The notes under the pieces were generated by a model, which saw only the letters and a program-made list of their open reading frames with translations, was not told the DNA's origin and did no database searches. A program made the position numbers and the translations under genes. A DNA stretch of 64,000 nt from Chryseobacterium binzhouense (GTDB taxonomy: Bacteria > Bacteroidota > Bacteroidia > Flavobacteriales > Weeksellaceae): contig NZ_VKOG01000002.1 of NCBI RefSeq assembly GCF_007474545.1, forward strand, positions 186,001-250,000, read 5' to 3'. Shown here in pieces: positions 1 through 64,000 of the stretch. The first letter of the stretch is position 1. Every line of letters begins with the position of its first letter.

Positions 1-399
1 ACGAACATTATGCCTACGTTTTTGATTTTCATTATATAAAGCTAAATATTGAGGTAATAATGGTCTTGGTCCAATCAAAGACATATCTCCTTTTAAAACA
101 TTTATAAGCTGTGGTATCTCATCAAGTGAAGTTTTGCGAACGAATGCACCGATTGTCGTCAGTCTTTCTGCATCAGAAAGTAGAGTTCCATCAGCATTTT
201 TTTTGTCATTCATTGTTTTAAACTTGATAATTTTGAAAATTTTCTCATTTAAACCAGGACGAACCTGAAAAAAAAATGGTTTACCGTTATTTGCAAAATA
301 TAATCCTATAGTAACCAATATAAAAACTGGACTTAAAATTATCAGTCCAAAAAATGCTATAATGAAATCAAAAAATCTTTTAAAATAATTCTTATACAT
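1..399 (-). CDS. Undecaprenyl-phosphate sugar-1-phosphate transferase (PglC/WbaP-type), 3' end missing
   Basis: This is the initiating transferase expected to load the first sugar-1-phosphate of the repeat unit onto undecaprenyl phosphate at the inner membrane. The first 133 codons are in the window, starting at the ATG complementary to 397-399; the stop lies beyond the left edge. An N-terminal hydrophobic hairpin (about residues 8-32) is followed by the family's basic segment with KFKTM and then by LDEIPQL...GDMSLIGPRP, which are hallmarks of the bacterial sugar transferase family. The family is usually about 200 residues, so roughly a third is missing. It is the most distal visible gene of the polysaccharide operon and follows the WbuB-like glycosyltransferase by 27 bases. 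The sugar it uses cannot be told from sequence. Confidence 0.88.
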   Translation of the reverse strand, partial: MYKNYFKRFFDFIIAFFGLIILSPVFILVTIGLYFANNGKPFFFQVRPGLNEKIFKIIKFKTMNDKKNADGTLLSDAERLTTIGAFVRKTSLDEIPQLINVLKGDMSLIGPRPLLPQYLALYNENQKRRHNVR

Positions 400-426
400 T
401 CTTTACTATATTACTAGGAAACTTGA

Positions 427-1662
427 TTAACCAACAATCTCTTTTATTGATCCTAAATATTTTTTAGCTAAAAACTCTCTGTCAAAATTATTTTTTGCAT
501 ACTTATATCCGTTTTCGCCCTCTTTCTTTAGTCGTAATTCATCATTTAGATATTTACGAATTGCTTTATTATATTCTTCATCGTTTTCAGGTTCAACGTA
601 AATACCTGCTTGAGCTTCTTCAACTAATTCCCGTGATACTCCGTCAATTGCCATTAAAATGGGTTTTTTGCATGAAAAATAATCAAAAGATTTATTTGAA
701 TATACCGTTTTAAATGTATCTACTTTTTTTAATACAGATGCTCCCATTTCTGATGCTAAAATATATTTAAAAACCTCTTTTTTTGGAACAGGATCCAAGA
801 AACGTACATTAACAACAGCCATTTGCTTTGCTCTCTTTATTAATCGTTCCTTTTCCATACCTTGACCAATTAACAAAAATAAAACATTTGTATCTTCCAG
901 TTTTTTTCCAGCATCTAAAATTTGATCTAAATGATTTGCAACACCATGAGCTCCAACATAAGTAATCACAAAATGATTTTCAAGATCATGATCTTTTCTA
1001 AAACTTTCACGATCAAAATTTCTTAAAATCTCTTCCGAAAGTGAAAAATCTGCCGCATTTGGGATCATTATTAATTTACTTTTATCAACATCTTTCTTTT
1101 CATTTAGGGTTTTATAAAAAGCAGGAGTAAGAACATTAATAAGTTTTGCCTTTCTATAGATAAAAGCTTCAAACCAATAAGCGAGTTTAATAACCAGTTT
1201 ATTTGTTAGTACACCTGTATCAATTGCAGATTCTGGCCATAAATCTCTGATTTCAAAAACCATTGGAATTCTTTTCAGTCTTGAAATAAGAAAGCCCGAA
1301 CCTCCGACAAATAATGGTGGCGAAGTTACAATAACCGCATCGAATTTTCCTTCAACCTTAAAAATCCCTGCCCACAGTGAAGAAAACATAAATGAAAAAT
1401 ATCCCCACAAACGCCCAATAAATCCTTTATTATATGCTTCAGAGACATGAGTTCTGTGAACTGTAACATCACCTTGTTTTTTTTTAATAAAGTATTTCCC
1501 TTTATATTCTGCTCTTTTTTCTGAGCCTGTATAATGCATCATTCCTGCAATTACAGTTACTTCGTGCCCTAGAGAAGTCCACGTTTTGGTAATTTCATTC
1601 CAACGTGAACCTCCAGAATCATCTTCTTCTAAAAAATACTGATGTAATATTAGAATCTTCAT
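427..1662 (-). CDS. Glycosyltransferase family 4, WbuB-like
   Basis: This cytoplasmic glycosyltransferase probably adds one sugar to the lipid-linked repeat unit. The N-terminus (MKILILHQYF, then GGSRW within the first 25 residues) matches the WbuB group of GT4 enzymes, which often act on amino sugars such as N-acetylfucosamine. The nucleotide-sugar-binding half begins near residue 230 (ITYVGAHG) and carries the late Glu-containing EPEN segment near residue 358. The length of 411 residues is normal for the group. Its ATG overlaps the stop of the heparinase-like gene by one base (TAATG), so translation is probably coupled. The donor sugar is inferred only from family resemblance. Confidence 0.85.
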   Translation of the reverse strand: MKILILHQYFLEEDDSGGSRWNEITKTWTSLGHEVTVIAGMMHYTGSEKRAEYKGKYFIKKKQGDVTVHRTHVSEAYNKGFIGRLWGYFSFMFSSLWAGIFKVEGKFDAVIVTSPPLFVGGSGFLISRLKRIPMVFEIRDLWPESAIDTGVLTNKLVIKLAYWFEAFIYRKAKLINVLTPAFYKTLNEKKDVDKSKLIMIPNAADFSLSEEILRNFDRESFRKDHDLENHFVITYVGAHGVANHLDQILDAGKKLEDTNVLFLLIGQGMEKERLIKRAKQMAVVNVRFLDPVPKKEVFKYILASEMGASVLKKVDTFKTVYSNKSFDYFSCKKPILMAIDGVSRELVEEAQAGIYVEPENDEEYNKAIRKYLNDELRLKKEGENGYKYAKNNFDREFLAKKYLGSIKEIVG

Positions 1663-3527
1663 TATTTGCTATAAGTAATTACTGTCTTGATATTATTATT
1701 AAACTGAAAATAAATTGATTTTTCTTCAGTATAGCTTCCGTAATAATCGGAATTATACGAATCAAAATTATGCTTTTCTTTTTCCGATTCAACTATAAGA
1801 TTGTTAGAATTTGGATGCCAAATTTGCTTCATTGAAAAATCTGTCAAATTTTGTAAATCATCTTCGACAATCCATTGAGGAATTAATTTAGAAATTCTTA
1901 TAATTCTATTATGAAAAGCTTTTTTATTTAAAAACTGAAAAGCTTTTATTTTTCCAGAAAAGACAAATTCGCCTTCTGTTTCTTTCCATGAAGCCGAAAT
2001 TTTTTGTGACCAGAAATACCATATAAAACGGCTGCCTTTCAACATCTGCGATTCATCATTAACCATAACGACGTTATGAGAAAGAGAACCCATAAAATAT
2101 TTTAATTTTTCTGCGTTTGTATTATATTTATAAGTTCCTGAATCTCTCAGAATATTTTTACCTTTATACCAAATATCTAAATGCAAATTATCGGCTTGAG
2201 CCGGACGATCTTTGTGATCTCCACATCTTATGAAAGTAAAAAAATCATTTTCTCTACATACATAATATCCTCCATTTTCAAAAGATAAAACACCATTTTG
2301 TTTTAAAATTGGATCGAAATTTTTCTTACTATTTATTTTCCCGTTCCAGAAAAGATCCTCTTCTATTTCTCTGTTTTCAAAAATATTTTTACCTGTTAAA
2401 ACATAGTGTAATGTATTTAACTGCGGTCTATAATCTCTGTAATCTGAATCTGACAAAGGAAAAAATAAAGCTCCGTCATTAGAACCATAATTTGGAAGTT
2501 TTCCGTTTTTATCCTGCATACATTGATACAGGAAATATGTCGATTTATAAGCTTTATTATAAATAGAATCTGAAAACTTAAAATCATTTTTATACGCAAG
2601 ACTCAATCCGAAAGAAAATAACTGAATCACAACACGATGATAATTCATTGAAAACTGCAGAAAAGTACCATCATCATAAATTTGATAATTTATTTCCTCT
2701 TCAAACCATTTCAACCCTTTTTCTGACCACATTTTTGTTTCCGGAATAAATGGAAACAAAATATTTGACAAAGTAAGAAACAAAGTTTCTGTAATCGCAT
2801 GATTATTTCGAACCGCAATTCTAGAAAAATTGATATTTTGATAAACATGATGAAGAGATGCATAAATAACATTCTGTATTTTCTGCCATCGATCTTCTGT
2901 TAAAGCGGTAGAATTCTGATAATAATATAAAGCAAAACACCAATTGAAAATACGAAGTGAGATTTCCTGACTACATCTCCAGTTTGGTCCCTGATTGATA
3001 GGATTTGCATTTATCCAAGACTCAATTTCTGAAAAAACAAATTCTGAAAAATCTTTATCAAAATGATAATCATATCGAATTAGGGTTAAAAGATAAGAAA
3101 ATCTGGATTTCTCCCACACGAATTTTATATCCCCTGCTTCTCCAGATAAGTCCGGAATTTCAGACCAATGTTTTTGAATATCATATTTAAATCCGTTTGA
3201 TGGATTTGTAATCCAATCATAATCATTACCCAGATTCAGCCAATTGGCATTAAAAAATAATAATTCACCAGAAATAATTTTCTCAGCTTTATCTTTTAAT
3301 ATGTTTGAAGTTAATTTTGGAAAGTTTAAATTTTCTTTTGCATCAATTAAAAACTCATTTTTCCGAACTTTCCATTCCGTTAAAGAAAGAGTTTGAGAAA
3401 GACGTAAATTGTTGGGATGTTTTTTCTTTAATTGACCGGTTTTTTTCTCAAATTCATGACGAACACGATACATAACATATCGTGTCCCCATGTTTTTATA
3501 TAACTGTAAAGCTAGTTTCAGGCTCAT
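1662..3527 (-). CDS. Heparinase II/III family protein
   Basis: A 621-residue protein of the heparinase II/III and alginate-lyase fold. It has an N-terminal helical (alpha/alpha toroid) region up to about residue 380 and a C-terminal beta-rich heparinase II/III domain from about residue 415, with GDHKDRPAQADNL and DSGTYKY visible. Members either cleave uronic-acid polysaccharides or have an unknown role inside capsule loci. No signal peptide is evident, so it would act in the cytoplasm, which argues against simple extracellular degradation. It lies between the two-domain oxidoreductase and the WbuB-like transferase; the three are often found together in O-antigen clusters. The substrate is unknown. 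Confidence 0.82.
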   Translation of the reverse strand: MSLKLALQLYKNMGTRYVMYRVRHEFEKKTGQLKKKHPNNLRLSQTLSLTEWKVRKNEFLIDAKENLNFPKLTSNILKDKAEKIISGELLFFNANWLNLGNDYDWITNPSNGFKYDIQKHWSEIPDLSGEAGDIKFVWEKSRFSYLLTLIRYDYHFDKDFSEFVFSEIESWINANPINQGPNWRCSQEISLRIFNWCFALYYYQNSTALTEDRWQKIQNVIYASLHHVYQNINFSRIAVRNNHAITETLFLTLSNILFPFIPETKMWSEKGLKWFEEEINYQIYDDGTFLQFSMNYHRVVIQLFSFGLSLAYKNDFKFSDSIYNKAYKSTYFLYQCMQDKNGKLPNYGSNDGALFFPLSDSDYRDYRPQLNTLHYVLTGKNIFENREIEEDLFWNGKINSKKNFDPILKQNGVLSFENGGYYVCRENDFFTFIRCGDHKDRPAQADNLHLDIWYKGKNILRDSGTYKYNTNAEKLKYFMGSLSHNVVMVNDESQMLKGSRFIWYFWSQKISASWKETEGEFVFSGKIKAFQFLNKKAFHNRIIRISKLIPQWIVEDDLQNLTDFSMKQIWHPNSNNLIVESEKEKHNFDSYNSDYYGSYTEEKSIYFQFNNNIKTVITYSK

Positions 3528-3531
3528 ACGA

Positions 3532-5649
3532 TTAGTCGATATCTATCCAGCTTTTAGTTTTTAAACTTTCAATTGCAGCGAAAGAAGCTTTTGTAGTATT
3601 TACAATTTCATCCATCGGAATTAAAGGGTTTCCTCCTTCTTTAATTTTTTTAACTAATGTATGAAACTGGTTTTTATGCCCTTTATCTAAATTTGTTTTT
3701 AGTTTAGAAAATCCTTTTACACCGAATCCTTCAGTTTTTCTGAAATTATCCATTATAATTGTTCTTTCCTGTGAAAAAACCTCAAGTCTTTCTTTAGAAT
3801 ATGCTTTAGATCCGTTTGCAAAATAATTGATGACTCCTGTTGAACCATTTTCGTATTTTAATAAAATAGTTGCATTATCGGTATTCTCTTCGGGATTTAC
3901 ACCCATAGAATTCATACAAACGGATTTCACTTTGCTACCTGTAAGATAAGTAATTAAATCAATATAATGACATGCTTCACCAATAATTCTACCACCACCA
4001 ACTTTCATGTCATGTACCCAAATATTTGCAGGAATGAAACCAGCATTCATTGTAGCAATTACATTCATCTGAGAATTTCCTACGAGTTGTTTGATCTTTA
4101 TCGTATGTGGAGAAAATCTTCTATTAAAACCTACAGTTATATTTTTTCCAGTTTTCTGCTGAACTTCTATTATTTCGTTTAGTTCTGTCAGATTTAGAGC
4201 TAAAGGTTTTTCGACAAATACATTTTTACCAGCATTCAATGCTTCTTTAACCATTGGAGCATGAAGATCATGACGAGTGGTAATTAAAACAAGATCAACT
4301 TGTGAATCATTTAAAATTTCTTTATAATCGGTTGTAGAATTGGCTATATTGTATTTTTGGGCAACTGCTGTTCCAGTGACCCCTCCATTACTTGCAATAT
4401 ATTTGTAGCTTGCTCCGCTATCCTTGAGAGCAGGCATCATCGTCATTTTTGTAAAATTCCCAGAACCAATAATTCCAATTACTCCTTTTGAAGCTGAGAA
4501 ATCGGTATCTTTTAATTTTATATTACGACTTGGATTTAGTAAAGTTTTCTCATCGTATTTTAGTATAGAGGCAATAGAATGACTGCTTCCTATTTCGCCG
4601 TAAATGTTAAGATAATTATTTAGTTCAACAATCTCTGTTATCATTTCTTCAACGAAAATACGCTTTGTACTGATTGCCTGAAGTATGGTTTCAAAATTTC
4701 TTTTTTCGGTCCAACGTACAAAAGGTAAAGGATAATCTACTCCTTTTTGTTCATAATTTTCATCATAGCGACCCGGACCATATGAGCATGAAACCTGAAA
4801 TGTAAGTTCTTTTTCATAAAATTCTGCTCTGCTGATATCTAAACCTATAACGCCGACCAAAATAATACGACCTCTTTTTCTGCTCATACGCGCAGATTGA
4901 GAGATGATATCATTGTTTTTCGCAGAAGCAGTAATTACAACTCCATCTGCACCAATTCCGTCAGTAAGGTCTTCAACAAATTTAACGACGTCTCCGCTTA
5001 AAGGATTAAATGGAATTATTCCCCATTTTTTAGCCATTTCAAGCTTTGATTCGTCAATATCAGTACCGATTACACGACATCCGTTTGCAACCAATAACTG
5101 TGCTGTAAGCAATCCTATTAAACCTAAACCAACGACTACAACAGTTTCGCCTAAAGTAGGATTTAATAAACGTATTCCCTGAAGACCAATAGATCCAATA
5201 ACTGTAAAAGTAGCTTCTTCATCAGAAACATTATCAGGAATATGTGCTACCAAATTTTTTGGAATACATACAAATTCTGCATGTTGTCCATTAGAAACCA
5301 CACGATCTCCTATTTTAAAATCATTAACACCTTCATCCACTGCAATTACTTTTCCGACATTACAATACCCTAAAGGAAGTGGTTCTCCCAATTTATTAAA
5401 TACAGTTTCAACAGTCGGCATTAAGCCATCTGTTTTTATTTTATCTAAAACCTGTTTTACTTTATCCGGTTGCTGACGTGCTTTCTGAATTAAATTTGAT
5501 TTACCGAATTCCACTAACATACGTTCCGTTCCTAATGACACCAATGAGCGCGTCGTTTGAATTAATACACATCCTCGTTTTATTTGAGGTGCCGGTACTT
5601 CTTCTAAAATTGTTTCTCCTGTTTTAAATGACTGTATAATTTGTTTCAT
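3532..5649 (-). CDS. Two-domain oxidoreductase: zinc-type alcohol dehydrogenase fused to Gfo/Idh/MocA dehydrogenase
   Basis: A 705-residue fusion. Residues 1 to about 350 are a medium-chain alcohol dehydrogenase with a GroES-like N-terminus and a Rossmann motif (VVVGLGLIGLL). From about residue 390 a second Rossmann fold starts (GVIGIIGSGNF) and continues as a Gfo/Idh/MocA sugar dehydrogenase with the family motif VEKPLALN. Fused proteins of this type are known from polysaccharide loci, usually beside a heparinase-like gene as here. The likely role is oxidation-reduction of a sugar intermediate, but neither substrate nor product is established. The gene is 4 bases upstream of the heparinase gene, in the same operon. 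Confidence 0.85.
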   Translation of the reverse strand: MKQIIQSFKTGETILEEVPAPQIKRGCVLIQTTRSLVSLGTERMLVEFGKSNLIQKARQQPDKVKQVLDKIKTDGLMPTVETVFNKLGEPLPLGYCNVGKVIAVDEGVNDFKIGDRVVSNGQHAEFVCIPKNLVAHIPDNVSDEEATFTVIGSIGLQGIRLLNPTLGETVVVVGLGLIGLLTAQLLVANGCRVIGTDIDESKLEMAKKWGIIPFNPLSGDVVKFVEDLTDGIGADGVVITASAKNNDIISQSARMSRKRGRIILVGVIGLDISRAEFYEKELTFQVSCSYGPGRYDENYEQKGVDYPLPFVRWTEKRNFETILQAISTKRIFVEEMITEIVELNNYLNIYGEIGSSHSIASILKYDEKTLLNPSRNIKLKDTDFSASKGVIGIIGSGNFTKMTMMPALKDSGASYKYIASNGGVTGTAVAQKYNIANSTTDYKEILNDSQVDLVLITTRHDLHAPMVKEALNAGKNVFVEKPLALNLTELNEIIEVQQKTGKNITVGFNRRFSPHTIKIKQLVGNSQMNVIATMNAGFIPANIWVHDMKVGGGRIIGEACHYIDLITYLTGSKVKSVCMNSMGVNPEENTDNATILLKYENGSTGVINYFANGSKAYSKERLEVFSQERTIIMDNFRKTEGFGVKGFSKLKTNLDKGHKNQFHTLVKKIKEGGNPLIPMDEIVNTTKASFAAIESLKTKSWIDID

Positions 5650-5665
5650 TTTTTCTTATGTACAT

Positions 5666-6439
5666 TTAATTTTTCAATTGATATAGATCCCATCTTTCGT
5701 TTATAGAAGGATAACTAATAAGTACAGCCCTATATTTTCCTTTAAATACGAAAAGACTTCCTGCGGATACCCCAATAGTTTGATATCTTTCGATTGCAAC
5801 ACGTATATCATCAATTGAACCGGCTCCACCTAAAATCGTCATTGGCATATCGGTTTCTTTTCTTATTATATCAAAGAGTTTAAAATCGTATCCATTCATT
5901 TTTCCATCTTCGTCTACTGAGTTGATAACAAGTTCACCAATTCCTATCTCATTTAGTTCTGCAAGAAAGCGCTCAAGTTTTACATCTGCTGTTTTTTTAC
6001 CATTATGTGTTACAATTTCATATCCTCCGAAGAATTTTTTCTTCTTAATATCAATAACAACAACAACACTTTGAATTCCTACCGCATCTGCAATATCTTT
6101 CAAAAGTTTTGTATTTTGAAGAGCTGCAGCACTAATAGCCACTTTCTCAGCACCTAAACTGATGATTTTTTTTGCATGGGCAACACTTTTAACACCACCA
6201 CCATAACAAAAAGGCATTCTACATTCTACAGCAATATTTTTTATCATCTCAAAGTCTGGCTCTCTTCCTTCTACAGTGGCATCAATATCAATCACCATCA
6301 GCTCATCAACCTCTTTCTCGTTGAAGATTTTAACCGCATTTATGGGATCACCTACATACTTAGGATCTTTAAAATTAACTGTTTTAACAAGCCCTCTTTT
6401 ATGAACTAAAAGACATGGGATAATTCTTGATCGTAACAT
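5666..6439 (-). CDS. HisF-like cyclase subunit for sugar amidation (HisF2/WbpI-region type)
   Basis: A 257-residue TIM barrel of the HisF family. In histidine synthesis HisF receives ammonia from HisH. In O-antigen loci with an N-acetyl sugar amidotransferase, the HisH/HisF pair is believed to supply ammonia for an acetamidino group. The sequence fits the second role: the usual catalytic Asp of the CLDV motif near residue 11 is replaced (IPCLLVHKRG), while the Asp near residue 130 is kept (VVVIDIKKK). The gene overlaps hisH by one base and sits beside the amidotransferase, with no other his gene near. A housekeeping HisF is therefore unlikely. Confidence 0.88.
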   Translation of the reverse strand: MLRSRIIPCLLVHKRGLVKTVNFKDPKYVGDPINAVKIFNEKEVDELMVIDIDATVEGREPDFEMIKNIAVECRMPFCYGGGVKSVAHAKKIISLGAEKVAISAAALQNTKLLKDIADAVGIQSVVVVIDIKKKKFFGGYEIVTHNGKKTADVKLERFLAELNEIGIGELVINSVDEDGKMNGYDFKLFDIIRKETDMPMTILGGAGSIDDIRVAIERYQTIGVSAGSLFVFKGKYRAVLISYPSINERWDLYQLKN

Positions 6440-7053
6440 TATAGTAATGCAAAATTATGGAGTAAATTAACTCCGTTATGATGACTTTTTTCCGGGTGAA
6501 ATTGTATTCCGAATATATTTTCTCTAGTTACCGATGAAGCAAATGATTTTCCATAGATGGAAGTTGTAAGAATATCTGATTCATTCGCGCATTCAAAATA
6601 GTAAGAATGAAGAAAATAAAAACCTAATTTCGGATCAATATTCTGAAGAATTTTATGGTCTTTCTCAATATTGACGGAATTCCATCCTAAATGAGGCAGT
6701 TTTGGTTTATGGGTAATAGTAGAAGAGTCAATTTTTCTCACTTTTCCTTTTATATATCCTAAACCTTTTAAAGAACCTTCTTCACTACTTTCCGCAAGAA
6801 TCTGCATTCCTACACAAATCCCTATAATTGGAACTTTATTAATCAGAACTTCATGATCAAGTACTTCTCTAAAACCAATTGTATCAAGCATTGAAATTGT
6901 TTCATCAAAAGAACCTACTCCCGGAAGAAATATCTTTTGAGCATCTTTTACCTGCATAGGATCTTTTGCAATAGTATAATCTACCCTTAGCTTTTCATAT
7001 ATATTTGCTATTGCATTAATATTTCCTGAACCGTAATCTATAATTGTTATCAT
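6439..7053 (-). CDS. HisH-like glutamine amidotransferase for sugar amidation
   Basis: A 204-residue class I glutamine amidotransferase that would hydrolyse glutamine and pass ammonia to the adjacent HisF-like partner. The nucleophile Cys lies in GICVGMQIL near residue 79, and the His-Glu pair of the triad lies in FHPEKS near residue 186, so the glutaminase site looks intact. Its ATG overlaps the stop of the amidotransferase gene by four bases (ATGA) and its stop overlaps the HisF-like start by one base, giving a tightly coupled trio. Context points to synthesis of an amidino sugar of the surface polysaccharide, not of histidine. Confidence 0.9.
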   Translation of the reverse strand: MITIIDYGSGNINAIANIYEKLRVDYTIAKDPMQVKDAQKIFLPGVGSFDETISMLDTIGFREVLDHEVLINKVPIIGICVGMQILAESSEEGSLKGLGYIKGKVRKIDSSTITHKPKLPHLGWNSVNIEKDHKILQNIDPKLGFYFLHSYYFECANESDILTTSIYGKSFASSVTRENIFGIQFHPEKSHHNGVNLLHNFALL

Positions 7054-8183
7054 CTTTTTATTGATCTTTCTACCCCTAGAAACTTTAAAATTTTAGCTCC
7101 AAAATTAAATAAAGACTCCTGATTTTTGTAGTCCCAATAGAATTTTTTAGGCATTTCAAAATACTTCCTAAGTTCATCAGAGCTTATACCAAGTTTTGTT
7201 GCAATGTAATTAAACTCCTCCTGAATAGTTTCCGGATTATAAGCCGGCTTTTTTAATTTTTCAAGAGCGTCTTCTCTAGTCATTTGCCCGGTAAGAATCA
7301 AACTTGAATATTGGACTCTACGTGTATCAAAACCAAACCTTTCAGGCATCCAATACCCTTCATAGAATTTTGTAAAACGAGATTCAAAATGTTTTTGCGG
7401 ATAAGGCTTCCATCCATATTCATCAGCTAAAACCTGTAACGCATTTTCTTTAATATAGGGCATAAAATTCAGAGGTTTCACAACTTGAATTTTGCGAATA
7501 TAACGTAAATAAAATTTATGTCTGAAAATCGGGCTAAAAGGATATGTTTCCATTTTAATGGTCCCAAATTTTTTAATAATATCTTTCAGTTGTGCCATAT
7601 CTGTACCATAATACAACCATTCCATAGGATTTCTTACACATTCTGTAGAAATATTTCCGCCATTAAGAATATACTTTATATTGTGCTTATCAGCAAAATT
7701 GTAAAGTGTGGCGATGAATGCATGATCCTGTGGGATATCTAAATGCGGTACTCCGGATTTGAAAAATGCAAGTTGAAAGTCTTTCATCTCTTCCCAATTG
7801 ATAACCTCTGTATAAAGATCAAGCCCCAGTTTATCTACCATTACCTGAATGTTGTGAACAGCCAATTCGGAATTCCATCCTCCATCAACGTGAAACACGA
7901 GAGGTCTAAGACCAAACTCTTTCACCGCTAAATGGAGCATGTAAGAGCTGTCTACACCACCACTCATCCCTAAAATACAGTCAAATTCTTTTCCTTCGCC
8001 TTCCTTTTTTATTTTAGCAATCGTTTCCTCCAACTGTTTTCTTCCAACTTCATCGGTATGCCAGTTGGGTTTTACATTATTATAAAAATCAATAACGTGA
8101 TCACTAACTCCGTTTTCGTCAAAGGTGATACGAGAGTCTGAAGTGTCCATCACACTTATTGAACATATTTGGTAATTTCTCAT
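7050..8183 (-). CDS. N-acetyl sugar amidotransferase (WbpG/PseA-type)
   Basis: A 377-residue member of the PP-loop ATP pyrophosphatase family that converts an N-acetyl group of a nucleotide-activated sugar into an acetamidino group. The PP-loop is clear (GMSGGVDSS near residue 73), followed by HVDGGWNSE. Related enzymes are WbpG of Pseudomonas aeruginosa O-antigen and PseA of flagellin pseudaminic-acid modification. Ammonia is expected from the HisH/HisF-like proteins encoded directly downstream with overlapping reading frames. The substrate may be a UDP-ManNAcA-type sugar, since wecB and wecC are in the same operon, but that link is inference. Confidence 0.9.
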   Translation of the reverse strand: MRNYQICSISVMDTSDSRITFDENGVSDHVIDFYNNVKPNWHTDEVGRKQLEETIAKIKKEGEGKEFDCILGMSGGVDSSYMLHLAVKEFGLRPLVFHVDGGWNSELAVHNIQVMVDKLGLDLYTEVINWEEMKDFQLAFFKSGVPHLDIPQDHAFIATLYNFADKHNIKYILNGGNISTECVRNPMEWLYYGTDMAQLKDIIKKFGTIKMETYPFSPIFRHKFYLRYIRKIQVVKPLNFMPYIKENALQVLADEYGWKPYPQKHFESRFTKFYEGYWMPERFGFDTRRVQYSSLILTGQMTREDALEKLKKPAYNPETIQEEFNYIATKLGISSDELRKYFEMPKKFYWDYKNQESLFNFGAKILKFLGVERSIKR

Positions 8184-9211
8184 AATTGTATTAATTTTTC
8201 CTCATACATTTCCCAACTATATTTTTTTATAGTTTCTGGGTCAAAGGTATAAGTATCTTTTAATTTTTTTAATTCGTATAGTAGTTTTTCAAAATTTATA
8301 TCATTCTTATTTTCAATAACAAAACCAAAATTATTATCTTTCACAAATGAAGAAACAACAATTTCACTATTTATGATTACGGGTGTTTGAGTCTGGATTC
8401 CATCATAAATTTTATTCGGACTAGCATAAATATTATTAATATTATTGACGGGGTATAATGCTAACAGATAATCACCATTATTAGTTAAGATTTCATTAAT
8501 TTGTTGCTGTCTCATTATCCCCAAATATTCTACTTTGTCATTTTTAATAAATTTTTTTGTATAATCATCCATAAGCCAACCCGCTGCAATCACTCTGACT
8601 TCGTCAGAATGTGACAGAAGTTCATCTAAAAAAAGTGTACCCCTATCTTTATGCAATGATCCAAAATAACAAATAGTTAACTTACGATTATCATTCGTAA
8701 CTTTCACATATTTTTGATATTTTGGAACATTGGGAATTACGACTGCTTTTTTTTGTGCAAATTTAGGTAGTAAACCAAATCTATTTTCATCTGTAACAAT
8801 AATTTTTTTTGGAAAACCATAAATTATTCTTTTGCCTACATAAAATTTATTATTTGCTAAGTTAAGCTTTAGAAAAAAAGAATCAAAAATATCAAGTACT
8901 ACTTTTTGACCTAAAAGAAAAGGAAGAAAAAAAATATAGAACTGTTCATCAACTATATGTATTTTTTCGAATTTATTTTTAGATAATAGTCTTATTATAT
9001 TGATAATTAAAATTAATATTGTTTTTAAAGATTTATGACTTCCGGGAATTAACTTATTTATATGTGTCTGTTCTAATGAAAAAGATAAATCTGATTTCTT
9101 TCCAACACCCAAATAAAAAATATCAAAAGATTTTGATAGGGTTTCAATTTCTTTTGAGACTCTTGTATCAGAACCGTCATTAGCACATAAGTATAAAATT
9201 TTATTTTTCAT
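8180..9211 (-). CDS. Glycosyltransferase (GT4-like)
   Basis: A 343-residue probable glycosyltransferase of GT-B type. An N-terminal Rossmann-like half (KILYLCANDGSDTRV) is followed from about residue 180 by a donor-binding half beginning ICYFGSLHKDRG and containing AAGWLMDD and ASPNKIYDGI. The latter region is where GT4 enzymes hold their nucleotide-sugar contacts. It overlaps wzy upstream and the amidotransferase downstream (ATGA). The coding sequence is very AT-rich, like the neighbouring wzy and wzx, as is common for serotype-specific genes. The linkage it makes is unknown. Confidence 0.78.
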   Translation of the reverse strand: MKNKILYLCANDGSDTRVSKEIETLSKSFDIFYLGVGKKSDLSFSLEQTHINKLIPGSHKSLKTILILIINIIRLLSKNKFEKIHIVDEQFYIFFLPFLLGQKVVLDIFDSFFLKLNLANNKFYVGKRIIYGFPKKIIVTDENRFGLLPKFAQKKAVVIPNVPKYQKYVKVTNDNRKLTICYFGSLHKDRGTLFLDELLSHSDEVRVIAAGWLMDDYTKKFIKNDKVEYLGIMRQQQINEILTNNGDYLLALYPVNNINNIYASPNKIYDGIQTQTPVIINSEIVVSSFVKDNNFGFVIENKNDINFEKLLYELKKLKDTYTFDPETIKKYSWEMYEEKLIQL

Positions 9212-10589
9212 TAATTATCTTTTTATTCTTTTCTTTATTATTATCCATAGTATATAGCGAGATACTATAAAATATTACAGTCAATAACATCATTTCTTTA
9301 GAGGTGTAGAAAACAGTGAATAATAAAACAAATGTTATAAAACCAAATATCTTTATATTATTAAATTGTTTAAATAAAAAAAACAAGAATAGAATTAACC
9401 AAATAACCCCAGCTTTCAGAAAAATATCTAGAATAGACAGATGCATTACAAAATAATCATTTCTGTCTCTATCTTGTAGTGCATATCCTGAGTTACCAGC
9501 GAAAGGAGCTAACTTATTAAAAGTATCTGGTACACCACCACCCATACCCTTTCCTGTAAATAAGGCGATATTATTTTTATCAAAATAATCTAAAATAGCC
9601 CTTCCTTCATCAAATAGATTACCAAAACTACCTTCAACTTCAGAACTACCTGATCCTATTGCTAAAATCCCCTCTTCAACCTGTTGAATTTTCCATGAAA
9701 TAACAACATTCGAATTAAAATTATCTTTAACTGTTTCCAAAATTGGTTTTGCAAAAAAAGATAATACAATTAAACTACTATAAATAATAAGCTTATATTT
9801 CGTTTTACTTATAAACCATAGTATAACCAAAATAAAAATAAAAATGAATTTTCCACTGATAAAGATTTGACCAGTTAAAATAAAAAACGAAACTATAATA
9901 ATTTGAAGGTAATAAATTTTTTTTGAGTATAAATCTTTTAGAAAATAGACCGCAAATGGTACTATAAATGAAAATGCATTCATTAATAAAAATTCTTGCC
10001 CCTCAAAATAAGCAAATTTTGTATTAGTAATATAAGATAGAACATAAGAGATGACAGTTATAGAAATACAATACTTGACCAATTTTATTAAAGATTGTAT
10101 ATCAATTACAGAAATCAGATAAACGTATAAAATTAAAGGTAAATAAGTAAAAATATCACTGATGAAATTATCAAAATAATTTTTTGCACTCATTAAATTT
10201 ATTAATCCAACAATAAAAATAAAAAACACATATAAAAATATCCATTTAAATTTTTTAATGTAGGCAAAGTTTTTAAGTTTTTTATCATTGGAGATTAAAA
10301 CATCTATAAATAAAATTAATGAAATTAATATATTTATAGAAAAACCTGCAATTCTTAAACCATAAAAGTTGTAAGGTGGAGATTCATTTATCACATAACT
10401 CCACTCTCCCATACACAATAATGTAAAAGTTACAAAATATAAAATTCCAAGCTTTTTATTTCTGGAATAACAAAAAATAACAAATAGATATTCTACTATT
10501 GAAAATAAAAATTGAAGCTCTTCCTGATCTTTAAACAAAAACACTTCAATAATAATAAAAAGCAATAAAATATTAAACTTATATTTCAT
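9201..10589 (-). CDS. O-antigen/capsule polymerase, Wzy-like
   Basis: A 462-residue integral membrane protein with about ten or more hydrophobic segments and one long extracytoplasmic loop (about residues 290-370). This is the usual layout of Wzy polymerases, which join flipped repeat units in the periplasm. Sequence similarity within the family is low, so the call rests on topology and position beside wzx and glycosyltransferases. The ATG at 10589 is preferred over a TTG 21 bases upstream. It overlaps the next glycosyltransferase by 11 bases. Its function as polymerase is inference from context. Confidence 0.75.
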   Translation of the reverse strand: MKYKFNILLLFIIIEVFLFKDQEELQFLFSIVEYLFVIFCYSRNKKLGILYFVTFTLLCMGEWSYVINESPPYNFYGLRIAGFSINILISLILFIDVLISNDKKLKNFAYIKKFKWIFLYVFFIFIVGLINLMSAKNYFDNFISDIFTYLPLILYVYLISVIDIQSLIKLVKYCISITVISYVLSYITNTKFAYFEGQEFLLMNAFSFIVPFAVYFLKDLYSKKIYYLQIIIVSFFILTGQIFISGKFIFIFILVILWFISKTKYKLIIYSSLIVLSFFAKPILETVKDNFNSNVVISWKIQQVEEGILAIGSGSSEVEGSFGNLFDEGRAILDYFDKNNIALFTGKGMGGGVPDTFNKLAPFAGNSGYALQDRDRNDYFVMHLSILDIFLKAGVIWLILFLFFLFKQFNNIKIFGFITFVLLFTVFYTSKEMMLLTVIFYSISLYTMDNNKEKNKKIINEK

Positions 10590-10617
10590 ATCAAAAACAC
10601 CTACTACCAATAATTAT

Positions 10618-11643
10618 TTAAAAGATAGGCTTTAATTCAGATAAATTTTTGTAATAATTTCCATTATAAGATTCTTCTGATAAAAACGAAATCATTAATT
10701 CTGACAGTCTCCGACATAAATCATTAACATCAGAAAAAAATGGATTGTAATTAAAATTCCCCTCATAAACTCTAAAAGCATCTATGTTGGATAATAAGCA
10801 AAGCTTATCATTTACAAAGCACTCATGCAAAATACCACTTACCCTATACCTAAAAGTAGAAGGATAAGGTAAGAGAATTATATCACTTTCTAAAAGAATT
10901 GATTTATATTCTTCGTATCCTAAAACTTTGTCAATTGTAACAATATTTGAATCTTTGTAAACAGTTCCTCCTTTTTTAACAATTTTAAAATTATACTCTT
11001 TTAATAATGATAGTAACATTTCATTATTAAAAGCATCATCAATAAAATTAACATCAATACTATTATGTGAAGGTAAAAAAATTATTCTTTCACTATGTTT
11101 ACGAATGGGATTAATTATATTTTTAGAAAAAACTTCTGGTAAACCGTGAGGTTTAACTATAACATTTTTAATATTTAATTCGTAAAGATAGTCTCTAATT
11201 TGGTTATTAAAAACTAGCATTGTATGCTTCTTAGACAATTTAATGAAAAAAAATCGTTTTAAGCTATTAGATAATCCAGAAATATTATTATGATTAATAA
11301 GTATAGTTTTTTTTCCAAAAAAACTACAAAAAAAAGATATTTCTTCGTAAGACCCTATATATATATTTGAATAATTTTTGAATAAAATTCTAATATTTAT
11401 ATACATAAGACTGATTGTCATCATAAGTCTATTAAAAAAACGAATTTTTTTAAAATCATAGAACAAAAATTCCGGAAGTTCGAATAAAACAAATTTTGAA
11501 TTAAACCCCATTTTGTTTGCATACCCTTTCTTCAAAATAAGTTTTACATTCTCATTTGATTCAATCAGGCTATTAATATATATTTTATTAAAATTTATAT
11601 GACCATCTGCACATATTACATCAATATATAATATTTTATTCAT
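10618..11643 (-). CDS. Glycosyltransferase, family uncertain
   Basis: A 341-residue protein with a GT-B look: an N-terminal half with a hydrophobic patch, and a C-terminal half starting near residue 190 (RIIFLPSHNS) with IILLPYPSTFRYRVSGIL, which resembles donor-site regions of GT4-like enzymes. It lies between wzx (8-base overlap) and wzy in the AT-rich core of the locus, a typical place for repeat-unit glycosyltransferases. I do not recognise a specific subfamily and cannot name donor or acceptor. Confidence 0.68.
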   Translation of the reverse strand: MNKILYIDVICADGHINFNKIYINSLIESNENVKLILKKGYANKMGFNSKFVLFELPEFLFYDFKKIRFFNRLMMTISLMYINIRILFKNYSNIYIGSYEEISFFCSFFGKKTILINHNNISGLSNSLKRFFFIKLSKKHTMLVFNNQIRDYLYELNIKNVIVKPHGLPEVFSKNIINPIRKHSERIIFLPSHNSIDVNFIDDAFNNEMLLSLLKEYNFKIVKKGGTVYKDSNIVTIDKVLGYEEYKSILLESDIILLPYPSTFRYRVSGILHECFVNDKLCLLSNIDAFRVYEGNFNYNPFFSDVNDLCRRLSELMISFLSEESYNGNYYKNLSELKPIF

Positions 11644-12967
11644 ATTTTGTAAGATATTTAGATTTAATTATATAATAAAAAAAGAACAGAAAAACTTCAC
11701 CAATTGAAATTGAAATTGCAAAAGATATTGAAACAGAATAATGATTTTTAAAATAAAAAAACAACAATAAATTAATTATTGACATTATAAAATTACCAAT
11801 TGCAATTAACCAAACAAATCCCCGACTTATAAATGTTTCACGATATAAAGAGCTTAAACCTATAAAAATACAAGGTATAACAAGAATTATTAATATTTTA
11901 TTTGACTGTTCGAAACCTTTTCCAAATAATTTTGTAATTAGTGGTGAAAATAATATGAGAGCTATAGTTATAACTGTTGAACCTGCAAAAACTATTTTTT
12001 CTGTATTCTTAATAATATTATTAAACTCGCTTTTATTCCCAGAACTATGAAAATTGGATAAAAAAGGTTGTAATAAATTAATCAAAATTGCAGGTAAATA
12101 AATTGCCAAACTTTTCCATTGATATGCAACATTGTACATAGCTAATTGAGATTTTCCATCTTCAGGTACATTAAGTACTAAAGTTTGAATATACCATGTA
12201 GAAATTAAAATAAAACTAGCTTCAATAGATATAGGCACTGATATTTTAGTAAAAAGTAAAAACTCTTTTTTTATACTTTTTAGACTATGTCTGTAAATCT
12301 GAAGGCTTTCTTGAGAAAGTTTTTTAGAAAGGTTACTAAAAGCTATTAACGCTATAATTATTGATATACCTACCCAAGACAAAACAGCACCCTCTAAATC
12401 AAATAGTAAATAAAAGATTATCGTTGCAATAAACTTAGCAAAATTAGACCAAATTGTAATTACATTTATAATTTTAAATGCATTTAAACCACCCAATACT
12501 CCTAAAATTAGCCCATAAAATAATTCAGAAAAAATTCCAAGAGCTGCTGAAATAAGCAATGGTATTGAATAATAACTAAGTGCACTTGCACCAGAAAATA
12601 AAACTATTAGAATACAAATAATCATGAATCCTACAGTGCTTAATATGAGTCCAATAATAACTGTAAGTTTTATATATTTTTCACAGCTTAATTTATCATA
12701 ACCAAGTAAAAACGCAACATTTCTAGTACTTGTTGTCCTAATTGATAATGCTACAACTTGACTAAAAAAAGCCAATGTCCCTATAAGATAAGTGTAAGCG
12801 CCATATTTTTCCGGCAGCATTAATCTAGCTAAAATAATGACAGCTATAAGATTAATTAACCTTGTAAAAATCTGACCAATAAAACTCCATTTAAAAGCAG
12901 ATAAAATTTCTCTGCTATAAAATAACTTTATTTTATCTGAAAATAATAAATATATTTTGCCAAGCAT
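11636..12967 (-). CDS. Repeat-unit flippase, Wzx-like (MOP superfamily)
   Basis: A 443-residue polytopic membrane protein with about twelve hydrophobic helices. The N-terminal stretch (FKWSFIGQIFTRLINLIAVIILARL) has the start typical of polysaccharide flippases of the MOP superfamily. It is expected to flip the undecaprenyl-linked repeat unit across the inner membrane for Wzy. It overlaps the next glycosyltransferase by 8 bases and follows wecC by 31 bases, in the same very AT-rich stretch as wzy. Confidence in the flippase family is high; the transported oligosaccharide is unknown. Confidence 0.85.
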   Translation of the reverse strand: MLGKIYLLFSDKIKLFYSREILSAFKWSFIGQIFTRLINLIAVIILARLMLPEKYGAYTYLIGTLAFFSQVVALSIRTTSTRNVAFLLGYDKLSCEKYIKLTVIIGLILSTVGFMIICILIVLFSGASALSYYSIPLLISAALGIFSELFYGLILGVLGGLNAFKIINVITIWSNFAKFIATIIFYLLFDLEGAVLSWVGISIIIALIAFSNLSKKLSQESLQIYRHSLKSIKKEFLLFTKISVPISIEASFILISTWYIQTLVLNVPEDGKSQLAMYNVAYQWKSLAIYLPAILINLLQPFLSNFHSSGNKSEFNNIIKNTEKIVFAGSTVITIALILFSPLITKLFGKGFEQSNKILIILVIPCIFIGLSSLYRETFISRGFVWLIAIGNFIMSIINLLLFFYFKNHYSVSISFAISISIGEVFLFFFYYIIKSKYLTKYE

Positions 12968-12998
12968 AGAAATTAATTAAATAAAAATTTTAGAAAAC

Positions 12999-14207
12999 TT
13001 AATTTCTTATACCACAAAAATCTAGAACAATTTGATAATCTGAAAAATTTAAATCCTTAAATTCACTATGAGCAACTAATATAGCCACAATATCAGCTTT
13101 TTCAACTGCCTTTTGGTAAGGAGTAATTTTAAAAACGCTGTGTTCAGTAATATTAGGTTCTACAATAAAATACTCTTCATCGTTGGAATCTTGTAAAACT
13201 CTTTGTACAATATACTTTGCCGGAGACTCTCTTAAATCATCGATATTTGGTTTAAAGGCCATTCCCATAAGAGCAATTTTTGGTGCTCTGTTGTGTTTTA
13301 ATTGAAAATCTTTTTTGGCTTCATTGATCTTTTCAGCACACCAAAATGCTTTATGATTATTTACTTCCCGTGCTTTACCAATAATTCTTGATTCTAATGG
13401 ATAATCAGAAACAATAAAATAAGGATCAACTGCAATACAATGTCCACCTACACCACAGCCTGGTTGAAGAATATTTACTCTCGGATGTTTATTCGCAAGC
13501 TTAATAAGTTCCCATACATTGATTCCTGCTTTATCACAAATTAATGAAAGCTCATTTGCGAAAGCAATTTGAACATCTCTTGAGGAATTTTCTGTAAGCT
13601 TACACATCTCGGCTGTGCGCGCATTGGTAGCATGAAGATCTCCCTTCACAAACTGTTTATAAAACTCTATTGCTTTTTCAGTAGAAATACTGTTAACGCC
13701 ACCAATAACACGATCATTATGAACAAGTTCATGCATTACGTTTCCAGGAAGCACTCTTTCCGGACAATAAGCAAAATAAATTTTATCTCGTAATTCTGGC
13801 CTTTTAGAGCAGATGAGATCCATCATTTTTTCAGTAGTACCTATCGGTGATGTAGATTCGATTATGTATAAATCTCCTTCCTTTAAGAGAGGGATGATGC
13901 CTTCTGTAGCAACCTGTACATATGATATATCAGGTTCATGATTCTCTTTGAATGGTGTAGGAACCACTATCAAGTATATATCTGCCACTACAGCGGTCGT
14001 ATCTGCTTTTAAATACCCATCACTAACGGCTTTCGAAACTGCTTTATCTAAGTCAGGTTCAACTATATGAATATTGCCTGCATTGATTGTATCAACTACA
14101 TTTTGTGAAATATCAACGCCATGAACAGCAATTTTGTTATTTGCAATTAATGCCGATGTTGGTAAGCCTATATAACCTAGTCCTATTGTAACAACTTTTG
14201 TTTTCAA
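12999..14207 (-). CDS. wecC: UDP-N-acetyl-D-mannosamine dehydrogenase
   Basis: A 402-residue nucleotide-sugar dehydrogenase that oxidises UDP-ManNAc twice with NAD+ to UDP-ManNAcA. It has the N-terminal NAD motif (GLGYIGLPTSALIA from residue 9), the catalytic Cys in GGHCIAVDPYF near residue 258, and a C-terminal UDP-binding domain with GMAFKPNIDDLRESP. It directly follows the WecB-like epimerase by 9 bases, and the two form a standard UDP-ManNAcA pathway. The product could serve the repeat unit or be the precursor for the amidated sugar made by the WbpG/HisH/HisF-like trio. Confidence 0.9.
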   Translation of the reverse strand: MKTKVVTIGLGYIGLPTSALIANNKIAVHGVDISQNVVDTINAGNIHIVEPDLDKAVSKAVSDGYLKADTTAVVADIYLIVVPTPFKENHEPDISYVQVATEGIIPLLKEGDLYIIESTSPIGTTEKMMDLICSKRPELRDKIYFAYCPERVLPGNVMHELVHNDRVIGGVNSISTEKAIEFYKQFVKGDLHATNARTAEMCKLTENSSRDVQIAFANELSLICDKAGINVWELIKLANKHPRVNILQPGCGVGGHCIAVDPYFIVSDYPLESRIIGKAREVNNHKAFWCAEKINEAKKDFQLKHNRAPKIALMGMAFKPNIDDLRESPAKYIVQRVLQDSNDEEYFIVEPNITEHSVFKITPYQKAVEKADIVAILVAHSEFKDLNFSDYQIVLDFCGIRN

Positions 14208-14216
14208 TGTTATATT

Positions 14217-15344
14217 TTATTTTGATTTAATAAAGTTCACAATTCGTTCACAAGCCTTTCCATCACCATAAGGATTATGCAAAGTACTCATATTTTGATA
14301 TCTCTCCGTATCTCGTAAAAGATTATTTGTTTCTCTTACAATTTTATCTTTATCTGTACCTACTAAAATTACGGTTCCAACATCAACAGCTTCAGGTCTT
14401 TCGGTAGTTTCTCTCATTACCAGTACTGGTTTACCCAAACTTGGAGCTTCTTCCTGCACTCCACCTGAGTCTGTAATAATTATAAAAGATTGATTCATCA
14501 GCCAAACAAAAGCAGGATAAGCAAGAGGATCAATCAATAAAATATTATTTATGCTTGATAGAATTTCATAGACAGGACCTTTAACATTAGGGTTCAAATG
14601 TACAGGGTAAATTATTTGAACATCTTCATTAGTGGTTGCAATTTCTTTTAATGCTTCGCATATATTAATAAATCCTTGACCATGATTTTCCCGACGATGT
14701 CCGGTTACTAAAATCAATTTTTTATTAAAATCAATTGTATTTTTTAACAAATCTATTTCAGAATTCTCAAAATACTTAACTCTTTCTGAACTATCTAGCA
14801 ATGCATCAATCACTGTATTTCCTGTGACAATAACGGAATCCTGATCAACATTTTCTTTTAACAAATTCTCTTTAGACTGAAGTGTAGGGGCAAAATGATA
14901 ATCAGTAATTCTTCCTGCTATTTGTCTATTTATTTCTTCCGGAAAAGGAGATCTCTTATCATGAGTTCTAAGTCCTGCTTCCACGTGACATATTTTAGCT
15001 CCTGAGTAAAATCCTGCAATACTCGCAGCCATTGTTGTCGTTGTATCACCATGCACATATATATAATCTGGTTGATATTCATTAAAAACTGATTTCATAC
15101 CATTTATGATATCAGCTGTTAGCGAGTATAAATTCTGATTAGGTTTCATTAAGTCTAAATCAAAATCTGGTTTTATTTGAAAAAAGTCAAGTACTTGATC
15201 CAACATTTCTCTATGTTGACCTGTAACGCAAACTTTAGTTTCAAAACTATCTGTATGCTTTTGAAATTGTTTTACCAAAGGAGCCATTTTTATAGCTTCT
15301 GGTCTTGTTCCGAATATAATTAGATTCTTTTTCATTTTTTTCAT
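14217..15344 (-). CDS. wecB: UDP-N-acetylglucosamine 2-epimerase (non-hydrolysing)
   Basis: A 375-residue cytoplasmic enzyme that interconverts UDP-GlcNAc and UDP-ManNAc. The start (FGTRPEAIKMAPLV), HGDTTT near residue 100, HVEAGLRTHDKRSPFPEEINR near residue 120 and the later TGHRRENHG and TDSGGVQEEAPSLGKPVLVMRETTERPE are diagnostic of the family. The product is the substrate of WecC, encoded immediately downstream. A second in-frame Met lies three codons in (MKKMKK); the first is taken here. Gmd lies upstream by 27 bases. Confidence 0.93.
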   Translation of the reverse strand: MKKMKKNLIIFGTRPEAIKMAPLVKQFQKHTDSFETKVCVTGQHREMLDQVLDFFQIKPDFDLDLMKPNQNLYSLTADIINGMKSVFNEYQPDYIYVHGDTTTTMAASIAGFYSGAKICHVEAGLRTHDKRSPFPEEINRQIAGRITDYHFAPTLQSKENLLKENVDQDSVIVTGNTVIDALLDSSERVKYFENSEIDLLKNTIDFNKKLILVTGHRRENHGQGFINICEALKEIATTNEDVQIIYPVHLNPNVKGPVYEILSSINNILLIDPLAYPAFVWLMNQSFIIITDSGGVQEEAPSLGKPVLVMRETTERPEAVDVGTVILVGTDKDKIVRETNNLLRDTERYQNMSTLHNPYGDGKACERIVNFIKSK

Positions 15345-15371
15345 ATAAATGAAGTAATGTGAATTACATAT

Positions 15372-16448
15372 TTATTTTATAAAACTCAAGTCACTTTGCA
15401 CCATCTCCTTTATCAAAGTTCGAAGATCATATTGAGGTTTCCAGCCCAGCTGAGTTTTTGCTTTTGTAGGATCACCAATTAATAGATCAACTTCTGTTGG
15501 CCTGTAATAATCCGGATCTACTGAAACTACTGTTTTACCAATTTCCAATTGGTATAAAGGATTATTGCATGCTTTAACTTTTGCAATTTCATTTTTATTT
15601 TCACCTTCAAAAGATAATTCTACCCCAATTTCATTAAATGCCATACGTACAAAATCTCTTACTGAAGTTGTAACACCTGTAGCAATTACGAAGTCTTCAG
15701 GCTTATCTTGCTGAAGAATTCTCCACATGGCATCTACATAATCTTTAGCATGACCCCAGTCACGAAGTGCATTTAGATTTCCTAAATAAAGACAATTTTG
15801 TTTTCCTTTTGCAATAGCAGCAGTAGCCATTGTAATTTTACGGGTCACAAATGTTTCTCCTCTTCTAGGAGATTCGTGATTAAATAAAATACCATTGCAA
15901 GCAAACATTCCGTAAGCTTCACGATAGTTCTTGGTTATCCAAAAACCATATATTTTTGCTGCACCATAGGGTGAACGAGGATAAAACGGAGAGCTTTCAT
16001 CGTAAAAACCAGCAGCATTTTTATTTTCAGGCAAACCACCATACAATTCAGATGTGGAAGCCTGATAAATTCTTGTTTTCTTTTCCAAACCAAGAATACG
16101 AACAGCCTCAAGAATCCTAAGGGTTCCTATCCCGTCAACATTCGCAACATATTCGGGAGAATCAAAAGATACTTTTACATGAGACATTGCTCCCAAGTTA
16201 TAAATTTCATCCGGCTGAACTTCCTGAATAATTCTGATGATATTGGTAGAATCTGTTAAATCACCATAGTGTAATGTGAAATTTACATTTTGCTCGTGTT
16301 GATCCTGATATAAATGATCAATTCTCTGTGTATTGAATGAAGATGCTCTTCTTTTAATACCATGAACTCTGTATCCTTTTTCTAATAAAAGCTCTGCTAA
16401 ATATGAACCGTCTTGTCCTGTAACTCCTGTTATTAATGCTGCTTTCAT
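15372..16448 (-). CDS. gmd: GDP-mannose 4,6-dehydratase
   Basis: A 358-residue short-chain dehydrogenase that converts GDP-mannose to GDP-4-keto-6-deoxymannose, the first committed step to GDP-L-fucose. The NADP motif ([20 protein letters not shown]) is at the N-terminus; the catalytic Tyr-x-x-x-Lys is in [10 protein letters not shown] near residue 160; and [18 protein letters not shown] is characteristic of Gmd. GDP-fucose synthase and mannose-1-phosphate guanylyltransferase genes lie directly upstream in the operon, so the pathway from mannose-1-phosphate to GDP-fucose is complete here. Confidence 0.95.
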
Positions 16449-16496
16449 CTAATGATATATTTTTTATACAATGTATAGTGAATTTCAAAAATTCAA

Positions 16497-17459
16497 CTAT
16501 GACATTTTAACTTCCTTAAAATTATTTATATTTTCCAAGAACCATTGATAGGTTCTTGCGATTCCATCTTCAAGTTCCACCTTATGCTTCCAGCCTAACT
16601 CATGCATTTTTGATACATCCATGAGCTTTCTTGGCGTTCCATCAGGCTTATCTATATCCCAAAGAATTTCTCCGGTATGATCAATTACTTTCTGAATCAG
16701 TTTTGCTAATTCTCTAATCGTTAAATCAGTTCCTGTTCCTACATTATATAAATGCTCTGGAAGTCTGTTTTCCAAAGCGAAAATTACTGAGGCAGCCATA
16801 TCATCTACAAAAAGAAATTCTCTCATAGGAGTTCCAGATCCCCATAATGTTACGGGGGCATTATCATTTTCTTTTGCTTCATGAAATTTCCTGATCATTG
16901 CAGGCAAAACGTGCGATGTATTCAAATCGAAATTATCATGTGTTCCGTATAAATTGGTCGGCATCAAAGATACATAATCCTTACCGAATTGTTTTCGGAT
17001 AGACTCTATGGCTTTAATACCTGTAATTTTGGCTACCGCATACCATTCGTTAGTTGGTTCCAAAGAATCTGTCAATAAGTACTCTTCTTTTAGCGGTTGT
17101 GGTGCTAATTTAGGATAAATACAAGATGAACCTAGAAAAATAAATTTTCCGACATTATTTTTCAATGAAGCATCAATTAAATTATTCTGAATCTGCATAT
17201 TTTCCATTAAAAATTGATATGGAAAAGAATTATTAGCTAAAATACCTCCAACTTTTGCTGCTGCATCAATTACCACGTCAGGTTTTCTAGTTTCAAAAAA
17301 CTCAGATACCGCTTTTTGATCTTTAAGATCAAGTTCACTACTGGTTAAACCAATCAAATTAGTGTAACCTTTTTCTGATAACTGTCTCCAGATTGCAGAA
17401 CCCACCATACCACGGTGTCCTGCTATATATATTACTGACTCTTTTGAATTCACTTTCAA
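16497..17459 (-). CDS. fcl: GDP-L-fucose synthase
   Basis: A 320-residue SDR-type epimerase-reductase that turns GDP-4-keto-6-deoxymannose into GDP-L-fucose with NADPH. Visible signatures are the N-terminal GHRGMVGSAIWRQL, LGSSCIYPKLAPQP near residue 107, the catalytic Tyr-x-x-x-Lys in EWYAVAKITG near residue 140, and PTNLYGTHDNFD. It lies between manC (6 bases away) and gmd. The product would be the fucose donor for the repeat unit made by this locus. Confidence 0.95.
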   Translation of the reverse strand: MKVNSKESVIYIAGHRGMVGSAIWRQLSEKGYTNLIGLTSSELDLKDQKAVSEFFETRKPDVVIDAAAKVGGILANNSFPYQFLMENMQIQNNLIDASLKNNVGKFIFLGSSCIYPKLAPQPLKEEYLLTDSLEPTNEWYAVAKITGIKAIESIRKQFGKDYVSLMPTNLYGTHDNFDLNTSHVLPAMIRKFHEAKENDNAPVTLWGSGTPMREFLFVDDMAASVIFALENRLPEHLYNVGTGTDLTIRELAKLIQKVIDHTGEILWDIDKPDGTPRKLMDVSKMHELGWKHKVELEDGIARTYQWFLENINNFKEVKMS

Positions 17460-17465
17460 ATTTAA

Positions 17466-18458
17466 TTATCTTAAAGTAGATTTGTATTTTTCAAGTTGAT
17501 TATACACTTTCTTTACATCTTGTGATTTTTCTTTATGAAGAATCAATAGTGCATCCGGGGTATGAACCAAAATAGAGTCTTTAAGCCCTACAAAAGCTGT
17601 AAAGATTTCTGTTCCGATGACCATATTACCGTTTTCATCAACAGAATGACCGGTAGAACGCAAATAATCGTATAAAGATTCGAAAGAGCCTAAATCATTC
17701 CATCGAAAATGAGCAGGAACGACTTTAATTTTTTTGGATCTTTCCATTACTGCATAATCAATACTGATGGAAGGAATCTGGAGTGACGCCTCCATATTCA
17801 GACACTGGTTTTCTGATGTTTGCCAAACTTCACTGCATTTATCATATACTTCAGACTGATAATTTTTTAATTCCTCTAAAAGAATTCCTGCTTTAAAGCA
17901 GAACATCCCGGAGTTCCAAAGGAAAGTTCCTCTTTCTAAAAATTCCTGAGCAGTCTCAGTATTTGGTTTTTCTCTGAAAGACAGCACATCTTTACCTTCA
18001 TATTCAATGTAACCATATCCTGTTTCAGGTTTTGAAGGAACTACTCCAAAAGTTACAAGAAAATCTTTTTTAGCTAATTCAACTGCTTCTTTTATTGCTT
18101 TTTCGTAAGCATCTTGATTTTGAATCAAATGATCTGAAGGCGTAATAATCAATATATCTTCCGGATCTACTGCCAGAGCAGCAAATGCAATAGCTGCAGC
18201 TGTATTTCTAGCAGCGGTTTCTGTAATAAAACTCTTAGGAAGAAAAATATCACTTAGAAGTTCTTTACTCCATTCAATATGATCTGTATTACCCACGACC
18301 ATAATTTGATCAACAACTTTCTGATTACGTTCTGCTGTTAATTCAAACAATGCTTTACCAGAAAATAATTTGAGAAACTGTTTAGGATGTTGCTTACGGG
18401 AAAGAGGCCAAAGTCTGCTTCCTACACCTCCTGATAAAATTACGTTGTATATTTTCAT
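17466..18458 (-). CDS. manC: Mannose-1-phosphate guanylyltransferase
   Basis: A 330-residue nucleotidyltransferase making GDP-mannose from mannose-1-phosphate and GTP. The signature LSGGVGSRLWPLSRKQHPKQF starts near residue 8, with ITPSDHLI near residue 104 and GYGYIEY, FREKP and WNSGMF further on. Many ManC proteins carry a C-terminal phosphomannose-isomerase cupin. Here that part is absent, and a separate 114-residue cupin gene lies 79 bases upstream. It feeds Gmd and Fcl encoded downstream. No phosphomannomutase is in the window, so mannose-1-phosphate must come from elsewhere. Confidence 0.93.
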   Translation of the reverse strand: MKIYNVILSGGVGSRLWPLSRKQHPKQFLKLFSGKALFELTAERNQKVVDQIMVVGNTDHIEWSKELLSDIFLPKSFITETAARNTAAAIAFAALAVDPEDILIITPSDHLIQNQDAYEKAIKEAVELAKKDFLVTFGVVPSKPETGYGYIEYEGKDVLSFREKPNTETAQEFLERGTFLWNSGMFCFKAGILLEELKNYQSEVYDKCSEVWQTSENQCLNMEASLQIPSISIDYAVMERSKKIKVVPAHFRWNDLGSFESLYDYLRSTGHSVDENGNMVIGTEIFTAFVGLKDSILVHTPDALLILHKEKSQDVKKVYNQLEKYKSTLR

Positions 18459-18537
18459 ATGAGATGTTTATTTTTTAAGGCCATGTGGAATTTTCCACTA
18501 TGAATCATTTTAATTTTATAGTTTATCAGTGGTAATC

Positions 18538-18882
18538 TCATGCTCGGTCGTAATCATCTTCAACTCTTACAATATCGTCCTCACCAAAGTAGGTTCCATA
18601 CTGTACTTCTATAAAAACAACCGGTTCATTAGTTTTATTTTCAATACGATGATGTGCACCTAAAGGAATCTGTGCAACTTCACCTATTATATAATCTTTT
18701 ATTTCATCATTAATTGTAATGGTACCAACACCAGAAACTATAGTCCAAACTTCAGCTCTGTGATGATGATATTGAAGAGATAATCTTTCTCCCGGATTCA
18801 CCAGAATTCTTTTTACTTTATGAGTTTCAGCATCTTCCAAAACCCAATATTCTCCCCAAGGTCTTACATCATGTTCTAACAT
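18538..18882 (-). CDS. Phosphomannose isomerase type II-like cupin
   Basis: A 114-residue single cupin matching the C-terminal domain of bifunctional ManC-type enzymes. RPWGEYWVLEDAETHKVKR at residues 7-25 and the metal-binding SLQYHHHRAEVW with a later His (GAHHRIENKT) are visible. It would isomerise fructose-6-phosphate and mannose-6-phosphate, providing mannose for GDP-mannose. As a free-standing gene next to a short ManC it represents the split form of the usual fusion. A TATATTTG motif 25 bases upstream of the start suggests an internal promoter. Confidence 0.85.
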   Translation of the reverse strand: MLEHDVRPWGEYWVLEDAETHKVKRILVNPGERLSLQYHHHRAEVWTIVSGVGTITINDEIKDYIIGEVAQIPLGAHHRIENKTNEPVVFIEVQYGTYFGEDDIVRVEDDYDRA

Positions 18883-18906
18883 TCTTTTCTATTTATTTTT
18901 GACCTG

Positions 18907-18914
18907 CAAATATA
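18907..18914 (-). promoter_or_regulatory. Candidate -7 element before the cupin gene
   Basis: TATATTTG on the minus strand fits the Bacteroidota -7 consensus TAnnTTTG and lies about 25 bases upstream of the cupin start. No clear TTG is seen 20 bases further upstream, so this is a possible internal promoter for the sugar-nucleotide part of the operon. Confidence 0.4.
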
Positions 18915-18951
18915 CCACGATTTATACAGGAATTATATTAATAAAATTTAA

Positions 18952-20268
18952 TTATAGTCTTTTGTCTACATCTTCTTTTGAAAATACACCTTTTACATCA
19001 TAAACCACTCCATTCTTTTTAATGAAGTGATTCAAGTTAAGGCTAAGAAACTCCTGATGAGCAACAGTAACAATTACAGCATCATATTTCTGATCGTCTT
19101 GCAATTCATGTAACGATAATTCAGAATAACAATTTATACCATATTCCTCAGAAACTTCTGAAGAATTTGCCCATGGATCAAAAGTTATTACTTCAGCACC
19201 ATATTCTTTTAAATTCGTAATAACGTCTATTGCTTTTGAATTTCTGATATCCGGACAATTTTCTTTAAAAGTAATACCCAAGTTTAAGATTTTTGCTCCT
19301 TTTATTTTAATATCTTTTTTGATCATTAATTTAACAACCTGAGAAGCAACAAATGATCCCATTGAATCATTCAATCTTCTGGCTGCTAAAATCAATTCAG
19401 AATAATATCCTATTTCCTGAGCTTTTTGGGCTAAATAAAAAGGATCTACTCCAATACAATGTCCTCCAACTAGACCTGGTTTAAATTTAAGAAAATTCCA
19501 TTTAGTTCCTGCTGCTTCTAAAACGTCATGGGTGTCAATATCCATTAAAGAAAAAATCTTAGCCAACTCATTCATGAAAGCAATATTCAGATCACGTTGA
19601 GAATTCTCAATAACTTTTGAAGCTTCCGCAACTTTAATAGTAGGTGCTAAATGTGTCCCTGCAACAATCACCGATTTGTATAAGTCATCAATAATTTTTC
19701 CTATTTCAGGTGTAGATCCGGATGTAACTTTTAAAATTTTCTCAACCGTATGTTCTTTGTCACCAGGATTGATTCTTTCAGGCGAATAACCTACGAAAAA
19801 ATCTTCATTAAACTTTAAACCTGATATTTTTTCTAAAACAGGAACACATTCTTCTTCAGTGACTCCGGGATAAACCGTTGACTCGTAAATAACTATATCT
19901 CCTTTAGATAATACATGACCAACCGTTTCACTTGATTTGTAAAGTGGAGTCAAATCTGGTCTGTTATGCTTATCTATAGGCGTTGGAACAGTTATAATAT
20001 AAACATTTGCATCAGTAATATCATTTACTGATGTTGAACAAAATAAACCGTTCTGGTTTTCTCTTAAAAAAGGATTAGTCTTTACAAGAACGGATTGCAA
20101 TATATTGTCTTCTATTTCAAAAGTCTTATCATTGCCTTTCTGAAGGTCGTTAATTCTTTTCTGATTGATATCAAACCCTACAACAGGATATTGAGTTGCA
20201 AAAAGTCGAGCTAGCGGTAATCCCACATATCCCAAACCAATTACTGCAATATTATATTTTTTGTTCAT
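18952..20268 (-). CDS. Nucleotide-sugar dehydrogenase, TviB/WbpA/WbpO group
   Basis: A 438-residue UDP-sugar 6-dehydrogenase with an N-terminal NAD motif (IGLGYVGLPLARLFA), catalytic Cys in KPGLVGGHCIGVDPFYLAQKA near residue 275 and the C-terminal GITFKENCPDIRNS region. It is closest in look to enzymes making UDP-GlcNAcA or UDP-GalNAcA (WbpA, WbpO, TviB), not to WecC, which is present separately in the locus. The exact hexosamine epimer cannot be decided from sequence. It sits between wzc and the cupin gene and would provide a uronic acid residue, giving an acidic polysaccharide. Confidence 0.86.
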   Translation of the reverse strand: MNKKYNIAVIGLGYVGLPLARLFATQYPVVGFDINQKRINDLQKGNDKTFEIEDNILQSVLVKTNPFLRENQNGLFCSTSVNDITDANVYIITVPTPIDKHNRPDLTPLYKSSETVGHVLSKGDIVIYESTVYPGVTEEECVPVLEKISGLKFNEDFFVGYSPERINPGDKEHTVEKILKVTSGSTPEIGKIIDDLYKSVIVAGTHLAPTIKVAEASKVIENSQRDLNIAFMNELAKIFSLMDIDTHDVLEAAGTKWNFLKFKPGLVGGHCIGVDPFYLAQKAQEIGYYSELILAARRLNDSMGSFVASQVVKLMIKKDIKIKGAKILNLGITFKENCPDIRNSKAIDVITNLKEYGAEVITFDPWANSSEVSEEYGINCYSELSLHELQDDQKYDAVIVTVAHQEFLSLNLNHFIKKNGVVYDVKGVFSKEDVDKRL

Positions 20269-20319
20269 TCTATGAAAGTTAACAGAATATCCTAAAGTGT
20301 ACAGCTTATCAATTACCTA

Positions 20320-22680
20320 TTAAATATTTTTTTTCCAAAACGGTTTTTTTTCATCAGCTGTATAGCCGTAACCGTATTTGTAGCCATAACCATATCCACT
20401 ATGCATTTTACTTACATCATTAAGCACCAAGCCAACATTTTTAATTTTCTTATCTTTTATCTGTTTATTGATAAAAGATATCAATTCTTTCTCAGTATAA
20501 CCTGACCGGGTGACGTAGACTGTAACATCAGCAACATCAGCAATCAGGAAAGAATCTGTCACCAGCATCATTGGAGCAGTATCCAAAAGAATATAATCAT
20601 ATATGTCTTTTAGGCTTTCAACAAGTTCCTGATATCGTCCGTTTGATAACAATTCGGTTGGATTCGGAGTAATAGCCCCAGAATAAATAACATCACAATT
20701 AGGGTTAAATGATGTCGGATGTATAATTTCAGATACCTGTAGATCATCATCATACATAAATTCTGACAAACCAACTAAACCTCTTCTGCTTTCGTTGTAT
20801 CTCTGCAATTGTGGATTTCTAATATCAGATCCAATAATAATCACCTTTTTTCGTGGTGTTGCTAACGTCAGTGCTAAGTTAACAGAAGTAAATGTTTTAC
20901 CCTCTCCTTTAACACTTGATGTTACAAAAATAACATGTCCTTTTTTATTTTTAGGAAGCATAAAATTGATGTTGGTTATCAGGATTCTAAATGCTTCCGC
21001 TAAAGGTGATAAGTCATTCATTTGAACGATCTCCTGCTCACCTTTATTAAGAGATGGCAGTTCACCAATAACCGTTGTACCATTAGCAAGCTTTTCAAGA
21101 TCATTCTTTGATTTTATCTTATTATTGAATAATTCAGCAAAATAAATGATTCCAAAAGGTATTAATAGCCCAACAAGCATTGCTCCCAGATAAATAATTA
21201 TCTTTTTGGGAGATACTGGTATGGGATTTGTCAATGCGTCATCAACAATTCTGGCTTTAGGGGCAGCAATCGCGAGCGAGATAGCAGCTTCTTCTCTTTT
21301 TTGAAGCAGCAATAAATACAGTTGTTCTTTTATATTCTGTTGTCTTTCGATGCTTCTAAATAACTTTTCCTGAACAGGGATTTTGGAAATTCTGCCTGAT
21401 AAACGGCTCTGTTCACCCAAAATATTGCTTCTTGCTATTTGCAATGCTGACCTACTTTTCTGTAAACTTTGGATTACAGAACTTCTCATACTGTTGATTT
21501 GACTGGTAATGTCCTGCACAAGAGGATTTGCTGTTGTTGAATTTTCCAGCAAACGGTTGCGTTCAATAACCAATTGATTGTATGCTCCTATATTGGTAGA
21601 AGCATCTGAATCAGATAGTCCAACGTTCAAAGGTAAAACCTGATAGTTTCCCTGTCGGTTAATAGAATTTAACAGACTATTAACGAGCTCCAATTGCGAT
21701 TCATTTTCAATTTGTTTTTCTCTGCCGTTTGCAGCTGTCTGCAAAGAAAGTTCTGCTTCAGTCTGAATATCTGCAATATTATTCTGAACCTTAAAACTTT
21801 CTTTCTGCGATTCCACATTGCCAAGCTCTTTACTGATAAGGTTAATTCTTTCATCAATAAAGCTGGCTGTTTTCTGAGCTTCCGAATTTTTATCTAAAAT
21901 CGCTTCTCTATTATAATTTACAGCTAAGCGATTTAAAATATCCTCAGATTTATCCGAAACAGGATCTGTAATAGCAATTTTGAGTACAGTAGCTTCTTTT
22001 TGTACCAAGCTCACATTAAGTTTAGAGAGGTAATATCTCGCCCTATTGATTCCAGACATAAACTGCAGCTTATAAACTTCATTATTGACAGAGTTTTTAA
22101 ATCCTGTATTTTTCTGAAACATTACAACACCAAACGGCATAGATACCGCTTTATTGAATGATGCCTTTATTGGTTTTTTAAAGCTTTCAGATTCAATAAA
22201 AATCTCATTCCCAGTGATTTTTGCAGTAACTTCATGCTTGGGATATACCGCTTTATCTTTTTCATTGATAACTCTTACAAAGAAAGGTGCACTTTCTTTA
22301 TAGAGTTCTGTTTCTTTGATCTTTCCTTTTGAGTAAATATTCGTTTCCAGTGCAAGTTCCCGCACAACCGAAAGCATGAGCTTTTTTGATTTTAAAATCT
22401 CAATCTCATTATCAACAGAATTAGTCCCCATTCCTCCGATACCACCCAACTCTGAAATTACTGACATCTCAGGCTGCCCAGAAGTTGACTTTTTAACCTC
22501 TTTAATCAATAATGTAGATTCAGTACTATAAACTGGTATTGAATATCTTAGAAAAAACCATGCTAAAAGTCCTGCAACAATAGCTCCTGCAAAAAACCAA
22601 TACCATCGGTATAGATAAGGTTTAATAATTTCCCTGATATTTAGATTTTCTTCCTGAATGTCTTCCTGATTGTAATCCAC
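20320..22680 (-). CDS. wzc: Wzc-like polysaccharide co-polymerase and tyrosine autokinase
   Basis: A 786-residue inner-membrane protein controlling chain length and export. It has a Wzz-type N-terminus with a membrane segment at about residues 28-48, a periplasmic coiled-coil region (about 260-450), a second membrane segment near 500, and a cytoplasmic BY-kinase. The kinase shows Walker A (SSVKGEGKTFTSVNLA, about 595), Walker A' (IIGSDIRNPQL) and Walker B (YILLDTAPMML). The C-terminal tail has a cluster of alternating Tyr and Gly (GYGYGYKYGYGY) as the autophosphorylation target. It follows the Wza-like gene by 16 bases, the standard pairing. Confidence 0.92.
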   Translation of the reverse strand: MDYNQEDIQEENLNIREIIKPYLYRWYWFFAGAIVAGLLAWFFLRYSIPVYSTESTLLIKEVKKSTSGQPEMSVISELGGIGGMGTNSVDNEIEILKSKKLMLSVVRELALETNIYSKGKIKETELYKESAPFFVRVINEKDKAVYPKHEVTAKITGNEIFIESESFKKPIKASFNKAVSMPFGVVMFQKNTGFKNSVNNEVYKLQFMSGINRARYYLSKLNVSLVQKEATVLKIAITDPVSDKSEDILNRLAVNYNREAILDKNSEAQKTASFIDERINLISKELGNVESQKESFKVQNNIADIQTEAELSLQTAANGREKQIENESQLELVNSLLNSINRQGNYQVLPLNVGLSDSDASTNIGAYNQLVIERNRLLENSTTANPLVQDITSQINSMRSSVIQSLQKSRSALQIARSNILGEQSRLSGRISKIPVQEKLFRSIERQQNIKEQLYLLLLQKREEAAISLAIAAPKARIVDDALTNPIPVSPKKIIIYLGAMLVGLLIPFGIIYFAELFNNKIKSKNDLEKLANGTTVIGELPSLNKGEQEIVQMNDLSPLAEAFRILITNINFMLPKNKKGHVIFVTSSVKGEGKTFTSVNLALTLATPRKKVIIIGSDIRNPQLQRYNESRRGLVGLSEFMYDDDLQVSEIIHPTSFNPNCDVIYSGAITPNPTELLSNGRYQELVESLKDIYDYILLDTAPMMLVTDSFLIADVADVTVYVTRSGYTEKELISFINKQIKDKKIKNVGLVLNDVSKMHSGYGYGYKYGYGYTADEKKPFWKKNI

Positions 22681-22696
22681 TATTATATATCTTAAA

Positions 22697-23506
22697 TTAA
22701 TTTCTTGTTAGTGCTAATACACCTAATGCAATTGAAGCGATTACCGAAGCAACAGATATATAAAGACCTGTATTAGGGTCTATTCTGGCTGCTTTTTCAC
22801 GTACAGCATTTGGCTGCACATAAATCATATCATTCTGCTTGAGATAATAGTAAGGCGAACTAATAAACTCAGCACTTGTTAAATCGACTCTTTGCTGTGT
22901 AAACTGACCGTCCACATTTCTGACAATCAGAACATTTTTTCTTAAACCAAAAGGAGTTAAATCTCCAGCCATTCCCAAAGCTCCAAAAAGCGTTGTATTG
23001 CCATCGGGAATAATATATTGTCCGGGTCTTGCAACTTCTCCTAAAATTGAAATTTTAAAATTGACCAGTTTTACATCAACAACAGGATCTTTAACATATT
23101 TGGAGATCAGGTCTACCAATTTTGTCCTGAAAGTCTCTACCGTTTCTTCTCTTGCACTTATTTTTCCTATTTGCGGAAATGTAATATTCCAATCAGTATC
23201 AACCATATACATTGGTCCCGAAACAGGCAGTTGCTGTGGTAGATTATTTGAACTTGGCATAGAATATTGAGTAATGGTAGTGCTTGAGGAGTAATTCTGA
23301 TTAAATGGCTTTACAACATCCATATCTTTGGCAGAAACATTAATCACTAACTGATCTCCCGGTTGGAGGGTGCTTCTACTATTTTTAACAGAATTATTCA
23401 ATGCAATACTTTCTATATCCTTCATATAGTTTATTTCCTGTCTTGGGGTACAGGAAAAAACAGATAAACCAAGAACTCCGTAAACGAAATATTTTCTTAA
23501 TATCAT
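22697..23506 (-). CDS. wza: Outer-membrane polysaccharide export lipoprotein, Wza-like
   Basis: A 269-residue protein forming, or contributing to, the outer-membrane export channel. The start is placed at the ATG complementary to 23504-23506 because it gives a proper lipoprotein signal (MILRKYFVYGVLGLSVFSC), with lipidation expected at Cys19; the longer open frame upstream has no signal. A polysaccharide export domain (TLQPGDQLVINV) is followed by an SLBB domain (KISILGEVARPGQYIIPDGN). The C-terminus carries a hydrophobic segment, as in many Bacteroidota homologues. It works with the Wzc-like kinase encoded next. Confidence 0.9.
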   Translation of the reverse strand: MILRKYFVYGVLGLSVFSCTPRQEINYMKDIESIALNNSVKNSRSTLQPGDQLVINVSAKDMDVVKPFNQNYSSSTTITQYSMPSSNNLPQQLPVSGPMYMVDTDWNITFPQIGKISAREETVETFRTKLVDLISKYVKDPVVDVKLVNFKISILGEVARPGQYIIPDGNTTLFGALGMAGDLTPFGLRKNVLIVRNVDGQFTQQRVDLTSAEFISSPYYYLKQNDMIYVQPNAVREKAARIDPNTGLYISVASVIASIALGVLALTRN

Positions 23507-23648
23507 TTTTGATAATTTTTTCACAAAAATAGGATTATTATTTGTAATTGGTAATTTGTTTCTAAACATTGGCAAAATTAATATTTCAATATTATTTTTA
23601 AATTATAGAGTATTAAATTTATTAGATATTTTCATTGAATGAGACATA

Positions 23649-25601
23649 TTAAATATCTGAAACTTCAATCTTTTTTTTATCTAAAACTTCAAATTCGGAA
23701 TTATTACTGATAAATTCCGGTACAATTTTTTTTAAAATTCTTACTACCTGCAATTTATCTCTTTTTATAGCCGATTTTATTATTTGTTTGCACAACATTT
23801 CAATTTCAGAGAACCTTAAGCATGGATCTTTTGAAATCATAATTTTCTGATGATGGGTCGGGACAGTTGTAGCATCATTGCTAAGCAACTCTTCATACAA
23901 CTTCTCTCCTGGTCTTAAGCCAATAAACTTAATTTTTATATCCTCATCCGGAGTAAAACCAGACAATTTTATCATTCTGCGGGCCAAATCCAAAATTTTT
24001 ACCGGCTCTCCCATATCAAATACATAAATCTCACCTCCGCTGCCCATTGTACCCGCTTCCAATACCAATTCGCAGGCTTCAGGTATAGTCATGAAATAAC
24101 GTATAATATCAGGATGAGTAATAGTAACAGGTCCTCCTTTTTCAATTTGCTTTTTAAAATGGGGAATCACAGAACCATTAGATCCCAAAACATTACCAAA
24201 TCTTGTAGTAATAAACTTTGTAGTATTTCCCTCACTTCCCTGTAGTGACTGCACAAAAAGTTCAGCAGTACGTTTTGAAGCACCCATAACATTAGTAGGA
24301 TTTACTGCCTTATCTGTGGATACCATTACAAAACGGTTCACTTTATATTTTTTAGAAAGCATGGCAACGTTTCTGGTTCCCAGAACATTAACAAAAATAG
24401 CCTCATGTGGATTTTCTTCAATAAGCGGAACATGTTTATAGGCTGCCGCATGGTATACCATTGAAAACTGATAATTTTCAAACAATGCTTCTAAACGATA
24501 ATTATTAGAAATATCAGCTAAAACGAATTTAAATTTCTGATTCGGAAATTTTTCAAGCAAGTCTAATTCCAATTCATATAATGGTGATTCTGCCTGATCT
24601 ACAACAACAATTACAGACGGCTCAAACTGGGCAACCTGTCTTACAATTTCACTACCAATCGATCCCGCTCCCCCAGTAACCAAAACATTTTTCCCTGAAT
24701 GCCTTTTCTTAACCGCCTCATTTTCTATTTTAATAGGTTTTCTGTTAAGTAAATCCTCTATCTGAAGATTACGAATGCCCCCTACAAAATCTGACTCCCG
24801 CATCTTGCTTAAAGTAGGTGCTTTTAAAACCTTTAGTCCGTTATCCAAGGCATAAGTCATCCATTCTACAAGTTCTTGCTTGCTCATAATTTCTTTGATA
24901 ATAAGAACTGCATCAAACTGACCGATTAAATATTTATCCTTAAAAAACTTATCAATATTATATATTTTCCGTCCCAGTAATAAAGCTTTATTAGAGTCTG
25001 ATCTTTTGGTAAGGAAGCCTTCTAAACGATAAGGATAATTAGGATTGTGAAGAATTGCTCTTGCTAAAGATACTGATGCATCACCAACGCCAACCACAGC
25101 AACTCTGACCTTAGAGCTGCCTTTATAATCAATAAGAATATTAAACATTTGCTTTATAACCATTCTGAAAAAAAACATAATAGAAATGGATATAAAGAAA
25201 TAAAGAAATAAATTCGGATACAAAAACAGCGGTTTACCTACATCCAGATTAAATAGAAAATTAATAACCAGAAGTGTAGACAGAGTGCTCCCGGAGCATA
25301 AAATAATTTTAAAAAAATCAAAAAAGGTTGAATGCCTGATAATTCCGGCATAAGTTTTATATACAAACATGAAGAAAGCATTTACTGTGATAATAATTGC
25401 TATCTTGATATAAATATATTCGGGGAAATTCACTCTAACATGAAGTTTCTCAATAAAATAGTAAGATATAAAAATAGATAAAAAAGCTATTGATAAATCT
25501 AAAAACAATACTGTCCACCTGGGTATATATCTTAATTCTGTGAGTTTTACTACATTATCCCCTGTATATAATGAACTAAAAGCGTCTTTAAGCTTTTTCA
25601 T
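23649..25601 (-). CDS. Membrane-bound nucleoside-diphosphate-sugar 4,6-dehydratase (WbpM/CapD/FlaA1 family)
   Basis: A 650-residue protein with four N-terminal membrane helices (about residues 30-145), a first Rossmann-like region (about 165-290) and a C-terminal dehydratase domain. The latter begins KNVLVTGGAGSIGSEIVRQ near residue 304 and carries STDKAVNPTNVMGASKR. The Met in place of the usual catalytic Tyr (M-x-x-x-K) is normal in the large WbpM-type enzymes, which convert UDP-GlcNAc to a 4-keto-6-deoxy sugar on the way to QuiNAc or FucNAc. It is the first gene of the polysaccharide operon, with 73 bases to the next. Confidence 0.9.
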   Translation of the reverse strand: MKKLKDAFSSLYTGDNVVKLTELRYIPRWTVLFLDLSIAFLSIFISYYFIEKLHVRVNFPEYIYIKIAIIITVNAFFMFVYKTYAGIIRHSTFFDFFKIILCSGSTLSTLLVINFLFNLDVGKPLFLYPNLFLYFFISISIMFFFRMVIKQMFNILIDYKGSSKVRVAVVGVGDASVSLARAILHNPNYPYRLEGFLTKRSDSNKALLLGRKIYNIDKFFKDKYLIGQFDAVLIIKEIMSKQELVEWMTYALDNGLKVLKAPTLSKMRESDFVGGIRNLQIEDLLNRKPIKIENEAVKKRHSGKNVLVTGGAGSIGSEIVRQVAQFEPSVIVVVDQAESPLYELELDLLEKFPNQKFKFVLADISNNYRLEALFENYQFSMVYHAAAYKHVPLIEENPHEAIFVNVLGTRNVAMLSKKYKVNRFVMVSTDKAVNPTNVMGASKRTAELFVQSLQGSEGNTTKFITTRFGNVLGSNGSVIPHFKKQIEKGGPVTITHPDIIRYFMTIPEACELVLEAGTMGSGGEIYVFDMGEPVKILDLARRMIKLSGFTPDEDIKIKFIGLRPGEKLYEELLSNDATTVPTHHQKIMISKDPCLRFSEIEMLCKQIIKSAIKRDKLQVVRILKKIVPEFISNNSEFEVLDKKKIEVSDI

Positions 25602-25632
25602 TTAATGAATTTGTATTTTGCTTATTTTTCTG

Positions 25633-25640
25633 CAAATGTA
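25633..25640 (-). promoter_or_regulatory. Candidate -7 element of the polysaccharide operon
   Basis: TACATTTG on the minus strand matches TAnnTTTG and lies 32 bases upstream of the first gene of the operon. A TTG at the expected distance is not seen, so the assignment rests on the -7 element and on position. The 251-base gap 25602-25852 holds no other gene that I can support. Confidence 0.45.
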
Positions 25641-25852
25641 GTTATATTAATTGTATAAAAAAATATGGGTGTTAAACATTTACCAACAAAAAAAAGATAG
25701 AATTTTGATAAAAATTATACCACACGCCATCCCTAAACAGAAAAATAAAAAAATGTTGATAAAAATTTAATACCAAACATTTAAATAAAGTTCTAGCAAA
25801 AGTTAATTAATTATTTATCATTTACTCTTTTATTGGCTCTGTAAGAATATGG

Positions 25853-26683
25853 TCAATTATTTTCAAGTAATATACTTACCCATTCTTCACGTTGTAATTT
25901 CTTTTTCATTTTAAGATTATTTTCCGTACAAACTTCAAGAATATCATCCACATCAAAAAAACAAAGTCCGGATAATAAAAGTTGACCACCATTATTCAGT
26001 ACAGATTCATAAACAGGAATGTCAGATATCAGTATATTTCTGTTGATATTAGCCAAAATAATATCGTATTGATCTTCACCCAAATTTTCAGCAGTTCCCA
26101 ACTCAATATCCAGTTCTACATTATTTCTTTCAGCATTTTCTTTAGAATTTTCTACAGACCATTCATCAATATCTATTGCTTTTGTTTCACCAGCGCCTAT
26201 CTGTTTTGCATAAATTGCTAAAACAGAAGTTCCACACCCCATATCCAATACTTTTTTATTTTTAAAATCCATCTCCATCATCTGCTGAATCATCAAGTGA
26301 GTGGTAGGATGATGACCTGTTCCAAAAGACATCTTAGGCTGAATGATAATTTCATGCATTCCCGGAACAGATTCATGAAATTCGGCTCTTATTAAAACTT
26401 TATCATCAATATTAATAGGTTCAAAATTCTTTTCCCACTCTTCGTTCCAGTTGATATTAGGCATTTCGGTAAACGAAAATTCAATTTTTACATCCTGATT
26501 TTGAAAAAGCGGAAGGTTTTTAAGCTGATTATCATCAAATAAATCTTTTTGAACATATCCTAAAATACCATCATTTTCTTCTGTAAAGCTGTCAAAACCG
26601 ATTTCAATAAGCTCTGCCATCAATATTTCATTCCACGGCTGAAGGGGAGATATTTTAAAACTGAATTCAAGATAATTTTGCAT
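25853..26683 (-). CDS. prmA: Ribosomal protein L11 methyltransferase
   Basis: A 276-residue SAM-dependent methyltransferase expected to methylate ribosomal protein L11. The SAM motif (VLDMGCGTSVLAIYAKQIGA) lies near residue 145, preceded by the PrmA-typical PKMSFGTGHHPTT near 117, and followed by the post-motif DIILANINRNIL near 205. The N-terminal substrate-recognition part is short, as in other Bacteroidota PrmA. It stands alone, read toward the polysaccharide operon, with a TATTTTTG -7-like element (26698-26705) just upstream of its start. Confidence 0.92.
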   Translation of the reverse strand: MQNYLEFSFKISPLQPWNEILMAELIEIGFDSFTEENDGILGYVQKDLFDDNQLKNLPLFQNQDVKIEFSFTEMPNINWNEEWEKNFEPINIDDKVLIRAEFHESVPGMHEIIIQPKMSFGTGHHPTTHLMIQQMMEMDFKNKKVLDMGCGTSVLAIYAKQIGAGETKAIDIDEWSVENSKENAERNNVELDIELGTAENLGEDQYDIILANINRNILISDIPVYESVLNNGGQLLLSGLCFFDVDDILEVCTENNLKMKKKLQREEWVSILLENN

Positions 26684-26807
26684 AAAAAAATTTTCTGCAA
26701 AAATAGCTTTTTAAATTTTTATAACTCCGAAATATAAACCGATAAATTATCAAATAAATATTCGGCAGATTTTTTGCAAACACAATAACAGTCAAATATA
26801 TTATAAT

Positions 26808-27074
26808 ATGAAAACAACAGTTGCAATCATTGCACTTGCTTCTCTTACTTTTGGAAGCTGTGCAGATAAAAAAGAAAACAGAGAAGAGTTCAAAGAAGAA
26901 CACAACAAAGATTTTATGAGAAACAATATGGGCGAAACTGCCGCTTCAAATTCGGAACAGTCACCCTATCCTGATACAGATACCCCTAAAGCATTGAGAG
27001 ATACAGCAGCCTCGGCTACTGACTATAAAAGTAAAGAATCAAGACCCAACACTTCGGTAGGAGGTTCAAGATAA
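26808..27074 (+). CDS. Small lipoprotein of unknown function
   Basis: An 88-residue protein with a clear lipoprotein signal peptide (MKTTVAIIALASLTFGSC, lipidation at Cys18) and a low-complexity, charged, Ser/Thr-rich mature part without recognised domains. It is a single-gene unit divergent from prmA and followed by a strong hairpin terminator. The family is not recognised; such short lipoproteins are frequent in Chryseobacterium-type genomes. Confidence 0.75.
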   Translation: MKTTVAIIALASLTFGSCADKKENREEFKEEHNKDFMRNNMGETAASNSEQSPYPDTDTPKALRDTAASATDYKSKESRPNTSVGGSR

Positions 27075-27080
27075 AATTTT

Positions 27081-27110
27081 AATCCGCAAAATAATTTTGC
27101 GGATTTTTTA
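27081..27110 (+). terminator. Rho-independent terminator after the small lipoprotein gene
   Basis: A perfect inverted repeat of AATCCGCAAA is followed by a run of T. It lies 7 bases after the stop codon. Confidence 0.85.
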
Positions 27111-27162
27111 TTTCACTTATGTTATTATTTATGAAAAGAGAATAATTTTTTAACATAATCAT

Positions 27163-27170
27163 TACATTTG
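27163..27170 (+). promoter_or_regulatory. Candidate -7 element before the thioredoxin-like gene
   Basis: TACATTTG lies 19 bases upstream of the ATG at 27190, matching TAnnTTTG. No clear TTG occurs at the usual distance upstream. Confidence 0.45.
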
Positions 27171-27189
27171 TATCCAACAAAAAAAATTC

Positions 27190-28350
27190 ATGAAAAAAAC
27201 AGCAATACTTTCATTTCTCTTCTTTGCTGCATTCACGTTTGCACAGGGAATTAAATTTGATGAAGGAAACTTCAAAACTCTTTTGGCAAAAGCTAAAAAA
27301 GAAAACAAACTTATATTTATTGATGCTTATGCAGTCTGGTGCGGACCATGCAAGCTGATGGTAAAAAATATTTTTCCGCTTCAATCTGTCGGTGATATTT
27401 ACAACAGCCGTTTCATCAATGCTAAAATTGATATGGAAAAAGGTGAAGGTATTGAACTTGCAAAAAAATACAATGTAAAAGTCTTCCCTACATATCTTTT
27501 TATTGACGGTGACGGAGAAGAAGTTCACAGAACAATAGGCTATGTAGAAGAAAATGATTTCATCCAATTTGCAAAAGATGCCGAAGATCCTGCTAAAAGA
27601 CTTACATCATTAAAACAGAAATTTGAAAAAGGAGAAAAAGATCCTGCTTTTTTGTTAAATCTTGCAGAGCTTACAGTCTACAGTGATACCAAATTATCTA
27701 ACCAGATTCTTGAAAGATATTTTGATGGAAATCCTGAGTTAAATCAGAGCAATCTTCAATTGCTGTTTCAGGCAATGAAAAGCACCGATGATTCATCATA
27801 CAGGATTTTTCAGGCTAAAAAAGCAGAGATTCTGAAAATGATGCCCGAAAAAAACTATGATAACATCGACAAAAATGTAAAAATAAATACAGCAGTAAGC
27901 AAATCTTACAATCCAAATACAAAAAAATTTGATGACAGCTATTTTTTAGCAGAAACTCAAAAATTTATGACGAAGGAAGAAGCTGGAAAATTACTGATTA
28001 AAGTAAAATCAAGCAGAGCCTTGAAAGATAAAGATTTTGCAGCCTATGAAAAACTTACTTTAGAACATTACAAAGACTACGCCTCGGCTTCTTCAGAAGA
28101 ACTCAATTCTATCGCATGGAATTTCTTTGAAAACATCAAAACAAAATCATCTTTAGAAACCGCTGTAAAATGGGCTCAGGAATCAGTAAAGAAGAATGAA
28201 AATTTTGCCAATACAGACACCCTGGCTAATTTATATAACAAAGTCGGTGATAAGAAAAATGCTAAAATTTGGGCAGAAAAATCTATCCAACTAGCGAAAG
28301 CAACCGGACAAGATGCCACTGACACAGAAAAATTGTTAAAGAGCTTATAA
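27190..28350 (+). CDS. Exported thioredoxin-fold protein with helical C-terminal region
   Basis: A 386-residue protein with a signal peptide (about 19 residues, ending FTFAQG) and a thioredoxin domain carrying the redox pair in AVWCGPCKLM near residue 50 and the cis-Pro in KVFPTYLFIDG. The rest (about residues 140-386) is helical and resembles TPR-like repeats, with a last motif DTLANLYNKVGDKKNAKIWAEK. It probably acts on disulfides in the periplasm, possibly as a partner-binding oxidoreductase. It is monocistronic and followed by a terminator. Function beyond the fold is not established. Confidence 0.83.
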   Translation: MKKTAILSFLFFAAFTFAQGIKFDEGNFKTLLAKAKKENKLIFIDAYAVWCGPCKLMVKNIFPLQSVGDIYNSRFINAKIDMEKGEGIELAKKYNVKVFPTYLFIDGDGEEVHRTIGYVEENDFIQFAKDAEDPAKRLTSLKQKFEKGEKDPAFLLNLAELTVYSDTKLSNQILERYFDGNPELNQSNLQLLFQAMKSTDDSSYRIFQAKKAEILKMMPEKNYDNIDKNVKINTAVSKSYNPNTKKFDDSYFLAETQKFMTKEEAGKLLIKVKSSRALKDKDFAAYEKLTLEHYKDYASASSEELNSIAWNFFENIKTKSSLETAVKWAQESVKKNENFANTDTLANLYNKVGDKKNAKIWAEKSIQLAKATGQDATDTEKLLKSL

Positions 28351-28372
28351 ATTTTTCCTTTTTAGATATATC

Positions 28373-28405
28373 AATCGCAGCACTAATGTGTTGCGATTTT
28401 TTTAT
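28373..28405 (+). terminator. Terminator after the thioredoxin-like gene
   Basis: AATCGCAGCAC and GTGTTGCGATT pair with one G-U, separated by TAAT and followed by a long T run. Confidence 0.8.
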
Positions 28406-28421
28406 TTTTACTATTTGTAAA

Positions 28422-28673
28422 TAACTTAAGTTCGGGATAATAACTGATTTTCAAAATAAACATATTTTACAGCAAAGAAAAATAAAGAATATCTACTTTT
28501 GAAAGGCTTTTAAGTTAAACAATGCCACTTCTTTTATTAAGTAAGACGTAATTCTGTATTATTTGGATAAGCTGAAGTTTCTAGTGAGCGTAGTCGAATG
28601 CCTTTGTTTAGTTTAAGTGTAGAATCACGCCGATCTCTTGTTTGGCTTACCATTTATCCCGACCTCACATTAA
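28422..28673. repeat. MITE-like repeat, copy 1
   Basis: This segment is bounded by TAACTTAAGTTCGGGATAA and the inverted counterpart TTATCCCGACCTCACATTAA. Inside are AGCAAAGAAAAATAAA, GAAAGGCTTTTAAGTTAAAC, and a left TGCCACTTC facing a right TAGTCGAATGCCTTTG. It has no coding capacity. It resembles copy 2 at 28694-28983 in order and sequence of its parts but is more degenerate. The motif GAGCGTAGTCGAA is widely dispersed in flavobacterial genomes from memory. Mobilisation by a transposase acting in trans is inference. Confidence 0.6.
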
Positions 28674-28693
28674 CTCCTTAATTTAAGCCTAAT

Positions 28694-28983
28694 TTAACCT
28701 CAAGTTCGGGATAAGAAATAAATTTAAATAATTGATTTATAGCATCATATTTAATTTATTGCAAAGAAAAATAAAAGATTTTTTTACTTTTTGAAAGTTT
28801 TTAAGCTAAACAAAGGCACTTCGTTTATTGAAAAAAGACGAAAATGGTATTATTTTGATAAGTTAAAGTTTATACTGAGCGTAGTCGAAGTGCCTTTGAA
28901 ATATCTTAAAAGCTGAATTCTTGATAATTGAATCTCTTTGTTTAACGTTGCGTTTAAGAAAACTTATCCCGAACTCAGGTTAA
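28694..28983. repeat. MITE-like repeat, copy 2
   Basis: The terminal inverted repeats are well kept: TTAACCTCAAGTTCGGGATAAG at the left against the complement of CTTATCCCGAACTCAGGTTAA at the right. An inner perfect 13-base inverted repeat (CAAAGGCACTTCG at 28811-28823, CGAAGTGCCTTTG at 28886-28898) flanks the motif GAGCGTAGTCG. No open frame is present. Copies 1 and 2 lie head to tail 20 bases apart and fill the stretch between the thioredoxin-like gene and rplI. Confidence 0.65.
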
Positions 28984-29012
28984 TTTAAATTTCCTAATGA
29001 AAAAATTTCTAC

Positions 29013-29048
29013 AAAAAAATCCGTTTCACGAAACGTAAAACGGATTTT
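29013..29048 (-). terminator. Terminator of the rpsF-rpsR-rplI operon
   Basis: AAAATCCGTTT and AAAACGGATTTT form a stem about 20 bases past the rplI stop; on the minus strand it ends in a T run. Confidence 0.8.
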
Positions 29049-29069
29049 ATATTATAAAGAGATTTTACC

Positions 29070-29579
29070 TTATGCTTCTTGAGCAGGAGTTTCTTCTTTT
29101 TTAGCAGGAGCTGCTTTAGGAGCTTCTACTGGTGCGTCTGATACAATATCAAACTCGAAGTTATACTCTACATTTCTGTGCAATCTGATGTTAGCAGTAG
29201 CTTTACCAGTTCTCTTGATTGTATTACCAGGAATCTTGATGTATTTCTTCTCAACAGAAACACCAGCTTTCTCAAGAGCTGCAGAAAGATCTGCATTGTT
29301 GATAGAACCAAATAATCTGTCTCCAGAACCTACTTTTGCAGGAATAGTAACTGAAGTTTTCTTCAATTGCTCTACTTTAGCGTTAGCATCAGCGATCAAT
29401 TTAGCTTCTTCTTCTTTTCTTGCTTCCAAAGTAGCCTCAAGAGCTGCTTTATTTTTTGGAGTAGCCAAAACTGCATAACCTTGCGGTAATAAGAAGTTTC
29501 TTGCATAACCAGGCTTTACATTTACTGTGTCGAATTCAAGACCTAAGTTTTCTACGTCTTTTTTTAGGATAATATCCAT
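29070..29579 (-). CDS. rplI: 50S ribosomal protein L9
   Basis: A 169-residue large-subunit protein. The N-terminal rRNA-binding domain (MDIILKKDVENLG, then VKPGYARNFLLPQGYA) and the long connecting helix are typical. The C-terminus is extended by an Ala/Pro/Glu-rich tail of about 20 residues not found in the usual ~150-residue L9 but common in Flavobacteriia. It is the last gene of the rpsF-rpsR-rplI operon, separated from rpsR by 168 bases that include a hairpin. Confidence 0.97.
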   Translation of the reverse strand: MDIILKKDVENLGLEFDTVNVKPGYARNFLLPQGYAVLATPKNKAALEATLEARKEEEAKLIADANAKVEQLKKTSVTIPAKVGSGDRLFGSINNADLSAALEKAGVSVEKKYIKIPGNTIKRTGKATANIRLHRNVEYNFEFDIVSDAPVEAPKAAPAKKEETPAQEA

Positions 29580-29597
29580 TGTTGTTGTCCTTTTTTA

Positions 29598-29634
29598 GAT
29601 GTTAGAAATTAGATGTTAGAAGTTAGAAATTAGA
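29598..29634. repeat. Short direct repeats GTTAGAAATTAGA
   Basis: In the rpsR-rplI spacer the unit GTTAGAA(A/G)TTAGA recurs three times over 37 bases, followed by two copies of TTATCTGAAATC at about 29643-29667. Such simple repeats between genes are seen elsewhere in this group; no function is known. Confidence 0.5.
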
Positions 29635-29704
29635 CTTTGTCTGTTATCTGAAATCATTATCTGAAATCTAAATCAAGTTAGAATTTAATTATTTATTCAG
29701 CAAC

Positions 29705-29730
29705 AAAAGAAGAGATTGCTCTCTTCTTTT
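29705..29730 (-). terminator. Hairpin between rpsR and rplI
   Basis: A perfect 10-base inverted repeat, AAAAGAAGAG and CTCTTCTTTT with a 6-base loop. It could partly terminate transcription after rpsR, lowering rplI, or stabilise the upstream message. A weak T run makes full termination uncertain. Confidence 0.55.
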
Positions 29731-29747
29731 ATTTATTTTTTGTCTTA

Positions 29748-30050
29748 TTATTTTAATAAGTCAGCTACGTAAGGCATCAAAGCAAGATGTCTTGCTCTTT
29801 TGATCGCAGCAGAAACTTTTCTTTGATACTTTAAAGAAGTTCCTGTGTATCTTCTTGGTAAAATTTTACCCTGCTCGTTTACGAACTGTAATAAGAAATC
29901 AGCATCTTTGTAATCAACATGCTTGATCCCGTATTTTTTGAATCTACAATATTTCTTTTCAGATTTTGTATTGATATCAAGCGGAGTAAGGAATTTTACT
30001 TCAGATTCTCCTCCAGCTGAGGCTTGTTTAGCCATATCATCTATTGCCAT
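29748..30050 (-). CDS. rpsR: 30S ribosomal protein S18
   Basis: A 100-residue small-subunit protein that pairs with S6 on the ribosome platform. The core [44 protein letters not shown] is characteristic. The N-terminus is about 20 residues longer than in E. coli, as is usual in Bacteroidota. It lies 31 bases after rpsF in the same operon. Confidence 0.97.
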
Positions 30051-30081
30051 ATCTTTGTCTTTTAAATTGTGGGTTAATCAA

Positions 30082-30423
30082 TTAAGCTTTTGCAGCCTTT
30101 AGTTTAGTTCTTCTGGTTACAGCATATTCAGCAGCATGCTTGTCTAACTTTGTAGTAAGGTAACGGATAACTCTCTCATCACGTTTGAAAGCCAATTCCA
30201 GATCAGCCACTACAGAACCTTCTCCTTTAAACTCGATTAAAGTATAGAATCCATTCTTTTTTAGTTGAATAGGATAAGCTAATTTTTTTAATCCCCAATT
30301 TTCTCTGGTTACAATTTCGCAGTTCTTTTCTTTCAAAAGATCTTCGAATTTTTTCACTGCTTCCTCCACCTGAGCGTCAGATAGAACGGGAGTTAAAATG
30401 AAAACAGTTTCGTAATTGTTCAT
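30082..30423 (-). CDS. rpsF: 30S ribosomal protein S6
   Basis: A 113-residue small-subunit protein. The start is set at the ATG giving [14 protein letters not shown], which fits the family; an upstream in-frame Met at 30459 lies within 5 bases of the promoter -7 box and would not be transcribed in full. Family motifs [11 protein letters not shown] and [17 protein letters not shown] are present. It is the first gene of the rpsF-rpsR-rplI operon. Confidence 0.96.
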
Positions 30424-30456
30424 AATGTAAATAAATTTGTTAATTATTTCGAGGTG

Positions 30457-30487
30457 CAAAAATATGAATTAAAATAATAACACACAA
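30457..30487 (-). promoter_or_regulatory. Promoter of rpsF-rpsR-rplI
   Basis: TTG (complement of 30485-30487), a 20-base spacer and TATTTTTG (complement of 30457-30464) give a good Bacteroidota sigma-factor promoter 34 bases before the rpsF start. Confidence 0.7.
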
Positions 30488-30604
30488 TAAATCAGTTAAC
30501 TTTTCATGAAAATTTATAAGATATTGTATTAAGAAATAAAATACCTCTCTTCACTCTTGAATACATAAACTGATCATTAAAAATTTAAATAAATTTTAAA
30601 ATAA

Positions 30605-30632
30605 AAATCTGTCCCATTTCTGAGACAGATTT
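30605..30632 (-). terminator. Terminator of ribBA
   Basis: AAATCTGTC and GACAGATTT form a stem 20 bases past the ribBA stop, with A-rich sequence on the far side that reads as a T run on the minus strand. Confidence 0.75.
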
Positions 30633-30652
30633 ACTTTTTATTTACTGGAAAT

Positions 30653-31774
30653 TTAGAGTTGTACCATTTCCGTAACTTCAACATCATAACCACCAACCTG
30701 AGGTTTAATGTTTGGATTCTGAGTAATAACTTTAAATTTATTAATTCCCAGATTTTTTAAGATCTGAGTTCCGATTCCGTAATCTCTGTAATTGAATGCC
30801 AAAGTCGGGTGCTGCTGTTGCCCGTCCTGATAATTCAGAAACTGCTGCAGCTTCCTTAATGTATTTTCAGAATTCGAGACATTATTGATAAAAATAATTG
30901 CTCCTTTTCCGGCTTCATTCACCATACTGGTTACTCTTTCCAGCAATGGTTTTTCGCCGTTATTCAATCGTGTTAAAACATCAAAATAAGAATCTGATGA
31001 CTGCACTCTTACCAAAACAGGTTCATCAACCGTCCAGGAACCTTTTGTTAAAGCAAAATGAATCTGATCGTTTGAAGTTTCTCTGAAAGCGAGGAAATCA
31101 TAATCACCGTAAGCTGTTTTTACTTTTCTTTCTTCAATTCGCTCAATAAGATTTCCTTTTTTAAGCTGATAATGAATTAAATCTTCTATAGAAACAATCT
31201 TCATATCATGCTTCTGTGCAAAAGCGTAAAGTTCCGGCAACCGTGACATAGAACCATCTTCGTTCATAATTTCACAAATAACACCACCTTCTTTTAAACC
31301 TGCAAGACAAGTTAAATCAATCGCAGCTTCTGTATGTCCTGCTCTTTTCAAGACTCCGCCTTTTCTTGCTCTTAACGGAAAAATATGACCGGGACGCATA
31401 AAGTCGGAAGGTTTAGATTTTTCATCCATCAAAGCTAAGATTGTTTTAGCTCTGTCACTTGCCGAAATTCCTGTAGAAGTTCCGTTTCCTAATAGGTCTA
31501 CAGAAACAGTAAAAGCAGTTTCTTTTGGATCGCTGCTTCTGCTTACCATCACTTCAAGCCCCAGTTCATCACACCTTTTTTCAGGTAGAGGCATACAGAT
31601 CAGCCCCCTTCCGTGAAGTGCCATAAAATTGATGATTTCCGGCGTTGTAAGCTCTGCTGCACAAAGAAAATCACCTTCATTTTCCCTGTCTTCATCATCT
31701 ACTACTATGATTATTTTACCATTTTTAAGGTCTTCGATTGCCTCTGGAATAGTATTTAATTTAATATCAGACAT
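30653..31774 (-). CDS. ribB: RibBA-type protein: 3,4-dihydroxy-2-butanone-4-phosphate synthase with a degenerate GTP cyclohydrolase II domain
   Basis: A 373-residue protein. Residues 1 to about 205 are a complete RibB domain that makes the four-carbon precursor of riboflavin from ribulose-5-phosphate; the acidic DDEDRENEGDF loop near residue 27, RPGHIFPL and GHTEAAIDL are present. The C-terminal half has the GTP cyclohydrolase II fold but lacks the zinc-binding cysteines of the CxxGD...CxC motif; the matching region reads VRVQSSDSYFDVL. The second domain is therefore probably not a GTP cyclohydrolase, and a separate RibA would be needed. The start at 31774 is favoured over an in-frame ATG 7 codons upstream because MSDIKLN resembles relatives. 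Confidence 0.88.
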   Translation of the reverse strand: MSDIKLNTIPEAIEDLKNGKIIIVVDDEDRENEGDFLCAAELTTPEIINFMALHGRGLICMPLPEKRCDELGLEVMVSRSSDPKETAFTVSVDLLGNGTSTGISASDRAKTILALMDEKSKPSDFMRPGHIFPLRARKGGVLKRAGHTEAAIDLTCLAGLKEGGVICEIMNEDGSMSRLPELYAFAQKHDMKIVSIEDLIHYQLKKGNLIERIEERKVKTAYGDYDFLAFRETSNDQIHFALTKGSWTVDEPVLVRVQSSDSYFDVLTRLNNGEKPLLERVTSMVNEAGKGAIIFINNVSNSENTLRKLQQFLNYQDGQQQHPTLAFNYRDYGIGTQILKNLGINKFKVITQNPNIKPQVGGYDVEVTEMVQL

Positions 31775-31792
31775 TTTTACTTTAAATTTTTG

Positions 31793-31823
31793 CAAAGATA
31801 CTTAATAAAATAAGCATCAACAA
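31793..31823 (-). promoter_or_regulatory. Promoter of ribBA
   Basis: TTG (complement of 31821-31823), 20 bases, then TATCTTTG (complement of 31793-31800), 18 bases before the chosen start. I see no FMN-riboswitch-like leader; the leader is too short. Confidence 0.7.
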
Positions 31824-31877
31824 TTAATATGAATAGTTTGTGCTTATCTACGTTTTTAGGAATTGTAGTAATATCAT

Positions 31878-32882
31878 TTATGAGCCAAATAATGAGTCTT
31901 TTGCTTTTTGGATGATCTCATAAGACCCTAATCTTTTTTGATGATCATAAATATGAGAATTAATCATCAATTCATCTACATTAAATCTTTCCTGAAAACC
32001 TTGCAGCTTAGCTTCAATTTCAGACTGATTTCCGATAAGGGTAAATTTTAATTTCTGTAATACCATAGATTTTTCCATAGGTGACCAAATGCTGTCCATA
32101 TCATCAACGGGCGGCGCAAAAGGCTTTCTGTCATTCCTGATAATATTGATAAAAGCCTGAAACAAAGTTGTTGAAATTTTTTGTGCTTCTTCAGAGGTTT
32201 CTGCAGCAATTCCGTTTACACAGGCAATAATATACGGTTTATCCAGGTATTTTGACGGTTCAAAATATTCTTTGTAAATATTGAAAGCCATTTCCATCTG
32301 TTCCGGTGCAAAATGTCCTGCAAAAGCGTAAGGAAGCCCCAATTCTGCCGCAAGAAAAGCACTGTCAGTACTTGAGCCTAAAATATATAAAGGAATATCT
32401 AAACCTTCTCCCGGAATTGCACGCACCAATGCATCCGAATTCTCTTTAGAAAAATATTTTTGTAATTCTAAAATCTGTCTTGGAAACTGCTCATTGATGA
32501 TTGCCGGATTTCTTCCTAAAGCCTGAGCCGTTAAACCATCCGTTCCGGGCGCTCTTCCCAAGCCAAGGTCTATTCTTCCGGGAAAAAGCGATTCTAATGT
32601 TCCGAACTGTTCGGCAATCACTAGTGAACTGTGATTAGGGAGCATAATACCTCCTGATCCGACTCTTATTTTTTGCGTTCCGTTGGCAATAAAACCAATC
32701 AAAACAGAAGTGGCAGAACTTGCAATGCTTTCCATATTATGATGCTCGGCAAGCCAGAATCTTTTATAATTTAAATTTTCAGCGTGCCTTGCTAAAGATA
32801 AACTGTCCTGATAAGTATCGTGAACAGTCTTGCCCTGCTTTACCGGCGCAAGATCCAATACTGATATTTCAAAATTTTTCAT
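31878..32882 (-). CDS. LLM-class flavin-dependent oxidoreductase
   Basis: A 334-residue luciferase-like monooxygenase of the single-subunit group. The start ([23 protein letters not shown]), WLAEHHNM near residue 43, and [22 protein letters not shown] with [16 protein letters not shown] near residue 75-110 are the family's flavin-binding features. It would use reduced FMN and oxygen on an unknown substrate. It is a single-gene unit with a TACATTTG -7-like box at 32901-32908. Confidence 0.88.
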
Positions 32883-32988
32883 GTAATTCTATTTGAAAAG
32901 CAAATGTAAAACTATTTATTTACATTAGTTACTTTTTGTAATTGATAGGATTGATGAGACATTCAGGGAAAAACTATTGATGAAAAAA

Positions 32989-33013
32989 TGCTGATGTTTA
33001 AATAACATCAGCA
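32989..33013 (-). terminator. Terminator of the phosphate transporter operon
   Basis: TGCTGATGTT and AACATCAGCA form a perfect 10-base stem 31 bases past the stop, followed on the minus strand by T residues. Confidence 0.8.
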
Positions 33014-33043
33014 CATTAAATATTCTTAAATTTAGATTTCTTT

Positions 33044-34183
33044 TTAAAACATCGTCACAGCAAGATAAGTAAGCCCTGCAACAATTGCCGAGATTGGAAT
33101 GGTAAGAACCCATGCCCAAAGCAAGCTTACCGTGATTCCCCAACGTACCGCTGAAATTCTTTTAGTAAGACCGACCCCGATAATAGAACCTGTAATCGTG
33201 TGGGTAGTAGAAACCGGAATCCCGAAGTGATCGGTAATAAAAAGCGTAATCGCTCCCGCAGTTTCCGCGCTCACCCCTTCCAATGGAGTTACTTTGGTAA
33301 TTTTAGTTCCCATAGTTTTAATAATTTTCCAGCCTCCGCTCATCGTTCCCAATGCAATTGCAATAAAGGAAACCAAAGGTACCCACATATAATGTTCTGA
33401 AAAATAATTAAAACGCTCAGCAGTAGGAATCTGAAGATAAACAGGATCCTGAAGCATATTAACGTGATAATAGATCAATGCAGCACCAATAATACCCATT
33501 ACCTTCTGTGCGTCGTTAAGACCATGCCCTAAACTGAACAAAGCCGAAGACGCCAACTGCATTCTTTTGAAGGCTTTATCAGCTTTATGAGGATTAGATT
33601 TCTTATAAATATGCACAATAATCAGGGTAATGATGATAGAAATTACCATCCCGATAATCGGAGCAAGAAATATAAAGAGGAAAATAGGTATTACCTTGTT
33701 AAATTTCACAACATTCTGCTGAGCTAACTGAGTGAAAGCTTCTTTAACCGTTTCAAAAAAACCAAGCTCTGGTGATGCAGAAGCTACATCATGATAGTCC
33801 ATCATAAAAGCATGCATTAAAGCTGCTCCCAAAAATCCGCCAATTAAGGTATGGGAAGATGATGAAGGAATACCAAACCACCATGTGAGAAGATTCCATG
33901 CAATTGCAGCAATCAGTCCGGAAAATATCACTTCCAGCGTAATAAAATTTTCGTTGACGGTTTTGGCAATCGTATTACCGATTTTAAACTCTCCGATAAC
34001 ATAAGCTGCGATAAAAAATGCTGCAAAATTCCATACAGCCGCCCAAAGTACCGCCTGAAATGGCGTAAGAACTTTTGTAGAAACAATGGTTGCAATAGAG
34101 TTTGCCGCATCGTGAAAACCATTGATATAATCGAAGATTAAGGCTAAAGCAATAATAACCGTAAGTAAAATAGGAAATTCCAT
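33044..34183 (-). CDS. Inorganic phosphate transporter, PiT family
   Basis: A 379-residue inner-membrane phosphate permease with about ten helices. The two inverted-repeat signatures are present: DYINGFHDAANSIATIVSTKVL near residue 18, and GIPVSTTHTITGSIIGVG near residue 325. The middle loop has GHGLNDAQKVMGII. It is co-transcribed after the DUF47 gene (15-base gap), a pairing widely conserved for Pit transporters, in which the DUF47/PhoU-like protein is thought to regulate the permease. Confidence 0.93.
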   Translation of the reverse strand: MEFPILLTVIIALALIFDYINGFHDAANSIATIVSTKVLTPFQAVLWAAVWNFAAFFIAAYVIGEFKIGNTIAKTVNENFITLEVIFSGLIAAIAWNLLTWWFGIPSSSSHTLIGGFLGAALMHAFMMDYHDVASASPELGFFETVKEAFTQLAQQNVVKFNKVIPIFLFIFLAPIIGMVISIIITLIIVHIYKKSNPHKADKAFKRMQLASSALFSLGHGLNDAQKVMGIIGAALIYYHVNMLQDPVYLQIPTAERFNYFSEHYMWVPLVSFIAIALGTMSGGWKIIKTMGTKITKVTPLEGVSAETAGAITLFITDHFGIPVSTTHTITGSIIGVGLTKRISAVRWGITVSLLWAWVLTIPISAIVAGLTYLAVTMF

Positions 34184-34198
34184 TTTTGTTATCTTGTT

Positions 34199-34837
34199 TT
34201 ATGCGTACTTAATCATGATGTTCTCAATCGTGTTGGCAACATCTTCTGCTTTATCGGTTACTATTTCAAGATAATTCAATACAGATGAAACTTTAATAAT
34301 GTTGATCGCATCGTTGGTTTCAAACAATTCTACCATAGAATTAGAAAGAAGATCATCCGCAATATTTTCAATAGAATTTACTTTGATACAAGCTTCTTTT
34401 ACCTGCTCCATATTTTTGAATCCTTTCAGATTTTTCATAGCATTCTGAATTTCCAGACATGCTTTGTGGATCAGCAAAGAGAAATCAGCATAAGCCTTCA
34501 TTCTCGGAGACTTGTAAAGGAAAATATATTTTGCCGAAGCATAGATATAGTCTGCAATATCATCAAGACCTGTAGCCAGAGTGTGAATATCTTCACGATC
34601 AAAAGGTGTAATGAAATTTTTTCCAAGCTCAACGAAAATCTCGTGGGTAAGCTCATCATTTTTGTGCTCATAATCGCTCATCAGCTTAAGCATAGAATCA
34701 TCGTTCAGATCAAAATCTTTGATTCCGTGATTAAACTCATTAGACATAGCAACCAGATTATCAGTAACTTTCTCGAAAAGCACAAAGAAAATTTTATCTT
34801 TAGGTTGAAAAGCGTGGAAAATATTACCAATTCCCAT
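34199..34837 (-). CDS. DUF47 (PhoU-like) regulator of the Pit transporter
   Basis: A 212-residue all-helical protein of the DUF47 family. Typical features are the N-terminal FFVLFEKVTDNLV, the acidic EHKNDELTHEIF near residue 55, and FDREDIHTLATGLDDIADYI near residue 80, which resemble the metal-binding repeats of PhoU. It is the first gene of a two-gene operon with the phosphate permease. The regulatory role is inferred from this conserved pairing. Confidence 0.9.
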   Translation of the reverse strand: MGIGNIFHAFQPKDKIFFVLFEKVTDNLVAMSNEFNHGIKDFDLNDDSMLKLMSDYEHKNDELTHEIFVELGKNFITPFDREDIHTLATGLDDIADYIYASAKYIFLYKSPRMKAYADFSLLIHKACLEIQNAMKNLKGFKNMEQVKEACIKVNSIENIADDLLSNSMVELFETNDAINIIKVSSVLNYLEIVTDKAEDVANTIENIMIKYA

Positions 34838-34946
34838 ATATAGTGTTTATAAATTTCGAGTGCAAATTTCTTAAAAAAGGATTGTTGAATGAAGCTTCCA
34901 ACATTAATTTTTGTTAATATTGAAGTGATATTATCCCCGAAAACAA

Positions 34947-34970
34947 AAAACCGGCAGTGATGCCGGTTTT
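34947..34970 (-). terminator. Terminator of the DEAD-box helicase gene
   Basis: AAAACCGGCA and TGCCGGTTTT with a GTGA loop, 20 bases past the stop; A-rich on the far side, so a T run on the minus strand. Confidence 0.85.
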
Positions 34971-34989
34971 CATATATCTTCAGAAATGT

Positions 34990-36684
34990 TTAGTTAGCCT
35001 CTTCAGCTCTCATTTCCTTTCCTTTAAACTTCATTGAAGAAATATTTCCTAAAAGTTCTCCTTTAAATGATTTCTCCACTTCAAAGAATGAAAATTTTTC
35101 AAGAATCTCAATATTTCCGATTTCAGCACGCTTGTTTCCTTTGCTTGAAGTTGCTTTATTGATAATTTCAAGAACATCAATTTTCTTCAGCTGGTCTTTT
35201 TTACCAAGATTAAAGAAAAATCTCGTCATGTTTTCGTCGCGCTGTCTTGGCTTACCGCCTCTTCTTTCGCCACGTTCACGATCCCTTCCTCTGTCACGGT
35301 CTCTGCCTCTGTCACGATCTCTTCTGTCTCCTCTTCCACCTCTGTCATCATCTCTGCTGCTTAGTTTTTGCTCTATCAGATCATGTCTGTCCTTATAGTA
35401 CAAAGCAAGTTCTTTTAGCTGGAACTGAAGTAATTTGTGCACCAATTCTTCTTTTGAAAAAGCCGACAAATCAGGGATCAATGAATCATCAAACTCAAAG
35501 AAATCTTCGTGTACTTCAAAAAGACTTTCAAAAACTCCTCCAACCTGTGCTTTTATGATATCTTCACCGGTAGGAATTTTACCTTCGTTGATTTCTATTT
35601 TTGTAACAGATTTTATCTGCTTCAATTTTCTGCTTTCTTCAGGCTTTATCAATGCAATTGAAATACCGTCTTTACCTGCTCTTCCTGTCCTTCCGCTTCT
35701 GTGTACGAAAACTTCCGGATCATCCGGTAAAGAATAATGCACTACGTGCGTAAGAGAATTTACATCTAAACCTCTTGCCGCAACATCGGTAGCAACCAGA
35801 ATATCAATATTTTTCAGTCTGAATTTCTTCATCACCGTATCTCTCTGCGCCTGAGAAAGATCGCCATGAAGCGCATCTGCTGCATAACCATTCTGCATCA
35901 AGAAATCGGCAACTTCCTGAGTTTCCATTCTTGTTCTGCAGAAAATGATAGAATACTGGTTAGGATTAGCGTCAATAAGTCTCTTCAGAGCTTCTTTTTT
36001 CTGACGGTAACCTGCAACATAATATTCATGCTTAATGTTCTTTTTAACCTCGTTAATAGAACCTACTGAGATTCTGTGAGGTTTTGTAAGATAGTTCTTA
36101 GAAATTCTTTCTACTTCTTTGCTCATCGTAGCAGAGAATAAGAAAGTCTGTTTAGTTTCAGGAGTTTCACTCATGATCGTTTCCAATTCGTCTTTGAACC
36201 CCATTGAAAGCATCTCATCTGCTTCGTCTAAAACCAGCCAGTGAATTGCAGAAAAATCTAAAGCTTTTCTGTTAATCAAATCAATCACTCTTCCCGGAGT
36301 TCCTACAATAATCTGCGGTTTTTCCTTTAAAGAACGAATCTGATCCATAATACTGCTACCACCATAAACTGCTGTAGTTTTGATGTTCTGCATGTATTTT
36401 GAATAATTTTTGATGTCTTTCGTAATCTGAAGACATAATTCCCGTGTCGGACAAAGCACCAAAAGTTGGATTTTGCGACTCGTATCGTCAATCATATCCA
36501 AAATCGGAAGCGAAAACGCTGCTGTTTTGCCTGTCCCTGTCTGCGCAAGTGCGATCAAGTCGCGAATATCTGAAAGAATAAAAGGGATAGTCTGTTTTTG
36601 GATTTCTGTCGGGCTTTCGTAACCCAGTTCGCCAATTGCCTTAAGTAAATCAGGACTTAAATTGGTCTCCGTAAATAAATTCAT
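34990..36684 (-). CDS. DEAD-box RNA helicase with Arg/Asp-rich linker and DbpA-like RNA-binding domain
   Basis: A 564-residue ATP-dependent RNA helicase. It has the Q motif (ELGYESPTEIQKQTIP), Walker A (AQTGTGKTAAF near residue 43), DEAD (about 153), SAT (about 184) and HRSGRTGRAG (about 330). A linker near residues 440-485 is made of Arg, Asp and Gly repeats, and the last 75 residues look like the DbpA/CsdA RNA-recognition domain. It likely serves ribosome assembly or RNA turnover, perhaps in the cold. It is a single gene with a TATCTTTG box at 36705-36712. Confidence 0.92.
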   Translation of the reverse strand: MNLFTETNLSPDLLKAIGELGYESPTEIQKQTIPFILSDIRDLIALAQTGTGKTAAFSLPILDMIDDTSRKIQLLVLCPTRELCLQITKDIKNYSKYMQNIKTTAVYGGSSIMDQIRSLKEKPQIIVGTPGRVIDLINRKALDFSAIHWLVLDEADEMLSMGFKDELETIMSETPETKQTFLFSATMSKEVERISKNYLTKPHRISVGSINEVKKNIKHEYYVAGYRQKKEALKRLIDANPNQYSIIFCRTRMETQEVADFLMQNGYAADALHGDLSQAQRDTVMKKFRLKNIDILVATDVAARGLDVNSLTHVVHYSLPDDPEVFVHRSGRTGRAGKDGISIALIKPEESRKLKQIKSVTKIEINEGKIPTGEDIIKAQVGGVFESLFEVHEDFFEFDDSLIPDLSAFSKEELVHKLLQFQLKELALYYKDRHDLIEQKLSSRDDDRGGRGDRRDRDRGRDRDRGRDRERGERRGGKPRQRDENMTRFFFNLGKKDQLKKIDVLEIINKATSSKGNKRAEIGNIEILEKFSFFEVEKSFKGELLGNISSMKFKGKEMRAEEAN

Positions 36685-36930
36685 TAAATATTATAAAATT
36701 TTTGCAAAGATACAATATTTATTTGAATATTAGATTATATAATATTAACGAATTGATAATTTTAATTTGTAAAACCATAATCATTTTCAAAATAATACAG
36801 AAAAACCACAATTTTTTTATTTTAAATTTAAAAATTTTTCAACAATAATTGCCGTCTAAATGAGAATCAAAATTTCCTTATGAATTATGAATTGATAAAA
36901 ACATCATCCAATCATTTCATATTTATTATC

Positions 36931-36938
36931 TATCTTTG
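36931..36938 (+). promoter_or_regulatory. Candidate -7 element of the DUF2461 gene
   Basis: TATCTTTG matches TAnnTTTG. Because it covers the first in-frame ATG at 36936, it supports translation from the second ATG at 36951. No clear TTG is seen upstream. Confidence 0.5.
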
Positions 36939-36950
36939 ATTAAAAAACCA

Positions 36951-37622
36951 ATGGCAACTTTTATTTCTGCTAAAATAATTGATTTTCTGCGTCATCTCGA
37001 AAAAAACAACAACCGTGAATGGTTCAACGAAAACAAAACACTTTATACAGAAGCCTTATCTGATTTTCAGGATTTTATAGAAGCGCTGATGAACGAGTTG
37101 GGAAAATTTGATAAAAATATCCTAAAGGCAGATCCTAAAAAATCCCTATTCAGAATTTACCGTGATACAAGATTTTCAAAAGATAAAACTCCGTACAAGA
37201 TCAATTTCGGAGCTTCTTTCGGAATGGGAAAAAACGGGAGCAAATCCGGACATTACATTCATATAGAACCAGGAAAATCTTTTCTGGCAAGCGGAATCTA
37301 TCTTCCGGAATCACCCGTTTTAAAATCAATAAGAAAAGAAATATCTCTGTTTAAAGATGATTTTTTAAAAGCTATAGAAAACAATGACTTTAAAAAACAT
37401 TTTGGCGAACTGGATCAGGAAGACAAACTAAAAAAAGTGCCGCAGGGTTTTGAAAAAGAAGATCCTATGTCGGAATATCTAAAGTTAAAAAGCTTCATTG
37501 GTATTCACCGATTATCCGACACAGAAGTGTCTCATCCTGATGCTGTTCAAAAATTCTCCACGGTATTTTCAGCTGCAAAGCCTCTGAACGATTTTCTGGA
37601 AAATGCAATCGAAAACGGATAA
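36951..37622 (+). CDS. DUF2461 family protein
   Basis: A 223-residue cytoplasmic protein of the DUF2461 (TIGR02453) family of unknown biochemical role. Family features seen are FLRHLEKNNNREWFNENK near residue 10, FRIYRDTRFSKDKTPYKINFGA near residue 70 and a C-terminal FIGIHRLSD. The start at 36951 (MATFISAK) is chosen because the upstream ATG lies inside the -7 box. It is read away from the DEAD-box helicase and toward the small glycan cluster. Confidence 0.85.
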   Translation: MATFISAKIIDFLRHLEKNNNREWFNENKTLYTEALSDFQDFIEALMNELGKFDKNILKADPKKSLFRIYRDTRFSKDKTPYKINFGASFGMGKNGSKSGHYIHIEPGKSFLASGIYLPESPVLKSIRKEISLFKDDFLKAIENNDFKKHFGELDQEDKLKKVPQGFEKEDPMSEYLKLKSFIGIHRLSDTEVSHPDAVQKFSTVFSAAKPLNDFLENAIENG

Positions 37623-37687
37623 AAATTAACCACCTCTACAAACAGACCATCATTTTTCCTTAATTTTGCAAGCTTAAATTCCATCGA

Positions 37688-38485
37688 ATGTCTTTATATC
37701 AGCAATTAGCAGAAAATCTGCAATATATAAGTCCCAGTTTCTATAAGCAGAGATATTTTAAGAATTTAAAAAACCTCAGTAAAGAGAACTTTTCGGATAG
37801 AAATGTAGAACCTGAACTGGTATGGATAAAAGACTTTCTAAGCAAAGACGCTGTTGTTTTCGATATTGGAGCCAATGTGGGAACTTTTCTTTATCAGTTT
37901 GAAAATAAGCTGAACCACAAGAATATTTACGGTTTTGAGCCTAACAAAAAATTAAACATCAGACTGAAAAGACTTTTTCCTAAAATGAAAATTTCTTCGG
38001 CTGCACTTTCTGATGAAAATACAACTGCCCAATTTAAAGTTCCGGTTATTAAAGGAAAAACAGTTGCTTCCAGAGGAACACTTAACACTTCCTATAAAGA
38101 AAAAGGCGAAGAAAAAAGCTACACCGAAATCGTTGACGTGGTAAAACTGGATGATTGGATAAAATCAAACCCCGTAGAAAGATTAGATTTTATTAAAATT
38201 GATGTAGAAGGCAATGAAATGAAAACATTAATCGGAGGAAAAAATACGATTCGGAAGTTTAAGCCCGTTCTGATGGTGGAAATGGAACAGCGACATCACC
38301 AAAACCCCATCTGGAAAGAAATTGAAGAAGTTAAAAGCTGGGGATTTGAAGCGCATTACTTAAACCGAAAAACATTCACACCTGAATTACTGACGGAAGA
38401 AATCCTGCTCAGAAATATTCAGGACGAAAAAAACAAAACCGAATACATCAACAACATCATTTTCATTCCAAAACAACAATCCTGA
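37688..38485 (+). CDS. FkbM family SAM-dependent methyltransferase
   Basis: A 265-residue methyltransferase. The SAM-binding motif VFDIGANVGTFLYQF lies near residue 57, and the FkbM-type FIKIDVEGNEMKTLIG near residue 180. FkbM enzymes O-methylate sugars or other small molecules and are often found in polysaccharide clusters. Here it is directly followed by a flippase (2 bases) and opposed by two glycosyltransferases, suggesting methylation of a glycan. The substrate is unknown. Confidence 0.87.
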   Translation: MSLYQQLAENLQYISPSFYKQRYFKNLKNLSKENFSDRNVEPELVWIKDFLSKDAVVFDIGANVGTFLYQFENKLNHKNIYGFEPNKKLNIRLKRLFPKMKISSAALSDENTTAQFKVPVIKGKTVASRGTLNTSYKEKGEEKSYTEIVDVVKLDDWIKSNPVERLDFIKIDVEGNEMKTLIGGKNTIRKFKPVLMVEMEQRHHQNPIWKEIEEVKSWGFEAHYLNRKTFTPELLTEEILLRNIQDEKNKTEYINNIIFIPKQQS

Positions 38486-38487
38486 AT

Positions 38488-39963
38488 ATGAGTGTAGTTG
38501 CAAGACAAGGTTTTAAATATTCACTCATTGGATATACAGCAACCCTTATCGGGATGTTTTCTATTTTCATTTTCACCAATGATCTCTTTTTTTACGGAAC
38601 TTTAAGATACATTATGTCGGCAGCAGAAATGCTGGTTCCTTTTGTTGTTTTAGGCATTTCGTATTCCAATGTAAAGTTTTTCGGAAAAGCTCACGAAGAT
38701 GGAAAACATCAAAATATGCTATCCCTTTCCCTGGGTTTAGTATCTGTAAATTTTGTGGTTTTTCTTGCTGTTTTTTTTCTTATCCCGCAATTTTTCCCTG
38801 AGTTTACTAAGATGAAAATCTGGGAGAGTAAGAAATACATTCTTCCTCTTGTTTTAATACTCTCTTTGTGTGCGGTCTTCAATAAATATATTTCCAACTA
38901 TAAGCGAATTGTTGTTTCTAATATTTTTGATAATCTTTTGCCTAAACTGGCGAATCTGGGTGCATTTTGCCTTTTCTTTTACTTTCAGTTTTCTGAACAG
39001 GCTGCACTGGCATTTTTCTTCGGTATGTTTGCTTTAATGCTTTCAGGATATATTTATTACACCAACAAACTTGAAAAAGTACATCTTGATTTCAACAGGG
39101 ATTATTTCAAAAAAGATAACTTCTATAAAGAATTTGCGTCTTACAGTTTTTTTGGTTTCCTTGGAACTTTCGGCAATCACATGGCGATTAATAATTATAT
39201 GATTGGTGAATTTATCGGTGAAGAAGAAATTGCGATTTACAGTATTTTATTAGCTTTAATCTCTCTGATTTCTATTCCGCAGCTGGGTTTATTTAATATT
39301 TCCGCACCTCTTATCAGAAAAAATTTAGCGGATGGAGACATGGAAGAGCTTGACAGATTTCACAAAAAAACCTCACTGACAATTTACTTTCTGGGAGCAG
39401 TTTTATTTGGCTGTATCATGGTTGGGTTTCCGTATCTCACTCACTTTATGCCCAATAAAGGAGATGCACTCAGAATGTATGAACCTGTAATCTGGATTTG
39501 GGGTTCTGCAGTTTTGATGGATTTGGCGACCGGTTTCAACGGAAACATTATCTCGCTTTCCAAATATTATAAATTTAATATTATCGTAATGCTACTGTTA
39601 GCAGGACTAACCATTGGACTTAACTGGTATTTCATCAACTACACTGCGCTTTCACTGATCGGAATTGCTTTGTCGACCGCGATTTCGGTAAGTCTTTATA
39701 ATCTGATAAAAGTTATTTTTAATTATTTTGTATTCAAGGTTTCACCTTTTTCCATTGAAATGATCTTTGTTTCGATAATTTGTACATTGGCAATTACAGT
39801 TGCGATCGTTTTGCCCGTTTTTGAGAACAATTTCATCAACATGGTATACAAACCAGCGGTAGTTTTATTGCTCATCTTCATCGGAAATTATTTTACTAAA
39901 ATTTTCCCGGTAGAACAATATGTGAATATGAAATTTATAAGAAGTATCCTTAAATTCAAATAA
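38488..39963 (+). CDS. Polysaccharide flippase-like membrane protein (MOP superfamily)
   Basis: A 491-residue polytopic protein with about fourteen hydrophobic helices, similar in layout to O-antigen/teichoic acid flippases (RfbX/Wzx group). It starts 2 bases after the FkbM gene and ends tail-to-tail, overlapping by 8 bases with a minus-strand glycosyltransferase. It is the second flippase in this window and is not linked to a polymerase, so it may carry a short oligosaccharide. The role is inferred from family and neighbours. Confidence 0.78.
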   Translation: MSVVARQGFKYSLIGYTATLIGMFSIFIFTNDLFFYGTLRYIMSAAEMLVPFVVLGISYSNVKFFGKAHEDGKHQNMLSLSLGLVSVNFVVFLAVFFLIPQFFPEFTKMKIWESKKYILPLVLILSLCAVFNKYISNYKRIVVSNIFDNLLPKLANLGAFCLFFYFQFSEQAALAFFFGMFALMLSGYIYYTNKLEKVHLDFNRDYFKKDNFYKEFASYSFFGFLGTFGNHMAINNYMIGEFIGEEEIAIYSILLALISLISIPQLGLFNISAPLIRKNLADGDMEELDRFHKKTSLTIYFLGAVLFGCIMVGFPYLTHFMPNKGDALRMYEPVIWIWGSAVLMDLATGFNGNIISLSKYYKFNIIVMLLLAGLTIGLNWYFINYTALSLIGIALSTAISVSLYNLIKVIFNYFVFKVSPFSIEMIFVSIICTLAITVAIVLPVFENNFINMVYKPAVVLLLIFIGNYFTKIFPVEQYVNMKFIRSILKFK

Positions 39964-41005
39964 TTCGGGAGAGTTTTCCCTCCAATTTCTTAAGAATCTG
40001 ATTTTTGCTAAATTTTTCCTGAAAATCAAACTGAATTTTTCTCAAGTCATAAAACTGTTGAATTACATTTTCTTTTTCAGGAAAAATAAATTCTAAATCT
40101 GAAGAATAATTTTGAGGGAAAACGGCAGCTTTACCAAACTTAATGGCATCGCCAATATTACCGGTCATTTTGGTTTGCCCATATCTCTCCTTCTGACTGA
40201 AAAACTCTGTTTCCTGCTGAATAGGACACCAGATAAGATCAGCTTTTTTCATCCAGATTTCAAATTCCTGCTGAGAAATGCGTTCGGTAAAGAATGTGAT
40301 ATTAACATCTTCAACCTCACGTTTTAAATCAAGAATTTCCTTCAATTCTGCGCCCGAAGCTTTACCCAGAAAAACAAATTCTATTTTTTTTGCTTCTTCT
40401 GAGTTTTTAATAACGCTAATAATATGATGATAATCTCTTCTTTTTTGTGAAACTCCTCCCGGAATCACAATCGTTAAAGCTTTATTTTCAGTCTTGGCAT
40501 ATTTTCTGGTATAAAATAGAGGCAGAAACTGATGATTTTTTAACAATAGATTTTCGTCTAAAACGAAAAGACAATTTGCACTGCTGTACACTTTTGCCGC
40601 ACTCAGCAAACCTTCTTTTAACAAAAGCTTAAGCCTATACACAACATCTTCTTTAAAGATATTTTTAAACAAAGCTAATGAAGAAATTTTAGAAAAATTG
40701 AGATTATGAACAATGACAGCGGTTTTGTATTTTTTTGTAATGGACAAAAAAGTATTGAAATAACGGTGAGCAGTTCCGATAATAACCAGATCGTATTTAT
40801 TTCGTTTCAGCTGATTAAGAATCATCGAATGATCTGATAAAAAAATACCATCAGAAGTTCTTGAAATTCTGTTTTTGATCTTTTCTGAAAAATAATAATC
40901 TACAGAAAATTCTTTTGAATCTTCCATTAAATCCATAAAATCCTCAGCAATTTCAGCGTGGGTATCAATTTCTATGTAGGCTATTTTTTTCAAAATTTCA
41001 ACCAT
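39956..41005 (-). CDS. Probable glycosyltransferase, family uncertain
   Basis: A 349-residue protein with GT-B-like organisation: an N-terminal half (KIAYIEIDTHAEIAEDFMDL, YDLVIIGTAHRYFN) and a C-terminal half beginning near residue 180 with VIPGGVSQKRRDY and FVFLGKASG, then LIWCPIQQETEFFSQ. It overlaps the upstream GT2 gene by 16 bases, so the two are probably co-translated. I do not recognise the precise family, and the glycosyltransferase call rests on fold hints and neighbours. Confidence 0.6.
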   Translation of the reverse strand: MVEILKKIAYIEIDTHAEIAEDFMDLMEDSKEFSVDYYFSEKIKNRISRTSDGIFLSDHSMILNQLKRNKYDLVIIGTAHRYFNTFLSITKKYKTAVIVHNLNFSKISSLALFKNIFKEDVVYRLKLLLKEGLLSAAKVYSSANCLFVLDENLLLKNHQFLPLFYTRKYAKTENKALTIVIPGGVSQKRRDYHHIISVIKNSEEAKKIEFVFLGKASGAELKEILDLKREVEDVNITFFTERISQQEFEIWMKKADLIWCPIQQETEFFSQKERYGQTKMTGNIGDAIKFGKAAVFPQNYSSDLEFIFPEKENVIQQFYDLRKIQFDFQEKFSKNQILKKLEGKLSRII

Positions 41006-41844
41006 TTCTTCTTAAACTGATTCCACCGTTCCTGATTAATTATTTTCTGTTCATCTTTGGAAATTCTTAGCTCAAGATTCTGAGATTTACATCTCTCGTA
41101 AGAGCTGATAATTTTCATTAAAAATGATGGCGATTTAATTTTCACTGCCTCTTTTGCTGCTGCGACATACGTCAGAAAACGGTTTAGACCTAAAAAATAA
41201 AAGTACTTCCCATAATAATCGGCGGGTTTTATGGTGTAATCTGCACCTTTTACTTTAATAAGTTTTACATGTAATTCAGGAATCACTACTTCTTTCCAGC
41301 CTAAGTTTTTCAGAAGAATGGCATCAATATTATCCCAACCGAGCGTTTCGCGCAGACCGCCCATTTGCTGAAAACATTCTTTGCGATAAGCTTTCATCGG
41401 ACCGCGTACATGATGCTTATTTGAGTTTCCCTCATATATCCATTCTCCATTTTTTTCCACATATAACAATCCTCCAACCAAACCATAATCAGGATTTTTA
41501 TGAAAAGCCTGTTTTACTGTTTCCAGATAATTCTCCGAAAGAATTACATCTGAATCGAACTTACAGATTATATCGAAATCGTCCGGATTTTGTGTTTCCA
41601 GACCTTTTTTGAAAGCAGCAACCACTTTTGAGCCAGGCTGATGAGCCGATTTTTCAAGACTAATACTGTAAAATCTGTTGTCATTTTCAGTATAATTTTT
41701 GATAACATCAGATGTTCCGTCAGTTGAACCATCATTTACAATCACTGTTCTAAAATCCTTATAACTTTGCTGTTGTAAGGAATTTAAAGTAAACGGAAGG
41801 TTTTTTTCTTCGTTGTGTGCCGGAATTATGATTAAAAACTTCAA
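40990..41844 (-). CDS. Glycosyltransferase family 2
   Basis: A 284-residue GT-A enzyme. The start FLIIIPAHNEEKNLPFTLNSL, VNDGSTDGTSDV near residue 36 and the metal-binding ICKFDSDVILSE near residue 90 are typical of GT2. It has no membrane segment. It lies upstream of and overlaps the second glycosyltransferase, forming a small glycan-building pair opposite the FkbM methyltransferase and flippase. Donor and acceptor are unknown. Confidence 0.88.
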   Translation of the reverse strand: MKFLIIIPAHNEEKNLPFTLNSLQQQSYKDFRTVIVNDGSTDGTSDVIKNYTENDNRFYSISLEKSAHQPGSKVVAAFKKGLETQNPDDFDIICKFDSDVILSENYLETVKQAFHKNPDYGLVGGLLYVEKNGEWIYEGNSNKHHVRGPMKAYRKECFQQMGGLRETLGWDNIDAILLKNLGWKEVVIPELHVKLIKVKGADYTIKPADYYGKYFYFLGLNRFLTYVAAAKEAVKIKSPSFLMKIISSYERCKSQNLELRISKDEQKIINQERWNQFKKKWLKF

Positions 41845-41933
41845 GACAAAATGAATGATGAATAAAAATTGATAAATGATAAATATTCAGCACTTGAACT
41901 TCATCAATAATCATTGATCAATTACCGTTAGTA

Positions 41934-43334
41934 TTATTTATAATGAGGAGTAAGCATATTCCTAGGATCAAGGATTTCGTCTAATTTCTCCTGCGAAAGC
42001 AACCCATGTTCCAGAACAAGATTATAAACACTTTTACCAGTTTCAAGGGCTTCTTTTGCAATTTCTGTGGATTGTTTATATCCAATATAAGGATTGAGGG
42101 CAGTTACAATTCCAATACTGTGTCTTACCATATTCAGGCAAACTTCTTTATTTGCGGTGATTCCTACTACGCATTTTTCACGAAGTGTATCCAGCGCATT
42201 ACACAAAAACTGAATATTTTCCATGATTGCGTGAGAAAGAACCGGCTCCATGACATTCAGCTGCAGCTGTCCTGCTTCTGCTGCAAAAGTTACGGTCAGA
42301 TCATTTCCTATAATTTTAAAACAAACCTGATTAACCACTTCCGGTATTACCGGATTTACTTTCCCGGGCATAATGGAAGAACCCGGCTGCATCGGCGGAA
42401 GATTGATTTCTGAAAGACCCGCTCTCGGACCCGAAGCAAGCAATCTCAGATCATTGCAGATTTTTGATAATTTAACAGCCAAACGCTTCATCGCAGAAGA
42501 ATAAATTACATACGAACCTGTATCTGGAGTAGCTTCTACTAAATCAGGAGCAGAAACAATAGGATAGCCAGTAATTGCTGCAAGATTTGCTGCACAAAGC
42601 TGCGCATAACCAATGGGAGCATTAATTCCCGTGCCGATTGCAGTTGCCCCCATATTGACTTCTACAAAAAGATTAGCATTGTTATTCAATTTTGAGATAT
42701 CTTCTTCCAGAGTAGCTGCAAATGCTTCAAATTCCTGTCCCATTGTCATCGGAACCGCATCCTGAAGCTGAGTTCGTCCCATCTTTATAACATTACGGAA
42801 CTCCTTTCCTTTTTCCCGGAATGCTTCTACAATATTCTGCAGTTTTTTTACCAGATTCTCATTCATCTGCAATAATCCCAGCTTGATTGCCGTAGGATAT
42901 GCATCGTTGGTTGACTGCGAAAGATTGATGTGATCATTGGGCGAGCAAAATTCATATTGACCTTTATTTTTTCCCAGTTTTTCCAAAACACGGTTTGCAA
43001 TGACTTCATTCGCATTCATATTGATTGAAGTTCCTGCTCCTCCCTGAATCATGTCTATCGGAAATTCACTGTGCAATAAACCGGCTATCAATTCATCACA
43101 GGTTTCGGCAATGTTGAAGTATAAATCTTCACTTAAAAGACCTAATTCATAGTTGGTTTTTGCTGCTGCTTTCTTTACAAAAGCAAGTCCTCTGATAAAT
43201 TCAGGATAAGAAGACAGAAGCTGTCCCGAAATTTTAAAATTATCTATAGCTCTTTGAGTCTGAACTCCGAAATAAGCATCTGAAGGAACATTTAATTCTC
43301 CTAAAAGATCACTTTCTTTTCTGAAATTTCCCAT
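41934..43334 (-). CDS. aspA: Aspartate ammonia-lyase
   Basis: A 466-residue member of the fumarase/aspartase superfamily that converts aspartate to fumarate and ammonia. The superfamily signature GSSIMPGKVNP near residue 317, GGAGTSINMNANEVIANR near residue 97, and SPNDHINLSQSTNDAYPTA near residue 134 are all present. It is separate from its neighbours. Aspartase is favoured over fumarase by the overall sequence (QGGAGTS and the PSDAYFGVQTQRA start), but a fumarase activity cannot be excluded from sequence alone. Confidence 0.92.
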   Translation of the reverse strand: MGNFRKESDLLGELNVPSDAYFGVQTQRAIDNFKISGQLLSSYPEFIRGLAFVKKAAAKTNYELGLLSEDLYFNIAETCDELIAGLLHSEFPIDMIQGGAGTSINMNANEVIANRVLEKLGKNKGQYEFCSPNDHINLSQSTNDAYPTAIKLGLLQMNENLVKKLQNIVEAFREKGKEFRNVIKMGRTQLQDAVPMTMGQEFEAFAATLEEDISKLNNNANLFVEVNMGATAIGTGINAPIGYAQLCAANLAAITGYPIVSAPDLVEATPDTGSYVIYSSAMKRLAVKLSKICNDLRLLASGPRAGLSEINLPPMQPGSSIMPGKVNPVIPEVVNQVCFKIIGNDLTVTFAAEAGQLQLNVMEPVLSHAIMENIQFLCNALDTLREKCVVGITANKEVCLNMVRHSIGIVTALNPYIGYKQSTEIAKEALETGKSVYNLVLEHGLLSQEKLDEILDPRNMLTPHYK

Positions 43335-43416
43335 GTCAATAAAATTGAATTAAAGTTAGACTTTGAGATTGAGGTTAAAAAGCATCACAGCTTAACTTTC
43401 ACTCTCTGTCTTACCC

Positions 43417-44439
43417 TTATTTTGAATATTTTTGATTTAATGCCTGAAGAATTGCCCACGTTTCAGCATCCATTATTCCATCATAATTTTGAGGACGGAA
43501 ATGATATTGAAATGCCTCAATTGTTTTTTTGGTTGCATCATCCCATCTTCCGTTCGGAAAAATATCGTACCCGAATTTCTGAAGTGCAGTCTGAACCAGG
43601 AAAATGAAAGCAGTATCATTGTATCGTGCAGGAAGATCTGCTTCGGCAGAAACCATGAAGGTCTGCTTTACCGCTTCATCATACCACATTCCGATCTGAT
43701 ATTCATCATAAAGCTTTTTCCAAGGGAAAAGAGGACCAGGATCCTGCTTTCTTGTAGGAGCAATATCAGAATGAGCCAGCACATTGGTTGGAGCAATATT
43801 ATATCTTACCACAATATCTTTAGCTAAAGCAGCAACTTTTTTGATTTGCTCATCACTAAAAGGCTGAAATATTTTTTTTCCCGTTGCATCGCTCTTGTAG
43901 CCAGAATTTACAATCTCAATTCCAATAGAAGTGTCATTAAGATTCTTATCTGATCTCCACGCACTCACTCCCGCGTGATAAGAACGTTTATTTTCATCCA
44001 CAAGCTGATAAATTTCGTTGTCACCCAGATTATTCACAAGATAATGCGCACTTACATTTTGCTTGGTAAGTACTTCTATGGATTTATCATCCGGTAAAAC
44101 AGTATAATGAAGAATCAAATATTTCTGTCTGAAATTTTGCGCAACAGCGGGAAAATATGTTTTTACAACGTTATAACCTGCAGGTTTGGCAGATACAATT
44201 GATCCGTAGCTTGCGGTATTATCATTCTTGGTAATATCTGCAATATTGGTAGTATAAAACTCTATTCCGTGATCTTTTGTAATCTTAGGTTTCTCCTTTT
44301 GTTCAGCCGCCGCAGTATTGATGGGTTTAGCTTGTGCCACTGCGGTTTTCGGACGATAAGTCGTTTTTTTGGTACTTTTCTGAGGAGCACACGAAAACAC
44401 AAAAACACTTAAGCCGATGATATATAATGTTTTACGCAT
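43417..44439 (-). CDS. N-acetylmuramoyl-L-alanine amidase lipoprotein (AmpD-like) with peptidoglycan-binding domain
   Basis: A 340-residue predicted lipoprotein (signal MRKTLYIIGLSVFVFSC, lipidation at Cys17) that would cleave the amide bond between muramic acid and L-alanine of muropeptides at the cell surface. A Pro/Lys/Ala linker is followed by an Amidase_2 domain (about 95-245) with zinc-ligand regions LILHYTV and LAHSDIAPTRKQDPG. A C-terminal PG-binding-1 type domain (FLVQTALQKFGYDIFPNGRWDDAT) follows. It is divergent from the tRNA pair, with a small GCGTA/TACGC hairpin (44466-44479) in between. Confidence 0.9.
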   Translation of the reverse strand: MRKTLYIIGLSVFVFSCAPQKSTKKTTYRPKTAVAQAKPINTAAAEQKEKPKITKDHGIEFYTTNIADITKNDNTASYGSIVSAKPAGYNVVKTYFPAVAQNFRQKYLILHYTVLPDDKSIEVLTKQNVSAHYLVNNLGDNEIYQLVDENKRSYHAGVSAWRSDKNLNDTSIGIEIVNSGYKSDATGKKIFQPFSDEQIKKVAALAKDIVVRYNIAPTNVLAHSDIAPTRKQDPGPLFPWKKLYDEYQIGMWYDEAVKQTFMVSAEADLPARYNDTAFIFLVQTALQKFGYDIFPNGRWDDATKKTIEAFQYHFRPQNYDGIMDAETWAILQALNQKYSK

Positions 44440-44498
44440 TTGTCTAAAATTTCAATTGTTTATTAGCGTAAAAATACGCAATTTTTTCTTGTAATTTA

Positions 44499-44530
44499 TT
44501 TGGTAAATAAAGAAATCTATTCTATATTTG
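44499..44530 (+). promoter_or_regulatory. Promoter of the tRNA-Ser/tRNA-Pro unit
   Basis: TTTG with TTG at 44500-44502, a 20-base spacer and TATATTTG at 44523-44530 form a clear Bacteroidota promoter about 45 bases before tRNA-Ser. Confidence 0.75.
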
Positions 44531-44575
44531 CACTCGCAATAACAGAACAAAGATCTTTAAAATATAAATAAAAAA

Positions 44576-44660
44576 GGAGGGTTGCCGGAGTGGTTAACGG
44601 AGCAGTTTGCTAAACTGTCGACGCGAAAGTGTCGCAAGGGTTCGAATCCCTTACCCTCCG
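44576..44660 (+). tRNA. tRNA-Ser (GCU)
   Basis: 85 nucleotides. The acceptor stem GGAGGGT pairs with ACCCTCC, discriminator G; the anticodon loop is TTGCTAA with anticodon GCT; a long variable arm is present; and the T-arm loop is TTCGAAT. It reads AGC/AGU codons. CCA is not encoded. It is transcribed with tRNA-Pro 13 bases downstream. Confidence 0.96.
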
Positions 44661-44668
44661 CATTTTAT

Positions 44669-46264
44669 TTACTCGGGGCGTAGCGTAGTCCGGTCATCGC
44701 GCCTGGTTTGGGACCAGGAGGTCGCAGGTTCGAATCCTGCCGCCCCGACTTCACGGGACAAAGTAGAAAAATCTACTTTTGTCCCGTTTTTTTTTGTATA
44801 TAACTTTTTGTTTATCAAGTTGATATGTTGTATAAAATCGTTTCGACGAGCGGTTCGAACTTGGCTTTCTGAAAAAATGATTTTTTCAGGGTAAATTGAA
44901 CCAATATCTTTTGATATCTCTGCAAGTTCTCCTTTCATTACATTTTTCTCTATCTCAATTATCTTGTTAATTCCTTGTTTTATAAGGTCTTGAATGTTAT
45001 CTGAATCATAATTAACTCTATTTAGCTTTGCTTCCAGAGCAGAAATCTTTGAACTATAGACTGATTTCATTTCTCTATAGTCTTCAGCTTCAATCTGACG
45101 AGTAGCAAGCAGGTCTCGCGTGTGAGATAATCGATCTTCATAATCTTTAATTTCTGCCAAAATCTCCTTTTTTTCTGATTGTACTTCTAGTGTTCCACCT
45201 AGGTAGTCTTTCGAAATGGTTTCTTCATAGAAAGATCTATTTTGGATTTTAGGAAGAAATTCAATTAAGTCTTCTACAATAGCCGCGTTGACTTTTTCAG
45301 CATTCACACGATGCGTACATCCTCCGATACAATGATAATATGCATAGTAACGGTTTCTACCTTTTGATTTACTTCCAGTCAATAACTTACTGCATTCAGG
45401 GCAAACCAAATATCCTCTAACCGGAAACTCATCAATGGTTTTTATCTTGGGACGATAGTTTCGTCCGCGTCCATCTAATACGTCCTGTACTTCATAGTAG
45501 AGCGATTCAGATATGATTCCCTCGTGTTGCCCATCAACGAAACAGCTTTCTTCGTCTTTGAACTGGGGAACGAATATTTTACCACAGTACAATGGATTTC
45601 GTATAACCTGCCAAAAAGCATTCTTGCTACATTTCAATCCCTTTTCTTTCGCTTGCTTAAACACCTGCTCGGTATTGAATATACCTTTCGCTATTTCTTT
45701 AAATGCGTACCTTAAAACGGAAGCGTCAGGCTCTTTCGGTGCAATAAATTTCTTTCCATTTTCGGAAGTTTTATTTTCATATGCTACAGGAGCTAATCCC
45801 ATATAGCGCCCCTCTTTCTTCGCTCGGCGCATTCCGTAAAATACATTCAATGCACGACGGTCATTTTCAACTTCAGGAGCCGCAAGATAAAATGCCAGCA
45901 TCATTTTATTCTCAGGGATAGACAAATCAAGTGGTTGTTCTATCGCCTGCGGTTCTACGCCCAACCCGCGAAGAATGTTAATCATTTGATAGGCATCACC
46001 AGCATTTCTGCTGAAACGATCCCATTTCGTGAAAAGGATAAGGTTCACATGATTCTTTTTCTTTTTCAACGTTGTGATAAGGTTTTTCCATTGCGGTCTA
46101 TTGAATGTTTTTGCTGAGTGATCTTCATAAATAACATCCCTTATCTCAATAGACTGATTAAGACAATATTTACGTAACATCTCTTCCTGATTTCTTTGGG
46201 AATAACCTTTATCAGCTTGTTCGTCTGTACTAACTCGTATGTAAATGTCTGCTATATAACCCAT
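44669..46264 (-). CDS. Large serine recombinase (ICE integrase), reading into tRNA-Pro
   Basis: 531 residues from the ATG complementary to 46262-46264. The longer frame upstream is rejected because MGYIADIYIRVSTDEQ is the natural start of the resolvase domain. Ser12 is the nucleophile with Arg10 beside it, and KWDRFSRN is the second active-site region. A recombinase domain, a zinc ribbon (CPECSKLL...) and a coiled coil follow. The last 25 residues come from the antisense of tRNA-Pro, and the dozen before them from the tRNA terminator. It is closely similar to the recombinase at 46584-48053. It probably integrates and excises the ICE. Confidence 0.88.
   Translation of the reverse strand: MGYIADIYIRVSTDEQADKGYSQRNQEEMLRKYCLNQSIEIRDVIYEDHSAKTFNRPQWKNLITTLKKKKNHVNLILFTKWDRFSRNAGDAYQMINILRGLGVEPQAIEQPLDLSIPENKMMLAFYLAAPEVENDRRALNVFYGMRRAKKEGRYMGLAPVAYENKTSENGKKFIAPKEPDASVLRYAFKEIAKGIFNTEQVFKQAKEKGLKCSKNAFWQVIRNPLYCGKIFVPQFKDEESCFVDGQHEGIISESLYYEVQDVLDGRGRNYRPKIKTIDEFPVRGYLVCPECSKLLTGSKSKGRNRYYAYYHCIGGCTHRVNAEKVNAAIVEDLIEFLPKIQNRSFYEETISKDYLGGTLEVQSEKKEILAEIKDYEDRLSHTRDLLATRQIEAEDYREMKSVYSSKISALEAKLNRVNYDSDNIQDLIKQGINKIIEIEKNVMKGELAEISKDIGSIYPEKIIFSESQVRTARRNDFIQHINLINKKLYTKKNGTKVDFSTLSREVGAAGFEPATSWSQTRRDDRTTLRPE
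44674..44748 (+). tRNA. tRNA-Pro (UGG), probable ICE attachment site
   Basis: 75 nucleotides. The acceptor CGGGGCG pairs with CGCCCCG, discriminator A; the anticodon stem is CCTGG/CCAGG with loop TTTGGGA (anticodon TGG); the T arm is GCAGGTTCGAATCCTGC. CCA is not encoded. The antisense strand of the whole tRNA encodes the last 25 residues of the adjacent serine recombinase, which points to integration of the ICE at this gene. The copy here is intact. Confidence 0.96.
44754..44795 (+). terminator. Terminator of the tRNA unit
   Basis: CGGGACAAAGTAGA pairs with TCTACTTTTGTCCCG (one bulged T) and is followed by nine T. It begins 6 bases after tRNA-Pro and also encodes part of the recombinase C-terminus on the other strand. 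Confidence 0.88.
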
Positions 46265-46583
46265 CGCTTTAAATCTAAAATTGCACATAATATGACCTAA
46301 GAGTTGTCCGATAAAAAAACTGCGTTGCAAAGTATTAAACAGTATCTTTTGTCTTAATGGCACTCGTTGGCTTTCATTGGCACTAAATTACTAAAACAAT
46401 ATCATCTAATCCCTTACTTTTCAGGAATATTGGTATAAAATAGCCGTTTTATTTAAAAATGATTTTCAGGATTGTCAGCGATAAATCTCATGCAATCCTG
46501 TACGGAATAAACCAAAAAAAAATGCCCAACTTGGGCATTTTTGATAGGTGCTTTTTCTACAGTAATTTTTATAGTTGGGATAA
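46265..46583. other. Spacer between the two recombinase genes
   Basis: The 319 bases hold the terminator of the upstream recombinase at 46513-46543, a short direct repeat TGGCACT (about 46360-46387) and the presumed promoter region of the downstream recombinase. I see no gene and no copy of the tRNA-Pro 3' end here. Confidence 0.5.
46513..46543 (-). terminator. Terminator of the second recombinase operon
   Basis: AAAATGCCCAA and TTGGGCATTTT around a single C, with a long A run on the left that is a T run on the minus strand, 40 bases past the stop. Confidence 0.85.
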
Positions 46584-48053
46584 TCAGATATAACTATAAC
46601 CTATTTGTACAGCGGTGCAGAATTTTGATTTTGAAAACGATATCCCATCGAATAGCAACTTTTCTGGAAAGATCAGGCTTAAAAATCCCCTGAAGTCTTC
46701 ACTGCTGCTTTGTTCCAAAACCTTATCGAGCTTGAGAAATTCTGCAATGTCATTTTTCAACAGCTCGTCTATATCTGGTATTCGCCCACAAACTTCCTGA
46801 AACTTTTTATTTAGCTGGTCAATTGACGTACTGTATTGGTTCTTTATCTCATGATATTCCGAAGCATCAATCTTGTCAGTGGCCAACAAGTCCCTGATAT
46901 GCGATACCCTCTTTTCTAAATCCTTCAGTTGTACAGAAATTTGTTTTTTTGAAGTTTGAATGTCCCTGGTCTGTTCTAAATAGCTCTCTACTAAAATATC
47001 TCTGTAGACTTCTAATACTTCTTTTGAAGGTACATAACGTCTTAGCTCATTTTCAAGTAATTCAGTTAATTGTTCCGCACCGATTCGCATAGAACATCCT
47101 TTATAGCAATGATAATAATTGTAATATTTGTTTCTGCCTTTGGAACGGCTTGCTGTTAATAATTTTCCACATTCTGGACAGATCAGAAATCCTCGTAGTG
47201 GGAATTCATTACGAGTTTCAATCTTTAAGCGGTATTTTCTACCTCTACCATCCAAAATGTCCTGCACTTGTTCAAATAGCTCTTCACTTAATATCGCTTC
47301 ATGTTGCCCTTGCACAAAATAACTCTCTTCATTTTTAAATGTGGGTATAAATATTTTTCCGCAATAAAGTGGATTTCTTATTACTTGCCAAAAAGCGTTC
47401 TTGCTGCATTTTAGACCTTTTTCCTTTGCTTTCTTCCAAATTTGTTCGGTGTTGTATGTTCCTTTTGCTAATTGCTCAAACGACCACCGTAAGGTGGAAG
47501 CATCTGGTTCCTTTGGTGTAATGTATTTAGTTCCGGCCTCATCAATCTTGTTCTTATAACCAACCGGAGCCAGCCCCATATACCTTCCTTCTTTCTTCGC
47601 CCGTCGCATACCATAAAATACGTTTAATGCCCGCCTGTCATTTTCAACTTCTGGAGCTGCAAGGTAAAATGCCAGCATCATTTTGTTTTCTGGTATTGAT
47701 AGATCCAATGGTTGCTCAATTGCCTGTGGTTCTACATTGAGATCTCGGAGTTGATTTATCATTTGGTATGCATCGCCTGCATTACGGCTAAAACGGTCCC
47801 ATTTGGTAAATAGAATAAGATCGATACGATTCTTGTTTTTCTTCAGATTAGCTATCAATTTTTTCCATTCAGGCCTATTAAAGGTTTTGGCAGAATGGTC
47901 TTCGTATATGACATGACGTATTTCTATGGAATGGCTTTCACAGTATTTGCGTAGCATTTCTTCCTGGTTACGTTGCGAGTAACCTTTATCGGCCTGTTCA
48001 TCTGTGCTTACACGTACATAAATGTCTGCAATGGGCTCTCTGCTTACTCTCAT
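46584..48053 (-). CDS. Large serine recombinase, paralogue
   Basis: A 489-residue recombinase close in sequence to the one next to tRNA-Pro. The resolvase domain has the nucleophile Ser16 in YVRVSTDEQADKGYSQRN and KWDRFSRNAGDAYQ; then come a recombinase domain, a zinc ribbon (CPECGKLL) and a C-terminal coiled coil ending FPEKLLFDG. It ends normally without the tRNA-derived tail. Its ATG overlaps the stop of a 52-residue gene (ATGA), so the two are translationally coupled. It may be a second integrase of the same ICE or the remnant of an element integrated in tandem. Active-site residues look intact. Confidence 0.87.
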   Translation of the reverse strand: MRVSREPIADIYVRVSTDEQADKGYSQRNQEEMLRKYCESHSIEIRHVIYEDHSAKTFNRPEWKKLIANLKKNKNRIDLILFTKWDRFSRNAGDAYQMINQLRDLNVEPQAIEQPLDLSIPENKMMLAFYLAAPEVENDRRALNVFYGMRRAKKEGRYMGLAPVGYKNKIDEAGTKYITPKEPDASTLRWSFEQLAKGTYNTEQIWKKAKEKGLKCSKNAFWQVIRNPLYCGKIFIPTFKNEESYFVQGQHEAILSEELFEQVQDILDGRGRKYRLKIETRNEFPLRGFLICPECGKLLTASRSKGRNKYYNYYHCYKGCSMRIGAEQLTELLENELRRYVPSKEVLEVYRDILVESYLEQTRDIQTSKKQISVQLKDLEKRVSHIRDLLATDKIDASEYHEIKNQYSTSIDQLNKKFQEVCGRIPDIDELLKNDIAEFLKLDKVLEQSSSEDFRGFLSLIFPEKLLFDGISFSKSKFCTAVQIGYSYI

Positions 48054-48208
48054 CTTTCCAAATATTTTTTTACAGCGATCTGTGCTAGTTTTCTTAAAAA
48101 CTGAAGCATTCTCGTAGCATCTTCATTTGACATTTCCGTCTTATCACCTTTCAGAACTTTCTTAAGTTTTTCAGCGGTAACCTTAGTTTTTTGTGAATTA
48201 TCTCTCAT
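48050..48208 (-). CDS. Small basic protein coupled to the serine recombinase
   Basis: A 52-residue frame starting MRDNSQKTKVTAEKLKKVL and ending RKLAQIAVKKYLER. It is rich in Lys and predicted helical, with the look of a small DNA- or protein-binding factor. Its stop codon overlaps the recombinase start (ATGA), which supports real translation. A role as recombination directionality factor or regulator is a guess from position. The family is not recognised. Confidence 0.6.
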   Translation of the reverse strand: MRDNSQKTKVTAEKLKKVLKGDKTEMSNEDATRMLQFLRKLAQIAVKKYLER

Positions 48209-48808
48209 AACCAACCCTATTAGAAAATATGGATTTTGAAATTATGTATGATTTTAAAGCGAAAGCCCAAAGATGTAGTCTTTGTCTTTTAAAGGCAGTA
48301 TTTGACCATATATTATTGGCGACCGAATGAGATAGCAAATAATAAGCTACTGATTGAACACTAAAGTGTTGTAAAATTCAGCTTCGATGGCTGCGTGTTT
48401 TCTACACGCATCGGGTCATTATCCAATGCCTTTTCCACTGGCTTCCACATTGTTTTTTATCCAAGAGCCGGTATGCTGGTTTTGTCCCATTTCAAGAGCA
48501 AAGGTATTTCAGTGTTCATAACGCAACAGCAAGGTCGTGCCCTTTGGGTTTGCAAAATAATCTCCACCCATGCGGGTCGTATTTTTTTGACAAAACCTTG
48601 CTGCTGCTAAACACTAACCTTTTATGCTCGTGAAACGAAACAAAGCATACTCCGGCTCTTTACACGAATAAAAAAAATGTCAGAAATGAAAAATATCAGC
48701 ATTGGAAATGGAAAAAGTGAAACGAAAACAAGCACCTCCTCTCATTGCCGAATAAAATCAAATCAAAAAAAATCAAACAGGAATTTAACAACGTAAAAAT
48801 CGAAAATC
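48209..48808. other. Conserved-looking non-coding region with stem structures upstream of ssb
   Basis: These 600 bases separate the minus-strand recombinase operon from the plus-strand ssb operon. Three structures are visible: a hairpin at 48385-48413 (CGATGGCTGCGTGT / ACACGCATCG); a long-range inverted repeat GCAACAGCAAGGT (48523-48535) / ACCTTGCTGCTGC (48595-48607) with 12 of 13 positions matching; and inside it ACCCATGCGGGT. The region must contain the ssb operon promoter. A structured leader RNA, an origin of transfer or an ICE replication origin are possible, but none is shown. Confidence 0.5.
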
Positions 48809-49198
48809 ATGAACATCACAGGAAGACTGACAAGGGATGCGGAAGTACGCACAACGTCACAGGACAAACAAGTAGTAAACTTTTCAGTAGCAACAAACGA
48901 CAGCTACAAAAACAAGCAGGGCGAACGCATAGAGCAAACAACCTATTTCGACTGCTCGTACTGGATAACTCCCAAAGTAGCCAGACTACTCACAAAAGGC
49001 ACACTGGTAGAACTGACAGGCAGAGTAAGTATAAGAGCGTGGACAGGAAATGACGGAGAACCAAAAGCAGGACTGAATTTTCATACCTCGCAAATCAAAC
49101 TGCACGGAGGTAGCAGGAAAACAGAAACCACACAGGCTACTGACAATAACAAAGGTAAGGTTAAGGCGGAGCAAACCGAAGATGACCTACCATTTTAA
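48809..49198 (+). CDS. ssb: Single-stranded DNA-binding protein
   Basis: A 129-residue SSB with an OB fold (MNITGRLTRDAEVRT, VVNFSVATNDSYK, TTYFDCSYW, LVELTGRVSIRAW) and a short acidic tail ending DDLPF, the partner-binding C-terminal tip. ICE-borne SSBs protect single-stranded DNA during conjugative transfer. It opens the plus-strand ICE operon that continues through DUF932 and the PRTRC cassette. Confidence 0.93.
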   Translation: MNITGRLTRDAEVRTTSQDKQVVNFSVATNDSYKNKQGERIEQTTYFDCSYWITPKVARLLTKGTLVELTGRVSIRAWTGNDGEPKAGLNFHTSQIKLHGGSRKTETTQATDNNKGKVKAEQTEDDLPF

Positions 49199-49243
49199 CA
49201 GCTATCAAATACTCATTTTTCAAACTTTTAAAATTTCAACAGC

Positions 49244-50317
49244 ATGGCACATAATATCAATTTCAACAGCAAGACAGGACGTTACTCATTCTTTAGCGTA
49301 AAGGAAAAAGCGTGGCACGGTTTGGGGAAAATCGTACAGGATTACCCAACAAGCGAACAAGCAATCAGACACGCAGGGTTAGATTATGAAGTGGTAAAAT
49401 CTCCACTCTTTACAAAAAGCTCAGGCATTATAGAAACTGCTAACGGTATCGAGATTGGAAATAGCGAACTGGAAGTACCTAATTATTTCGCCAACATACG
49501 CACCGATAACAATGCGGTTGTGGGTGTTGTGGGTAAAGACTACCATATCGTACAAAACAGAGATGCTTTTTCATTCTTTGACAGTATTGTAGGCGGTACG
49601 GACGGCATTTTATACGAAACCGCAGGAGCTTTGGGCAACGGTGAACGCATTTTTATTACAGCCAAATTGCCGAGTTATATCCGTGTGGGCAATGGCGATG
49701 ATGTGACAGAAAAATACATTTTTCTAACCACTTCGCATGACGGTAGCGGAAGTATTACAGCCGCTTTTACACCTATCCGAATTGTTTGCCAAAATACCTT
49801 AAATGCTTCTTTACGCAATATGAGCAATGTGGTACGCATCAAGCACACCGCAGGAGCAAAACAACGTTTAGACAACGCACATAAAGTTATGGGACTTGCT
49901 AACCAGTTCAGCGACCAGTTAGAAGGGATTTTCAATGAGTGGACGAAAGTCAAGGTATCAGACCAAGAAGTTAAAAAGCTAATCCAATTGGCACTTTGCC
50001 CAAATAAGGAAACATTGGAACTGCTGAAAAAAGGTGCGGAAGATGAAGTTTCCACCGTATTCAAAAACGTTGTTGAAGATGCTTTTGCTTATGCAATGAT
50101 AAGCGATACCCAACAAATGGAAACCACCAAAGGTACATTGTTCGGAGCATACAATGCGGTAACAGGCTACTATCAGAACGTAAGAAATTACAAAGACAAC
50201 GAAGCCAAATTACAGAGTATTGTAATGGGTGGTACTGCTCAACTGAAATCACAGAAAGCATTTGAATTATGTACCTCTTTTCAGAAAGTCGGTGCAGACG
50301 TTTTTCAACTCAATTAA
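49244..50317 (+). CDS. DUF932 family protein
   Basis: A 357-residue protein of the DUF932 (phage/plasmid-like TIGR03299) family, common on plasmids, phages and ICEs, of unknown activity. Family features are KEKAWHGLGKIVQDYPTSEQAI near residue 16, VVGVVGKDYHIVQNRDAF near residue 87, and FLTTSHDGSGSITAAFTPIRIVCQNTL near residue 160. It lies 45 bases after ssb. Co-occurrence with ssb suggests a role in DNA handling during transfer, which is inference. Confidence 0.88.
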   Translation: MAHNINFNSKTGRYSFFSVKEKAWHGLGKIVQDYPTSEQAIRHAGLDYEVVKSPLFTKSSGIIETANGIEIGNSELEVPNYFANIRTDNNAVVGVVGKDYHIVQNRDAFSFFDSIVGGTDGILYETAGALGNGERIFITAKLPSYIRVGNGDDVTEKYIFLTTSHDGSGSITAAFTPIRIVCQNTLNASLRNMSNVVRIKHTAGAKQRLDNAHKVMGLANQFSDQLEGIFNEWTKVKVSDQEVKKLIQLALCPNKETLELLKKGAEDEVSTVFKNVVEDAFAYAMISDTQQMETTKGTLFGAYNAVTGYYQNVRNYKDNEAKLQSIVMGGTAQLKSQKAFELCTSFQKVGADVFQLN

Positions 50318-50371
50318 TTAAACGACAGGCTACCGCCTTACAAACGGTGGTAGCCTTTAAAAAGCATTACA

Positions 50372-50800
50372 ATGAAAGCATTAGAAGAAATGAACAATGT
50401 GGAAAAGGGATATATACTGGCAAAACTGTTTTCCAAAAACCTTAAGGAAATAAGCCTTTTTATACAGCAGGAAACCGAGCGTTTCAGAAAACACGAGGAA
50501 TATATGCGGAGTATATGGGCAGATAAAACCCTTATTACAGCCAATTTTTGGTTTGGTCTTGTAGAGAATACCGAAAGAATTTTAAAGCAGTACAACGTGA
50601 TGTTACAGCGAAACCCAAGAGTATTTTCTGACCAACTTTTTGACGGTTACAATGCCATATTTGTTTCAAATAGCTTGATAGAATATGCGGAAAAACCCGA
50701 ATGTAACCACCAACTAAAACAGGCTATACACCTGCTTTTCGGAGAACAAAAAATGATTGAAATAACCTTAAATGATAACAGCAATGGCGAACTGGTGTAG
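50372..50800 (+). CDS. Conserved ICE protein of unknown function
   Basis: A 142-residue, mostly helical protein without recognised domain. The N-terminal MKALEEMNNVEKGYILAKL leads into amphipathic helices. It overlaps the next gene by 17 bases, which suggests co-translation. Position between DUF932 and the PRTRC cassette is the only clue. Confidence 0.7.
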   Translation: MKALEEMNNVEKGYILAKLFSKNLKEISLFIQQETERFRKHEEYMRSIWADKTLITANFWFGLVENTERILKQYNVMLQRNPRVFSDQLFDGYNAIFVSNSLIEYAEKPECNHQLKQAIHLLFGEQKMIEITLNDNSNGELV

Positions 50801-51260
50801 TAATACGGTTGTGTTCGAGGGAAAACCCGAAGCAATCACACAGATACAACAACTTTTCCAAATCTTAAAGGAAAAGGAAGAGCAAGCCGAAGAAGGGCAA
50901 TTGCCCGACTTTTCAGACAGTACGAACGGTGGGTATTTCTTCAATATCTACTGGAACGAGGGCGATGAAGGAAATTTTCAGTACGAAACCAAATGGTCGC
51001 CTAACTCCGAGATACTGCGGAGCATAGCAGACCGATACCAAGTTGATTTTGTACAGGATTATGAGGAAATGGGAAACGGGATATATGGTAGAGCAACCTA
51101 TCAAAACGGCATACTGGACGATGTATGTTTGAGCGATGAAGACATAGAAGCGTATGATTTTGATGAAGATACAGACACTTACCATTTTGAGGGGGAAACT
51201 TATGAAAGTGATTGCGAAATACTGGAAACGCTTTTGGAACGCAAATTATCATTGCTATGA
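50784..51260 (+). CDS. DUF1281/YubB-like ICE protein
   Basis: 158 residues from the ATG at 50784. That start is chosen because MANWCSNTVVFEG is the characteristic beginning of plasmid proteins of the DUF1281/YubB ferredoxin-like group; the ATG at 50772 would only add four residues. The C-terminal half is very acidic (SDEDIEAYDFDEDTDTYHFEG). A highly acidic small protein on a mobile element may mimic DNA, but this is speculation. It overlaps its neighbours on both sides (ATGA downstream). Confidence 0.72.
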   Translation: MANWCSNTVVFEGKPEAITQIQQLFQILKEKEEQAEEGQLPDFSDSTNGGYFFNIYWNEGDEGNFQYETKWSPNSEILRSIADRYQVDFVQDYEEMGNGIYGRATYQNGILDDVCLSDEDIEAYDFDEDTDTYHFEGETYESDCEILETLLERKLSLL

Positions 51261-51460
51261 AAGTAACGGATTTAAACGGATGCTCTATCGAAGTCACTGA
51301 CCTTGATGAAGCCATAAAGATTAGCAAGCGGTTCACTGGTTACAGACACGAGGACGAAAGTTTTTCAGAGTTCGACAAGAGACAGAACGCCTACTGGACA
51401 GATATGTTCAATAAACTGACAGCTAAGAAAAAACGATTAGAGGATAAACAAAAAAATTAG
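51257..51460 (+). CDS. Small ICE protein of unknown function
   Basis: 67 residues starting at the ATG in the ATGA overlap with the previous gene. MKVTDLNGCSIEVTDLDEAIKIS forms a predicted beta-beta-helix start, followed by a Lys-rich helical end. It is 4 bases upstream of the PRTRC-E gene. The family is not recognised. Confidence 0.68.
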   Translation: MKVTDLNGCSIEVTDLDEAIKISKRFTGYRHEDESFSEFDKRQNAYWTDMFNKLTAKKKRLEDKQKN

Positions 51461-51464
51461 AACG

Positions 51465-52064
51465 ATGAACACAAATTTTTTCAATCAGATACAGCAGTTG
51501 GACTTTACAGGAGTATTGCAACTGAACATTTCAAAGGGAGCAGAAACCAAGCTAATCGTATCGGTTATGCTTAACAATGAACAATGCGGGGATAGTGCAA
51601 AAAACCTTATTCCGCCCCTTACATTCAATGCTACCGCACAGGAGTTTGATGAGGGATTTTTTGAACAGATAACCGCACCAGTACAGACCGTTTCGGGTTT
51701 GATGGTGGATATGGAAAAGTTCTTAAAACAAATGGAGGAAGTCAAAAAACAATCGGCAATGGAAAAGGAAAAAGCCGATAAGGAGAAGAAAGAAAAGGAA
51801 GCCAGGGACAAGAAGTATAAAGAAGCTATGGCAAAGGCAGACGAACTGGAAAAAGAGGGCAAATTCCGTGAAGCGTGGATGAAAGTGCCGAACCCTGTCG
51901 ATTTTCCCGACTATGCAGAAGCCATACGCAAACGCAAAACTTCACTATCGGACAAGTTTGCCACACCGAGCCTTTTCGGTACTACGGAAGAAGCACCCGA
52001 ACCGATACAATCGGCAGTAGTTACAGACGATTACCCGATTGATGAAGCAGGAGAAGAAGAATAA
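51465..52064 (+). CDS. PRTRC system protein E
   Basis: A 199-residue protein with a globular N-terminal part (residues 1-75, LQLNISKGAETKLIVSVMLN), a long Lys/Glu-rich coiled coil (about 85-135) and a disordered acidic tail. Layout and position directly before PRTRC-C match the protein E family of the ParB-related, ThiF-related cassette. Its function is unknown. As the first gene of the cassette it could act as scaffold or substrate of the ThiF-linked reaction, which is inference only. Confidence 0.82.
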   Translation: MNTNFFNQIQQLDFTGVLQLNISKGAETKLIVSVMLNNEQCGDSAKNLIPPLTFNATAQEFDEGFFEQITAPVQTVSGLMVDMEKFLKQMEEVKKQSAMEKEKADKEKKEKEARDKKYKEAMAKADELEKEGKFREAWMKVPNPVDFPDYAEAIRKRKTSLSDKFATPSLFGTTEEAPEPIQSAVVTDDYPIDEAGEEE

Positions 52065-52090
52065 AAGTATTAACCCTAAAATCAAATGTT

Positions 52091-52309
52091 ATGTTATTAG
52101 CAACGCAATTACAACGAGTTTTTATATTGAATGATAAGGGGCAGGAAATCAAACTCAACGACCCCGAACCGCAATGGAGTGTACAGGCAGTAATGAATTT
52201 TTATTCCAATACATACCCCATTCTGACTACCGCAAAAGTATCAGCACCACAAATCAAGGACGATACCGTACAGTACCGCTTTGAAAGTGCAATGGGAACA
52301 AAAGGTTAA
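52091..52309 (+). CDS. PRTRC system protein C, ubiquitin-like candidate
   Basis: A 72-residue protein with a predicted beta-beta-helix-beta order (LQRVFILNDKGQEIKL, WSVQAVMNFYSN, TVQYRFESAMG), compatible with a small beta-grasp fold, and a C-terminus ending Thr-Lys-Gly. A size near ubiquitin, a terminal glycine and linkage to an E1-like ThiF and an E2-like protein B fit the prokaryotic ubiquitin-like family assigned to PRTRC-C. The glycine is already exposed, so no protease is needed to mature it. Conjugation to targets has not been shown here. Confidence 0.83.
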   Translation: MLLATQLQRVFILNDKGQEIKLNDPEPQWSVQAVMNFYSNTYPILTTAKVSAPQIKDDTVQYRFESAMGTKG

Positions 52310-52333
52310 ACTAAAACAGTAAAACAATGACTT

Positions 52334-52510
52334 ATGCAACGACATACCGTATCGGGAACATTCCAAATGCCCCAAGAACCCAAGCAAAAGCAATTGCACC
52401 GTCAGTTGAGCGAGTTTGCAAACTGGATGCAACGACCGAAAGACGCAAACGAAATCCAAAAGGACAAACAGCAGTCCGTACCAGTAGCCATGTTGCCAAT
52501 GGTTTTTTAA
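52334..52510 (+). CDS. Small PRTRC-linked protein (58 residues)
   Basis: This short frame (MQRHTVSGTFQMPQEPKQKQ at the start, ending AMLPMVF) overlaps the beginning of a longer frame read in another phase. Its composition, with conserved-looking QLSEFANWMQRP, is more protein-like than the overlapping frame (TTYRIGNIPNAPRTQAK), so this is the more likely coding phase between 52334 and 52510. It lies 24 bases after the PRTRC-C gene. Function unknown. Confidence 0.55.
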   Translation: MQRHTVSGTFQMPQEPKQKQLHRQLSEFANWMQRPKDANEIQKDKQQSVPVAMLPMVF

Positions 52511-52575
52511 GGACTTCGTTTCTCCCAAGACTGAACGAAACAGAAACCGTACAGGCTTGCAGGGATAATGCTAAA

Positions 52576-53481
52576 ATGGAAAGGGATTTTTATAGTTCCC
52601 TTTCTCAATTGGCAGAGCATTACGGTATCATTCCGAAATCAACGCAATCTTACGGCTACCCCTACAATATCGCATTGGCTTTAAAAGACACCGAAGAACA
52701 GCTAAAACTTAAAATAACGGATTGGGAAGAAATCAGACTGATACAGGATAGCAAGAAAGTGTTTTTTACAAGCGAGGAAAGATATAATACTGGTGCAACC
52801 CTGTATTACATTCCTGTAATACCCTTATTTCGTTGGTTGAAAGACCCAAAGCGAAAACATACCGCTCAACTGTTTTTGTCAGTTTGCAGTTATTTGTACC
52901 ACATTGCCGACATTCCATACTACAGACAGGAAAGTAGTTACCTGTACTGGATGTATGAAATGCACAAAGATTGGGTAACCGAAGATGATTACGGAGAAGA
53001 TACAGAAGCCTACCTCAGCGAATTTGCACAAGCAGAATGGATTGGCGACCGTATGGAACAGAAAATTTACAACGAAGCTAATTTAAGGCTCTTTAAAGAA
53101 CGGTTAAACCGTTTTAAATCGAAAGATAAGATTGATGCTGATTGCTTTAAAGTAGCACAGGAAGCCTATGCCATTTATCAGCAGTACCCTAATACAAACG
53201 TATTCCGCAATGCCCGACCAAATGGCGAAGCCAATGAAGAAGACATGGAAAATATCATTTCAATGGAGAAGTATGTTTCATTCTGTGCAGACGGTACAGG
53301 CTGGCTTATGGATAATGTGGTAGAATCTGTAAATAGCGAATTACAGGAATACGGACAGATGGAAGAACCCATTATTATCAAACGGTTTGACGGAAGTGAT
53401 ATAACCGCCAATACTTTGGATTTTGAAAACCGTTTGCTACCGATGATAAATGAATTGACATACATTTTGAATAATTTTTAA
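52576..53481 (+). CDS. PRTRC system protein F
   Basis: About 300 residues from the ATG at 52576 (MERDFYSSLSQLAEHYGI). The same frame is open back to an ATG at 52327, but the part before about 52510 probably belongs to the small gene in another phase. The segment 52511-52575 could be coding if a non-ATG start is used, so the start is uncertain. The protein is mainly helical, with LYYIPVIPLFRWL and SVCSYLYHIADIPYYRQESSYLYWMYEM. No catalytic motif is recognised. Its order between C and B matches PRTRC-F of Bacteroidota elements. Confidence 0.75.
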   Translation: MERDFYSSLSQLAEHYGIIPKSTQSYGYPYNIALALKDTEEQLKLKITDWEEIRLIQDSKKVFFTSEERYNTGATLYYIPVIPLFRWLKDPKRKHTAQLFLSVCSYLYHIADIPYYRQESSYLYWMYEMHKDWVTEDDYGEDTEAYLSEFAQAEWIGDRMEQKIYNEANLRLFKERLNRFKSKDKIDADCFKVAQEAYAIYQQYPNTNVFRNARPNGEANEEDMENIISMEKYVSFCADGTGWLMDNVVESVNSELQEYGQMEEPIIIKRFDGSDITANTLDFENRLLPMINELTYILNNF

Positions 53482-53491
53482 AAACAAAGCT

Positions 53492-54205
53492 ATGAACGAT
53501 ATAACACAGGATTTCGGAACATTGTACTATCCAAAATCGGCATTGGTATTTTATCAGACTACCGGAAAGGGTAACGATACTTATGTAGAGCATTTTGATA
53601 TGGATAAAAACGGTATGCCTATTAATGCACACCCTTTGACCGTAAAGGAAGCTAACCAACTGGCTAAGGCTTTGAAGACCGCCAAAGAGGAAAAAGAACC
53701 GTTATTGAAACCGCAGGGAATATTAAGCAATGAGGTTTTATACTTTGAGCCTAATGCAAACAAATTAGTATGGTTTACCAAAGCCACACAAAGGGAAATG
53801 TATTTTGTAGAAAGTCTGGGCATACTTAAAGGCAAAGCCAATGTACCGCCCATGTTGTGGGTAGCAAACCGAAACGGTTTAGCCGTTTTTGCCTTACCAA
53901 ATAGCAGAAGACCTACAATAAAAACAAAGCTGTACAATGCTCCTTTTTTTAACGTGTATGAGGACGGCAATGTATGTATGGGTACAGTTGATGTACGCAT
54001 AAAGAAAACCGCTTCATTGGAAGAATTTATAAACAAATGGGAAGGTTTTTTCTTTAACAGCTATTTCAGTCATTTAATGCACGGTCATAACCCGATAAAT
54101 GGAAATTGCGTAAGCCTTTGGGAAAATTTAATTGCCACAGGTGAAGCCTTTCCAATGGAAGTATTGACAAAAAATAATCTAACCTTAAAAGACATATTGC
54201 GATGA
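53492..54205 (+). CDS. PRTRC system protein B, E2-like candidate
   Basis: A 237-residue protein of the PRTRC-B (Prok-E2_D) family, proposed to have a ubiquitin-conjugating-enzyme fold. The stretch PFFNVYEDGNVCMGTV at residues 151-166 closely resembles the E2 active site, where an HPN motif precedes the catalytic Cys (pattern N-V-Y-x-D-G-x-V/I-C); Cys162 would be the carrier residue. The preceding VPPMLWVANRNGLAVFALP matches an E2 strand pair. Its stop overlaps the ThiF start (ATGA). Thioester transfer is a prediction. Confidence 0.85.
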   Translation: MNDITQDFGTLYYPKSALVFYQTTGKGNDTYVEHFDMDKNGMPINAHPLTVKEANQLAKALKTAKEEKEPLLKPQGILSNEVLYFEPNANKLVWFTKATQREMYFVESLGILKGKANVPPMLWVANRNGLAVFALPNSRRPTIKTKLYNAPFFNVYEDGNVCMGTVDVRIKKTASLEEFINKWEGFFFNSYFSHLMHGHNPINGNCVSLWENLIATGEAFPMEVLTKNNLTLKDILR

Positions 54206-55011
54206 ACAACGAAAAAATAACAGTCCATTTTACGGACAATAGTTTGATAAACGCTACCAATCCCATATCCATAAACCTTATCGGTGCAGGTGGCACAGGC
54301 TCAAAGGTTTTGACCGCCTTAATGGAAATGAACCACAGTTTAATAGCTTTAGGACACGCAGGATTGTCCGTTCGTCTTTGGGATGATGATGTTATCACAG
54401 AAGCAAATTTGGGTAGACAGCGTTTTGCAGAGTGTGAGGTTGGGCTATATAAATCCGTTGCTCTCATCAACCGAGCCAACCGCTTTACAGGTACAAACTG
54501 GAAAGCCGAAACGCAAAGGTTTGAAAAGGATAGTTTCGGAAAAGTTCCCGAAAACGCACTGGCTACAATCTTTATTACCTGTGTAGATAGTGTAAAAGCA
54601 AGATTTGGTATTGCCGAAATATTGAAAGCTTTGGACAACGGAAAGCATTACCACCATAAACCAAAGTATTGGTTGGATTATGGAAACAGCCAACATACTG
54701 GACAAGTATTGTTATCAACCATAGGAGATATAAAACAACCCAATTCCGACAGATACGAAACCGTTTCTAATCTGCCAATGGTTACAGAAGAATTTGGCGA
54801 TTTGCTGAAGCAGTCCGAACAGCAAGACGACACACCAAGTTGCAGTTTAGCTGAAGCATTGGAAAAACAGGATTTGTATATCAATTCGTCATTGGCTCAA
54901 ATGGGCAGTTCTTTGTTATGGGGTTTATTTCGTAATGGATTGACGGAATATAGAGGCTTTTTTGTCAATCTGAAAGATTTTCGCTCACAACCAATATTAG
55001 TCGCCCGATAG
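54202..55011 (+). CDS. PRTRC system ThiF-family E1-like enzyme
   Basis: A 269-residue ThiF/MoeB/E1-type adenylating enzyme. The ATP motif GAGGTGS (28-34), the acidic WDDDVITEANLGRQRF (60-75, with Asp, Asn and Arg of the adenylation site) and CVDSVKAR (127-134) are kept. Cys214 in TPSCSLAEA is a candidate for the thioester Cys. It would activate the C-terminal glycine of PRTRC-C and pass it to Cys162 of PRTRC-B. No zinc-binding CxxC pair is evident. It is the last gene of the cassette and is followed by two hairpins. Confidence 0.9.
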   Translation: MNNEKITVHFTDNSLINATNPISINLIGAGGTGSKVLTALMEMNHSLIALGHAGLSVRLWDDDVITEANLGRQRFAECEVGLYKSVALINRANRFTGTNWKAETQRFEKDSFGKVPENALATIFITCVDSVKARFGIAEILKALDNGKHYHHKPKYWLDYGNSQHTGQVLLSTIGDIKQPNSDRYETVSNLPMVTEEFGDLLKQSEQQDDTPSCSLAEALEKQDLYINSSLAQMGSSLLWGLFRNGLTEYRGFFVNLKDFRSQPILVAR

Positions 55012-55068
55012 CCGAAATCGGGCGGCAAAAAGACACTCCCTCCCGAAGGTCGGGGCAGTCTTTTTGCA
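55003..55068 (+). terminator. Double hairpin ending the PRTRC operon
   Basis: GCCCGAT...ATCGGGC overlaps the thiF stop. A second perfect 10-base stem GCAAAAAGAC (55026-55035) / GTCTTTTTGC (55059-55068) encloses an inner CCCTCCCGAAGGTCGGGG. T residues at the end of the second stem favour termination. Confidence 0.75.
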
Positions 55069-55481
55069 TCTAAGCGGAACAACCACTTTGCCAAAATGTA
55101 AGGCTACGAACCGTCCTCACGTCACATTTCATCAAACAGGTTGCGATCTGTTTTGCAGGGATATTCGTTATCCCTTTTTGTCGTTTATGATATGACTTCT
55201 TTTCTTTCCACGCATCGACCAAAGAAAAGATTCTGTGTTGTAAAACAATTTTTTTTAGTTTTATTTAGTGATAAATTGTGTAAAATGACTTTAAATTGTA
55301 CTTTTGCGTAACTTAATGAAAAGAACAGTACAAATATCATCTCAAGTTACGCCGCCTTGATCTTAGGCTAAACTGTTTTATTTCCCAATTTTAATTTATT
55401 GGCTTTTTTATCGTACCCGAAGATTTTACTTCAGTGTACCCACTTTTTATTCAAATTTTACATATTTAAACATAATTTTTT
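55012..55481. other. Intergenic region between the PRTRC cassette and sulP
   Basis: These 470 bases hold the operon-end hairpins (to 55068), the sulP promoter at 55276-55306 and a 5' leader of about 170 bases. The leader starts with a possible 14-codon reading frame at 55316-55360. Nothing else is recognised. Confidence 0.6.
55276..55306 (+). promoter_or_regulatory. Promoter of the SulP transporter gene
   Basis: TTG at 55276-55278, a 20-base spacer and TACTTTTG at 55299-55306 give a textbook Bacteroidota promoter. Transcription would start near 55312, only a few bases before a 14-codon frame (55316-55360), leaving a long leader before the sulP ATG at 55482. Confidence 0.7.
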
Positions 55482-57017
55482 ATGGAGAAAATTATCAATT
55501 TGTTTGATTTCAAACAGAAAATTAATTACAAGAATGAAATTCTTGCAGGTCTTGCAGTTGCCATGACCATGATACCAGAGTCTTTATCGTTTGCTATTTT
55601 AGCGGGGCTATCGCCATTGACAGGTCTTTATGCAGCCTTTTTAATGGGTATTGTAACCGCAATTCTAGGGGGCAGACCGGGAATGGTTTCCGGGGGCGCC
55701 GGAGCGACTGTTGTTGTACTTATTGCACTGGCAGCATCACATGGGGTGGAATATCTTTTTGCTGCCGTTATAATGGCAGGTCTTATGCAATTTTTAGTAG
55801 GAATTTTTAAACTTGGTAAATTTGTACGCCTGATCCCGCAACCGGTAATGTACGGTTTTTTAAATGGTCTTGCAGTAATCATTTTCATGGCACAGGTAGC
55901 ACAATTTAAAGAAGTAGAAAACGGAATAGAAGGTTGGATGCAGGGTTCTGCCCTCTATTTAATGGCGGGATTGACGTTGTTAACCATAGCAATTGTATTT
56001 ATATTACCAAAATTTACAAAGGCGGTTCCTGCATCGTTAGTAGCGATAATTGTTGTATTCGGTATCGTATATTTTTTCGGTATTGATACTAAAAAAGTAA
56101 TTGATATAGCTTCAGTAGGTGGTTCACTGCCATCATTTCATATTCCAGGAATACCGTTTAATCTGGAAACCCTGAAAATTATTTTCCCCTACGCCTTAGT
56201 AATGGCAGGTGTTGGGTTGATTGAAAGTCTGTTAACGCTTAATATGGTTGATGAAATAACCAGCACAAAAGGACAATCTAACCGTGAGGCTGCCGCACAG
56301 GGCATAGCAAATATCACCAACGGTTTCTTCGGAGGAATGGGTGGATGTGCAATGGTTGCTCAGACTTTAGTGAATATCGGAGCCGGTGGAAGAGCCAGAC
56401 TTTCTGCAATAATTGCCTCAATTGCAATCTTATTGATCATTCTGGTTGCAGGTCCTGTAATAGAACAAATTCCAATGGCGGCATTAGTCGGGGTGATGAT
56501 GATGGTAGCTATAGGCACATTTGAGTGGGTTAGCTTTCGAATTATTAATAAAATGCCTCGACACGACATTTTTATTGGTATGCTGGTAGCAGTTATAACT
56601 GTACTATTACACAATTTAGCTTTAGCCGTTTTGATAGGTGTAGTTATTTCAGCTCTTGTATTTGCCTGGGAAAGTGCCAAACGAATACGTGCAAGAAAGT
56701 ATGTAGATGAAGATGGTGTAAAGCATTACGAAATTTTTGGACCGCTGTTCTTTGGTTCTACTGCCGCATTTATTGAAAAATTTGACGTACTAAATGACCC
56801 GAATGAAGTTGTAATTGATTTTAAGGAAAGTAAAGTAGTTGATATGTCTGCTATTGAAGCTTTAAATAAAATTACGGAGAAGTATCACAAGGAAGGTAAA
56901 AAACTACATTTACGACATTTAAGCCAAGATTGCAGACAGTTACTGAAAAATGCTGAAACAGTTATAGATGTGAATATTATCGAAGATCCTACCTACAAAG
57001 TAATGACTAATAAGTAA
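55482..57017 (+). CDS. SulP family anion transporter with STAS domain
   Basis: A 511-residue inner-membrane transporter with about ten to twelve helices, starting with a short cytoplasmic helix (MEKIINLFDFKQKINYKNEI) and the SulP signature region GLAVAMTMIPESLSFAILAGL. A cytoplasmic STAS domain fills about residues 410-505 (VVIDFKESKVVDMSAIEALNK). SulP proteins move sulfate, bicarbonate or other anions with sodium or protons. The substrate is not decided; no carbonic anhydrase or sulfate gene is adjacent. As ICE cargo it has its own promoter and terminator. Confidence 0.92.
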   Translation: MEKIINLFDFKQKINYKNEILAGLAVAMTMIPESLSFAILAGLSPLTGLYAAFLMGIVTAILGGRPGMVSGGAGATVVVLIALAASHGVEYLFAAVIMAGLMQFLVGIFKLGKFVRLIPQPVMYGFLNGLAVIIFMAQVAQFKEVENGIEGWMQGSALYLMAGLTLLTIAIVFILPKFTKAVPASLVAIIVVFGIVYFFGIDTKKVIDIASVGGSLPSFHIPGIPFNLETLKIIFPYALVMAGVGLIESLLTLNMVDEITSTKGQSNREAAAQGIANITNGFFGGMGGCAMVAQTLVNIGAGGRARLSAIIASIAILLIILVAGPVIEQIPMAALVGVMMMVAIGTFEWVSFRIINKMPRHDIFIGMLVAVITVLLHNLALAVLIGVVISALVFAWESAKRIRARKYVDEDGVKHYEIFGPLFFGSTAAFIEKFDVLNDPNEVVIDFKESKVVDMSAIEALNKITEKYHKEGKKLHLRHLSQDCRQLLKNAETVIDVNIIEDPTYKVMTNK

Positions 57018-57036
57018 CATTGGTATATTTAAGTTT

Positions 57037-57083
57037 ACATCGAAAGCTATCAGATTTTTTCTATGGTTTTCGATGTTTTTTTG
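57037..57083 (+). terminator. Terminator of the SulP gene
   Basis: ACATCGAAA and TTTCGATGT pair across a loop of 22 bases and are followed by a run of T, 20 bases after the stop. Confidence 0.75.
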
Positions 57084-57215
57084 TGCATTTCAGCCTTTTA
57101 CTTTTAAACTAAGTTTAAATATTAGATTTAAATAAACACAAAAATGGTTCGGGGGTTATAAGCTAAAGCCAACCTCTTAAACAAATTATCGATAGAGAAT
57201 TAAGCTTCTCTTTAT

Positions 57216-58256
57216 TTACATCGCTACTTCCTGAAACGGAATGATTTGATGCTGGTGTTCTGAATTATAATAAGAATTGTTTTTCCATAATATAAAAGTC
57301 AATTCTAGGAGTTTTCTTTGGATGGCAACTATAGCCTTCATTTTGATACCATGCCTTGAAACCATTCTTAAGAAAATATCTCTGAACCTTTCATCAGTCC
57401 TAATTGCAGCTAATGCTGGAAAGTGCATTACCTTTCTTAAATTCCTATTACCCCGCTTGGAAATTCGAGGTTTGGATTTCACTGAGGTTCCAGATGTCTT
57501 TTCTCTTACATCTAATCCTGCATAACTGACCAACTGTCTTTTATTCTTTATTAACTCGAATCCGTTGGTTTCAGCGATAATTGTTACAGCAGTCAGATTT
57601 CCAATTCCCGGAATTGAAGATACTATTTTCATCTTTTCTACTAGAGTTTGATCTCCTTTGATAAGGATAGCAATTTCTTCTCTTATCTGCTTTTCCTGCA
57701 AATCAATAAGAGCTATTCTTTTTTTAGTTCGTTTAACTGAGCTTTCACTTGAAGTTGCAGAAGTACGTTCTGCGTGCAGTTGATTTTTCAACATTGTACG
57801 CTCATGTACAAGCTGCTCACGTTCCCGACAAAGCTGTCTCAAATCATTAAATATTTTTAAAGGAGGTTGCCATACTTCCAATTGCCTTTCCAAACCAAAT
57901 CTAGCAATCGCTTGTGAAGCGCTCTTGTCAGTAATGGTTTTTATGTCAAGTGTTTTTGCATAATTACTGATCTTGTTTGGCAAAACGATGCTGACTTGTT
58001 TTTGAATACTGTAAAGATAGTAGGCTAAGGATTCATGGTAAACTCCTGTTGCTTCCATTACGTACCGTACTTCTGTTGTAGTTGATGTCTGTTTATTTAC
58101 CCACGATACAAGACTTGAAAACCCTTTTTTAGTATTGGGAAATACTTTGTAGCCATAGACTTCTATGCTGATCTGTTCATCCATTCTACCAAGCGATACA
58201 ACTAATTCATTTTGTGCAACATCAATTCCTACTGTCTGCTTTAATAATACCTTCAT
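57216..58256 (-). CDS. IS110 family transposase
   Basis: 346 residues from the ATG complementary to 58254-58256 (MKVLLKQTVGIDVAQ). An N-terminal DEDD-type RuvC-like domain (GIDVAQNELVVSL; YVMEATGVYHESLA) and a C-terminal transposase_20 domain (VSSIPGIGNLTAVTIIAE, YAGLDVREKTSG) with the conserved Ser region are intact, so it may be active. IS110 elements lack terminal inverted repeats and carry a non-coding guide RNA in their flanks, so the ends cannot be drawn by eye. It sits between sulP and the Hachiman-type genes. Confidence 0.9.
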   Translation of the reverse strand: MKVLLKQTVGIDVAQNELVVSLGRMDEQISIEVYGYKVFPNTKKGFSSLVSWVNKQTSTTTEVRYVMEATGVYHESLAYYLYSIQKQVSIVLPNKISNYAKTLDIKTITDKSASQAIARFGLERQLEVWQPPLKIFNDLRQLCREREQLVHERTMLKNQLHAERTSATSSESSVKRTKKRIALIDLQEKQIREEIAILIKGDQTLVEKMKIVSSIPGIGNLTAVTIIAETNGFELIKNKRQLVSYAGLDVREKTSGTSVKSKPRISKRGNRNLRKVMHFPALAAIRTDERFRDIFLRMVSRHGIKMKAIVAIQRKLLELTFILWKNNSYYNSEHQHQIIPFQEVAM

Positions 58257-58629
58257 CTTATATGGTTTAGGTAAGTGATAACCTTCCTTCATCTTTTCTC
58301 CTGACTGGATATACTGGCTATTAAACTCATAATAATGAGCAAATTCCTTACATTCTGTTCAGATTCTAAAAGGTTAAAGAAGAGGAGGCAGTCTCTTTTC
58401 TTGAATATACCATAAGGCTATTTAAAGCAAAATCTGCTCTCGCCCTTCTTCACTTAGATTATATTATACAAACATAGGAGAAGCAAAAGAACGTCGCTTG
58501 GTTAGGATAGATTTTTGTTTGCTAGTTGTTTAAACATTGCTTTAATTCAGTAAGTTTGTTATTTGTAGCAAGATTCGTTATTGAATTTCTATTTGACCAA
58601 AAATAAGTAATTATAAATCAGAACCACTA
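58257..58629. other. Region between the IS110 gene and hamA
   Basis: Contains the right flank of the IS110 element, of unclear extent (an IS110-type non-coding RNA could lie here or in 57084-57215), and the hamA promoter region. A TAAGTTTG box is at 58551-58558 with a TTG 22 bases upstream (58526-58528). I see no gene. Confidence 0.45.
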
Positions 58630-59328
58630 ATGAATATTAACCATATTGATAATAAAATACTTAGTAAACTCCCAATTGGTTCTGAATGCAATATTAACTG
58701 CATTCATATAAAAATTGATGATTTTAAGCCTATCATTAAAGAAATAGAAACTAATATTTCTGATACGAGTTGGATAAATAATTTGGATGAAATTTCCAAG
58801 AAAGTTTTTAAAGCAAATGCTGAAAAAACTATTAACAAGATAGTTAATGAAATAATTGCAAAAGTTTCAACTACTGTGAATACGGATATTGGCGAATATA
58901 TTGTTTCATACTCAGCACAACACGCGTTGGAAGTTAAATTCCTACATAAAAAAATACCTCTAGCCGAACTATTGAAAGAAAAAATATCTGGTAATCCTGG
59001 TTTTGACTTTCACAGCATTAGTTCTGCTAATTATTTAATATTTGGAGAAGCAAAGTTTAGCACAAATGATACTCCAAGACCTGAAGCATTAGTACAAATA
59101 AATAATTTTATTAATGATAGAGATAATGGAGAATTACTTTGGTTACAACCATTTTTAGACGAAACTACAAAAAACAACATCATTAATGATGAAAAGGGAT
59201 ATGCCGCGGCATTTTCTTTCAATAGTGCTAGTATTATCACGATATTGAATAATGCTCTTGATTCTAAACCAATTAAAGAGATAATTAAACACAAAGAATT
59301 ATATTTAATCGCGGTAGAATTATGTTAA
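58630..59328 (+). CDS. hamA: HamA-like nuclease component of a Hachiman-type defence system
   Basis: A 232-residue protein resembling the DUF1837/HamA family. A PD-(D/E)xK-like site is visible: Glu89 (DIGEYI), Asp126 (NPGFDFHSI) and Glu140-Ala-Lys142 (LIFGEAKFS). In Hachiman the HamA nuclease is held in check by the HamB helicase and degrades DNA when phage DNA is sensed; the E. coli AbpA/AbpB pair is a related arrangement. The gene overlaps the helicase gene by 7 bases. Base composition is more AT-rich than the PRTRC region, in keeping with cargo of separate origin. Confidence 0.78.
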   Translation: MNINHIDNKILSKLPIGSECNINCIHIKIDDFKPIIKEIETNISDTSWINNLDEISKKVFKANAEKTINKIVNEIIAKVSTTVNTDIGEYIVSYSAQHALEVKFLHKKIPLAELLKEKISGNPGFDFHSISSANYLIFGEAKFSTNDTPRPEALVQINNFINDRDNGELLWLQPFLDETTKNNIINDEKGYAAAFSFNSASIITILNNALDSKPIKEIIKHKELYLIAVELC

Positions 59329-61664
59329 GTAACATTTTATTTCAGCAGAAGGTTGATGAACAAACTATTAAAGAAATTCTTTTTGACTTTCATAAATATG
59401 GACCTGTCAGCAACAGTCATTTAGAATCTTTATCGTATTTAAAAAAATATATACCAGAAGATTTTAAAAAATATGAAGGGAAATTAATGTTTCTTATGGG
59501 ACTGTTTTACAAAACAAGCACACCTAATTCGTTCATCGAAACAATATATAATGTATATGCTGAATCAATAATTGAAGAAACAGGGCATAATTTTACACCT
59601 GTTCAAGCCGATGCGTATAATTCAATAAAGAAATACACCAATTTTTCGTTTTCTGCTCCAACAAGTGCAGGGAAATCTTTTCTATTTCAAGAACTGATAA
59701 AAGAATCCAAGGGAGATATAATTATTATTTTGCCATCACGAGCATTACTTTCAGAATACTTAATAAAAGTTAAAAAATTAGTTTCTAAGGAAACATTAGT
59801 ACTTCAATTCATTGAAATTGTCAACACTAAGCGCACAAAAAACAGAATTTATATTATTACTCCTGAACGGGGTGAAGAGATTTTCAGGAATATAGATAAT
59901 CTAAATTTAGAACTAATATTATTGGACGAGGCTCAGATTTCAGAAGAAGGAATTAGAGGAATGAAATTTGATTCTTTGGTTAGGAGAATTGATAAAAAGC
60001 TAAAAAATGTTAAAAAAATTTTTACTCATCCATTTGTACTCAACCCAGATGCTCAATTCAAAAAACATGACATTACAAACAACACAGATTCAGAAACATA
60101 CAATCAAAAGACTGTCGGAAAAATATACATTGAGCATTTTGATAATGGTTTTAAATACTTTTCGCCTTTCGACGATAGAATAAAAGGAAGAGGTATAGAT
60201 AATAATATTGTTAAAGAGATCATTCAAAATAATGGTACAGCTTTAATTTATATATCTAAATCAAAAATATATGATGGGAGTTTTATTGAAACTTTTGCCG
60301 AGTATATTGAATTGTGTCCTGAAATTTCAGATGAAAAAGGTTTATCTTATATCAGTAAACTTGAAGAGTTTTTGGGAACAAAAGATGACCGAGAAAAAAA
60401 CTCTGTATTAATTTATTTAATGAAACGAGGAATTGTTATCCATCATGGTTCAATACCGCTTAAAGCTCGTTTAATAATCGAAGATTTCGTTAATGGACAT
60501 CATGCAAAAATTTGCTTTTCAACATCAACTTTAATTCAAGGCATTAATATGCCTTTCGATATAGTCTGGATCAATAATTTCACATTTACTGGAAACGAAG
60601 ATCAAAAAACTCTTAATCTAAAAAATTTGATTGGTAGAGCTGGACGGACAACAACTGAAAATGATTGTTTTGACTTCGGTTACGTAGTGATAGAGAAAAA
60701 AAACAAAAAGCTCTTTATAGAAAGGCTAAATAAAGAGTCGAAGTTAACAACTACATCTAATTTAGATGACACAACAGATCCCAACAATGAAGATTTTATA
60801 GATATTGTTGACGCAATTAAAAATGACACCTTTAATGTTGATTTACAGCTTACTGAGAGCCAGATTAAACGGATATCAGGTGCAAACCTTGATGACGAAA
60901 TAGTTTTTATCTTAGATAAATTTCTAAATAAGCAATCACAACCGTTAACTGTAAAGGAATATTATAGACTAGAAGATGATCAAAGAAAAAAAATTAAAAT
61001 ATCGTTTGAAAATATATATAAAGCACATCTTAGACGTACTGAGTTATCAAATGGAGAAAAAAATGTTCTCAGTACGTCTATTCCAATTTTACTCTGGCAA
61101 ATTCAAGGTAAATCGTTTGCTGAAATTATTTCATTACGACATGCTTTTTTGTCAGAAAAAGATTATAGGAGGGCATTGAGAAGACAATTATTAAAAAAAG
61201 AGATAACTTCTAGAGAATTTAGACTATTATTATCAAAGAAAAAAGTTAGGTTTTCTTGCATCGCAGAACCTTTGCCAAATAAGACCTTTAAACGACCAGT
61301 TTCATTATTTCCAAGAGATACCAATATAGTTGATATTGATTTTGACAAGATAATATATGATACCTATGATTATATAGACAAAGTGTTGTCATTATCCCTT
61401 AAAGATCCTTTGTCAAGTGCCTTTATATTATATTTTCAAAAAACTAATGATATTAGAGCACAAGTTTTAAGCAATTATATAAAATACGGTACTAATAATG
61501 AGACTGAAATATGGTTAATTAAATACGGATTTAGTTTTGATGAAATTGAAGAACTTATCGAATATGTTGAAAAAATAGATGAAACAGAAATCGTCTTTAA
61601 GAAAAATATAGATGAATACACTGAAAATTTTGACAATTTTAAATTAATTGAAAGATATCTATAA
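59322..61664 (+). CDS. hamB: HamB-like superfamily 2 (Ski2-type) helicase of a Hachiman-type defence system
   Basis: A 780-residue helicase. It shows a Q-like motif (FTPVQADAY, 91-99), Walker A SAPTSAGKS (111-119), Walker B LLDEAQ (200-205), motif V with STSTLIQGINMPF (400-412) and motif VI NLIGRAGR (435-442). The motif V/VI pair is typical of Ski2-like DNA helicases, including HamB. The remaining 330 residues are helical and unassigned. Together with HamA it forms a two-gene defence unit carried by the ICE. Its terminator lies inside the 3' end of the convergent next gene. Confidence 0.82.
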   Translation: MLSNILFQQKVDEQTIKEILFDFHKYGPVSNSHLESLSYLKKYIPEDFKKYEGKLMFLMGLFYKTSTPNSFIETIYNVYAESIIEETGHNFTPVQADAYNSIKKYTNFSFSAPTSAGKSFLFQELIKESKGDIIIILPSRALLSEYLIKVKKLVSKETLVLQFIEIVNTKRTKNRIYIITPERGEEIFRNIDNLNLELILLDEAQISEEGIRGMKFDSLVRRIDKKLKNVKKIFTHPFVLNPDAQFKKHDITNNTDSETYNQKTVGKIYIEHFDNGFKYFSPFDDRIKGRGIDNNIVKEIIQNNGTALIYISKSKIYDGSFIETFAEYIELCPEISDEKGLSYISKLEEFLGTKDDREKNSVLIYLMKRGIVIHHGSIPLKARLIIEDFVNGHHAKICFSTSTLIQGINMPFDIVWINNFTFTGNEDQKTLNLKNLIGRAGRTTTENDCFDFGYVVIEKKNKKLFIERLNKESKLTTTSNLDDTTDPNNEDFIDIVDAIKNDTFNVDLQLTESQIKRISGANLDDEIVFILDKFLNKQSQPLTVKEYYRLEDDQRKKIKISFENIYKAHLRRTELSNGEKNVLSTSIPILLWQIQGKSFAEIISLRHAFLSEKDYRRALRRQLLKKEITSREFRLLLSKKKVRFSCIAEPLPNKTFKRPVSLFPRDTNIVDIDFDKIIYDTYDYIDKVLSLSLKDPLSSAFILYFQKTNDIRAQVLSNYIKYGTNNETEIWLIKYGFSFDEIEELIEYVEKIDETEIVFKKNIDEYTENFDNFKLIERYL

Positions 61665-61667
61665 ATC

Positions 61668-62060
61668 CTAGCCATTGACAGCCTTGTCAATGGCTTTTTT
61701 AAAATTATCTACGTCACTACCAAGAATTAGATAATTTGAAAAACCAATATCCAAAAGAGCCTTGCCTACTTGCTCATCGTCAATATCACTATGAGCAAGT
61801 AGCTTAATCGATGGATATTTTGATCTCAATTTCTGTAGCTGTTCCAGTATATTCTTGTCGTAAAAATCAATGTCAATAATACAAACCTTTGGTATAGATT
61901 TTAAATCAGATAATTGAATTAATCCATCTTTAATACTTTCCGATCTAAACAACACTTCAATTCCTGAAGCTATGAGTTCGTTGTAAATCAGATCCAAAAT
62001 TGGGCTTTTGCCATCGATAAAAGCAAGGGTGATTTTTTGTTGTGATGTACCAGTTTCCAT
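61668..62060 (-). CDS. Receiver-like protein without output domain, atypical
   Basis: A 130-residue protein with the alternating beta/alpha pattern of a response-regulator receiver. A possible phospho-acceptor Asp lies in VCIIDIDFYDKN near residue 65. Other landmarks are weak: only one acidic residue follows strand 1 (LAFIDGKSP), the Thr/Ser region reads LLAHSD and the conserved Lys position reads LILGSD. It may therefore be a pseudo-receiver. Similar genes are common beside tra operons of Bacteroidota ICEs and might regulate transfer; this is inference. Confidence 0.65.
   Translation of the reverse strand: METGTSQQKITLAFIDGKSPILDLIYNELIASGIEVLFRSESIKDGLIQLSDLKSIPKVCIIDIDFYDKNILEQLQKLRSKYPSIKLLAHSDIDDEQVGKALLDIGFSNYLILGSDVDNFKKAIDKAVNG
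61671..61700 (+). terminator. Terminator of hamAB, inside the 3' end of the convergent gene
   Basis: GCCATTGACA and TGTCAATGGC form a perfect 10-base stem followed by TTTTTT, 7 bases after the hamB stop. The same bases encode the last residues of the receiver-like protein. Confidence 0.8.
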
Positions 62061-62359
62061 ATTTATTCTCGTATCAAATTAATGGATTGCCTGCACAAAA
62101 AAGAAGCGTAGGCAACTACAACTTATCGATACTGAGGCACTGGTATACCCGACAACGAATAAGCGAGCGCCCACGCCTAGCGTGAGCGTTCCTACTTATT
62201 GTCTTGTTGTCTTATTTTACTAAGTAAATATACTAAAGTCGTTTTAATTGATTAGCATTCTCTCTATAATTGTAACCCTTATCAATCTTTATCTCTTTTA
62301 AAAACAAAAAATCGGATAACCTTTTAGATATCCGATTCTCCTAAAAATGTAATTAGAAA
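62061..62359. other. Gene-free region with an extended imperfect hairpin
   Basis: 299 bases between the receiver-like gene and the small membrane protein. At 62151-62211 an outer pairing GACAACGAATAAG / CTTATTGTCTTGTTGTC encloses an inner stem (CACGC / GCGTG around CTA). It could be a transfer origin, a regulatory RNA or a terminator; the sequence alone does not decide. The terminator at 62310-62337 lies in the same gap. Confidence 0.45.
62310..62337 (-). terminator. Terminator at the end of the visible tra operon part
   Basis: AATCGGATA and TATCCGATT form a perfect 9-base stem; the A-rich left flank is a T run on the minus strand. It lies 22 bases past the small membrane-protein stop. Confidence 0.78.
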
Positions 62360-62623
62360 TTATTTTTGATTTGATTGCTCTGTTTTTATTGCCTTTTTTT
62401 CACGAGAGTAAACCCACACTGACAACAGCCCGAAAATAATCAGTGCATAAGCTATCCATTTACCAACTCGTTCAAGAAACTTAATGGTGACCTGCTTTTC
62501 ATAAGACGAAAAGCCCTCTGCACCAGAGTGACTTCTTCTATAAAACTTTCTTCGGTTAATCCAGTAACGGAGTGCCAAACCTGCAACTAAAGATATTATC
62601 CCTATAACCAATGAAGAAATCAT
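62360..62623 (-). CDS. Small two-helix membrane protein of the ICE transfer region
   Basis: An 87-residue protein with two predicted membrane helices (about residues 3-19 and 53-70) separated by a basic loop (RYWINRRKFYRRSHSGAEGF). Homologues are frequent at this spot in CTnDOT-like ICEs and are sometimes labelled as molybdenum ABC transporter permease, which the sequence does not support. A role in conjugation is likely from position but not shown. Confidence 0.68.
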   Translation of the reverse strand: MISSLVIGIISLVAGLALRYWINRRKFYRRSHSGAEGFSSYEKQVTIKFLERVGKWIAYALIIFGLLSVWVYSREKKAIKTEQSNQK

Positions 62624-62687
62624 AACAAAATCACTTTAAATTCACATTTTAAATTTACAAAATAATTTTCCCACTCATTATCCTAAA

Positions 62688-62722
62688 AAAGAAATCCTGC
62701 CTTTTTATGACAGGATTTCTTT
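62688..62722 (-). terminator. Hairpin terminator after traQ
   Basis: AAAGAAATCCTG and CAGGATTTCTTT form a perfect 12-base stem 7 bases past the traQ stop. Confidence 0.8.
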
Positions 62723-62728
62723 TTCTTT

Positions 62729-63178
62729 TTAATCACTACTATTGAACTGAAAACTCAATTGTTTTTCGTTCCCAAAACTATCCGAAATCCAAACGTCAAA
62801 GGATTGTGAAACTGCTGAAGTTGAAGTATAATACAATCGAAATTGTTCCGATGCCAAAGGATACAAATCATTCGGAAGATACGGAGGCTCATTATAATAC
62901 TGCAAAGTACCTTGTCCGTCGAATTGGAAGTAGCGTAGGAAATATTGTGTGTTGCTGTAATTTCCTGTACGCTGTATGGTAATGCGTATCTCAACGGTCT
63001 GCCCATTGGTAACATCTTTAGGCACTGGCATTACATTGACCTCGAAAGGAAAATCGTTCTTTATTTCGAGTTCATCATCTTTGCTACAAGATACCAAAGT
63101 AACCGAAGCTGTAAAGATTGCCAATAGTACATATATCGCTAGTAATCCTATTCTGAATTTATTAAATATTGCTATCAT
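62729..63178 (-). CDS. traQ: Conjugative transposon protein TraQ
   Basis: A 149-residue envelope protein (DUF3872/TraQ family) of the Bacteroidota conjugation apparatus. A hydrophobic N-terminus ends in LVSC, a probable lipoprotein signal with lipidation at Cys31, and the mature part is predicted all-beta (FEVNVMPVPKDVTNGQTVEIRITI). It follows traO by 11 bases, the standard order in CTnDOT-like elements. Confidence 0.85.
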   Translation of the reverse strand: MIAIFNKFRIGLLAIYVLLAIFTASVTLVSCSKDDELEIKNDFPFEVNVMPVPKDVTNGQTVEIRITIQRTGNYSNTQYFLRYFQFDGQGTLQYYNEPPYLPNDLYPLASEQFRLYYTSTSAVSQSFDVWISDSFGNEKQLSFQFNSSD

Positions 63179-63189
63179 CGTTTTATGTT

Positions 63190-63750
63190 TTAAAAGTTAA
63201 ACCTTAATCCCACACCTGCGGACAGTCGGAACTGTCGCAAATCTGTACTCCATAACACTTTGGTACGCCCTTGCAAAACCAATACAAATCTGTCAGACAG
63301 GTACGTTTCAAAGGTCAGGCGACCACCGGCACCGTAAATGAAATTATCCTCACTCATTATTTTCGCACCATCATACAGCATCGTTTCGCCACGGTTGATG
63401 TTTTCGTAACCAACAACACCTGTTATCCCGGCATTTAGCGTGATATTCTTACGGGCATCACCTAATAAAAAGAAACTGTAACCTCCTTCTGCCGTATAGG
63501 TTTCCTGCGGTATACGGAGGTCTTTATAATCGTGGTATTGATGCGTGTATTCCAACGCCCAAAGCTGATAGTTACCGTTTTTGCCGTTTACGGTCATTGC
63601 TACATTGATGTAATAATCGTTGCTGATTTTATCATCAGACAAAATGCCTGTGCTTATCTCCAAACCTTTTTGTTTAGGTAGCATTCTTTGTGCCTGTGTT
63701 ACTGTAATGGTCATAAAGAGCAACATCACGGTGTAGATATATTTTTTCAT
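63190..63750 (-). CDS. traO: Conjugal transfer protein TraO
   Basis: A 186-residue protein with a signal peptide (cleavage near residue 20, TVTQAQR) and a beta-rich, outer-membrane-like mature part ending in an aromatic residue (GVGLRFNF). The start RMLPKQKGLEISTGILS is typical of TraO of CTnDOT-like elements. It lies between traN and traQ and is part of the envelope-spanning mating channel. Confidence 0.88.
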   Translation of the reverse strand: MKKYIYTVMLLFMTITVTQAQRMLPKQKGLEISTGILSDDKISNDYYINVAMTVNGKNGNYQLWALEYTHQYHDYKDLRIPQETYTAEGGYSFFLLGDARKNITLNAGITGVVGYENINRGETMLYDGAKIMSEDNFIYGAGGRLTFETYLSDRFVLVLQGRTKVLWSTDLRQFRLSAGVGLRFNF

Positions 63751-63771
63751 TGTAATTGCTTTAAAAGGTTA

Positions 63772-64000
63772 TTAAAATTTCAGGTGCATATCATTGATTA
63801 CACGGGCTTTGATCAAGTCCGAATTTTCCACCTGAAGCGTTTGGTGTCGTCCGCCGTTTTTCTCAAAGATTTCAATCAGCAACACCTTATTGTCGGCAAT
63901 GGTAAACTGGTCTAACAGAAAAACATTTTGCTCGGTAGATTGTCCGTTTATTCCGTCTTCCAAAGGCTTATAAGTGCGAAGCGGTATCATAGGTCGTTCC
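63772..64000 (-). CDS. traN: Conjugative transposon protein TraN, C-terminal end only
   Basis: The last 76 codons of a gene whose start lies beyond the right edge. The frame continues past the Met at 63990 (ERPMIPLRTYKPLED), so that Met is internal. The sequence LLIEIFEKNGGRHQTLQVENSD and position directly before traO match the C-terminus of TraN, a VirB9-like component of the mating apparatus in CTnDOT-type ICEs. Confidence 0.8.
   Translation of the reverse strand, partial: ERPMIPLRTYKPLEDGINGQSTEQNVFLLDQFTIADNKVLLIEIFEKNGGRHQTLQVENSDLIKARVINDMHLKF

Follow-up and report, generated by a model that had tools for sequence, protein, structure and literature searches.

The window analyzed here, a 64,000-nucleotide stretch of a Chryseobacterium binzhouense contig (NZ_VKOG01000002.1), carries between positions 51,465 and 55,011 a cassette of PRTRC genes encoded on the forward strand. 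The first gene (51465..52064; 199 aa) encodes PRTRC protein E (PF19556, 253 bits; NCBIfam TIGR03741, PRTRC_E, score 43.7, cut-off 37.95). It is followed by the genes for PRTRC protein C, a putative ubiquitin-like modifier with the C-terminus GTKG (52091..52309; 72 aa), protein F (52327..53481; 384 aa), PRTRC protein B, an E2-like protein with Cys162 and Asn154 (53492..54205; 237 aa), and PRTRC ThiF, an E1-like protein with Cys214 (54202..55011; 269 aa). A 58-aa ORF (52334..52510) lies on the same strand, out of frame within the 5' end of F. The initial annotation had described this stretch as a module comprising a modifier of 72 residues with a free terminal glycine, an E2-like and an E1-like protein, accompanied by proteins E and F; all these ORFs were found, and the observation of a ubiquitin-like module is confirmed. 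For the families it had named for C and B, C scored 100.2 bits with PF14454 (Prok_Ub; Pfam cut-off 25) and B 120.6 bits with Prok-E2_D (Pfam cut-off 25). Among the NCBIfam models, C passed TIGR03738 (PRTRC_C; 66.0, cut-off 45.95) and B fell narrowly below the cut-off of TIGR03737 (PRTRC_B; 127.0, cut-off 131.45). ThiF passed TIGR03736 (PRTRC_ThiF; 246 bits, cut-off 144.75) and matched Pfam ThiF with 39 bits. The arrangement of the cassette is not due to chance, since annotated plasmids from other phyla, including those of Cupriavidus and Pelobacter, show the gene order E-C-F-B-(A)-ThiF as well.

TraQ and TraO, encoded at 62.7-63.7 kb of the window, together with two serine recombinases at 44.7-48.1 kb adjoining tRNA-Ser/tRNA-Pro, support the assignment of the cassette to an integrative and conjugative element (ICE). 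Upstream of the cassette, on the same strand, are genes encoding a single-stranded DNA-binding protein (SSB; 48809..49198; PF00436, 67 bits) and a DUF932/TIGR03299 phage-plasmid-like protein (49244..50317; 230 bits). Of 93 Bacteroidota loci, 82 have an ssb gene, without exception upstream of E and on the same strand, and the DUF932/TIGR03299 protein has a homolog in 76 of 103 Bacteroidota loci. A ParB profile, which is loose beyond the kin of its seeds, matched neither the window locus nor any of the 93 Bacteroidota loci. The same contig carries a second, diverged copy of the cassette (C 76% and ThiF 70% identical).

The comparison set comprised 272 non-redundant loci, obtained from 362 by removing duplicates over the last 200 aa of ThiF; 32 short loci (L001-L032) were dropped before counting. 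Residue conservation agrees with an E2-like motif in B and with an E1-like enzyme of the ThiF type, both named in the initial annotation. In B, Cys162 and Asn154 are each found in 267/267 loci and His194 in 253/267, and the cysteine and asparagine are kept in relatives as distant as 19% identity. In ThiF, Gly28, Asp61, Asn69, Arg72, and Lys84 are found in 272/272 loci, and Gln73, Asp129, and Cys214 in 271/272. It is very improbable, given that B retains its two residues over such distances and that 271-272 of 272 loci keep the adenylation residues of ThiF, that the set is decayed or purely structural and hitchhikes without conjugation activity, even if an extra ThiF copy in one genome (G277) carries three stops and the literature surveyed yielded neither a phenotype nor a report of activity or target for this operon type.

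Structural comparison of B placed E2 entries in the top rows at low Z, a weak match, and sequence-profile searches of the PDB with B and with C returned nothing significant. The ThiF profile matched best, among solved structures, the E1 enzymes UBA6, NEDD8 E1, and UBA5, with Escherichia coli ThiF and Cap2 close behind. The proximity of E. coli ThiF, together with membership of the enzyme in the ThiF family, would suit a sulfur-carrier pathway, in which ThiF would activate C and C would act as a thiocarboxylate in tRNA, cofactor, or DNA modification. ThiS and MoaD are short proteins with a free C-terminal glycine, as is C, and a gene of the sulfate-permease family follows 0.5 kb downstream of the cassette. 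However, this gene accompanies fewer than 5 of 103 loci, so it is not a conserved neighbor, and rhodanese was not found in a Pfam scan of 30 window proteins. The very best matches of the ThiF profile are E1s of protein conjugation, the cassette encodes an E2-like protein with the invariant residues described above, and the tailed precursors found with a JAB protease in sister cassettes (see below) fit conjugation. A sulfur carrier is therefore an unlikely explanation, and a conjugation system is preferred.

The initial annotation had made its reading of C depend on a beta-grasp fold and on conservation of the terminal glycine. The predicted structure (pLDDT 85.4) has the order E8-15, E18-23, H31-39, H43-47, E48-50, E54-56, and E59-66, as read from the model by itself, and this strand-strand-helix-strand succession agrees with a predicted beta-grasp; the last three residues are below 50, and the GTKG end is floppy. 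At the sequence level, C shows no match to ubiquitin. The terminal glycine is kept in 250 of the 253 loci with C, and the preceding lysine in 240 of the 253.

As the initial annotation had stated for 48.7-55.0 kb, no JAB family member was found, here among the ten proteins encoded at 48.8-55.0 kb (Pfam, NCBIfam). The host genome gave no Prok-JAB match at E<=0.001, and neither did 11 of 16 PRTRC-bearing Bacteroidota genomes. The window cassette represents the JAB-less variant, to which 182 of the 272 loci belong, the window included; where JAB genes of other cassettes were checked, they were genuine (Prok-JAB and DUF2016 in 6/6). A tail following the glycine of C occurs in 71 cassettes, all of them with a JAB gene, and in none of 166 JAB-less cassettes, and C is tailless in 16 cassettes with JAB; the link is one-way. 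Tails of 1-7 aa account for 9 of the 71, little consensus is seen across the 61 tails of at least 40 aa, and no Pfam domain was found in six tails tested. In a simulation on a 132-row tree (reduced from 253 rows at 80% identity within one state, with cores <180 aa removed), 9 of 6261 runs confined all tails to cassettes with JAB; a single quick tree was used, with the root fixed as tailless. For an independent-pairs test of the same link, starred branches supplied between 2 and 5 pairs, a number with which 0.05 is unreachable. Two candidates encountered in these comparisons were rejected: a 433-aa Vibrio ORF (L059) considered as protein A, which has no Pfam match, was excluded from the seeds and accounted for the one exception in an earlier count, and an apparent JAB-E1 fusion (L133) was an ORF-start artefact, its long ORF matching ThiF only. 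Since tails occur only alongside a JAB gene, JAB-less cassettes, including that of the window, would produce a pre-exposed modifier, in line with the earlier suggestion that exposure of the glycine does not require a JAB.

The cassette looks, from its genes, like a complete ubiquitin-style protein-tagging pathway on mobile DNA, and sequence conservation and the predicted strand order of C support the E1/E2/Ubl interpretation given by the initial annotation. We consider it probable, at roughly two chances in three, that these genes specify a ubiquitin-like conjugation relay; the grounds are the gene content, the conserved residues, the folds predicted, and the link between tail and JAB. We infer every chemical step as follows. 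ThiF would adenylate Gly72 of C, hold C as a thioester on Cys214, and hand it to Cys162 of B, in which the invariant Asn154 would take the place of the catalytic asparagine of the E2 HPN motif; B would then attach Gly72 to an amine of the target. In the JAB-less form, C would be translated with its glycine already free, so that the relay would start without a protease. As the genome yielded no JAB, removal of the mark by a JAB enzyme is improbable.

This reading is not new, since operon type 6d was predicted as an E1/E2/Ubl system in 2006 (Iyer, Burroughs and Aravind, 2006; PMC1779556). Type 6d, as described in the corresponding section of that paper, comprises a small Ubl with a conserved C-terminal glycine, a helical protein, an E1-like protein, and an E2-like protein with a conserved cysteine and a downstream histidine, and its row of Table 1 includes a Bacteroides; we identify type 6d with PRTRC, a system of the families Prok_Ub, Prok-E2_D, PRTRC_ThiF, and JAB-N/JAB, by matching the two descriptions. 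The window cassette shares the Ubl with terminal glycine and the E2-like and E1-like proteins, and differs in lacking JAB and ParB, in its tailless C, in the ssb gene upstream, and in the 58-aa ORF nested in F. New here are the tail-JAB link, the dnaN/ssb linkage, and the mass-spectrometric consequence of the Lys-Gly end; of these, neither the link of tail to JAB nor the one with dnaN appears in the type 6d section or table row of that paper.

Bil (BilABCD) likewise has a Ubl, an E1, and an E2, but, according to the Bil passages of PMC11354881, BilA has two Ubl domains, BilD two adenylation domains, and a JAB frees the reactive glycine, whereas in the window cassette the Ubl is a single protein of 72 aa, the E1 has 269 aa and one ThiF match, no JAB accompanies them, and the context is that of a mobile element's DNA-processing genes. 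Type II CBASS, whose Cap2 is one of the solved structures that the ThiF profile matched, and Bub share a bacterial E1-E2 relay in the descriptions consulted, but in the window E1 and E2 are separate proteins. Known bacterial E1-E2-Ubl systems act in defense or stress, as the relevant parts of two papers state (PMC10097602; PMC13373217), and one plasmid cassette adjoins Shedu and Abi genes, which would suit an anti-phage or anti-plasmid defense island of the Bil, CBASS, or Bub kind, carried as cargo and modifying virion or effector proteins. However, PADLOC matches were weak (E1-E2 at no more than 18.4 bits, with ThiF; JetA at 16 bits, with E), and neither a CD-NTase nor a known effector family was found among the proteins of 48.8-55.0 kb (Pfam, PADLOC). 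Moreover, phages carry the cassette too (a complete Burkholderia phage, and contigs with terminase genes), and its common neighbors are replication and partition genes. Cargo of this kind seems to us somewhat less likely still than a sulfur carrier.

These neighbors bear on the target of the preferred conjugation relay. In 19 of 57 JAB-less viral cassettes, E is immediately preceded by the sliding-clamp gene dnaN; the count covers loci that include E and at least 1.3 kb ahead of it, 6 having been set aside as too short. In eukaryotes, PCNA and RPA are modified by ubiquitin and SUMO, so that a Ubl relay is tied to the clamp and to a single-stranded DNA-binding protein; the tie considered here is one of gene order. 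The comparison with relatives points to proteins that bind the DNA of the element itself as possible substrates of the cassette, and a replication-linked target is our hypothesis. Less certain than the relay itself is the nature of the target, which would belong to the clamp, SSB, or ParB class; E and F would possibly serve as adaptors. A candidate acceptor lysine was sought in 36 aligned linked DnaN proteins; no column had lysine at >=60% or any residue at >=90%, which speaks against a single fixed acceptor.

Our most tentative proposal, for which we claim only a modest chance, is that PRTRC would be a bacterial counterpart of PCNA/RPA modification on ICEs, phages, and plasmids, marking a replication or partition protein of the element itself that is bound to DNA. 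Lineages that lost the JAB protease, or never possessed it, would use a tailless modifier and a mark not removed by JAB. Trypsin acting on the Lys-Gly end of C would leave a single glycine (+57.02 Da), which is isobaric with carbamidomethyl and of the same composition, and this may explain why conjugates would go unseen in routine proteomics. The comparison thereby predicts protease-dependent and protease-independent cassettes and names the key residues, and gene order yields a short list of candidate targets. If the clamp or SSB were the target, a control known from eukaryotes would have an independently evolved counterpart in mobile elements.

Two parts of the earlier description are qualified. 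Protein F is present as an ORF, as described, but it has no family match in Pfam or NCBIfam, and its name is based on gene order and on homologs in 99 of 103 Bacteroidota loci, found with a profile that is loose beyond the kin of its seeds; F evolves fast. The 58-residue protein corresponds to a real ORF, conserved at 57-61 aa in the 86 loci compared (8 of 94 were left out), but it is read in a different frame from DNA wholly within the 5' end of F, and a Pfam match is lacking. A frameshift from this ORF into F was rejected because the junction TTTTTTA occurs in only 11 of the 86 loci, and dual coding is therefore preferred. Over the same stretch, mean pairwise identity is 61% in the nested frame versus 42% in the frame of F.

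The region at 51465-55011 of the window, proposed in the initial annotation to hold a complete-looking ubiquitin-like module, does encode one that is real and conserved: PRTRC E, C, F, B, and ThiF were read there as ORFs in this order on one strand, with near-invariant catalytic residues. E, C, B, and ThiF were assigned by Pfam and NCBIfam profiles, with B passing the Prok-E2_D cut-off (Pfam) and missing that of PRTRC_B (NCBIfam) by 4 bits; F had no family match in either database. For the operon type in row 6d, which includes a Bacteroides, Iyer et al. (2006; PMC1779556) describe a ubiquitin-like protein with a conserved C-terminal glycine, an E1, an E2, a helical protein, and a JAB that bears an additional domain at its N-terminus. 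Judged by sequence, the cassette is a conserved variant of this predicted bacterial system that does not carry JAB (protein A, a Prok-JAB peptidase gene). A literature search tying PRTRC to ubiquitin gave no relevant paper, and searches combining ubiquitin-like systems with ICE (among the matches listed) or with the clamp gave no PRTRC title; most subscription literature lay outside the scope of all three.

Relatives were drawn from genome stretches, annotated plasmids, one phage, one named-genome scan, and three viral-contig scans, the loci from both kinds of scan being taken from among the matches listed. The 362 loci read were reduced to 272 non-redundant ones, judged by the end of ThiF; since most came from those scans, the sample is weighted to Bacteroidota and viral contigs. 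They encode B (267), C (253), E (242), F (203), JAB (90), ParB (51), and DnaN (39). ThiF exceeded the PRTRC cut-off in 16 of 395 genomes of the phylum and in none of 14 control genomes, and matched 373 plasmid records (E≤1e-8) and nine phage records (E≤0.001), one of which spans most of the query. The host genome contains a second, diverged cassette on the same contig, 217 kb distant.

In ThiF, Gly28, Asp61, Asn69, Arg72, and Lys84 are each present in 272/272 loci, and Gln73, Asp129, and Cys214 in 271/272, one locus (L184) being gapped at Asp129 and Cys214. In B, Cys162 and Asn154 occur in all 267 proteins and His194 in 253, with the motif N-x7-C-x-G in 231; its Asn-Cys spacing is that of the HPN...C block in UBC9 and UBE2D2. 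A profile alignment sets the B Asn and Cys on those of this block (P 0.00044, probability 34%, 22 columns). A conserved Cys with a downstream His is described for the E2-like protein of this operon type by Iyer et al. (PMC1779556). The terminal Gly of C is retained in 250 of 253 loci, preceded by Lys in 240 and by Gly in none. A putative E1-E2-Ubl conjugation relay is the main explanation, with a probability of roughly 0.65. Alternatively, C could be a sulfur carrier activated by ThiF, which we regard as unlikely. A sulfate-permease-family gene (SulP with STAS; 55482-57017, forward strand) lies 0.5 kb past the cassette and the ThiF profile matches E. coli ThiF, for which reasons the sulfur pathway was weighted slightly up and the relay slightly down; across 103 Bacteroidota loci, SulP is not a conserved neighbor. 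An IS110-type transposase gene also lies just downstream of ThiF.

Where JAB is located between B and ThiF, C often extends beyond the glycine by a tail of up to 100 residues. JAB and tail occur together in 71 loci, JAB with tailless C in 16, neither in 166, and a tail without JAB in none. This one-way pattern is sensible: with no protease to cut it, a tailed C would be dead, but JAB could still strip the mark where C has no tail. On a single quick ThiF tree of 132 rows, JAB presence changes four times and the tail seven times. In simulations that started with a tailless root and used fitted rates for the tail, nine of the 6261 sets kept (12-50 tailed tips) confined all tails to JAB-bearing cassettes; an independent pairs test had too few pairs to stand alone. 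All six JAB proteins checked combine Prok-JAB with DUF2016, the latter in our reading being the domain that Iyer et al. call JAB-N. Among the 16 PRTRC-bearing Bacteroidota genomes, Prok-JAB was absent from 13 above the cut-off and at E≤0.001 from 11, the host included; a cellular JAB encoded outside the cassette therefore does not, in general, account for the JAB-less form.

The leading hypothesis for the putative target of the relay is the element's own DNA-bound proteins. Upstream of the cassette, on the same strand, lie SSB (48809-49198) and a DUF932 protein, both assigned by Pfam. In Bacteroidota, 82 of the 93 loci have SSB ahead of E in the same orientation, 69 of these 82 with a DDLPF tip. 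DnaN is encoded in 30/152 viral contigs. Directly upstream of E (≤120 bp, same strand), dnaN was found in 19 of 57 JAB-less versus none of 77 JAB-bearing viral cassettes, in 2/7 JAB-bearing and 0/10 JAB-less plasmid or phage records, and in none of 85 Bacteroidota loci; across the 119 tree rows, 19 of which show this adjacency, it changes nine times. With one linked DnaN, tblastn matched 14/152 PRTRC viral loci (1.98 Mb; at least 55 bits) and 93/50,697 phage records (2.3 Gb; E≤1e-5), at roughly comparable sensitivity. ParB stands immediately ahead of E in several plasmids. In part of each element kind, a different DNA-bound protein thus heads the cassette; 86/152 viral, 9/27 plasmid or phage, and 11/93 Bacteroidota loci have no SSB, DnaN, or ParB in the stretch covered. 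Such linkage hints at the class of target and goes no further: shared timing can also shape gene order, and the linked DnaNs have no conserved Lys in common.

Two serine recombinase genes (44669-48053) adjoining tRNA-Ser and tRNA-Pro, together with TraQ and TraO (62.7-63.7 kb), are consistent with a conjugative element whose left end lies at ~44.7 kb. The tRNAs (44576-44749) abut the 3' end of the recombinase gene at 44669-46363, a junction that is a possible attachment site; a single further copy of the tRNA-Pro end is present in the host genome, on contig C11.

A 58-residue ORF (52334-52510, forward strand) lies entirely within the 5' end of F in a different frame. In the 86 loci compared, it measures 57-61 residues and is the better conserved of the two frames, with a mean identity of 61% versus 42% for F across this segment; the two likely form a dual-coding overlap. 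As regards mass spectrometry, trypsin cleaves after the Lys of the C-terminal GTKG, and a conjugate would by arithmetic retain a single Gly (C2H3NO, 57.02 Da), identical in composition to carbamidomethyl from iodoacetamide and indistinguishable from it by mass in routine searches.

Ten viral contigs (L065, L066, L068, L073, L080, L081, L098, L100, L131, and L138) yielded 106 neighbor proteins, including terminase, integrase, DnaB, RusA-like, and Rad52-like proteins, which places the cassette near phage replication genes, at least in some contigs. The record of Burkholderia phage BgVeeders33 (L060, OK665841.1), labelled a complete genome, includes a PRTRC-type cassette that has both JAB and a tailed C; all of its genes there but ThiF are annotated as hypothetical. 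In genome G277, a second PRTRC ThiF copy (C1:1280488-1281267) contains three in-frame stop codons and is likely a pseudogene. On a Pseudomonas nitroreducens plasmid (L227), a JAB-less cassette is followed downstream by genes for a Shedu nuclease and Abi.
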